Assembly: GCA_018822845.1 (NCBI GenBank)
Contig: JAHJJD010000009.1
Location: forward strand, 1-34,689
Length of the DNA stretch: 34,689 bases
Source: Gammaproteobacteria bacterium
Lineage (GTDB): Bacteria; Pseudomonadota; Gammaproteobacteria; Thiotrichales; Thiotrichaceae
Direction of reading: 5' to 3'
Under the pieces are notes generated by a model. The model did no database searches and was not told where the DNA came from. It saw only the letters and a program-made list of their open reading frames with translations. Position 1 is the stretch's first letter; each line of letters starts with the position of its first letter. The position numbers and the translations under genes were made by a program. Shown one piece after another: positions 1 to 34,689 of the stretch.

Positions 1-292
1 AAAGCTGCGCTGAACAATAGCAGAAAAACCACGATCAGGATTTGCGGTGGGTCAAACACATTGCGCCCGGTATGCCCCAGTGCCACCCGCGCCATCATGC
101 CCAGGGTCATCATGCCGATGCCGCCGACCGCGAAAGCGTGTTGGCAGGCAGCAGTGGCCAGCCAAAGTTGTAAATACCCAGCCACAGGAACATGACCAAC
201 ACTGCGAACAACCCGGCAGCCAGGAAGAAAGGGCGGAAACCGAGATGGGAGATGGCATACTTGCCGGTGAAGGGCTTTTCGATGGTTAGCAT
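1..292 (-). pseudogene. nnrS: NnrS-family membrane protein, internally deleted and frameshifted (also cut by window edge)
   Basis: The reading frame starting at 292 gives an NnrS-like N-terminus (residues 17-35 contain LGFRPFFLAAGLFAVLVMF, a first transmembrane helix). It runs to about residue 52 (LLPAN) and then reads out of frame into a stop near 110. From about base 135 down to base 1, another minus frame encodes a typical NnrS C-terminal stretch (HAFAVGGIGMMTLGMMARV, then GHTGR and a hydrophobic helix). NnrS proteins are roughly 390-400 residue polytopic heme/copper membrane proteins linked to nitric-oxide stress, and these two segments normally lie some 250 or more residues apart. The middle is therefore missing and the two ends join out of frame. 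The family assignment is from recalled motifs. An assembly collapse cannot be excluded. Confidence 0.6.
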
Positions 293-422
293 TAAAGGCG
301 TCCATGTTGATGAGCTGATTTTCAGGAGGCAATTCTACGCTGCATCGCAAGAAAATCTACACACCAGCAGCCATCCCCTAATACAATGATTACCAGCCAA
401 TACAATAATACAGGAACAAACC

Positions 423-1994
423 ATGCGGAAACTTCCCTTACTGCTGCTAAGTCTTTGCCTCACCACTTCCTTTGCCCATGCCGAAAGCGTCATCAAGCGC
501 GGCAATGGTGCGGAACCCGAAACGCTTGACATCCACAAATCCACTGGCGTTTCCGAAGCCAATATCGAGCGCGACATGCTGGAAGGGCTGGTAACGGAAG
601 GCGTGGATGGCAAGCTTCAGCCCGGCGTGGCGGAAAAGTGGGAAATCAGTGACGATGGCCTGAGCTATACCTTTCACCTGCGCAGCGACAGCAAATGGTC
701 GGATGGCTCGCCAGTAACAGCAGGTGATTTCGTCTACGCCTACCGCCGCGCGCTCAGCCCGGAGACGGCTTCCGACTATGCATTCATCCTCTGGCCGATC
801 GCCGGGGCGGAAGCTTTCAGCAAGGGGGAACAAAAAGACCCGGCAAGTGTTGGCGTGAAAGCCATCGACCCACAAACACTGGAAATCACCCTCAAGGCCC
901 CAACACCGTATTTCCTCGGCATGCTGATGCACCACATGGCTTTCCCGGTGCCGCAAAAAGTGGTCGAAAAGGTGGGAAATGACTGGATCAAGCCAGAAAA
1001 CATGTTGTGTAACGGCGCTTACTGCCTGAGCGAATGGAAGCCGCAATCGCATGTCAAACTGGCCAAAAACCCCAACTACCGTCGCGCTGCCGAGGTAAAA
1101 ATCGACACGGTGTATTACATTCCCACCGAAGACCAGAATACCGAACTCAAGCGCTTCCGTGCCGGGGAGCTGGACATCACCTACGATGTGCCCGCCGACC
1201 AGATCAAGAATGTGCAGCAGGATTTGCCGGATGCTTTCCGCAGCACGTCTTACATTGGCACCTATTACTACGCCCTCAACCTGCAAAACCCGGCTTTCAA
1301 GGAAAACCCCAAGCTGCGCCGCGCGCTGACACTCGCGCTGGATCGTGACATCCTTACCGAAAAGATTACCCAGTCGGGTGAAATTCCTGCGTGGGGCTGG
1401 GTTCCGGCAGTCGACGACTACAGCCAGCAAGCCATCGAAGAAAAGTCGCTGGACAAAGCCGCCCGCACCGATCTGGCCAAACAGCTTTATACCGAAAGTG
1501 GCTACGGTGCAGACAAGCCGCTGGAGCTTGAAATCCTTTACAACACCAGCGACAACAACAAGAAGCTGGCGATTGCCGTTGCTGCCATGTGGAAACAGGT
1601 GCTGGGCGTAAAAACCAGCTTGCGCAATGAGGAATGGAAAGTTTACCTCGATTCCCGCAACCAGAAACAGTACCAGGTGGTGCGTTCAGGCTGGATCGGC
1701 GACTATAACGATGCCTACAGCTTCCTCAGCATTTTCAAGTCCGACGTGGGCGAAATCAACACGCCGGGCTACCAGAACCCCGAATTCGACCGACTGATGA
1801 AGGAAGCCGAAACCCAAAGCGACCCCAAACTGCGCCGCGAGGCGATGGAGCAGGCCGAACGGGTTTTGCTGGCCGACATGCCCATTGTGCCAATCTACCA
1901 CTATACCACCCAGCATCTGGTCAGCCCGCGCATTAGCGGCTGGGAAGACAACGTGATGGACGTACACCAGACGCAATATATGGGCTTGAAATAG
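423..1994 (+). CDS. oppA: Periplasmic oligopeptide-binding protein OppA (SBP_bac_5 family)
   Basis: A 523-residue extracellular solute-binding protein that captures peptides in the periplasm and delivers them to an OppBC permease. Residues 1-20 are a clear Sec signal peptide (basic MRK, a leucine-rich core, then AHA before ESVIKRG). The mature start, with GAEPETLDIHKSTGV, and the later YALNLQNPAFKENPKLRRAL segment are typical of OppA/MppA proteins. The length fits the family (about 540 residues in E. coli). An AGGAA ribosome-binding site lies at 412-416, a good distance before the ATG. The cognate permease genes oppBC start 1.5 kb downstream, interrupted by two minus-strand genes, so oppA is probably transcribed on its own. 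Ligand preference (oligopeptide or murein peptide) cannot be read from sequence. Confidence 0.93.
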   Translation: MRKLPLLLLSLCLTTSFAHAESVIKRGNGAEPETLDIHKSTGVSEANIERDMLEGLVTEGVDGKLQPGVAEKWEISDDGLSYTFHLRSDSKWSDGSPVTAGDFVYAYRRALSPETASDYAFILWPIAGAEAFSKGEQKDPASVGVKAIDPQTLEITLKAPTPYFLGMLMHHMAFPVPQKVVEKVGNDWIKPENMLCNGAYCLSEWKPQSHVKLAKNPNYRRAAEVKIDTVYYIPTEDQNTELKRFRAGELDITYDVPADQIKNVQQDLPDAFRSTSYIGTYYYALNLQNPAFKENPKLRRALTLALDRDILTEKITQSGEIPAWGWVPAVDDYSQQAIEEKSLDKAARTDLAKQLYTESGYGADKPLELEILYNTSDNNKKLAIAVAAMWKQVLGVKTSLRNEEWKVYLDSRNQKQYQVVRSGWIGDYNDAYSFLSIFKSDVGEINTPGYQNPEFDRLMKEAETQSDPKLRREAMEQAERVLLADMPIVPIYHYTTQHLVSPRISGWEDNVMDVHQTQYMGLK

Positions 1995-2012
1995 GCGCTT
2001 TACGCCTCTTTC
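1993..2012. terminator. Short hairpin between convergent oppA and CPBP gene ends
   Basis: AGGCG (1993-1997) can pair with CGCCT (2003-2007) around a CTTTA loop, followed by a T/C-rich stretch. It overlaps the oppA stop codon and the 3' end of the convergent protease gene. The stem is only 5 bp, so terminator function is tentative. Confidence 0.3.
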
Positions 2013-2893
2013 TTCCACACAAATACGATCCAGTAAAACGCTGCCGCGATCAGCGTGAAACTGATCAGGCTGCCTGTCGGGTCAATTTCGCTGGTGGTAA
2101 ACATGGAAGGTGCAGGCAACGCCGAATTGGCATAGTTCAGGATCAGCACGGTAAACAGGTTGTTGGCGGCATGCACGCCAATAGCCAGTTCCAGCGAGTT
2201 GCTTTTCACCGTAATGACCGCAAGGAACAACGCCAGCAGGAAATACAGCAAGGGCAGCAGGGCGCTTTCATCCGCCTGCATTTCCGGGTTCCAGAAATGC
2301 GCCAGCATGAAAATGAGCGAGGAACCAATCACCGGTATGGCCGTAATGCGGGTCAGCACGCCAATACCTTGCATAAGGTAGCCACGGAACAGCATTTCTT
2401 CCGCCGCCGCCTGTATGGGCGTGATGATCAGGGCAATCGGCAGGAAGATAAGGAACTGTTCGAAATCAAAACTCATGGTAATTTCGCCGGGGCGGAGCAT
2501 TGCTTCAACGCCAGACGCAAGCAGCATCAGCAGGAAGTAAACCGTGAAACCCTTCCACATCAGCTTCCAGTTGACGTTTTCCAGCGCGGTGATGACTGTC
2601 TTGAATGCCCGTTTGTGCAGGAAGCGTATCGCCAGAAACAGCCCTGCGAGCATCGCAATCAGGGTGAAATTTATCCCAAGGTAAGGCAGCAAAGGATCAA
2701 CGCCCTGAAATTGCAGGGTAGTGAGATCGACGCTGGTAGCCGGGTCACTATCGGTTTCGACCATCATGACGTAGGCCAGAATCGGTAAGCCACCAAGGAA
2801 CTGCCAGAAGAATGCGATCACCAACAGGCTGAGCAGATAACGCCACCACTGATTTTGGCCAAGAGTGGCCAGCGAAAGGTAAGGAATGGGCAT
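2000..2893 (-). CDS. CPBP-family intramembrane glutamic endopeptidase (Rce1/Abi-like)
   Basis: A 297-residue polytopic membrane protein. The three hallmark CPBP motifs are present: EEMLFR at residues 165-170 (EExxxR), the FMLAHF histidine at 199, and HAANN at 241-245. Several hydrophobic helices surround them. In this family the glutamates and histidines form an intramembrane active site. Bacterial members act in bacteriocin immunity, peptide maturation or unknown roles. I start at 2893 because GAAGGA precedes that ATG at suitable spacing and MPIPYL is followed by normal family sequence; the frame stays open upstream to 3043 without similarity. The ArsR-type regulator lies 158 bp upstream on the same strand and may be co-transcribed. 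The substrate is unknown. Confidence 0.85.
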   Translation of the reverse strand: MPIPYLSLATLGQNQWWRYLLSLLVIAFFWQFLGGLPILAYVMMVETDSDPATSVDLTTLQFQGVDPLLPYLGINFTLIAMLAGLFLAIRFLHKRAFKTVITALENVNWKLMWKGFTVYFLLMLLASGVEAMLRPGEITMSFDFEQFLIFLPIALIITPIQAAAEEMLFRGYLMQGIGVLTRITAIPVIGSSLIFMLAHFWNPEMQADESALLPLLYFLLALFLAVITVKSNSLELAIGVHAANNLFTVLILNYANSALPAPSMFTTSEIDPTGSLISFTLIAAAFYWIVFVWKKEA

Positions 2894-3051
2894 GTTTTGT
2901 CCTTCTCGGAAGTTTATTGTAGCAATTGTAGGCGTTATTCTGAATTGCATACGTACTTCTACACAATCATAATCAGGACGAACAGGCGATATATGCTGGT
3001 TTATCTGCCCACGCTGCTGGGTGGGAAAGTAAAACCAGCACATATCACCGG

Positions 3052-3366
3052 CTATTTGAGGGAAGAGCAGGCTTTCAATAATTCAACACGGGATTCGAGG
3101 AGATGGTAGTAAACCCGGTTGGCGTCCTTGCGCGAAGCCAGCAGACCTTTATTCCGCAAAATGTTCAGATGCTGGGATATATTGCTTTGGGTTGTGCCGA
3201 CCTGTTCGACAATTTCATGCACGGTCAGCTCGGTATCCTTCAATAAACACATGATTTTTAACCGCAAGGGATGTGATGCTGCCTTGAGGGAACTGGAGGC
3301 AAGCTCAATATCGCGTTCCTGCATTGGAGTGCCGTCTACCGTGATGTTATAACCTTGATTGTGCAT
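3052..3366 (-). CDS. ArsR/SmtB-family winged-helix regulator, possible thiol (persulfide) sensor
   Basis: A 104-residue HTH_5 protein. ASHPLRLKIMCLL at 30-42 is the first conserved helix, TELTVHEIVEQVGTTQSNIS leads into the recognition helix, and SRKDANRVYYHL is the beta-wing. The classical ELCVCDL metal-binding motif is absent. There are only two cysteines, C40 in the IMCLL segment and C100 near the C-terminus. C40 occupies the same place as the first redox cysteine of SqrR/BigR/YgaV persulfide sensors; C100 is about six residues nearer than their second cysteine. A thiol-sensing role is therefore possible but unproven. The start has AGGGTG upstream. The gene diverges from oppB across 135 bp, so it may regulate itself and oppBC as well as the CPBP gene downstream. 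Confidence 0.85.
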   Translation of the reverse strand: MHNQGYNITVDGTPMQERDIELASSSLKAASHPLRLKIMCLLKDTELTVHEIVEQVGTTQSNISQHLNILRNKGLLASRKDANRVYYHLLESRVELLKACSSLK

Positions 3367-3418
3367 GTTTCACCCTGTCCAGGTAGTTGTTCGAATTCTC
3401 ACTAGCGGATGGGTATTA

Positions 3419-3447
3419 TGTATAATTAGCATATTAGAATTTTCTAA
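3419..3447 (-). promoter_or_regulatory. Candidate arsR promoter with overlapping inverted-repeat operator
   Basis: TTAGAA (3434-3439) and TTCTAA (3442-3447) form a 6-2-6 inverted repeat in an AT-rich patch between the divergent arsR-type gene and oppB. Read on the minus strand, TTAGAA lies 17 bases before TATACA (3419-3424), a weak -35/-10 pair that would place the repeat on the promoter of the regulator. ArsR-family proteins commonly repress from such sites. On the plus strand TATAAT occurs at 3421-3426, but no good -35 accompanies it. Confidence 0.4.
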
Positions 3448-3501
3448 AGTATAAGGGCTTTCCAGGCGCTTGTCATCAGAATTCGGGAAAACCATCATTA
3501 T

Positions 3502-4422
3502 ATGTTTCGATATATCATCAGACGACTGTTTGGTGCTTTGCCTACCTTGCTGGTTATCATTACGCTGGCATTCTTCCTGATCCGGCTGGCTCCTGGCGGC
3601 CCGTTTGACAGTGAACGTCAGGTTCCGGCGGAAATCACCGCCAACCTGGAACGTGCCTACCACCTCGACCAGCCCTTGCCGGTGCAATACGGTTATTACC
3701 TGTGGAACATGGTGCAGGGCGATTTCGGCCCATCCTTCAAATACAAGGATCACAGCGTCAGCGAACTGATTGCGCAAGGCTTTCCGGTTTCGCTGCAACT
3801 GGGGCTGTCAGCCATGCTGCTGGCCTTGCTGATTGGCATACCTGCCGGAATGCTGGCTGCCCTGAAACAAAACCAGCCTCTGGATCATGCCGTCATGGCG
3901 CTGGCGATGACCGGCATCACCATTCCCAATTTCGTCATGGCTCCCTTGCTGGCGCTGGTTTTCGGCGTATTCCTGCACTGGCTGCCAGTGGCGGGCTGGA
4001 ATGATGGCTGGAAATCCGCCGTGCTGCCGGTGATTGCGCTGGCTTTGCCGCAGATTGCCTATGCGGCGCGCATGATGCGTGCCAGCATGCTGGAAACACT
4101 CGGCAGCCCGCATATCCGAACTGCTTTCGCCAAGGGTTTGCCGTTGCGGCTGGTATTGTGGCGGCATGTGCTGAAAGGGGCATTGTTACCGGTAATTTCC
4201 TGGCTGGGGCCAGCGACGGCGGCGATTATTACCGGGTCGGTGGTGATTGAGCAGATATTTTCCATTCCCGGTATTGGGCGGCATTTTGTGCAGGGTGCGT
4301 TGAACCGTGACTACACGCTGGTGATGGGGGTGGTGGTGTTTTACGGGGCGTTGATCATCCTCATGAACCTGTTGGTGGATGTGATTTACGGGCTGGTTGA
4401 TCCGAGGGTGCGTTATGAATAA
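3502..4422 (+). CDS. oppB: Oligopeptide ABC transporter permease OppB
   Basis: A 306-residue BPD_transp_1 permease that forms half of the inner-membrane peptide channel. The N-terminal MFRYIIRRLFGALPTLLVI helix and LIRLAPGGPFD are signature features of OppB/DppB proteins. The cytoplasmic coupling (EAA-type) loop is visible as TAFAKGLPLRLVLWRHVL, followed by the last helices, ending at VDPRVRYE. Length matches E. coli OppB (306). It overlaps oppC by 8 bases, showing translational coupling. It lies 1.5 kb from oppA and 2.4 kb from the nearest ATPase gene (oppD at 7623). The ribosome-binding site is weak (GGGAAAA). Confidence 0.95.
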   Translation: MFRYIIRRLFGALPTLLVIITLAFFLIRLAPGGPFDSERQVPAEITANLERAYHLDQPLPVQYGYYLWNMVQGDFGPSFKYKDHSVSELIAQGFPVSLQLGLSAMLLALLIGIPAGMLAALKQNQPLDHAVMALAMTGITIPNFVMAPLLALVFGVFLHWLPVAGWNDGWKSAVLPVIALALPQIAYAARMMRASMLETLGSPHIRTAFAKGLPLRLVLWRHVLKGALLPVISWLGPATAAIITGSVVIEQIFSIPGIGRHFVQGALNRDYTLVMGVVVFYGALIILMNLLVDVIYGLVDPRVRYE

Positions 4423-5263
4423 TTCGCTTTGGGGCAAGGCGTGGCGGCGTTTGTTGCGTAACCGGATGGCTTTGGGCAGCGCATTCGTACTGCTGGCCAT
4501 CGCCTTATTGTGTTTGTTGGGGCCGTTGTTCAGCCCGCACCCTTACGATGAAATTTACTGGGACAGCATGGGTATTGCGCCGGATGCCGCCAACGGTTTC
4601 TGGTTCGGTACGGATGCAAACGGGCGCGACCTGTTCGTGCGTACCCTGATGGGCGGGCGGGTATCGCTGATGGTGGGGCTGGCGGCAACGTCGGTCAGTT
4701 TGTTGATTGGCATCCTGTATGGCGCAACAGCGGGTTATCTGGGCGGGCGTACCGATGCGCTGATGATGCGTTTTGTGGATGTGCTGTATGCGCTGCCCTT
4801 CATGTTTTTCGTCATCCTGCTGATGGTGTATTTCGGGCGCAGCATTTTCCTGATCTTCGTCGCCATCGGTGCGGTGGAATGGCTGACCATGGCGCGCATC
4901 GTGCGTGGGCAGGCGTTGTCGCTGAAAGGGCGCTCGTTTGTGGAAGCGGCGCGGGTCAGCGGCGTGAGTCATTTCGGCATCATTCGCCGCCATATCGTGC
5001 CGAATACGCTGGGGCAGGTGATTGTCTACGCCACCCTGACCGTGCCGCAGGTGATTTTGTTCGAGTCCTTCCTCAGCTTTCTGGGGCTGGGGGTGCAGGA
5101 GCCTCTGACCAGTTGGGGCGTGCTGATTGCGGAAGGCGCACAACAGATGGAAACAGCGCCGTGGATGCTGCTGTTCCCGGCAAGTTTTCTGGCAGTGACG
5201 CTGTTTTGCCTGAATTTTCTGGGCGATGGGCTGCGGGATGCGCTTGATCCGAAATCAGTGTAG
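4415..5263 (+). CDS. oppC: Oligopeptide ABC transporter permease OppC
   Basis: A 282-residue permease partner of OppB. It has the N-terminal OppC domain (WRRLLRNRMALGSAFVLLAI), the GTDANGRDLFVR segment shared by OppC/DppC proteins, and the coupling loop VEAARVSGVSHFGIIRRHIVPN. It ends LRDALDPK as expected. I choose the ATG at 4415, which overlaps the oppB stop (ATG inside GTTATGAATAA) and has GAGGGTG upstream, over an upstream non-ATG codon in the same frame at 4397. The stop overlaps the palindromic region that precedes the toxin-antitoxin pair. Confidence 0.95.
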   Translation: MNNSLWGKAWRRLLRNRMALGSAFVLLAIALLCLLGPLFSPHPYDEIYWDSMGIAPDAANGFWFGTDANGRDLFVRTLMGGRVSLMVGLAATSVSLLIGILYGATAGYLGGRTDALMMRFVDVLYALPFMFFVILLMVYFGRSIFLIFVAIGAVEWLTMARIVRGQALSLKGRSFVEAARVSGVSHFGIIRRHIVPNTLGQVIVYATLTVPQVILFESFLSFLGLGVQEPLTSWGVLIAEGAQQMETAPWMLLFPASFLAVTLFCLNFLGDGLRDALDPKSV

Positions 5264-5283
5264 TATGCTGACATACAATGTAT
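5263..5283 (+). promoter_or_regulatory. Palindromic candidate operator for the toxin-antitoxin operon
   Basis: GTATG-CTGA-CATAC (5263-5276) and ATAC-AAT-GTAT (5273-5283) are overlapping inverted repeats, giving alternating GTAT/ATAC half-sites at the oppC stop and 20 bases before the antitoxin start. Ribbon-helix-helix antitoxins usually bind short tandem palindromes of this kind to autoregulate. Confidence 0.45.
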
Positions 5284-5302
5284 TACGTTGAGGTTCAATG
5301 TC

Positions 5303-5554
5303 ATGTCAAAAGAATCCATAGGTTTCCGCATCGAGAGCGAAAAACGTGTTGCGTTAGATGAATTGGCGCAGGTCATGCATCGTGACCGGACAACCCTGAT
5401 TAACGAGGCCATTGATGCTTATCTGGATTTGCACCACTGGCAGGTGGAAATCATAAAGCGCAGTCAGGCCGCCGCCAATGCTGGAGAAGCAGGGGTGGAA
5501 CATGCCGAAGTGTTCAGGAATCTTCGTGCGCGCCTGCTGGAGAAAATGCATTGA
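5303..5554 (+). CDS. Ribbon-helix-helix (CopG/ParD-like) antitoxin
   Basis: An 83-residue protein beginning MSKESIGFRIESEKRVALDELA, a typical RHH fold: a DNA-binding strand followed by two helices, with RDRTTLINEAIDAYLD as the second helix. The C-terminal 40 residues are charged and probably fold on the toxin. The ATG at 5303 is chosen because GAGG lies at 5291-5294; the frame is open from a TTG at 5288. The stop codon overlaps the toxin start (TGATG), the usual coupled arrangement. It presumably neutralises the downstream toxin and represses the operon through the palindromes just upstream. Confidence 0.85.
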   Translation: MSKESIGFRIESEKRVALDELAQVMHRDRTTLINEAIDAYLDLHHWQVEIIKRSQAAANAGEAGVEHAEVFRNLRARLLEKMH

Positions 5555-5838
5555 TGCGCATTGTCTGGCAAAAAATTGCCCTTGATCATCTGGAAAACAT
5601 TCTGGATTACATTGGACAGGAGAATGTTGCCGCTGCCTTGGGCATCCATGAACTTATTGAGAAACGGGTGGGGCAATTGGCTGATCACCCTCACCTGGGC
5701 AGGGAGGGTAGGGTGACAGCAACCCGTGAACTGATTATTGCCGGAACACCATTCATTGTGGTTTACCAACTCGTTCCGGGACAGGTGCAGATATTGGCAG
5801 TGTTACATGGAGCCATGCGCTGGCCTGACAGGTTCTGA
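5554..5838 (+). CDS. RelE/ParE-superfamily toxin
   Basis: A 94-residue protein with the RelE/ParE pattern: MRIVWQKIALDHLENILDYI at the N-terminus, a helix containing IEKRVGQLADHPHLGR, and the C-terminal strands ELIIAGTPFIVVYQL and VQILAVLHGAMRWP. The GTPFIVVYQL and LAVLHGAMRWP stretches resemble ParE/YoeB-like toxins, with LHG-x-(6)-P near the end. ParE members poison DNA gyrase and RelE members cleave ribosomal mRNA; this one looks ParE-like but the target is inferred. The ATG at 5554 overlaps the antitoxin stop. Its stop codon abuts the stop of the convergent gene at 5839. Confidence 0.85.
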   Translation: MRIVWQKIALDHLENILDYIGQENVAAALGIHELIEKRVGQLADHPHLGREGRVTATRELIIAGTPFIVVYQLVPGQVQILAVLHGAMRWPDRF

Positions 5839-6462
5839 CTACTGCGGACGCCCAGCCACATCATCCAGATGAATCTCTTCCCTCGGCAACGGCGCGCCGC
5901 TGCTATCCAGTTCCGGGTTGAATTCGCGGGGTGGTCTGCTACGTTCCTGCTCATCCACCTGGGTATCACGATGTTCACGCAGGTAATCGGTGTCATCCAC
6001 TCCCGCCAGTTTGCCGATCAGGCGGGCGCGGGTTTTCTGTTTCAGCCCATTCTCCAGGTTTTCACACAGGCTGTTGGCCAGCAGGAAGCGCTGGGTGCTT
6101 TCCAGCTTGCCCTGGAACAGGTTGAGCTGATCCAGGGTTTTGCCATACAGGAAGAAATTGACGCCCGCGATGAAAGAGGAAACTGCGCCACCCACGACAC
6201 CCGTCGTGGCCAGTTCCGTCGAGGCGTAGCCCTGGAGCATGAACATGATGACCCCGAAGAAAAAGACCAGACCAACCGCACTGGCAATCAGCGCAACCCG
6301 GAAGCTGCGCCCTGCCTGCGACAGGGAAAGCTCGTAGTATTGGGAAAGCAGCTCAAGCTGGGTGATGGCTATTTCCTTGACATCGCTTTCCGAGGCGTTG
6401 GAAAGGCGCTCAATGGCCGCCTGCTGCTTGACGCTGAATGCTTCAGTGTTTGGGGGATTCAT
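5839..6462 (-). CDS. Two-helix membrane protein resembling the TRADD-N-associated 2TM domain
   Basis: A 207-residue protein. Residues 34-54 (TQLELLSQYYELSLSQAGRS) form an amphipathic helix running into a first transmembrane helix at about 55-77. A second follows at about 86-106, ending in FFLYGKTLDQLN. A helical cytoplasmic segment and a charged, proline-containing tail (about 150-207) complete it. The layout of a YY..L.QA..SF helix, two TM segments and a short polar helix resembles the 2TM domain described beside TRADD-N effectors in cyanobacterial conflict systems. That match is from memory and is not certain. No effector domain is fused. It lies 61 bp downstream of the aldolase gene on the same strand and converges with the toxin gene. 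Function unknown. Confidence 0.6.
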   Translation of the reverse strand: MNPPNTEAFSVKQQAAIERLSNASESDVKEIAITQLELLSQYYELSLSQAGRSFRVALIASAVGLVFFFGVIMFMLQGYASTELATTGVVGGAVSSFIAGVNFFLYGKTLDQLNLFQGKLESTQRFLLANSLCENLENGLKQKTRARLIGKLAGVDDTDYLREHRDTQVDEQERSRPPREFNPELDSSGAPLPREEIHLDDVAGRPQ

Positions 6463-6523
6463 GTCATATGGCCTTTTTCACCGTGATGAATTTCAATTAT
6501 AGCCTATGGTAGCAATCAGTCTA

Positions 6524-7576
6524 TCAAGCAATGGTTATCTGTTCTGATAGATAAACGTCCTGAATGGCGTTCAGCAGCTCAATGCCTTCCAGCATCGGTT
6601 TCTGGAACGATTTGCGCCCGGAAATCAACCCCATGCCACCCGCCCGCTTGTTGATGACGGCAGTGCGCACCGCCTGATGCAAGTCATCCTTGCCGGAAGG
6701 GCCGCCGGAATTGATCATGCCGACCCGCCCCATGTAGCAGTTGGCGACCTGATAACGCACCAGGTCAATCGGGTGATCCGAAGTCAACCCGGAATAGACT
6801 TTCGGATGGGTTTTGCCGAATTTGATGGCATTGTAACCACCGTTGCATTCAGCCTGTTTCTGCTTAACGATATCTGCGCCGATGGTGGCAGCGAGATGAT
6901 TAGCCTGCCCGGTCAGGTCGGCAGCAGTGTGGTAATCCACACCCTCGTGCTTGAAAGCTGAATTGCGCAAATAAGCCCATAGCACCGTCACCATGCCAAG
7001 TTCGTGCGCCCGCTCAAATGCTTCGCTCACTTCCTCAATCTGGCGGCGCGAATCTTCCGATCCGTAGTAAATCGTCGCGCCCACCGCCACTGCGCCAAGA
7101 TCAAACGCCTGCTCCACACTGGCGAACAGGGTTTGGTCATACAGGGTCGGGTAAGTCAGCATTTCATTGTGGTTGAATTTCACTATAAACGGGATTTTGT
7201 GCGCATACTTGCGGCTAACAGACCCCAATACCCCGAGGGTGGAGGCAACAGCGTTACAACCACCTTCAATCGCCAGTTCCACGATATTGGCCGGGTCGAA
7301 ATAGATCGGGTTGGGGGCAAAAGATGCGCCTGCGGCATGTTCCACACCCTGATCAACTGGTAGTATCGACAAGTATCCAGTGCCTGCCAGCCGCCCGTGG
7401 TTGAACAGCATTTGCAGGTTGCGCAGTACCACCGGGCTGCGGTCAGACTGGCTGACCACGCGGTCGATGAAGTCCGATCCGGGCAGGTGGAGTTGTTCCC
7501 TGGGTATCGTGTGGCAGCGATGCGTGAGCAAGATTTCAGCTTCTGCCCCCAGCAAGGTTTCGATATTTTTCATCAT
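6524..7576 (-). CDS. fbaB: Class I fructose-bisphosphate aldolase, DhnA/FbaB type
   Basis: About 350 residues, closely resembling E. coli FbaB. Conserved stretches include [55 protein letters not shown] (with lysines of the Schiff-base region), [20 protein letters not shown] and [15 protein letters not shown]. It cleaves fructose 1,6-bisphosphate to glyceraldehyde 3-phosphate and dihydroxyacetone phosphate, or runs in reverse for gluconeogenesis, through a lysine imine rather than a metal. The start at 7576 (or the adjacent ATG at 7573) follows GGGAGA; the frame is open upstream to 7660 without family sequence. It diverges from oppD with only 46 bp between the two start codons. Confidence 0.95.
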
Positions 7577-7622
7577 TCTGTCTCCCTGTTTCAAAACCAA
7601 TACACTGAGCATAGAACAAGTC

Positions 7623-8444
7623 ATGACAACGCAAATGACAAAACAATTATTACTAGACATTCAACGGCTTAATGTGTCTTTCAATACGCCAGAGGGGCGG
7701 GTGGAAGCGGTGCGTGGGGTGGATTTGAGCTTGCATGCAGGCGAAACGCTGGCGATAGTTGGGGAGTCCGGCGCAGGCAAAAGCCAGCTATTCCACGCTG
7801 TCATGGGTTTGTTGCCGCGCAATGCACGCGCTACCGGTAGCGTGCAGTTTGCCGGGGTGGAATTGCTGAACCAGCCAGCCAGCACCCTCAACCATTATCG
7901 CGGCAAGCGCATGGCGATGATCTTTCAGGATCCCATGACTGCCCTGAATCCTTTGCTGACCATTGGCAGGCAACTGACCGAAGTGCTGGAAGTGCATCAA
8001 GGCATGAAGGCACAGACAGCCAGACAAACAGCCATCGCCATGCTGGAACAGGTGCAGATTCCCGACGCTTCCCGCCGTTTCGCCAGCTACCCACATGAGC
8101 TTTCCGGTGGTATGCGCCAGCGCGTCATGATTGCCATGGCGCTACTGTGCGAACCGCAATTGCTGATCGCGGACGAACCCACCACTGCGCTGGACGTTAC
8201 CGTGCAGTCCAGCATCATGGCGTTACTGCGGGAAATATGCGCCAGTCGGGGCATGGCGTTAGTATTGATTACACACGACCTGCCACTGGCGGGGGGCTTG
8301 TGCGACCGGGTGGTGGTAATGCGCCACGGGCAGATGGTGGAGCAGGGCGGGGTGGAAGACATTTTCTACCGCCCACTGCGTTCCTATACGCAGCACTTGC
8401 TGTCGGCCTCCGGTTTCGCATACCCTTGTGCACCACAACAATAA
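7623..8444 (+). CDS. oppD: Oligopeptide/dipeptide ABC transporter ATPase, OppD-like (short form)
   Basis: A 273-residue ABC ATPase. Walker A is GESGAGKS at 47-54, the Q-loop is [10 protein letters not shown] at about 101-110, the signature is LSGGMRQ at 160-166, Walker B is LLIADE at 180-185 and the switch histidine is H218. The Q-loop [10 protein letters not shown] and [11 protein letters not shown] are typical of the OppD/DppD/NikD subfamily. OppD proteins are usually about 320-335 residues with a cysteine-rich C-terminal oligopeptide-transporter extension; this one stops soon after RSYTQHLL and lacks it. No oppF partner follows, and fumarase is next. The ATG at 7623 has no clear ribosome-binding site; an in-frame ATG at 7635 is an alternative. 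Confidence 0.88.
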
Positions 8445-8491
8445 CGTACTCCGCACGCAGTAGACCAAACCACCAAAGGAGTAAAACAACC

Positions 8492-10006
8492 ATGACCATC
8501 ATCAAGCAGGAAGACCTGATTGCCAGCGTAGCCGATGCGCTGCAATTCATTTCCTATTACCATCCCGTTGATTTCATTGAGGCCATGCACAAGGCGTGGG
8601 AACGGGAAGAGTCCCCGGCAGCGAAGGATTCCATCGCCCAGATTCTGGTGAATTCACGCATGTGCGCACAAGGCCACCGCCCGATTTGCCAGGATACCGG
8701 CATCGTTACCGTATTCGTCAAGGTCGGCATGAATGTGCAGTGGGAAGGCGACCTGAGCCTGTCCGGCATGATCAACGAAGGCGTGCGCCGTGCCTACCTG
8801 AACCCGGATAATGTGCTGCGTGCCTCCATCCTCGCCGATCCTGCCGGTGCGCGTAAAAACACCAAAGACAATACCCCGGCAGTCATCCATTACGAAATCG
8901 TTCCCGGCGACAAGGTGGAATTCGACGTGGCAGCCAAAGGCGGTGGCTCCGAAAACAAGTCCAAGATGGTCATGCTAAACCCGTCTGACAGCATCGTCGA
9001 CTGGGTGTTGAAAACCGTGCCAACCATGGGCGCAGGCTGGTGCCCACCGGGCATGCTCGGTATCGGTATCGGCGGTACGGCTGAAAAGGCGGCAGTACTG
9101 GCCAAGGAAGTGCTGATGGAGCCTATCGACATCCACGACCTGATGGCGCGCGGCGCGCAAAACCGGGTGGAAGAGCTGCGCCTGGAACTGTATGAAAAGG
9201 TCAACCAGTTGGGCATCGGTGCACAGGGCCTGGGCGGTCTGACTACCGTGCTGGATGTCAAAATCAAGGATTACCCGACCCACGCAGCCTCATTGCCAAT
9301 CTGCATGATACCCAACTGTGCTGCGACCCGTCACACCCATTTTGTGCTGGATGGTTCCGGCCCCTCGCTGCAAACGCCGCCAGACCTTTCCAACTGGCCG
9401 CAGATTTCGCTGGAAGGCGGTGCACAAGCCACCCACATCAATCTCGACACCATTACGCCTGAGCAGGTGCGCAATCTGAAGCCGGGGGAAACCGTGCTGC
9501 TGTCAGGCAAGATGCTCACCGGGCGTGATGCTGCGCACAAACGCATGATCGACATGCTCAATAAAGGTGAAAAACTGCCGGTCGATTTACAAGGCCGTTT
9601 CATTTATTACGTTGGCCCGGTTGACCCGGTGCGTGACGAAGTGGTTGGCCCGGCTGGCCCGACAACTTCCACCCGCATGGATAAATTCACCCGCCAGATT
9701 CTGGCTGAAACCGGCTTGCTGGGCATGATCGGCAAATCCGAACGCGGCCCGGTCGCCATTGAGGCCATCAAGGAATTCGGCGCGGTCTACCTGATGGCAG
9801 TGGGTGGCGCGGCATATCTGGTTTCCAAGGCTATTACCGGTGCGCAAGTACTGGCGTTCCCGGAGCTGGGGATGGAGGCTATTTACGAATTTGAAGTGAA
9901 AGACATGCCGGTGACGGTTGCTGTCGACAGCAATGGTGAATCTGTCCACACGACGGGTCCTGCCAAATGGAAGCAGATTATTGATGCGCGTCATATTGGG
10001 CATTGA
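8492..10006 (+). CDS. Class I fumarate hydratase, [4Fe-4S]-dependent
   Basis: A 504-residue class I fumarase (FumA/FumB type, alpha and beta regions fused) that interconverts fumarate and malate in the TCA cycle. Conserved cysteines C66 (RPICQDTG), C184 (GAGWCPPG) and C276 (IPNCAATRH) have the spacing expected for the three ligands of an oxygen-sensitive [4Fe-4S] cluster. GGGSENKSK and GTAEKAAVLAK are family motifs, and the C-terminal half contains VGPVDPVRDEVVGPAGPTTS. The ATG at 8492 has AAAGGAG at 8475-8481; the long upstream extension of the same frame lies over oppD in a different frame and is not real. It sits directly before two isocitrate dehydrogenases, forming a TCA patch. Confidence 0.95.
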   Translation: MTIIKQEDLIASVADALQFISYYHPVDFIEAMHKAWEREESPAAKDSIAQILVNSRMCAQGHRPICQDTGIVTVFVKVGMNVQWEGDLSLSGMINEGVRRAYLNPDNVLRASILADPAGARKNTKDNTPAVIHYEIVPGDKVEFDVAAKGGGSENKSKMVMLNPSDSIVDWVLKTVPTMGAGWCPPGMLGIGIGGTAEKAAVLAKEVLMEPIDIHDLMARGAQNRVEELRLELYEKVNQLGIGAQGLGGLTTVLDVKIKDYPTHAASLPICMIPNCAATRHTHFVLDGSGPSLQTPPDLSNWPQISLEGGAQATHINLDTITPEQVRNLKPGETVLLSGKMLTGRDAAHKRMIDMLNKGEKLPVDLQGRFIYYVGPVDPVRDEVVGPAGPTTSTRMDKFTRQILAETGLLGMIGKSERGPVAIEAIKEFGAVYLMAVGGAAYLVSKAITGAQVLAFPELGMEAIYEFEVKDMPVTVAVDSNGESVHTTGPAKWKQIIDARHIGH

Positions 10007-10022
10007 TTTTGCATGTACTGTC

Positions 10023-10058
10023 AAGGCGCGGTCATTGTGTGCACTGGCCCGCGCCTTT
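10023..10058 (+). terminator. Hairpin after the fumarase gene
   Basis: AAGGCGCGG (10023-10031) is perfectly complementary to CCGCGCCTT (10049-10057), with a 17-base loop and a short T run. It ends 49 bases before the icd start. It probably terminates fumarase transcription, so icd has its own promoter or depends on read-through. Confidence 0.6.
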
Positions 10059-10106
10059 ATAATCCCTCACGCGCTCTGAGAGAGAAACAGTAACTGGAGA
10101 GAGTTG

Positions 10107-11360
10107 ATGCATAAACATATTAAAATTCCCGCCACAGGTGAGAAGATCACTACCAATGCCGATTATTCCCTGAATGTACCGAACAACCCGATCATCCCTT
10201 ACATTGAAGGCGATGGCATCGGTGCGGACATCAGCCCGGTCATGCTCAAGGTAATCGATGCTGCGGTAGAAAAAGCCTATGGCGGTGAGCGCAAGATTTC
10301 CTGGATGGAAGTATACGCTGGCGAGAAAGCCACCCAGGTGTACGGCGAAGACGTATGGTTGCCGGATGAAACCATCGATGCCGTCAAGGAATACGTTGTT
10401 TCCATCAAAGGCCCCCTGACTACACCAGTCGGTGGCGGCATCCGCTCCCTGAACGTAAAACTGCGTCAGGATCTCGACCTGTACCTGTGCCTGCGCCCGA
10501 TTCGCTACTACACAGGCGTACCCAGCCCGCTGAAAGAGCCGGAAAAGACCAACATGGTGATCTTCCGCGAAAACTCTGAAGACATCTACGCGGGTATTGA
10601 ATGGGCGGCTGGCACGCCGGAAGTAAAAAAGGTTATCGACTTCCTGATAAACGAAATGGGTGTCAGCAAGATCCGCTTCCCGGAAACTTCCGGCATCGGC
10701 GTCAAACCTGTTTCCGAAGATGGCACCAAACGCCTGGTGCGTAAAGCCGTGCAATACGCCATCGACAATAATTGCCCGTCTGTTACCCTGGTTCACAAGG
10801 GTAACATCATGAAGTTCACTGAAGGCGCATTCAAAAACTGGGGCTATGAACTGACCAGGGAAGAGTTCGGCGCGGTTGAAATCGACGGTGGCCCCTGGTG
10901 CAAAATGACCAACCCCAATACGGGCAAGGAAATCCTGATCAATGACGTTATCGCTGACAACTTCCTGCAACAGATCCTGCTGCGTCCTGAAGACTATTCC
11001 GTAGTTGCAACCCTGAACCTGAATGGTGACTTCGTTTCTGACGCACTGGCCGCGCAGGTAGGTGGCATCGGTATTGCACCGGGAGCCAACCTGTCTGATA
11101 CCGTTGCAATGTTTGAAGCAACCCACGGTACGGCACCGAAGTTCGCGGGCATGGATATGGTCAACCCCAGCTCCATCATCCTGTCTGCGGAGATGATGTT
11201 GCGTCATATGGGCTGGCTGGAAGCGGCTGACCTAGTGAATGAAGCTGTCGCGAGTGCGATTGCATCCAGGCGCGTTACGTTTGACTTTGCACGCATGATC
11301 GAGGGTGCGGAAGAAATTCTGTGCTCTGAGTTTGGTGATAACATTATCGCCCACATGTAA
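10107..11360 (+). CDS. icd: Isocitrate dehydrogenase, dimeric NADP-type (Icd)
   Basis: A 417-residue enzyme closely matching E. coli Icd (416): [14 protein letters not shown] near the N-terminus, substrate residues S114, N116, R120, R130 and R154 within RSLNVKLRQ and the LCLRP/FRENSED segments, [15 protein letters not shown], and the coenzyme region [12 protein letters not shown]. It oxidises isocitrate to 2-oxoglutarate. S114 corresponds to the serine phosphorylated by AceK in E. coli. Of the four E. coli residues that contact the NADP 2'-phosphate, K345 and R396 are kept but both tyrosines are phenylalanine here (F346, F392). GGAGAG precedes the ATG at 10107; a TTG lies one codon upstream. 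The monomeric isozyme follows in tandem. Confidence 0.96.
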
Positions 11361-11388
11361 AGTAAAGCCATCCGGCTATCTGATCGGG

Positions 11389-11417
11389 AAACAGGCATTA
11401 ACTTCGATGCCTGTTTT
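11389..11417 (+). terminator. Perfect 10-bp hairpin between icd and idh
   Basis: AAACAGGCAT (11389-11398) and ATGCCTGTTT (11407-11416) pair perfectly around an 8-base loop and are followed by a short T run. It sits 28 bases after the icd stop and only 19 bases before the idh ATG. It looks like an intrinsic terminator of icd, but its position in the idh leader means it could also act as an attenuator. Confidence 0.7.
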
Positions 11418-11435
11418 CTAATGACAGGGATAACT

Positions 11436-13670
11436 ATGACTTCTCAACCATCAAAGATCATCTATACCTTAACAGATGAAGCCCCGCTGCTCGCAACCTA
11501 CTCACTTTTGCCTATTATTCAAACATTTGCCAAACCAGCGGAAATCGAAGTTGTCACCAGCGACATTTCAGTCGCCGCACGTATTCTGGCAGAATTTCCC
11601 GACTTTTTGGCGGAAGGGCAGCGCGTTCCCGACAATCTGGCGGAACTGGGCCGTTTAACCCAGGAACCCGGCACCAACATCATCAAACTGCCGAACATCA
11701 GTGCCTCCATTCCGCAATTGACCTCCGCAATCAAGGAATTGCGTGCCAAGGGTTGCATGATTCCTGAATACCCCGAAAATTCTCAAACGGATGAGGAAAA
11801 GGCCATTGCGAAACGCTATTCCAAAATACTGGGCAGCGCGGTCAACCCTGTTTTGCGCGAAGGCAATTCTGACCGCCGTGCGCCAGCAGCGGTGAAGCGT
11901 TATGCGCGCAATAACCCGCACAAAATGGGTAAATGGAGCCACGCTTCGCGCACCCACGTTTCCTGCATGACGCACGGCGATTTCTATCACGGCGAAAAAT
12001 CCATGACCCTGCCGCGTGAATGCGATGTGAAAATGGATTTGGTCACAAAAGATGGCCGCGTGATTGTGCTCAAAGAGAAAACCCATCTTCTCGAAGGTGA
12101 AATTATCGACAGCATGTTCATGAGTAAAAAAGCCCTGTGCGAGTTTTACGAAGAACAACTACACGAAGCCAGGGAAGCGGACATACTTTTCTCGCTGCAT
12201 GTCAAGGCAACCATGATGAAGGTGTCGCACCCCATCGTATTCGGCCATGCGGTAAAGGTTTTCTACAAGGATCTGTTTGCGCAATACGGCGATTTATTTG
12301 AAAAAATCGGCGTAAAACCCAACAATGGCATGAGCAGCGTTTACGACAAGATTAAAACCTTGCCGCAAGCACAGCAGGACGAAATCGTGGCCTGCATCAA
12401 AGCCTGCGAAGCGGAACGTCCCCGTTTGGCGATGGTTGATTCTGACAAAGGCATTACCAACCTGCACGCGCCGAATGATGTGATTGTTGACGCATCCATG
12501 CCTGCGATGATCCGTGATGGCGGCAAGATGTGGGGGCCGGATGGCAAGCTGCACGACACCAAGGCAGTTCAACCGGAAAGTACTTTTGCGCGCATTTACC
12601 AGGAAATGATCAACTTCTGCAAAACCAATGGTGCCTTTGACCCGCGTGTCATGGGTACGGTGCCTAACGTTGGCTTGATGGCGCAACAGGCGGAAGAATA
12701 CGGTTCGCACGACAAGACGTTTGAGATCCCTGAAGCTGGTGAAGCGCGCATCGTTGACGACCAGGGCAACGTGCTGCTGGTGCAAAACGTTGAAAAGGGC
12801 GATATCTGGCGTATGTGCCAAACCAAGGATGCTGCGGTAAAAGACTGGGTGAAACTGGCGGTGACACGCGCCCGCCTGTCCAATACCCCCGCTGTGTTCT
12901 GGCTTGACCCGTATCGTCCGCACGAAAACGAGTTGATCAGGAAAGTTAACCTTTACCTGGAAGACTATGACCTGACCGGTGTGGAAATTCACCTCATGTC
13001 GCAATTGCGCGCCATGCGTTTCACTCTGGAACGCGCCTTCCGTGGTTTCGACACGATTTCTGTAACCGGCAACATTCTGCGTGACTACCTGACCGACCTG
13101 TTCCCGATTCTGGAACTGGGCACCAGTGCGAAAATGCTGTCTATCGTGCCATTGATGGCAGGCGGCGGCCTGTTCGAAACCGGTGCTGGCGGTTCCGCGC
13201 CGAAACACGTACAACAACTGCTCAAGGAAAACTACCTGCGTTGGGATTCGTTAGGCGAATTTCTGGCCTTAACGGTTTCCTTTGAAGATGTCGCGCAAAA
13301 AACGGGCAATAAAAAAGCCCAGGTGCTGGCAGATGCATTGGACAAGGCAACTGAGGAGTTGCTGGAAAACAATAAATCACCTGCCCGCAGGCTTGGTCAA
13401 ATTGACAACCGTGGCAGTCATTTCTACCTGGCCATGTACTGGGCGCAGGCCCTGGCGGCACAAACCGAAGATGCCGAACTGGCCGGGAAGTTCGCACCGC
13501 TGGCAAAAGCCTTGGGCGAAAATGAAGCAAACATCATTGCCGAGCTGAATGGTGTACAAGGCAGCCCGGTGGATCTGGGCGGTTATTATGTGATTGATGC
13601 GTCCAGAATCAGCGCGGTTATGCGTCCAAGTGAAACCTTCAATAAAGCTTTAGCGTCACTCAACGCTTAA
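11436..13670 (+). CDS. idh: Isocitrate dehydrogenase, monomeric NADP-dependent (IDH-II)
   Basis: A 744-residue monomeric IDH, unrelated in sequence length and layout to Icd but catalysing the same reaction. The substrate loop [20 protein letters not shown] carries S134, N137, R141 and R147, matching the isocitrate-binding residues known from the Azotobacter enzyme. [40 protein letters not shown] and [15 protein letters not shown] are further family signatures. I begin at the ATG at 11436, preceded by AGGGA; an upstream in-frame start at 11421 would overlap the ribosome-binding site. The tandem icd/idh arrangement next to clpS/clpA resembles that of Pseudomonas and suggests condition-specific isozymes. 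Confidence 0.96.
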
Positions 13671-13901
13671 GTTCTCACCCTTGGCTTCGCTGGGCAGTGA
13701 TTGCTTGCTGCCCGGCTCCCACTGCTTCTTTTCCTCATCGTTTGAGCATGAAAAGTTACGGCTCAACAGCTTCTTTTGCGTATGAGCACTTTATTATTCA
13801 AAAACAAGCATTATATGTAGCAGGGTATAGTGACACGAAGCGGTGAAACCGTTTATAACTTTAACCATCCAAGAGCGTTAATGGGGCCAGGTAAATCAGG
13901 A
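13671..13901. other. Intergenic region between idh and clpS
   Basis: This 231-bp stretch has no gene. GGGCAG (13692-13697) can pair with CTGCCC (13708-13713), and slightly further on TTGAGC can pair with GCTCAA around the TGAGCATG stretch near 13742. These weak hairpins may terminate idh transcription. The second half becomes AT-rich and presumably holds the clpS promoter, but I cannot assign a confident -35/-10. Part of the region is open in the clpS frame from 13830, without ClpS-like sequence. There is no cspD gene here, unlike in Pseudomonas. Confidence 0.4.
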
Positions 13902-14234
13902 ATGGCGCAAAAAGACAAAGAGAAGCATCAGGAAGGACAGGATTCCGGTGTAGCGGTGCAGGAATCCCGCCCGGAGGTGAAAGAACCACCACGTTTTAAA
14001 GTTATACTTTTAAACGATGATTTCACACCGATGGATTTTGTAGTGGAAGTGCTGCAAACCTTTTTCGGGATGGATCGCGAAGGTGCGACCCGCATCATGT
14101 TGCACGTACATACAAGGGGCAAAGGCGTGTGCGGAGTCTATACTCGTGATATAGCGGAAACCAAGGTGGCGCAAGTCAGCCGGTTTGCGCGTGAACATCA
14201 ACATCCTTTGCTGTGTACAATGGAAGAGGCATGA
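13902..14234 (+). CDS. clpS: ATP-dependent Clp protease adaptor ClpS
   Basis: A 110-residue N-recognin that binds N-degron substrates and hands them to ClpAP. Core motifs are complete: [20 protein letters not shown] (the NDD/TPM hydrophobic pocket), then [22 protein letters not shown], matching the HxxGxGxCGxYxxDxAETK pattern. The N-terminal 30 residues are charged and flexible, as expected for the ClpA-engaging tail. I prefer the ATG at 13902 because it gives the usual length; an in-frame ATG at 13881 and open frame back to 13830 exist. clpA starts four bases after its stop, so the two are co-translated. Confidence 0.95.
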
Positions 14235-14238
14235 GTTT

Positions 14239-16524
14239 ATGTTGAGCGCTGAAGTAGAATATTCAATTAATACCCTGTTCCGGGATGCGCGTGACAAGCG
14301 CCACGAGTTTGTCACAGTCGAGCACCTGTTGCTGGCCATGCTGGATAACCCCAGTGCGGCAGAAGCCTTGCGGGCCTGCAATGTTGATATTCCGCTGCTG
14401 CGCAAGGAGCTGGAACAGTTCATCGATGAGAACACGCCGCTGGTTCCTGACAGTGACAATCGTGACGTACAGCCAACCCTTGGCTTCCAGCGGGTCATTC
14501 ACCGTGCAGTTTACAGCGCGCAGTCGTCCCGCAAAGGTGAAGTGACGGGGGATGCCCTGCTGGTCGCCATCTTCGGCGAGCCGGACTCCCACGCGGTCTA
14601 CTACCTTTCCCGCCACCGCCTGAGTCGGCTGGACATCGTGAACTTCATTTCGCATGGCATCCGCAAGGATCGCCAGCCAGAGCCACCAATGGCCAAGGGC
14701 GAAGATGATGCCCAGCAATCTTCCGGCCAGCAGGACAACGACCTGGATGGTAGTGAAAGCGGCAAGCCACTGGAAAAATATGCCGCCAACCTGAATGAAC
14801 TGGCGCTGGAAGGAAAAATTGACCCCCTGATTGGGCGCGATCTGGAAATTGAGCGCACCGTGCAGGTGCTGTGCCGCCGCCGCAAAAACAACCCCTTGCT
14901 GGTAGGTGAAGCGGGTGTCGGCAAAACAGCCATTGCCGAAGGGCTGGCGAAACGCATTGTCGATGGTGAAGTGCCGGAAATCCTGGCCGACGCCGTTATT
15001 TACTCACTGGACATGGGTACGCTGCTGGCAGGCACCAAATACCGTGGTGACTTCGAAAAGCGCCTCAAGGCTGTCCTGAAACAGATCAAGACTGAACCGC
15101 ACGCGATCCTGTTCATCGACGAAATCCATACCATTATTGGTGCTGGCGCAACCTCTGGCGGCACCATGGACGCCTCCAACCTGATCAAACCGGTGCTTTC
15201 CACCGGCGATCTCAAGTGCATTGGCTCCACCACCTTCCAGGAATACCACAGCATTTTTGAGAAAGACCGTGCATTGGCGCGGCGCTTCCAGAAAATCGAC
15301 ATCAACGAACCGACTGTGGAAGAAACCATCGACATCCTCAAGGGATTGAAGGCACGTTTTGAAGTGCATCACAACGTGCGCTACACCTTCCCGGCCATCA
15401 AGGCAGCAGCGGAGCTTGCAGCAAAATACATCAACGACCGCCACCTGCCTGACAAGGCGATTGACGTGATTGATGAAGCAGGTGCAAACCGTCAGTTGCA
15501 ACCGGCTGCCTCACGCAAGAAAACCATTAGCGTGCATGACATTGAAGAGATCGTTGCCAAAATTGCGCGAATTCCACCCAAGTCGGTTTCTTCATCCGAC
15601 ATGCAGATCCTGCGCAATCTGGAACGCGACCTGAAAATGGTCATTTTCGGGCAGGAGACAGCCATTGAGCAGCTTACCACTGCCATCAAGATGGCGCGTT
15701 CGGGTTTACGCGATGACACCAAGCCGATTGGTTCCTTCCTGTTCGCCGGGCCAACCGGGGTGGGCAAGACCGAGGTTTCCAGGCAGCTTTCCCTGCGCCT
15801 TGGCATTGAGTTGTTGCGCTTCGACATGTCGGAATACATGGAACGCCATACCGTTTCCCGCCTGATTGGCGCGCCTCCGGGTTATGTTGGCTATGACGAA
15901 GGTGGTTTGCTGACCGATGCCGTCAACAAACATCCACATGCCGTGCTGTTGCTGGATGAAATCGAGAAAGCGCACCCGGATGTATTCAACCTGTTGTTGC
16001 AGGTTATGGATCACGGCACGCTGACCGATGCCAATGGGCGCAAGGTCGATTTCCGCAATGTCATCCTGATTATGACCAGTAATGCCGGAGCAGAAAATAT
16101 CAGCCGCAAATCACTGGGCTTCAGGACACAGGATCATACGCTGGATTCATCCGAAGCAGTCAACCGCACCTTTACACCGGAATTCCGCAACCGTCTGGAC
16201 GCCATCATCCAGTTCAATGCGCTGACGCCGGAAGTAGTCGCCTCTGTGGTCGACAAGTTCATCATCAAGCTTGAAGCCCAACTGGAGCCGAAGAAGGTCA
16301 TCCTGGTGATGGATGAAGCCGCCCGCCACTGGCTGGCAGAAAAAGGCTATGACCGTTTGATGGGCGCACGCCCAATGGAACGTGTCATTCAGGAACACAT
16401 CAAAAAGCCGCTAGCCGACGCCATTCTGTTCGGCGATCTCAGTCAGGGAGGTCGTGTGGAAATATCGGCAGATGATGACGGGTTGGTCATCGAAATGTTC
16501 GGTACGGAAGCTGTGCCTGCCTGA
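14239..16524 (+). CDS. clpA: ATP-dependent Clp protease ATP-binding subunit ClpA
   Basis: A 761-residue double AAA+ unfoldase (E. coli 758). The N domain (residues 1-145) binds ClpS. D1 has GEAGVGKT at 223-230 and LFIDEIHT at about 291-298. D2 has GPTGVGKT at 504-511 and [11 protein letters not shown] at about 570-580, and the sensor region contains [10 protein letters not shown]. The ClpP-docking loop reads LGF (626-628) instead of the common IGL/IGF, a conservative change. It feeds unfolded proteins to ClpP, which is not in this window. GAGG lies at 14225-14228 inside the end of clpS. A bidirectional hairpin follows at 16551. Confidence 0.97.
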
Positions 16525-16550
16525 ACGCAAGCGGGAACCGGAACAATACC

Positions 16551-16570
16551 ATGCGCCCTGTGGGGCGCAT
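16551..16570. terminator. Bidirectional hairpin between convergent clpA and infA
   Basis: ATGCGCCC (16551-16558) and GGGCGCAT (16563-16570) form a perfect 8-bp stem with a TGTG loop, two bases from the infA stop and 26 bases after the clpA stop. Flanking AACAAT and TTGTTATTTGTT add T-rich sequence in the clpA direction. It can serve both genes. Confidence 0.7.
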
Positions 16571-16572
16571 TG

Positions 16573-16791
16573 TTATTTGTTACGATAGCTGATGCGGCCT
16601 TTGGTCAGGTCGTAAGGGGTGAGCTGTACGGTAACGCGGTCGCCCGTCAGGATACGGATGTAGTTCTTGCGCATACGTCCGGAAATGTGCGCATTCACGA
16701 CATGACCATTATCCAGCTCCACACGGAAGGTCGTATTGGGCAGTGTTTCAACCACTGTGCCTTCCATCTCAATGTAATCTTCTTTCGCCAT
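16573..16791 (-). CDS. infA: Translation initiation factor IF-1
   Basis: A 72-residue S1/OB-fold protein, the exact usual length. [20 protein letters not shown] and [19 protein letters not shown] are near-invariant IF-1 sequence, ending ISYRNK. It binds the A site of the 30S subunit during initiation. The start at 16791 is set by family length; the frame continues upstream to 17292 but has no similarity there. It converges on clpA, an arrangement seen in other gammaproteobacteria, which supports orthology. Confidence 0.98.
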
Positions 16792-17022
16792 AGGTTCTTT
16801 AAATACTGAAGGAATAACTAAACGGCGTATTATCCTTGCCGCACGCCAGATGACAAGCTCTTTTTCTTTTACTTGTGCGTATTTGGCTGACAAAGCGAAA
16901 GTTTTCCTGTTTTGCCGGTTTTCACGGCAGCCAGATTTTATTAGGATAGGTCGATTTACCGTTTGGGGTGGGCGAAAGCGCCTGTCTATCGATCCTTCGT
17001 TCTCGCTGGAGCAATAAACAAT
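16792..17022. other. Divergent intergenic region between infA and fabD
   Basis: This 231-bp region must contain the infA promoter (minus) and the promoter of the fabD operon (plus). It is AT-rich near infA and has no gene on either strand that I can support. plsX, rpmF and fabH, which often precede fabD, are absent. A GGAG ribosome-binding site for fabD lies at 17007-17010. I see no confident -35/-10 pair or known riboswitch. Confidence 0.4.
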
Positions 17023-17970
17023 ATGACAATTGCTGGTATTTTTCCTGGGCAGGGTTCCCAGTCGCTGGGTATGCTGTCCGAGCTGGGGGCTACTTTCCCG
17101 GAGATCCGCGCGACTTTCCAGAATGCATCGGATGTACTGGGGCGCGACCTGTGGCAAATGGCTCAGGAAGGCCCTGAAGCCGCACTCAACAGTACCGAAA
17201 ACACCCAGCCGCTGATGCTGGCTGCTGGTATTGCCGTATGGAATGTATGGTTGAAGCAGGGTGGTTGCCAGCCTGCGGCGGTCGCAGGCCACAGCCTTGG
17301 GGAATATTCCGCGCTGGTTGCTGCGGGTGTGCTGGATTTCGCTGATGCGGTTTCACTGGTGGCTGAACGCGCCCGCCTGATGCAGTCTTCCGTTACCGAA
17401 GGTGAAGGTGCAATGGCTGCCATTCTGGGGCTGGAAGACGATCAAATTGTTGCTGCCTGCGCACAGGCTGCCAATGGTGAGGTTGTCGAAGCGGTCAATT
17501 TCAACTCACCCGGTCAGGTGGTTATTGCCGGTTCTGCCGCTGCGGTGGAGCGCGCCATTCAGGTGGCGACCGAAATGGGCGCAAAGAAGGCGGTCAAGCT
17601 GTCCGTGAGCGTTCCTTCCCATTGCGCACTGATGAAGCCAGCGGCAGAAAAGCTGTCAGCACGCCTGCTCTCCAGCACTTTTACTGCCGCCAACATGCCG
17701 GTACTGCACAATGTAGATGCAACCGCCCGCAGCAGTGCCGCAGACACCCGCACCGCACTGGAACAGCAACTTTATCGCCCGGTGCGCTGGGGTGATACCA
17801 TCCAGCGTCTGCAAGGCGAATATGGTGTTACGGCTGCGATTGAATTTGGTCCCGGCAAGGTGCTGACCGGCCTGAACCGCCGCATCGACCGCAAGCTGGG
17901 TGCCGTGTGCGTACACGACAACAAGACACTGGAAGAAGCATTAAAACTTTGTGAGGAGGCAAACGCCTGA
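17023..17970 (+). CDS. fabD: Malonyl-CoA:ACP S-malonyltransferase FabD
   Basis: A 315-residue acyltransferase that loads malonyl groups from CoA onto ACP, supplying fatty-acid elongation. GIFPGQGSQ at 5-13 and the nucleophile motif GHSLGEY (S91) are present, as is VPSHCALM with the catalytic histidine. The ATG at 17023 has GGAG at 17007-17010. Its stop overlaps the fabG start (TGATG), and GAGGAGG inside its last codons serves fabG. It is the first gene of the fab-pab-mltG-tmk-holB-pilZ run. Confidence 0.97.
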
Positions 17971-18725
17971 TGGATTCCCTAATCAGTTTGCAGGGTGAAA
18001 TTGCCCTGGTAACAGGCGCAAGCCGTGGTATTGGCCGCAGCATCGCCGAAATTCTGGGCAAGGCTGGCGCGACCGTGATCGGCACCGCCACCAGCGAGAA
18101 AGGTGCGGAAGCCATTTCCGCCTATCTGGCCGAGGCCGGTATCGCAGGCAAGGGCATGATGCTGAACGTGGCCGACAAGGATTCCATCGAATCCGTCGTC
18201 AAGGCCGTTGGCAGTGAATTTGGTGCAGTCAGCATTCTGGTCAACAATGCGGGTATTACCCGCGACAACCTGCTGATGCGCATGAAAGATGAGGAATGGG
18301 ATGACATCATTACCACCAACCTCACATCCATTTACCGCATGAGCAAGGCCTGTATGCGTGGCATGACCAAGGCGAAAAAAGGCCGCATCATTTCCATTTC
18401 ATCCGTGGTAGGTGCTTCCGGTAATCCGGGGCAAACCAACTATGCTGCTGCCAAGGCTGGTCTGATTGGCTTTTCCAAGTCACTGGCCCGGGAAATCGGC
18501 TCACGCAGCATCACCGTCAACGTGGTGGCACCCGGTTTCATCGACACTGACATGACCCGTGAACTGTCTGAAGACCAGCGCAACAACCTGTTGCAGAATA
18601 TCCCGCTGAGCCGTCTGGGGCAGCCGGGTGAAATTGCTGGTGCCGTATTATTCCTGGCATCGCCCTTGGGTGCTTACGTAACAGGCGAGACAATTCACGT
18701 AAATGGTGGTATGTATATGGCTTAA
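17970..18725 (+). CDS. fabG: 3-oxoacyl-ACP reductase FabG
   Basis: A 251-residue short-chain dehydrogenase that reduces beta-ketoacyl-ACP with NADPH. The cofactor motif TGASRGIG is at 15-22, NNAG at 92-95, and the catalytic triad S145-Y158-K162 lies within SISSVVGASGNPGQTNYAAAK. The tail GAYVTGETIHVNGGMYMA is typical of FabG. The strong GAGGAGG site and overlap with fabD indicate coupled translation. Confidence 0.97.
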   Translation: MDSLISLQGEIALVTGASRGIGRSIAEILGKAGATVIGTATSEKGAEAISAYLAEAGIAGKGMMLNVADKDSIESVVKAVGSEFGAVSILVNNAGITRDNLLMRMKDEEWDDIITTNLTSIYRMSKACMRGMTKAKKGRIISISSVVGASGNPGQTNYAAAKAGLIGFSKSLAREIGSRSITVNVVAPGFIDTDMTRELSEDQRNNLLQNIPLSRLGQPGEIAGAVLFLASPLGAYVTGETIHVNGGMYMA

Positions 18726-18731
18726 ACCTGC

Positions 18732-18740
18732 TGGTATGAT
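18732..18740 (+). promoter_or_regulatory. Possible extended -10 promoter for acpP
   Basis: TGG directly followed by TATGAT (18735-18740) resembles an extended -10 element, 66 bases before the acpP ATG, in the only sizeable gap of the fab cluster. No good -35 is visible. acpP is expected to need a strong extra promoter because ACP is very abundant. Confidence 0.3.
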
Positions 18741-18806
18741 GAACGGGTTTTAAATACAATACTCTACCGCTACTGAACATTTTTTATTTACGAGGAACAC
18801 AAAACC

Positions 18807-19043
18807 ATGAGCGATATTGAAGCGCGCGTCAAGAAAATCGTTGTTGAACAACTGGGCGTTGACGAAGCTGAAGTAAAGAATGAATCTTCCTTCATCGACG
18901 ATCTCGGCGCGGACTCACTGGATACCGTCGAACTGGTTATGGCGCTGGAAGAAGAATTTGGCGCTGAAATCCCTGACGAAGAAGCAGAGAAAATCACCAC
19001 TGTTCAGGCTGCGATTGACTACATCAAGGCCTCTCAGGGTTAA
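18807..19043 (+). CDS. acpP: Acyl carrier protein
   Basis: A 78-residue acidic four-helix carrier. The phosphopantetheine attachment site is the serine of [18 protein letters not shown], at residue 37. [18 protein letters not shown] is a textbook start, with a GAGGAA ribosome-binding site. It carries growing acyl chains for FabD, FabG and FabF encoded beside it. A hairpin terminator follows the stop, so acpP is likely made both as a short abundant transcript and by read-through into fabF. Confidence 0.99.
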
Positions 19044-19055
19044 TTCCTGCCTGCA

Positions 19056-19094
19056 AACCGCAGTTCGCCCGAGGGACGGATTGCGGTTTTCTCA
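19056..19094 (+). terminator. Intrinsic terminator/attenuator after acpP
   Basis: AACCGCA (19056-19062) pairs with TGCGGTT (19082-19088), with an inner TTCG/CGGA extension, and is followed by TTCTCATTTATT. It sits 12 bases after the acpP stop and 30 bases before fabF. Partial termination here would give the excess of ACP over downstream enzymes. Confidence 0.75.
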
Positions 19095-19123
19095 TTTATT
19101 CAAGCAAAGATAGGGGCATAAGT

Positions 19124-20368
19124 TTGTCTAAGCGACGTGTAGTAGTAACAGGACTCGGTATCGTTTCACCGGTTGGTTCCAAGCTGGAAGCAGCGTGGGA
19201 CAACATCAAAGCTGGTCGCAGCGGTATCAACCGTATCAGTCCTGACCTGTTTGACGCCAGTGCATTCAGCGTACAGATTGCCGGTAACGTCAAGGGTTTT
19301 AACGCTGACGACTACATCAAACCGAAAGACCAGAAGAAGATGGATACCTTCATCCACTATGGCATCGGTGCTGGTGTTGAAGCGATCCGTGATTCCGGCC
19401 TGGAAGTCACCGAGGAAAATGCCGAGCGTATCGGTGTCCTGATGGGTTCCGGTATCGGTGGCCTGGAAACGATTGAGCGTAACTACACGGCTTTTCTGAA
19501 CGGCGGCCCGCGCAAAATCTCCCCTTTCTTTGTGCCTGCAAGCATCATCAACATGGTAGCTGGCAACCTTTCCATCATGTTTGGCCTGAAAGGCCCCAAC
19601 CTGTCCATCGTATCGGCCTGCGCAACTGCAACCCACAGTATTGGTGATGCAGCCCGCATGATCTCTTACGGTGATGCAGACGTGATGGTTGCCGGTGGCG
19701 CTGAAATGGGTTCCACCCCGCTGGGTATTGGCGGCTTTGCTGCTGCCCGTGCACTCTCTACCCGTAATGATGACCCGGAACGTGCCAGCCGCCCATGGGA
19801 CGTTGACCGCGATGGCTTCGTACTCGGTGATGGTGCTGGCGTGCTGGTGCTGGAAGAATACGAATTCGCCAAAAAACGGGGTGCGCGCATCTACTGTGAA
19901 CTGGTCGGTTACGGCATGAGCAGTGATGCTTACCACATGACTTCCCCGTCCGAAGGTGGTGAAGGTGCTGCACGTTGCATGGTCAATGCGTTGAAAGATG
20001 CCGGGCTGAATGCAACTGACATCGACTACATCAACGCACATGGCACATCCACGCCCGCAGGTGACAAGGCGGAAACCATGGCGGCCAAGCGCGCCTTGGG
20101 TGATCACGCCTACAAGGTTGCCGTCAGTTCCACCAAGTCGATGACAGGCCACTTGCTGGGTGCTGCTGGCGGCATCGAAGCGGTATTCAGCGTACTGGCC
20201 ATCCGCGACCAGGTGCTGCCACCTACCATCAACATGGATAATCAGGATCCTGCCTGCGATCTGGACTACGTTCCAAACATCGCACGCGAAACCACGGTCA
20301 ATATTGCCATGAGCAACTCCTTTGGTTTCGGCGGCACCAACGGTACCCTGATTTTCAAAAAAATCTGA
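19124..20368 (+). CDS. fabF: Beta-ketoacyl-ACP synthase II FabF
   Basis: A 414-residue condensing enzyme elongating acyl-ACP with malonyl-ACP. The catalytic triad is C166 (SACATATHS), H306 ([11 protein letters not shown]) and H343 ([12 protein letters not shown]). The end, [14 protein letters not shown], is typical. The protein begins [17 protein letters not shown] like E. coli FabF, and the start codon giving this is TTG at 19124, with AGGGG upstream; no ATG fits. It lies between the acpP terminator and pabB. Confidence 0.97.
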
Positions 20369-20373
20369 CCTGA

Positions 20374-21786
20374 TTGCATACCCAAGTCTTCAAGGGCGGG
20401 CATGATCTGCTCGCCCTTCACCAACTGAATCCTGCCCGCTATCCTTTCCTGCTGGAAAGTGTTTCTACCTCCCCGCACGCCCGTTACAGCCTGCTGTTTG
20501 CGTTTCCGCAGGAAACTTTGCGGCTGGATGATTTGAGTGGGGAAAGCTTTTGCAGGCGACTGGATGCGGCTTGGGAAGAAACCCCTCCCAACCTCCCCTT
20601 GTCAGGGGAGGAGCAAGCGTTACCGTTTCGGGGCGGTTGGTTCCTGTATCTGGGCTATGAACTTGTGGGGCAGCTTGAACCAACCCTGAAATTACCAACG
20701 GAGCAGGGTGGTTTGCCGGTTGCGCTGGCGGTAAGGGTTCCGGCGGCGGTGATTGTGGATCATCACCAGAATGAAACGGTGATAGTAGCCGAAGATGGTT
20801 GCCGCCTAGAGTTTGAGCTTATTCTTGATGACTACCAGAAAGAAAATCCTCCCCCAACCCCTCCTTTTGCAAAGGAGGGGAGCAAGATCGAAGTTCCATC
20901 CAATATTGTGGAAAATAGCGCTGCTTCCCCCTTTGAAAAAGGGGGATTGAGGGGGATTTCTCTTCAGGAAGACCCATCTCAGCGCTTTACCGCTGGCGTA
21001 GAACGCATCCGCGAATACATCGCCGCTGGTGACGCATTCCAGGTTAACCTGTCACGTGCCTGGCAGGCTGAACTGGCGTGCGAACACACCGCATCCGATC
21101 TTTACCGCCGTTTACGCGCTGCCAACCCCGCGCCTTTCGCCTGCCTGGCCGATTTCAGCGACTTTGCCATTATCAGCTCTTCGCCTGAACGTCTGGTGCG
21201 AGTGAAAAATGGAATCGTCGATACCCGCCCCATCGCAGGCACACGTCCGCGTGGAGACGATCCTGAGCGTGACCAGGCACTGCTGGAAGAATTGATTGCC
21301 CACCCCAAGGAACGCGCCGAGCACATCATGCTGATCGATCTGGAGCGTAACGACCTGGGTCGTATCTGCGAATATGGAACAGTTTCTGTCGATGAATTAA
21401 TGGTGGTGGAAAGCTACCAGCATGTGCACCACATCGTTTCCAACATTCGCGGCAAACTGAAAGCCGGAACGACGCCAGGGCAGGTGATTCGTGCAGTATT
21501 CCCCGGTGGCACCATCACGGGCTGCCCCAAGGTGCGCTGCATGGAAATCATCGCAGAACTGGAACAAACCGGAAGGGGAGTTTATACAGGTTCTGTTGGC
21601 TACCTCAATCATGACGGGGACATGGATTTGAACATCCTCATTCGCACCATGACACTACAGGATAAGCGCCTGACGTTTCGTACAGGCGCAGGCATTGTCA
21701 TCGATTCGGTTCCAGCCAATGAACTGAAGGAAACCCGCCACAAGGCGCGCGGGCTACTCAGGGCTATCGGTCATGATACTGATTAA
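20374..21786 (+). CDS. pabB: Aminodeoxychorismate synthase component I (PabB), with two repeat-derived insertions
   Basis: A 470-residue chorismate-binding enzyme making 4-amino-4-deoxychorismate for folate synthesis with a PabA glutaminase encoded elsewhere. The C-terminal catalytic half is intact: GDAFQVNLSRAW, SSSPERLV, DTRPIAGTRPRGD, HIMLIDLERNDLGRI, FPGGTITGCPKVR and YTGSVGY. Residues 69-82 and about 157-196 are encoded by G/C-rich palindromic repeats inserted in frame and have no counterpart in the family. The E. coli PabB lysine in PIKGT is alanine here (A288), as in TrpE, so the PabB name rests partly on pabC being next. The start appears to be TTG at 20374, five bases after the fabF stop, with no clear ribosome-binding site. 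The last 14 bases overlap pabC. Confidence 0.9.
   Translation: MHTQVFKGGHDLLALHQLNPARYPFLLESVSTSPHARYSLLFAFPQETLRLDDLSGESFCRRLDAAWEETPPNLPLSGEEQALPFRGGWFLYLGYELVGQLEPTLKLPTEQGGLPVALAVRVPAAVIVDHHQNETVIVAEDGCRLEFELILDDYQKENPPPTPPFAKEGSKIEVPSNIVENSAASPFEKGGLRGISLQEDPSQRFTAGVERIREYIAAGDAFQVNLSRAWQAELACEHTASDLYRRLRAANPAPFACLADFSDFAIISSSPERLVRVKNGIVDTRPIAGTRPRGDDPERDQALLEELIAHPKERAEHIMLIDLERNDLGRICEYGTVSVDELMVVESYQHVHHIVSNIRGKLKAGTTPGQVIRAVFPGGTITGCPKVRCMEIIAELEQTGRGVYTGSVGYLNHDGDMDLNILIRTMTLQDKRLTFRTGAGIVIDSVPANELKETRHKARGLLRAIGHDTD
20581..20617 (+). repeat. Palindromic repeat copy A, inside pabB
   Basis: The 5' box ACCCCTCCCAA is followed by a stem of CCTCCCCT (20592-20599) and AGGGGAGG (20604-20611) with a TGTC loop, then AGCAAG. 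It shares layout with copies B-E: a C-rich single-stranded box, a C/G hairpin and an AGCAAG-like tail. It encodes PPNLPLSGEE within the PabB N-terminal domain without breaking the frame. Confidence 0.75.
20845..20883 (+). repeat. Palindromic repeat copy B, inside pabB
   Basis: A 5' box AATCCTCCCCCAA precedes a perfect 10-bp stem, CCCCTCCTTT (20858-20867) and AAAGGAGGGG (20871-20880), with a TGC loop and an AGC tail. It is read in frame as NPPPTPPFAKEGS. Copy C lies 39 bases away in the opposite orientation, so B and C together form a larger inverted pair of about 115 bp. Confidence 0.8.
20923..20959 (-). repeat. Palindromic repeat copy C, inside pabB, inverted relative to B
   Basis: On the minus strand it reads AAATCCCCCTCAA then a stem of CCCCCTTT and AAAGGGGG with a 3-base loop (plus-strand arms 20927-20934 and 20938-20945), ending AAGC. 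This is the same architecture as copy B. In the pabB frame it encodes SPFEKGGLRGIS. Confidence 0.8.
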
Positions 21787-22582
21787 CGGGATCGAAGCAG
21801 ACCAACTGTCAGTTACTGATCGCGGCTTGCTGTATGGGGATGGCGTCTGGGAAACAATTGGCGTTGTTGACGGCAAACCTCAATTGCTCGAATGGCATCT
21901 GGAAAGATTGCAGCAAGGCTTGCAAGCGCTGATGATCAAGCCACCTGACCGGGATATGCTTCGACACGAAATTTCAATGACCTGCGCACAACAGGTGAGG
22001 TGCATTCTCAAGTTGATCATCACCCGTGGCCCCGGTTCGCGCGGTTACAATCCACTTACAGTGGAGAGTCACACCCGCATCCTGCAAACCTCCCCTTGGG
22101 CGAGCTATCCTGCGGAATATGCAGGGCAGGGCATCCGGCTCCATTCCTGCGAAACACGTCTGGCACACCAGCCAAAACTGGCTGGTTTCAAGCACCTTAA
22201 CCGGCTGGAACAGGTATTGGCACGTGCCGAATTTGGCGATGAATATCAGGAAGGGCTGGTGCGTGATTATGCAGGGCATATCATAGAAGGCACCATGAGC
22301 AACCTGTTTGTCATGAATGAGGATGGCAGCATTACGACTCCTGACCTGCAAATGTGCGGGATAGCGGGGGTAATGCGACGATTTATTATGCAAACACTTG
22401 AGAATTTTGGCATCCAGTGCCACATTCGCGCAGTGGAGTTGATGGAAGTAGAGCAGGCCAAAGCATTATTCATGACAAACTCCCTGATTGGACTGTGGCC
22501 TGTACATGAATTTTCGAACAAAACTTACCAGATACCGCCTCTAGTGCGAGAATTGCAGGCGGCAATACAGAATTTACCATGA
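21773..22582 (+). CDS. pabC: 4-amino-4-deoxychorismate lyase PabC
   Basis: A 269-residue fold-type IV PLP enzyme that releases pyruvate and p-aminobenzoate from aminodeoxychorismate. The PLP lysine is K140 in LAGFKHLNRLEQVLA, the same position as in E. coli. DRGLLYGDGVWETIG at 16-30 and EGTMSNLFV are further family motifs. It overlaps pabB by 14 bases and mltG by 4 bases (ATGA). Confidence 0.96.
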   Translation: MILINGIEADQLSVTDRGLLYGDGVWETIGVVDGKPQLLEWHLERLQQGLQALMIKPPDRDMLRHEISMTCAQQVRCILKLIITRGPGSRGYNPLTVESHTRILQTSPWASYPAEYAGQGIRLHSCETRLAHQPKLAGFKHLNRLEQVLARAEFGDEYQEGLVRDYAGHIIEGTMSNLFVMNEDGSITTPDLQMCGIAGVMRRFIMQTLENFGIQCHIRAVELMEVEQAKALFMTNSLIGLWPVHEFSNKTYQIPPLVRELQAAIQNLP

Positions 22583-23628
22583 AACTGATTTTTAAATTAT
22601 TGGGTCTCCTGCTTGTCACAGGCATCGTGACCGTTGGGTTTTTACTTTGGTATCAATATGATGACTTCTTGAGAACCCCCATTAGCATCACGCCCGAAAG
22701 CGAGATATTTGAGGTCAAGCCCGGCAGCAACATCAGGCAGGTTGCCAGCCAACTGGAAGAACAGGGCATTATACGGTACGGTTTGCTGTTCCTTGCCCAT
22801 GCACGCGCCACTGACACGGCGCACAAGCTCAAGGCAGGGGAATATCAGCTTGAAACCGGCATGACGCCTGATGATTTGCTGAAAAAAATCATTTCCGGCC
22901 AGACCTTGCAGTACCAGCTTGGAATCATTGAAGGCCGTACTTTCAAGGAAATTGCCAGCGACATCCGCAAGCATCCGCAGATTGAGCAAACCCTGAGCGA
23001 AGCTGATTACGCCAGCATCATGCAGAAACTCGGTGCAACCGATGGTATGAAGCCGGAAGGGCTGTTCTTCCCGGACACCTACAACTTCCCGCGTAAAACA
23101 ACCGACCTGGAATTTTTGCAACGCAGCTACAAAGCCATGCAGGATTACCTGCAAAAAGCCTGGGATGGCCGCGAACAGAATCCGTACATCAAGACCCCTT
23201 ATGAAGCCCTGATTCTGGCTTCCATCGTTGAAAAGGAAACCGGTCTGCCAGAAGAGCGTCCGCTGATTGCCCGTGTTTTCCTCAACCGTCTGGCCAAAGG
23301 GATGATGTTGCAAACCGACCCGACCGTCATTTACGGAATCGGTGAAAAATACGACGGTAATATCCGCAAAACCGACCTGCAAACTGATACGCCGTATAAC
23401 ACCTATACCCGCACCGGTTTGCCGCCAACACCGATAGCTACCCCCAGCAAGGCCGCAATTGATGCCGTCATGCACCCTGCGACCGGTGATGTGTTATATT
23501 TTGTTGCGACAGAACCCGGTGGAAGCTCCTATTTTTCAGAAACTTATGACGAACACCAACTGGCAGTGAAACGTTACATCCTGAATCAGAAAAAAGCACA
23601 GGAACCAGACAATAATGCAACGCGGTAA
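22579..23628 (+). CDS. mltG: Endolytic murein transglycosylase MltG
   Basis: A 349-residue inner-membrane protein with one N-terminal helix (residues 4-25) and a periplasmic LysM-like plus YceG catalytic domain. The catalytic glutamate is E218 in LASIVEKETG, matching E. coli E218. PEGLFFPDTYNF, NRLAKGMMLQTDPTVIYG and TGLPPTPIATP are family signatures. It cleaves nascent glycan strands and helps set their length. It overlaps pabC by 4 bases and tmk by 14. Confidence 0.97.
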   Translation: MKLIFKLLGLLLVTGIVTVGFLLWYQYDDFLRTPISITPESEIFEVKPGSNIRQVASQLEEQGIIRYGLLFLAHARATDTAHKLKAGEYQLETGMTPDDLLKKIISGQTLQYQLGIIEGRTFKEIASDIRKHPQIEQTLSEADYASIMQKLGATDGMKPEGLFFPDTYNFPRKTTDLEFLQRSYKAMQDYLQKAWDGREQNPYIKTPYEALILASIVEKETGLPEERPLIARVFLNRLAKGMMLQTDPTVIYGIGEKYDGNIRKTDLQTDTPYNTYTRTGLPPTPIATPSKAAIDAVMHPATGDVLYFVATEPGGSSYFSETYDEHQLAVKRYILNQKKAQEPDNNATR

Positions 23629-24253
23629 ATTCATCACGCTGGAAGGTGGGGAAGGGGCAGGGAAGAGCACCAATGTCGCATGGCTGGCAGACTACCTGCG
23701 TGAACAGGGCAAGGATGTGCTGGTAACACGCGAACCAGGCGGAACGGAAGTCAGTGAAGCCATCCGCAACGTACTGCTTTCCCCGGAATTGCCTGCCATG
23801 CACCCGGATACAGAGCTGCTGCTGATGTTTGCGGCACGTAATGAACATTTGCGCAAGAAAATCCTGCCAGCGCTGGAGCAGGGCATGTGGGTCATTTGCG
23901 ACCGCTTTACCGATGCAACCTATGCGTATCAGGGCTACGGGCGCAATATTCCGCTGCAACGCATTGCTGAACTGGAACAATGGGTGCAAGGGGATTTACG
24001 CCCTGATTACGTGATCCTGTTCGATCTGGACGTGACTACCGGTATGGCACGGGCACAGGCTCGCGGGCGGGCAGACCGTTTCGAGCAGGAACACGCAGCC
24101 TTTTTCGAGCGCATCCGTAATGGCTATCAGCAACGCGCGCAACAGGTTCCTTCCCGCTACCCGATTGTGGATGCCGCCCAGCCACTGGGGCCGGTCAGGA
24201 TGCAGTTACAACAGATCATTAACCGCATCCTGACCGGGATGGGGCAGGAATGA
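23615..24253 (+). CDS. tmk: Thymidylate kinase
   Basis: A 212-residue P-loop kinase converting dTMP to dTDP. The P-loop GGEGAGKST is at 11-19, TREPGGTEVSE forms the DR-like phosphate loop, and CDRFTDATYAYQGYGR is the thymidine-binding segment. RGRADRFEQE is the lid with catalytic arginines of the type found in E. coli. It overlaps mltG and holB at its ends, consistent with a single operon. Confidence 0.97.
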   Translation: MQRGKFITLEGGEGAGKSTNVAWLADYLREQGKDVLVTREPGGTEVSEAIRNVLLSPELPAMHPDTELLLMFAARNEHLRKKILPALEQGMWVICDRFTDATYAYQGYGRNIPLQRIAELEQWVQGDLRPDYVILFDLDVTTGMARAQARGRADRFEQEHAAFFERIRNGYQQRAQQVPSRYPIVDAAQPLGPVRMQLQQIINRILTGMGQE

Positions 24254-25188
24254 GCTATCCGTGGCAGGCAAATGCGTGGGAGTCCATCCAGCGGATGCAC
24301 AGCAGCGACCGTTTGCATCACGCTTTGTTGTTTACCGGGGAAGATGGCTGCGGGAACGAAGGTTTTGTCCGTGAACTGGCCGAGAGCCTGCTATGCAACG
24401 ATCCTGGCCCGCAGGGAAGGGCATGCAAGCAGTGTCGCAGCTGCCAGGTTTTTGCCGGGAAGGCACACCCTGATTATTTGTTTGTAGGATTACAGGAAGA
24501 ACGCCAGGCAATCCTCATTGAACAAATCCGCGAACTGAACCATTTCCTTGGCCTCAGCCGCAGCTACGGCAGGCGCAAAGTCGCCGTGATTGCACCGGCT
24601 GAGCGCATGAATGTCAATGCTGCCAACAGCCTGCTGAAATCACTGGAAGAGCCAACAGACGGGACGCACATCCTGCTGCTGACATCGCACCCTGCCAGCC
24701 TGCTGCCCACCATCCGCAGCCGTTGTCAGATTGTGCGTCTGCCTTTGCCAGCGCCTTCCCAGGCATTGGAATGGCTGCAAGGGCACAACAGCCAGCATCC
24801 ACCGGAAAAACTACTGGGAATAGCCAGGGGCAGGCCACTAGCTGCGCTGGAACTGGATAGTTCAGACATGCTTGCCAACTGCACGCTATGGTTTCAGCAT
24901 TTGTCACAGCTTGTACAGGGGAAGGGGAATATCACCGATATTTCAGCCCATTGGGAAAAGTTTGATAAAAATATCCTGCTCGACTGGCAGTTCGACTGCC
25001 TGCTGGGGATAGTAAAGAATGAAACTGGGCATCGACCTGAACTGGCTGAGTTACAAAAGGGCATCCAGAAAACAGCCATATGGCAGATACATGAGAAATT
25101 GCTTGAACTTAAACAGCTCGCCAATCATCCACTTAATCCCCGGCTGTTTGTTGAGACCATGTTAATGTTATGGCTGGTAAAATCCTGA
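24250..25188 (+). CDS. holB: DNA polymerase III subunit delta prime
   Basis: A 312-residue clamp-loader subunit. The zinc module uses C49, C59, C62 and C65 (spacing C-x9-C-x2-C-x2-C). The Walker A position reads GEDGCGNE (30-37), lacking the lysine, as expected for the non-hydrolysing delta prime. NAANSLLKSLEEP and LLPTIRSRCQIV carry the sensor and SRC motifs that act as the arginine finger. It overlaps tmk by 4 bases. Confidence 0.95.
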   Translation: MSYPWQANAWESIQRMHSSDRLHHALLFTGEDGCGNEGFVRELAESLLCNDPGPQGRACKQCRSCQVFAGKAHPDYLFVGLQEERQAILIEQIRELNHFLGLSRSYGRRKVAVIAPAERMNVNAANSLLKSLEEPTDGTHILLLTSHPASLLPTIRSRCQIVRLPLPAPSQALEWLQGHNSQHPPEKLLGIARGRPLAALELDSSDMLANCTLWFQHLSQLVQGKGNITDISAHWEKFDKNILLDWQFDCLLGIVKNETGHRPELAELQKGIQKTAIWQIHEKLLELKQLANHPLNPRLFVETMLMLWLVKS

Positions 25189-25239
25189 TAACTTCAATAC
25201 ATACACCATCCTGGGACAACACAGGGCAGAAGGAAGGAA

Positions 25240-25614
25240 ATGAGTGAGGTCTACAAGGCAAACGGGGAGGCGGGCAAGAATACCCCCACCAGCTTGTCCA
25301 TGGCGATCGCTGAGAAATCCGCATTGCAGGCTTGTTACATGCCGTTCATCAAGGATGGAGCTATCTTCGTGCCCACAACGGAAAAATTCCAGCTTCACGA
25401 TGAAATCACCCTGCATTTACGTCTTGTTGAGGAAAGCAAAAAACTCCTGATTTCAGGGCGGGTCGTATGGGTATCTCCAAGCGTCGGCCAACGCGGCGGT
25501 AGCCCTGGTGTTGGCTTGCAATTTACCGGGGAACACCGTTTCCGCATCAAACAGTTTCTGGAAGAAATTCTCGGCGAACTGGCCAGACAACCTTCACCGA
25601 ATCCTGATTACTAG
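25240..25614 (+). CDS. pilZ: Type IV pilus assembly protein PilZ
   Basis: A 124-residue PilZ-domain protein in the position where pilZ normally follows holB. ISGRVVWVSPSV and GSPGVGLQF mark the fold. The RxxxR motif needed for c-di-GMP binding is missing, as in Pseudomonas PilZ, which acts through protein contacts (PilB, FimX) in pilus biogenesis. A strong GGAAGGAA site precedes the ATG. It is probably the last gene of the operon. Confidence 0.92.
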   Translation: MSEVYKANGEAGKNTPTSLSMAIAEKSALQACYMPFIKDGAIFVPTTEKFQLHDEITLHLRLVEESKKLLISGRVVWVSPSVGQRGGSPGVGLQFTGEHRFRIKQFLEEILGELARQPSPNPDY

Positions 25615-25717
25615 ACATGTCATAATTTTTGAATCTTCCCGCTCACCCAGTGTCGCAATATAAAGAGGAGTGCATGGCTCTTCCCTGTTTCAGGTCTTAA
25701 CTTACTTCGCATAATGC

Positions 25718-25742
25718 ATATTATGTCAATTTGACATAATAT
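25718..25742. promoter_or_regulatory. Perfect 11-bp AT-rich palindrome upstream of a small ORF
   Basis: ATATTATGTCA (25718-25728) and TGACATAATAT (25732-25742) are exact inverted repeats around ATT. An overlapping second pair, CATAAT (25710-25715) and ATTATG (25720-25725), can form a competing structure. The lack of a G/C stem and of a T run argues against a terminator; a dimeric repressor site is more likely. It lies 104 bases after pilZ and 111 bases before the zinc-ribbon gene. Confidence 0.55.
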
Positions 25743-25761
25743 AAGTGAAGGGAAGGCGAGT

Positions 25762-25836
25762 ATGTTGAGAATTTCCGCATCCGGTAGTCTATACTCTGGT
25801 CTGAAACAAGGAATGTTAATCGAGAGTGTGATTTAG
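25762..25836 (+). CDS. Possible 24-residue small protein or leader peptide
   Basis: An ATG at 25762 preceded by GGAAGG (25751-25756) opens a 24-codon frame beginning MLRISASGSLYSG and ending at TAG 25834-25836, 17 bases before the zinc-ribbon gene. The Shine-Dalgarno spacing is good and the ORF lies just after the perfect palindrome. It is too short to assign by similarity. It could be a leader peptide, a real small protein or chance. Confidence 0.3.
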   Translation: MLRISASGSLYSGLKQGMLIESVI

Positions 25837-25853
25837 AGTGGAGAGGTCGAAAA

Positions 25854-26060
25854 ATGGAATCGACAGGTTATATCGTTACTTTTCAGGATAGCCCCGCCAA
25901 CCCTCGGCAGCCGGCTTCTACGAAAGCCGGGATTTTGTGTTGCCCGGTATGCGCAAGCAAGGCTGCCATCGTGCGTACCAAACGCCCCCGCTTCCGCAAG
26001 TTGTTTACGCAAAAAATGTACTACTTCTGCCGTCAGTGCAAGACCCAGTTCTGGAGTTGA
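25854..26060 (+). CDS. Small zinc-ribbon protein of unknown function
   Basis: A 68-residue protein with two knuckles, CCPVC (residues 29-33) and CRQC near residue 60, typical of a zinc ribbon. Between them is a basic stretch, RTKRPRFRKLF, suggesting nucleic-acid contact. A GGAGAGG ribosome-binding site precedes the ATG closely. The stop codon is back to back with that of the convergent gene. I do not recognise a named family. Confidence 0.7.
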   Translation: MESTGYIVTFQDSPANPRQPASTKAGILCCPVCASKAAIVRTKRPRFRKLFTQKMYYFCRQCKTQFWS

Positions 26061-26480
26061 TCAGCGCTTGCAAATTGGTGAATCGTCAGGCGTTTCGACA
26101 CTGCGGACAATGATATCCACGAATGCATTGAATTCATCCATGCTGATAACGCTGAGCATACGGTTCATGACATCAGGGTCAACCTGGGCAATGGTCTGCC
26201 TGCCCCCAAGTAACTGGAGATAAATACCTGCCGTGCTTTTGGACTGTTCGTCTTCCATTCCCTCTTCCAGCAACGCCTGATCTTCCTCACTCAGCACGTC
26301 ATACAAGTCGTCGAGTTCATCCCACAGATCATCGTCAACACCTTCGGCAATTTTCAGGACAATACCGCCCTGCACTGACTCTATTTCCCGCGCATATTCC
26401 AGATTGCGTTCACTCAACGCCTTGGCAAATCGCTCAGCTAGGCGGTCTGTAAAAAACAAATACTCTAGTGTTTCATTCAT
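26061..26480 (-). CDS. Conserved-looking acidic protein of unknown function
   Basis: A 139-residue soluble protein beginning MNETLEYLFFTDRLAERFAKALSERNL. The middle is strongly acidic (DDDLWDELDDLYDVLSEEDQALLEEGMEDE) and probably helical. The end contains DEFNAFVDIIVRSVETPDDSPICKR. No catalytic motif, membrane helix or signal peptide is visible. It lies 13 bases downstream of the SDR gene on the same strand and is probably co-transcribed. The ribosome-binding site is weak. Coding potential rests on length, composition and tight packing between neighbours. Confidence 0.7.
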   Translation of the reverse strand: MNETLEYLFFTDRLAERFAKALSERNLEYAREIESVQGGIVLKIAEGVDDDLWDELDDLYDVLSEEDQALLEEGMEDEQSKSTAGIYLQLLGGRQTIAQVDPDVMNRMLSVISMDEFNAFVDIIVRSVETPDDSPICKR

Positions 26481-26493
26481 ATTATGCTATAAC

Positions 26494-27336
26494 CTATTGA
26501 TTTTCATTGATTGATATTTTCAGTAACAGCTTGTCGAGCAATGTTGTCGGCAGCAATCTGCGCAACGCCCAGAACAGGTGTGCCGGTACTGTTACCCGGT
26601 ATCTTGCCTTGGGATTCGGGCTTTCCAGTGCATGAATCACCTTTTCCAGTACAGCCTCGGGAGGCAGGGTGAATGGTGCTGCTGGCCCTTCCTTTTCCAG
26701 ACGGCGGACAGCCCCCTCATATTTAAACCTGTGTACGCTTTGGTCGATGTTCACCTGTTCTTTCAACGCCTGCAATGCATTGGCGCGGAAACGGCTTTCA
26801 ACCGGCCCCGGCTCAATCAGGCAAACCTTGATGTCAGTATCCGCCAATTCCAGCCGCAAGGTGTCAGCCATACCTTCAATAGCGTATTTGCTGGCGTTGT
26901 AAGCGCCACGGAATGGCAAGGCTACGTAACCCAGCAAAGAACTGTTGTAAATGATCCTGCCCTCATTGCGCTGCCGCAGGATGGGCATCAGCATGGTGGT
27001 CAGTTGGTGCCAACCGAAAACATTCGTCGCGAACTGCTTTTCCAGCGCCTCGCGCGACAGGTCTTCCAATGCTCCTGCCTGCCCGTAAGCCCCATTATGG
27101 AAAACGGCGTACAGTTCGGTGTTGGTGCGCAACATCAGTTCATAGACGGCATCCTGCACACTCTCCGGGTCAGCGAGATCCAGTTTCAGGGTCTTGAACC
27201 CTTCCCTTTCCAGCCGCTCGACGTCTTCATCCTTGCGGGCGGAAGCAAAAACCTGATAGCCGCCCCGCTCGCGTAAGCCTTTCGCCACACAGTAGCCTAT
27301 GCCGCTGGAGCAGCCAGTAATCAATACATTGCGCAT
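26494..27336 (-). CDS. SDR-family oxidoreductase (YbbO-like)
   Basis: A 280-residue classical short-chain dehydrogenase. MRNVLITGCSSGIGYCVA gives the TGxxxGIG cofactor motif, FHNGAYGQAG replaces NNAG in the usual place, NSSLLGYVALPFRGAYNASK holds the Ser-Tyr-Lys triad, and IEPGPVESRF follows. The C-terminal RYRVTVPAHLFWALRRLLPT is shared with YbbO-type proteins that reduce aldehydes or ketones. I start at 27336 because family similarity begins there; the frame runs open to 27387. The substrate is unknown. Confidence 0.88.
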   Translation of the reverse strand: MRNVLITGCSSGIGYCVAKGLRERGGYQVFASARKDEDVERLEREGFKTLKLDLADPESVQDAVYELMLRTNTELYAVFHNGAYGQAGALEDLSREALEKQFATNVFGWHQLTTMLMPILRQRNEGRIIYNSSLLGYVALPFRGAYNASKYAIEGMADTLRLELADTDIKVCLIEPGPVESRFRANALQALKEQVNIDQSVHRFKYEGAVRRLEKEGPAAPFTLPPEAVLEKVIHALESPNPKARYRVTVPAHLFWALRRLLPTTLLDKLLLKISINENQ

Positions 27337-27464
27337 TTGCCTGTTCTTTATCTTGTCTGGGTGAGGAGAGAATGTAGCGCGATTCATTGAATTCAGGCAA
27401 TCACAACCTTATTATTGCCGCCTAATATTCTGAAACACTTCCTGTTTTAGTGGAGAGCCTGTTT

Positions 27465-27728
27465 ATGCCAATTTATGCCTATCAATGTAGTTCCTGTGGT
27501 CACCAACTCGAAGCCCTGCAAAAAATGTCTGATGCACCACTGACAGACTGCCCTGCCTGCAATGCGTCTGACCTGACGAAGAAAGTAACTGCCGCAGCAT
27601 TTCGTCTGAGTGGCGGCGGTTGGTATGAAACCGACTTCAAGAGTAGCGGCAAGAAAAACCTTGTCAGCAATGATGCGCCATCACCCGCTTGTGGAACCGG
27701 TGCCTGCCCTGCCTGCAAAACTGACTGA
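27465..27728 (+). CDS. FmdB-family zinc-ribbon protein
   Basis: An 87-residue protein starting MPIYAYQCSSCGHQLEALQKMSD, the hallmark of FmdB proteins, with a second knuckle CPACNAS and a KKVTAAAFRLSGGGWYETDFK segment typical of the group. The C-terminus has extra cysteines (CGTGACPAC). The role is unclear; members were first linked to regulation of formamidase. The ATG at 27465 has GGAGA upstream. In many gammaproteobacteria this gene sits immediately before aspS, as here with one gene between. Confidence 0.9.
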   Translation: MPIYAYQCSSCGHQLEALQKMSDAPLTDCPACNASDLTKKVTAAAFRLSGGGWYETDFKSSGKKNLVSNDAPSPACGTGACPACKTD

Positions 27729-27741
27729 CATGAAGTGGGTA

Positions 27742-27780
27742 CCGGTATCCTGTTTTGCCTGGCGGGCTGCCGGTATCCTG
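27742..27780 (+). repeat. 11-bp direct repeats in the leader of the outer-membrane protein gene
   Basis: CCGGTATCCTG occurs at 27742-27752 and again at 27770-27780. Each contains GTATCCT, complementary to the AGGATAC of the ribosome-binding region just before the ATG at 27894. If both lie in the mRNA leader, either copy could mask the translation start. Confidence 0.45.
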
Positions 27781-27893
27781 CCCTGAGTGTGCGCTTTGTC
27801 GGAAAAAGCACGGCGTTCATTGCATCTGCTTGAATTGCAGGAATAGAATGTCCTTGCTTGCTTAAATAACTACAATAAAAAGGATACGGGACA

Positions 27894-28439
27894 ATGAAAA
27901 AGCATATTCTGATTGCAGCAACCGCTGCCCTTTCCACTTCATCTGCATTTGCCGAAGGTTTGTTTGATACCTCCGGCGAAGGCGCAGGCACGTTCTACGC
28001 TGGTGTGAGCGCAGGTCAGGCCGAAGTAGATTGTGATAACTGTGATTCGACTGGCTGGAAACTCTTCGGTGGCTACAAGGTGACACCCAATATCGCGGTT
28101 GAAGGTGGTTATTATTCCCTGGTCAACGCAGAGGAAACGGTTGCCCCCGGCGTCGATGCGGAGGTTACCGCCAGCGGCCTTGGCCTTGCCGGTGTCGCAT
28201 CCCTTCCAGTTGCTGATGATCTGGAATTGTTCGGCAAGGCTGGCGTCATGCGCTGGGATGCAGAACGTAAAGTAACCGGCTTCCCGACCGATAAAGCCGA
28301 CGGAACCGACCTGCTGCTGGGTGCTGGTGCAACCTATATGGTTGGCGACAACTGGGGTATTCGTGGTGAATACGAAAATGTTGGTGGCGACCTGGATGCC
28401 AGCATGTATTCTGTTGGCGCAACATTTTCCTCACTCTGA
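27894..28439 (+). CDS. Outer-membrane beta-barrel protein (OmpA-like/OMP_b-brl)
   Basis: A 181-residue small porin-like barrel. A signal peptide occupies residues 1-20 (MKKHILIAATAALSTSSAFA). The rest alternates polar and hydrophobic residues in eight probable strands (FYAGVSAGQAEV, WKLFGGYKV, IAVEGGYYSLV, LGLAGVASLPV, LELFGKAGVMRWD, LLLGAGATYMV, WGIRGEYENVGG, MYSVGATFSSL). The pattern matches the OmpA N-terminal barrel family. A C-x2-C pair (C47, C50) lies in the first surface loop and could form a disulfide. AAGGA precedes the ATG. Function beyond membrane integrity is not evident. Confidence 0.85.
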   Translation: MKKHILIAATAALSTSSAFAEGLFDTSGEGAGTFYAGVSAGQAEVDCDNCDSTGWKLFGGYKVTPNIAVEGGYYSLVNAEETVAPGVDAEVTASGLGLAGVASLPVADDLELFGKAGVMRWDAERKVTGFPTDKADGTDLLLGAGATYMVGDNWGIRGEYENVGGDLDASMYSVGATFSSL

Positions 28440-28557
28440 CAGGCAAACGATTATTTGCGGTGGGCTTCCTCCCGCCGCTCCCCTGCCCTGCAAACGCTCA
28501 TTCCAGCTTGCACGGAAGCCTGTCAAGGCTTAACATTCCCGCCTTTACAGAAACATG

Positions 28558-28575
28558 GCTCCCATTTCAGGGAGC
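28558..28575 (+). promoter_or_regulatory. Small hairpin in the aspS leader
   Basis: GCTCCC (28558-28563) and GGGAGC (28570-28575) pair around ATTTCA, 25 bases before the aspS ATG. No T run follows. It could be an end of the upstream transcript or a leader structure. The remaining gap from 28440 shows only weaker complementarities. Confidence 0.3.
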
Positions 28576-28600
28576 GGATTGAAATAAACAGGAATAAGCA

Positions 28601-30370
28601 ATGCGTAGCCATTATTGCGGGCAGGTAGATGAAGCACTGCTGGATCAGCAAGTTACTTTGTGTGGATGGGTAAATCGTCGGCGTGACCACGGCGGGGTCA
28701 TTTTTATTGACTTGCGTGACCGCGAAGGTCTGGTTCAGGTGGTTTTCGACCCTGACCGCGCCGAGGTATTCAATACAGCAGAACGTGCCCGGAATGAATA
28801 CGTATTGCAAGTCGTTGGTAAAGTCCGCCGCCGCCCTGCCGGTACCGAGAATGCCAACCTGCGCAGTGGCCAGGTGGAAATCCTCGGTTTGGAACTGAAC
28901 GTCCTCAACGCCTCTGAAACCCCTCCCTTCCAGTTGGACGAAGATGGGGTCAACGAAGAAACCCGCCTGACTTATCGTTACATCGACCTGCGCCGCCCGG
29001 AAATGCAGAAACGCATGCAGACCCGCGCGAAAGTCACCGGTTTCCTGCGTCGTTTCCTTGAAGACAACGGCTTCCTCGACATCGAAACGCCGATGCTGAC
29101 CAAGGCCACCCCGGAAGGCGCGCGCGACTATCTGGTACCCAGCCGTACCCATCCGGGTTCGTTCTTCGCCCTGCCCCAGTCACCGCAGTTGTTCAAGCAG
29201 TTACTGATGATGTCCGGTATGGACCGTTACTACCAGTTCGCCCGCTGCTTCCGTGACGAAGACCTGCGCGCCGATCGTCAGCCGGAATTTACACAGCTTG
29301 ACATCGAAACATCCTTCATGGATGACAACGCCATCATGAACCTGATGGAAGACATGATGCGTGCCAACTTCAAGGAAACGCTGGGCGTGGAACTGCCCAA
29401 CCCGTTCCCGCGCATGCCCTATTCCGAAGCCATGCAGCGCTTTGGTTCCGACAAGCCGGACATGCGCATTCCGCTGGAATTCATCGAAGTCAGCGACCTG
29501 ATGGCAAACGTCGAATTCAAGGTATTCTCCGCCCCTGCCAAAGACAAGGATAGCCGTGTGGTCGCCATGCGCCTGCCCAACGGTGGCGAACTGTCACGCA
29601 AGGAAATTGACGATTACACCACGTTCGTCGGTCGTTACGGCGCGAAAGGTCTGGCCTACATCAAGGTCAATGACGCTGCTGCCGGACGCGATGGCCTGCA
29701 ATCACCGATCCTGAAATTCCTGCCAGATGAAACTGTGGCGGGCATCATGCAACGCACTGGCGCGCAAACCGGCGACCTGATTTTCTTCGGTGCTGACAAA
29801 TCGCGTGTCGTCAACGACGCACTCGGCGCACTGCGCGTCAAACTGGGTCACGACCGTGGCCTGGTAGAGGGTGAATGGTCGCCACTGTGGGTGGTCGACT
29901 TCCCGATGTTCGAGTGGGACGACAAGGAAAACCGCTGGGTTGCCTTGCACCACCCGTTCACCGCACCCAAAGGTACGCCGGAAGAATTGCTGGCCAACCC
30001 CGGCGAAGCACTTTCCATCGCCTACGACATGGTGCTGAACGGCACTGAACTCGGCGGCGGCTCTGTGCGTATCCACACCATGGAAATGCAGAAATCCGTC
30101 TTCAAGCTGCTGGGCATTTCTGATGAGGAAGCACAGGAAAAATTCGGCTTCTTGTTGAACGCACTGAAATACGGTTGCCCTCCGCATGGTGGCTTGGCAT
30201 TTGGTCTGGATCGCCTGATCATGCTAATGACTGGCAGCCAGTCGATCCGCGATGTCATGGCGTTCCCGAAAACCCAGACAGCGGCCTGCCCGTTGACCGA
30301 TGCGCCTGCGGAAGTCAGCACCAAGCAGTTGCGTGAACTGAATATCCGGGTTTCTTTGCCCCAGAAATAA
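28601..30370 (+). CDS. aspS: Aspartyl-tRNA synthetase, probably non-discriminating
   Basis: A 589-residue bacterial-type class II synthetase: an N-terminal OB-fold anticodon domain (residues 1-105), the catalytic core with [20 protein letters not shown] as motif 2, the bacterial GAD insertion in the middle, and motif 3 [12 protein letters not shown] near the end. The anticodon domain reads NRRRDHGG, with H30 where Pseudomonas aeruginosa AspRS has H31; that histidine is associated with relaxed recognition of tRNA-Asn, while E. coli has leucine. It would then make Asp-tRNA-Asn for GatCAB amidation. An AGGAA site precedes the ATG. Confidence 0.97.
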
Positions 30371-30380
30371 AACATGAACT

Positions 30381-30418
30381 GCGGGTCTCATCATTCTTCA
30401 GAAAATGATGAGACCCGC
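30381..30418. terminator. Perfect 15-bp hairpin after aspS
   Basis: GCGGGTCTCATCATT (30381-30395) and AATGATGAGACCCGC (30404-30418) pair exactly around an 8-base loop, starting 11 bases after the aspS stop. This is the strongest hairpin in the window. The downstream sequence lacks a solid T run, so it may stop transcription or protect the mRNA end. Confidence 0.7.
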
Positions 30419-30452
30419 ACATTTGATTATGCTTGACTATAAGATTTTAGAT

Positions 30453-30467
30453 ATTTAACGTATTTAC
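30453..30467. repeat. Outer inverted repeat, left end of the DUF3987 island
   Basis: ATTTAACGTATTTAC here is the exact reverse complement of GTAAATACGTTAAAT at 31954-31968. The two copies bracket the single gene between aspS and rlmKL. The centre, ACGT, recurs in all boxes around the gene. Confidence 0.7.
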
Positions 30468-30503
30468 TTACTTTGGAATTTTATCTTTTAAAATCAAATA
30501 TTT

Positions 30504-30526
30504 ATTCCATTGAAATCCAGTGGAAT
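30504..30526 (-). terminator. Candidate terminator of the DUF3987 gene
   Basis: On the minus strand ATTCCA and TGGAAT (plus-strand arms 30504-30509 and 30521-30526) form a hairpin 25 bases after the gene stop, followed by AT-rich sequence with T runs. The stem is 6 bp with one mismatch extension. Confidence 0.4.
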
Positions 30527-30539
30527 AGAGAGATTTTTT

Positions 30540-30549
30540 ACGTACTTAG
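30540..30549. repeat. Inner inverted repeat, left side of the DUF3987 island
   Basis: ACGTACTTAG is the exact reverse complement of CTAAGTACGT at 31871-31880. It ends one base before the stop codon of the DUF3987 gene. The distance from outer to inner repeat is 97 bases on this side and 98 on the other. Confidence 0.6.
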
Positions 30550-30550
30550 C

Positions 30551-31846
30551 TCATTTTCTGGTTAACTCAAAAACAGTCGCAGATTTCCCCCTTTTCCCAT
30601 CTTTTCTTGGACGCACTATTCGCTTAATTTTTCCTTGCGCTTCCAGTGTCTTGAGTAGGGTATTCATAGTGGCTGATTTAATATTTTGCTGGAACACGCT
30701 TACCCTTATTTGGGTGGTAGTAAGCGCTCCATGCTTGCGTAAGGCAGTCAATAATTTATGGGCGTCTTCGTTTTCATCATTCTCAAAAATATACGCTATG
30801 CTACCAACACTATACCGCCAGATGTGGGATGCAGCCTCCAGGTGCTGCGGCATAACCCGATCAGTGCAATCAAGCAAAGCAAATATACCGGCCATCCGTA
30901 ATACTTGTACCCGCGCCCGTTCAGACATCGGCGATGATTCCTTTGCCAGCGATACAGCCATATTTGACCAAATATCCAGTGATGCAGGTGAAAGGGATAG
31001 CTCATTCGTATCGCTGGAAAACTGGATCGCTTTGGCAACCGCATCCGCATAATTCAGCATGCGACCAACAGGGATACTTTCCGGAACAGGAACAATTTTC
31101 GAGCGACGCACACATATCCATATGATTCGGCTTGCCAATGCGCTGGAATATTCACTTTGTTCAAGCCGTTTAACCAACTCTTCATAAGTGATATGCCCTA
31201 CAAAACAGACATGTGCATCTGTAACTGTTACCCGGTTATTTTTGGTCAAGGGTGAAAAACTACCCGAGTCCCAGAAACGCCTGATAGCAGCTGAAACTGT
31301 ATTACCCTCCCGCCTGGCTGCCTGCAAGACCGCAGCAAATTCTTCCTCAAGAATCATCAGACGCTTATCGGTAACGCCTTTGTCAATGGGGTTTCCATCT
31401 TCATCCTCTGTATCGGCAGGGTCACGCACTGCCCATGCCAACCCTTCCCCGCTAGACATTGGCCCATCCCGATACAGCGCCGGAGGAAGACCCAATTTGC
31501 GCAACTGGACATTCACATACTCCAGCATCAATTTTCTGACTGGCGCGGCGGCTGTGCCTTTACCACCACCTGAAGTACTGGTAGTAACACTGAACAAACG
31601 TGGCGGAGCTTCCACATCCCCCAGCCGCAATACGGCCTTGCTCCCGAAGTATGTGCCGACCCAGGTCAGCAAGTGTATTAACACCCCAATGGGATCTGCT
31701 TCTGACTGCATACAGGCATCACGGGCAAAACGCCCCGCAACTCCGTAGAAACAACCTTCATCTGGAATCGGAAATTCGGCAGGAACCTCTTCTACTTCAA
31801 GCGGGCCGCGTTTGTCAGCCTCACTCAAGTTTATGACGTTGCTCAC
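30551..31846 (-). CDS. DUF3987-type P-loop ATPase of mobile-element origin
   Basis: A 431-residue protein. A P-loop-like TSGGGKGT lies at 91-98 and a Walker-B-like LMILEEEF at 163-170. SSALASRIIWICVRRSK at 234-250 matches the conserved segment of DUF3987 proteins, found in prophages, plasmids and genomic islands and often fused to primase domains. Residues 355-431 look like a winged helix (HGALTTTQIRVSVFQQNIKSATMNTLLKTLEAQGKIKRI). No primase domain is fused here. The start is GTG at 31846 with GAGG upstream. Its GC content is visibly lower than that of aspS or rlmKL, and inverted and repeated ACGT boxes flank it on both sides. Replication or helicase-like activity is inferred from the family only. 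Confidence 0.8.
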   Translation of the reverse strand: MSNVINLSEADKRGPLEVEEVPAEFPIPDEGCFYGVAGRFARDACMQSEADPIGVLIHLLTWVGTYFGSKAVLRLGDVEAPPRLFSVTTSTSGGGKGTAAAPVRKLMLEYVNVQLRKLGLPPALYRDGPMSSGEGLAWAVRDPADTEDEDGNPIDKGVTDKRLMILEEEFAAVLQAARREGNTVSAAIRRFWDSGSFSPLTKNNRVTVTDAHVCFVGHITYEELVKRLEQSEYSSALASRIIWICVRRSKIVPVPESIPVGRMLNYADAVAKAIQFSSDTNELSLSPASLDIWSNMAVSLAKESSPMSERARVQVLRMAGIFALLDCTDRVMPQHLEAASHIWRYSVGSIAYIFENDENEDAHKLLTALRKHGALTTTQIRVSVFQQNIKSATMNTLLKTLEAQGKIKRIVRPRKDGKRGKSATVFELTRK

Positions 31847-31870
31847 TGGAGATACCTCTCATATTAATAT

Positions 31871-31968
31871 CTAAGTACGTTTAGAATTTACGTTTAAGCA
31901 AAATAATATCACTAAATAAATACATATAAAACAAAGTTTTAACTATTTACTACGTAAATACGTTAAAT
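31871..31968. repeat. Array of ACGT-centred boxes upstream of the DUF3987 gene
   Basis: Four boxes occur in this AT-rich leader: CTAAGTACGT (31871-31880), TTTACGTTTAA (31887-31897), TACGTA (31951-31956) and GTAAATACGTTAAAT (31954-31968). The last two form a tandem ACGTAAAT/ACGTTAAAT unit. The first and last are exact inverted copies of the boxes at 30540-30549 and 30453-30467. Possible readings are iterons, recombinase-binding sites or operators. Confidence 0.6.
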
Positions 31969-31983
31969 TTTTTATAAAAATTT

Positions 31984-32019
31984 AAAATATATCCAGACAA
32001 GTCTATCTGGATATATTTT
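31984..32019 (-). terminator. Terminator of rlmKL
   Basis: AAAATATATCCAGA (31984-31997) and TCTGGATATATTTT (32006-32019) pair perfectly over 14 bp around an 8-base loop. On the minus strand the hairpin follows the rlmKL stop by 11 bases and runs into T-rich sequence. It also closes the right side of the DUF3987 island. Confidence 0.75.
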
Positions 32020-32030
32020 GACCTAATTTA

Positions 32031-34184
32031 TTAAGCGAGTTGTTTGAAACGGATTAACCAACAGCCATGAATCTTTGGATCGCGCTGAAAATCTTCCGGT
32101 AACGATGGCATCCGGTAATCTTGCACTTCATAGGCCGCCTCAATCTGCGGGTCGAGTTTGAACTTGCGGAAGTTGTTGGAAAACACCAGGGTACCATCCA
32201 CATTCAGCGCCTTCATGCAGTTGCGGATCAGTTCCACATGGTCGCGCTGCACATCAAATACATCGTCCATACGTTTGGAATTACTGAAAGTTGGTGGGTC
32301 GAGAAAAATCAGGTCGTAACGGCTGTTGCATTTACGTAGCCATTCCACTGCGTTGGCCTGGATGAAACGGTATTTGTAGGGTTCAGAGCGTAAGTGGTTG
32401 AGCGCAAAGTTATCTTCCGCCCAATCCAGATAAGTAGCGGACATGTCCACACTATCCACCCGGCTTGCGCCACCCACTGCGGCATGAACGCTGACGGTGC
32501 CGGTGTAACAGAACAGATTCAGCACACTCTTGCCCTTGGCGTGTTGCTGCATCCAGTAGCGCATCGGACGATGGTCGAGGAACAGGCCAGTATCAAGGTA
32601 ATCCGTCAGGTTCACTTTCAGGCGCACGCCGTGTTCGGTGATGGTCAGCGCCTGTTCCGCCCTGCCCTGTTTTTCGTACTGGCTTTTGCCCTTCTGCTGT
32701 TTGCGCTGCTTCAGGACAATGTGGTCGGGGGCAACAGCCAGTGCTTCCGGCAGGGTCATCAGTGCCTGCTCCAGCCGTTGTTGCGCGGTTTTTTCGTCGA
32801 TGGTCTTGGGTGGGGCGTATTCCTGTACGTGCAGCCAGTCGGCGTAGCGGTCAACCGCGATCGCGTATTCGGGGATGTCGGCGTCGTAGACGCGGTAGGC
32901 GTTGCTGTCGCCGCGCTTGATGAAGGGTTTCAGCTTGCGCAGGTTCTTGTTGATGCGGTTGGCGAGGTCTTCGACAAACAGGTTGGCAGCGCGTGCTTTT
33001 TGTTCCAGCTTGTCGAAGGTGTAGACCTTGCATTCGGTTTCGCCGTTGAGCAGGCGGTATTCCTTGCTGTAGAACAGGTTGGTCAGGGCAACGGGCGCTT
33101 GGGCGTCGGTGAAGATGGCGGCGCGGAAACCTTGCGGCAGGCTGGCGAGGTGTTGGCCTAATGCGGCGTAAGAGGGCTGTAGGGCTACCTTGGTGATGGT
33201 TTCGTCAAAGGGAAGATGGGTGATGGCGAGGGCGGCAGTTTCGTTCGTTCCCCCCATCCCCAACCCTTCCCCCGCAAGGGGGGCAGGGAGTAAGAGGGAC
33301 TCCGGTAGATTGGCGGCTTGCCAGTCGGTACGGAGGTTCAGGAGGGCTGCGGGGTTGCCTGCGGCGCTGAAGGTGTAGCGGCTGGTGTTGCTGAGTCCGG
33401 TTTGCTGGCGTTGGCGGGCTTCGTCACGCAGGGTTTCCCACAGGGTTGCGTCGTGGCCGAGCCAGCGGTTGGCAATGGTTCTGCCGCGCAACAGGCCGGG
33501 GGCAATGTCGAGCGCCATCAGTGCGCCTTCGATCAGCAGCGCGCTGCTGGTGCATTGCGGGTCAAACAGGCTCAGGTGTTCGGTATCACTGCCCAGCATG
33601 GCGGGCCAGCCAGCACGGATCAGGATGGCAGCGGCGAGATTTTCGCGGATCGGCTGGTGCTCATCCGGGTCAAGGTAGCCGTGTACGTGCAGCCCCTGCT
33701 GGTTGAGTTCGAGGCCGACGCTGGCATTACCCTTGTGCAGGTTGACCAGGATCACCACATCCGGGTTGTCGCTGACGCTGGGGCGGATGCCTTCGCGCGC
33801 AAGGAAATGGTCGCCGATCTGATCCTTGACCCATTGCGCGCCGAACTGGGTGTTGTGGATGTCATCATTGCGGCCAAAGAAACGCACCTTCAGGGTTCCG
33901 TCGGGGCGGATGTGTTGGTGCCAGGGAATGCTGCTGAGCAGGTCTTTCAGCTCCGTCTGATCTTTGCCGAAACCTTGCGCCAGTTGCAGGGTGGCTCGGG
34001 AAGCGAGGCGGCTCCACAGCATCACGCTGTAGCCAAAACGCAGGTCGCCTGTCGCCCCTACTCCGGCGTGGCCGATTTTGACCTGTTCTGCGCCGAGGGT
34101 GGTGAGTTCATCCGCCAGTAACGGCTCGATGAACTGGGGGCAGGCGAAGAACCATTGGAGGGTTTGGGGGGTGTCTGATGGCAT
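32031..34184 (-). CDS. rlmL: 23S rRNA methyltransferase RlmKL with a degenerate RlmL domain
   Basis: A 717-residue two-enzyme fusion: THUMP region (about 10-165), RlmL-type methyltransferase (about 170-385, m2G2445) and RlmK-type methyltransferase (about 400-717, m7G2069). The RlmK half is intact, with NLFCYTG at 556-562, VDMS and DPPTFSNSKRM at 629-639. In the RlmL half the SAM motif DPMCGSGT reads DPQCTSSA (208-215), the GSDxD acidic loop reads SAAGN (273-277) and the catalytic NPPYGER reads LQPSYAA (about 335-341). A palindromic repeat adds residues of about 297-312. Methylation of G2445 by this protein is therefore unlikely; G2069 methylation should persist. I start at ATG 34184 rather than the TTG three codons upstream; no strong ribosome-binding site is seen. 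Confidence 0.9.
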   Translation of the reverse strand: MPSDTPQTLQWFFACPQFIEPLLADELTTLGAEQVKIGHAGVGATGDLRFGYSVMLWSRLASRATLQLAQGFGKDQTELKDLLSSIPWHQHIRPDGTLKVRFFGRNDDIHNTQFGAQWVKDQIGDHFLAREGIRPSVSDNPDVVILVNLHKGNASVGLELNQQGLHVHGYLDPDEHQPIRENLAAAILIRAGWPAMLGSDTEHLSLFDPQCTSSALLIEGALMALDIAPGLLRGRTIANRWLGHDATLWETLRDEARQRQQTGLSNTSRYTFSAAGNPAALLNLRTDWQAANLPESLLLPAPLAGEGLGMGGTNETAALAITHLPFDETITKVALQPSYAALGQHLASLPQGFRAAIFTDAQAPVALTNLFYSKEYRLLNGETECKVYTFDKLEQKARAANLFVEDLANRINKNLRKLKPFIKRGDSNAYRVYDADIPEYAIAVDRYADWLHVQEYAPPKTIDEKTAQQRLEQALMTLPEALAVAPDHIVLKQRKQQKGKSQYEKQGRAEQALTITEHGVRLKVNLTDYLDTGLFLDHRPMRYWMQQHAKGKSVLNLFCYTGTVSVHAAVGGASRVDSVDMSATYLDWAEDNFALNHLRSEPYKYRFIQANAVEWLRKCNSRYDLIFLDPPTFSNSKRMDDVFDVQRDHVELIRNCMKALNVDGTLVFSNNFRKFKLDPQIEAAYEVQDYRMPSLPEDFQRDPKIHGCWLIRFKQLA
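33250..33297 (+). repeat. Palindromic repeat copy D, inside rlmKL
   Basis: CCCCCCATCCCCAA, then arms CCCTTCCCCC (33264-33273) and GGGGGCAGGG (33278-33287 region) around a GCAAG loop, ending AGTAAGAGG. It is 45/48 identical to copy E by direct comparison. It is read on the minus strand as SLLLPAPLAGEGLGMGG within the decayed RlmL domain. Confidence 0.85.
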
Positions 34185-34223
34185 GGTGGTCAAGGTTTGG
34201 GGAAAAGGGGGAGTTTAGCATTA

Positions 34224-34238
34224 AACGGCTGCGCCGTT
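34224..34238. other. Small perfect hairpin upstream of rlmKL
   Basis: AACGGC (34224-34229) and GCCGTT (34233-34238) pair around TGC, directly beside repeat copy E and 40 bases before the rlmKL start (minus). It may lie in the rlmKL leader. No known function. Confidence 0.35.
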
Positions 34239-34240
34239 AG

Positions 34241-34288
34241 CCCCCCATCCCCAGCCCTTCCCCCGCAAGGGGGGAAGGGAGCAAGAGG
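34241..34288 (+). repeat. Palindromic repeat copy E, intergenic
   Basis: CCCCCCATCCCCAG, then a perfect 10-bp stem CCCTTCCCCC (34255-34264) and GGGGGAAGGG (34270-34279) with a GCAAG loop, ending AGCAAGAGG. It differs from copy D at three of 48 positions, while flanks differ completely, which fixes the unit boundaries. It lies between the TPR fragment and rlmKL. Confidence 0.85.
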
Positions 34289-34291
34289 TTG

Positions 34292-34580
34292 TTACTCCAA
34301 TTCTGATTCGATGATGGGAATCCAACCTTGTTGTTCGGCGGGCAGGTGGTTTTCACTATCCAATTGTTTAAGAATTTTTAGAGCATCAGTTAAGTATTGC
34401 TTTTTATCGCTTTGTACAGATCGTGATAATTTATAGTAATCAACAACCAAACTTGTTTGCCACAGCACGACCTCTGGGTCTGTCTTGATCAGTTTTTCAT
34501 GAATGGCTAACGCGACCTTATAGAGTTTTGTTGCTTCATCAGTGTTACCTTCTGCAAGCTCTATATCCCCTATACGCATC
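34292..34580 (-). pseudogene. TPR protein, C-terminal fragment truncated by an insertion sequence
   Basis: About 96 residues of tetratricopeptide sequence: MRIGDIELAEGNTDEATKLYKVALAIHEKLIKTDP is one helical pair and LWQTSLVVDYYKLSRSVQ begins the next, followed by a terminal helix and the stop. Bacterial proteins of this type carry many repeats of the form GD..LA.GN...A...Y..AL.I.EKL...DP. Only the last units remain. The frame meets a TGA at 34595-34597 inside the terminal sequence of the adjacent insertion element, so the N-terminal part has been separated. The remainder may lie beyond the element. Confidence 0.75.
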
Positions 34581-34595
34581 TCCTTATACACAAGT
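34577..34595 (+). mobile_element. Terminal inverted repeat of an IS50/Tn5-like IS4-family element
   Basis: The last 13 bases, CTTATACACAAGT (34583-34595), are identical to the inner part of the 19-bp IS50 outside end (CTGACTCTTATACACAAGT). The transposase begins 35 bases further in, reading into the element. The element therefore starts near 34577-34582 and runs past the right edge of the window. The exact first base is uncertain. Confidence 0.75.
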
Positions 34596-34629
34596 CACCA
34601 AGTTACTGTAAAATAAACCATTTGAGCCT

Positions 34630-34689
34630 ATGAACTGGTCAGCCACCGAACTCAATGATCTCGACTTGGGAGACGAGCGCCTCAATACA
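34630..34689 (+). CDS. IS4-family (Tn5-like) transposase, N-terminal 20 residues only
   Basis: ATG at 34630 begins MNWSATELNDLDLGDERLNT, which fits the W..xEF..LDLGDxRLN.R start of the Tn5-type transposase DNA-binding domain. The gene leaves the window. Its position just inside a Tn5-like terminal repeat supports the call. Whether the transposase is intact cannot be seen. Confidence 0.8.
   Translation, partial: MNWSATELNDLDLGDERLNT

Follow-up and report, generated by a model that had tools for sequence, protein, structure and literature searches.

A DUF3987-type gene between mirror-image boxes in Thiothrix: a candidate remnant of a mobile-element replication module

The gene between aspS and rlmKL and its predicted protein

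The window (the whole stretch of DNA that was analysed, 34,689 nt) is the complete contig JAHJJD010000009.1 of assembly GCA_018822845.1, from a member of the Thiotrichaceae. Between aspS and rlmKL it holds a single gene, which is of the DUF3987 type and codes for a single helicase-type protein. No integrase or primase gene was found between aspS and rlmKL in the window, the gene does not encode a transposase, and no RNA family reached the gathering threshold anywhere in the window. A preliminary description of this DNA had called the locus a low-GC island. This is true of the flanks, which have extreme GC contents of 24% (right) and 20% (left), but the AT bias of the gene itself is mild (49% GC compared with 53% for the window). 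The features of the locus are as follows.

30380..30419, no strand: inverted repeat after aspS, probably the aspS terminator, outside the right outer box
30458..30473, minus strand: right outer site on the 3' side of the gene, ACGTATTT (30458-30465) and a degenerate ACTTACTT (30466-30473), letters on the plus strand
30474..30539, no strand: AT-rich spacer of the right half-module (unit to unit 82 bp in the window)
30540..30549, minus strand: right inner site, ACGTACTTAG on the plus strand, just past the stop codon in the window
30554..31846, minus strand: gene for the DUF3987-type protein, 431 amino acids, stop codon 30551-30553 (Pfam, AF2 model, PDB fold matches, dN/dS)
Residues ~34-357 of the protein: predicted MCM-type AAA+ helicase ATPase (AF2 model and PDB fold matches)
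Residues ~360-430 of the protein: predicted C-terminal winged helix (Pfam Replic_Relax and AF2 model)
31871..31880, minus strand: left inner site, ACGTACTTAG on the strand of the gene
31881..31947, no strand: AT-rich spacer of the left half-module (unit to unit 83 bp in the window)
31948..31963, minus strand: left outer site, ACGTATTT (31956-31963) and ACGTAGTA (31948-31955), letters on the strand of the gene
31984..32019, no strand: inverted repeat after rlmKL, probably the rlmKL terminator, outside the left outer box

The AF2 model used for the 431-residue protein has a pLDDT of 86.7; a structure prediction from 12 orthologues had a pLDDT of 37.6 and was set aside. The predicted fold matches PDB structures of the MCM helicase type, and a sequence search of solved structures with the window protein gave no match up to an E value of 1. 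At the C-terminus, Pfam Replic_Relax scores above its cutoff over residues 366-430 (MarR matches weakly, below its cutoff), and the model places helices and strands at residues 360-428. Two properties of initiators of the SaPI Rep and Cch type, an MCM-type AAA+ helicase ATPase and a C-terminal DNA-binding winged helix, are both found in the window protein as predicted domains. The residues that are invariant across helicase-type relatives are retained in the Thiothrix protein. The match to Pfam DUF3987 (PF13148) falls just below the cutoff for the window protein (25.7 bits, cutoff 27), and the relative at locus L081 scores 49.7 bits. A PF13148 search of 16 genomes of the genus retrieved the orthologues of G001, G007 and G015, which pass the cutoff with neighbouring in-frame matches counted, and did not retrieve the window's own gene.

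Inverted boxes on both sides of the gene

The preliminary description had noted a 15-mer at 30453-30467 that recurs in exact inversion at 31954-31968 and a 10-mer at 30540-30549 that recurs inverted at 31871-31880. Both pairs are present, and the outer-to-inner spans of 97 and 98 bases follow from these coordinates. The excess of ACGT cores that it reported is also borne out: the two flanks hold six (at 30458, 30540, 31877, 31890, 31952 and 31960), for which base-composition shuffles give a mean of 0.5 and dinucleotide shuffles a mean of 1.5, and six was reached in none of 2000 shuffles of either kind. An exact inverted match of at least 15 bases between the flanks arose in two of 2000 shuffle pairs.

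Scans and alignments of the flanks of the 12 genomes that carry the gene yield a better description of the boxes, as 8-bp units ACGTAYTT that face inward from left and right; every outer site consists of a tandem pair and every inner site of a single unit. All 12 carriers have the four sites, an outer double and an inner single on each side. The outer site typically reads ACGTAYTT followed by ACGTA and A/T-rich letters (the second unit is degenerate in the window), and the single unit of the inner site is mostly followed by AG. The right inner unit, as placed by alignment, overlaps the stop codon by 1-2 bp in 11 of the 12 carriers, the window being the exception. Degenerate boxes are found at the right inner position of G004, where the position of the unit was set by alignment, and at the right outer positions of G006 and G011; where box matches overlap, in G007 and G011, the unit was picked by alignment. 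The boxes are real and conserved and are not a product of chance.

Across the 16 genomes the pattern ACGTANTTACGTAA has 15 exact matches, 14 of them at the locus; it is found in nine of the 12 carriers and none of the four non-carriers. With one mismatch allowed there are 17 occurrences at the locus and 14 elsewhere, compared with 48 for the reversed control. A global regulator with many sites was rejected, as the outer-box pattern is nearly confined to the locus. Pairing of the inner boxes as RNA across the mRNA was rejected from the alignment, read by eye, because the C/T changes of one arm meet A in the opposite arm, which destroys pairs without compensation. In a look for longer terminal inverted repeats beyond the boxes, the left and right inner spacers proved weakly alike (mean z of 1.14; p<=0.05 in four of the 12 genomes).

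The outer-to-inner spacing is 82-83 bp in ten carriers and 72-73 bp in two on the left side, and 81-82 bp in seven and 70-72 bp in five on the right side (nine of the 12 right spacings were taken from units matching at least 7/8 bases and three from alignment). On each side the two classes are separated by approximately one helical turn. At 10.5 bp the 24 spacings taken together have a vector strength of 0.906, and collapsing close relatives changes it to 0.901, although periods of 10.75-11 bp fit equally well and the spacings form two classes in related genomes, so that few independent length changes are represented. The distance from the inner box to the start codon varies from 26 to 34 across carriers and gives a vector strength of 0.146.

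A TATAMT hexamer, the likely -10 element, ends 3-4 bp upstream of the left inner unit in seven of the 12 carriers and is absent in the other five, including the window. Where it is present, transcription would be expected to start inside the left inner box. This placement would suit plain autoregulation, in which a winged-helix repressor would act on its own gene through four operators and a repression loop across the gene, its origin function having been lost. The helical phasing is compatible with looping, and the absence of a primase gene alongside points the same way. However, the two halves are mirror images in composition and spacing, the downstream one with a double outer site beyond the end of the gene, the invariant residues of the helicase-type relatives are kept, and the arrays of mobile relatives (see below) lie downstream of the gene and hardly ever upstream. 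A pure autorepressor loop is the main rival to an origin-type complex; we regard it as possible but unlikely.

Distribution and descent of the locus

The gene is present in 12 of 16 genomes of the genus (Thiothrix, by its four named records) and in none of 47 genomes from elsewhere in the family. Distant matches were obtained in five others of the 369 genomes sampled from the class and in one more of 398 sampled from the phylum. There is one copy in the window's genome and one in each of the 12 carriers. The gene directly adjoins aspS in six carriers, and in the other six a single gene intervenes, coding for a tyrosine recombinase in G004, G006, G012, G013 and G014 and for a TPR protein in G011. 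On the other side lies rlmKL in 11 of the 12 carriers. In G007 other genes take its place (L047:1367-5085), which we take to be dnaG and rpoD. The gap on the rlmKL side reaches ~1.2 kb in G004 and G006, and in G006 it holds a gene for a 298-residue putative lipoprotein.

Tested on the alignment of the gene, the aspS topology is not rejected (AU p=0.089, with a warning from the program of too few replicates), and the topology of this gene is rejected by the aspS alignment (p<0.001). In the aspS protein tree calculated with other genera, G003 falls outside a core of 15 genomes. Non-carriers pair with carriers three times in the aspS tree (G008 with G000, support 81; G005 with G006, support 99; G010 with G007, support 90), and support is weak (39-67) at several deeper nodes. 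On the simplest reading, the gene was probably gained once and lost three times. The dN/dS ratio of the gene is 0.010-0.042 in the six of eight pairs for which it could be computed, three of these being rough (dS above 2) and the two further pairs saturated in dS; in the six pairs it is below that of rlmKL and within the range of aspS. The gene is under purifying selection and, from its alignment and position, looks vertically inherited. Persistence at the same place with vertical divergence in the relatives, which the preliminary description had named as the outcome that would speak against a mobile island, is largely what was found, albeit in 12 of 16 genomes with three probable losses and not in all.

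Several neighbourhoods show further changes. The recombinase gene, which encodes 314 residues (L041:6840-7831, with the same place occupied in L042, L043, L045 and L048), sits between the right outer box and aspS; ahead of it lies one lox-like inverted site, AACTTCYGATAA...TTATTCTCNGAAGTT, which occurs once per genome in the five genomes; close relatives of the recombinase are encoded at other loci in three genomes. The absence of integrase and primase noted in the preliminary description holds between aspS and rlmKL in the window, but in these five carriers a tyrosine recombinase gene adjoins. The TPR-repeat protein gene of G011 (L044:2873-3877) lies between aspS and the DUF3987 gene, which suggests that the right half-module can accommodate gene insertions on its outer side. 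In the non-carrier G005, apparent transposon fragments and a long inverted repeat directly follow aspS (L038 1850-3135); given these transposon-like fragments, insertion activity may have been involved in the loss of the locus. An orphan half-module was seen in G004 (L123 ~2046-2125; G004:C7 ~109545-109624), with inner AAATACGT and outer TTACGTAAGTACGT at a spacing of 72 across an AT-rich spacer. It lies ~33 kb from the element, has no adjoining DUF3987 gene and may be either a relic or a site targeted in trans. The non-carrier G010 has aspS, the putative lipoprotein gene and rlmKL without the unit, the only such gene-free neighbourhood seen; between aspS and the lipoprotein gene there is a hairpin only and no alignable empty site.

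Nested inverted boxes look like transposon ends, and a single-gene mobile element, either transposon-like or mobilized by a recombinase in trans, might also be read from the recombinase gene and lox-like site in five of the 12 carriers, from the gene-free neighbourhood of G010 and from the orphan half-module of G004. Against this, every carrier has one copy, adjacent to aspS or one gene away, in a tree compatible with aspS; no transposase or recombinase is encoded by the unit, and several positions or copies were not found. Further, the recombinase is missing from this place in seven of the 12 carriers and has relatives elsewhere, and the lox-like site is single in each of the five genomes. 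A single-gene mobile element was rejected on its fixed position, compatible tree and single copy, and we consider it very improbable. The same observations do not support the minimal mobilisable element or the satellite using a helper's recombinase that had been proposed in the preliminary description. Since the gene is near aspS in all 12 carriers, with apparent vertical descent and probably three losses, the locus does not appear to be an actively moving element.

Mobile relatives, known systems and a possible replication module

No close relatives were found in viral contigs with the single protein or A1 as the query; a wider alignment found relatives at 29 loci in viral contigs. The nearest relative, at L081, has 45% identity. 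Its element also encodes an integrase and an HTH_17 protein, and a Toprim gene lies just upstream of the L081 gene. From the stop codon of the L081 gene onward runs an array of AAAAGAGTA-like units, in clusters ~80-90 bp apart. Several DUF3987 relatives carry or adjoin primase or integrase parts. Arrays were tested in 26 relatives (24 viral and two from genomes, L073 and L078 included), with L092, L105, L106, L107 and L109 (near-duplicates or ends) and also L074-L077 excluded. Repeated exact 8-mers (p<=0.05) were found downstream of the gene in 14 of 26 relatives and upstream in one of 23. Arrays of at least five units, with one mismatch allowed, were found downstream in 11 of 26, upstream in two of 22, within the gene in three of 26 and further downstream in none of 25; in 15 of the 26 relatives no downstream array of five or more units was found. 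Seven of the 11 arrays are mirror-symmetric (p<0.05; L083, L085, L087, L093, L096, L102 and L104), and mirror symmetry was not significant in the other four (L078, L081, L082 and L090; p=0.606 for L081). As a class, these mirror-symmetric arrays, which lie directly 3' of DUF3987 genes and differ from one another in unit sequence, are candidate replication origins of their elements.

In the exact-8-mer test none of the 12 Thiothrix flanks was significant (p of 0.115-0.995), as they hold few units in very AT-rich DNA. All 12 carriers have iteron-like units immediately 3' of the gene, the right inner unit at the stop codon and the right outer site 70-82 bp further on; some of these downstream sites are degenerate, and their approximately three units are not significant alone as a repeat array. 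When the flanks on either side of the gene were compared for inverted similarity (60 shuffles each), the result was significant at p<=0.05 in none of 22 viral relatives (23 loci were input, of which one was too short; L101 and L102 were outside the set), whereas it was significant in nine of the 12 Thiothrix loci, G002, G006 and G007 being the exceptions. On this comparison, a gene inside a mirror arrangement appears to be particular to Thiothrix among the set examined. The conservation of boxes around homologues that the preliminary description had asked about is thus seen in the 12 carriers, but inverted boxes on both sides do not extend to the 22 distant relatives.

Purifying selection together with repeated loss would also fit a defence or copy-control locus, in which an immobilized initiator would bind incoming elements that share its iterons and block or titrate their replication. 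That other, larger DUF3987 proteins are encoded in 13 of the 16 genomes of the genus would fit as well. However, the four other DUF3987 loci of the genus that were read have few repeats or repeats different from ACGTAYTT, the extended box occurs in six viral contigs with one match each, near the chance level as estimated, and PADLOC gave no match for the gene. A known defence protein was rejected on the PADLOC result, and the wider idea seems improbable. Two of the four loci (L119 and L121) have tandem 9-bp repeats, CTGTCGCAA or near to it, ~270 bp downstream of the DUF3987 gene.

Among known systems, flanking of a binder's genes by clusters of its sites is seen in pB171 par2, where parC1 and parC2 flank parAB. 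The Thiothrix locus, with its putative sites, is similar in this respect, but par2 is a ParA/ParB system and not an MCM-type ATPase; in the portion of PMC4270457 seen, par2 parts appear as listed components of plasmid constructs. Other known systems are the initiators of SaPI and Gram-negative PICIs (Rep, Pri-Rep) and the SCCmec helicases. The excerpt of PMC7581432 describes a C-terminal domain of SaPI Rep that recognises iterons directly downstream of its gene and a C-terminal domain of SCCmec Cch2 that binds repeats immediately downstream of its own gene; Cch is given there as an MCM-like helicase and DUF927 protein and Cch2 as a Primase_Cterm protein. Like SaPI with its Rep, the Thiothrix locus has an initiator-type helicase gene with iterons directly downstream, although binding is putative in Thiothrix, and like the E. 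coli PICIs, whose origins are described in a figure legend as an AT-rich region between two iteron sets (PMC6092414), it has AT-rich DNA flanked by repeat sites. Unlike these elements, it has sites upstream as well as downstream of the gene, lacks an adjoining primase or integrase gene in the window (a recombinase adjoins in five of the 12 carriers only) and appears to be inherited vertically at one place. With SCCmec Cch it shares, by predicted fold, an MCM-like helicase; Cch and Cch2 differ in residing in a recombinase-bearing cassette and in not being DUF3987 proteins, and the excerpt describes no mirrored upstream half for them. The DUF3987 primase-helicases of integrative elements, prophages and PICMI satellites are homologues in sequence, with L081 the best match, but their repeat arrays, where present, lie 3' of the gene. 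In the text available from two further sources, DUF3987 is predicted to be a helicase of mobile-element replication (PMC5862659) and belongs to the PICMI search model (PMC10803314). No paper naming both DUF3987 and iteron was found in the literature searched.

On balance it is rather probable that the locus is a fixed, vertically inherited remnant of a mobile-element replication module, with the gene of an MCM-type initiator helicase between two mirror-image half-origins. The computed support comes from the conservation and spacing of the boxes, from vertical inheritance under purifying selection, from the MCM-type predicted fold and from the iteron arrays beside part of the mobile relatives. 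Of the three options in the preliminary description an integrated iteron replicon comes nearest, through the predicted fold and these arrays. Each half would be a module of a double iteron, an AT-rich spacer of ~55-67 bp and a single iteron. The C-terminal winged helix would bind the ACGTAYTT units, so that a single protein complex would form on each half in helical register; the halves being inverted, the two complexes would face in opposite directions and could open the AT-rich spacers. Binding of the left inner box, over the likely transcription start, would repress the gene, so that an origin-type nucleoprotein complex would also repress its own promoter. The outcome would be either DNA synthesis started with the host primase or only a silenced, looped complex. 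We infer both that the conserved boxes are bound and that such binding leads on to DNA opening or replication. The upstream side is called a half-origin for its likeness to the downstream side, none of the 22 mobile relatives having boxes on both sides. The absence of a primase gene between aspS and rlmKL, the lack of mirror symmetry in the L081 array and the 15 of 26 relatives without an array of five or more units count against the remnant explanation, as do the degenerate boxes and the carriers without the likely -10 hexamer. A variant, which we hold to be doubtful, is that the host has adopted the MCM-type initiator and that the two inverted half-origins still load oppositely facing helicases, forming a second, element-derived site of opening or initiation, or of local copy-number control, near aspS.

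DUF3987 is still named as a family of unknown function. With the predicted MCM-type fold and the downstream arrays beside part of its mobile members, often mirror-symmetric, it can be tested directly whether these proteins are initiator helicases binding their own origins. The Thiothrix locus would be such a system in very small form, with one gene and four sites that the host has kept for a long time. It is relevant to whether initiators from mobile elements can be domesticated as chromosomal origins or for local control of copy number, and it provides a simple model in bacteria for an MCM-like helicase with paired inverted sites.

Elsewhere in the window, a C-rich, partly palindromic sequence, CCCCCATCCCC...CCTTCCCCCGCAAGGGGGG, was seen by eye at 33250-33300 and 34240-34290. 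It sits within the rlmKL reading frame and between genes, in the manner of a dispersed repeat entering a coding region. The end of the contig (34632-34689) resembles what we take to be the start of an IS transposase gene.
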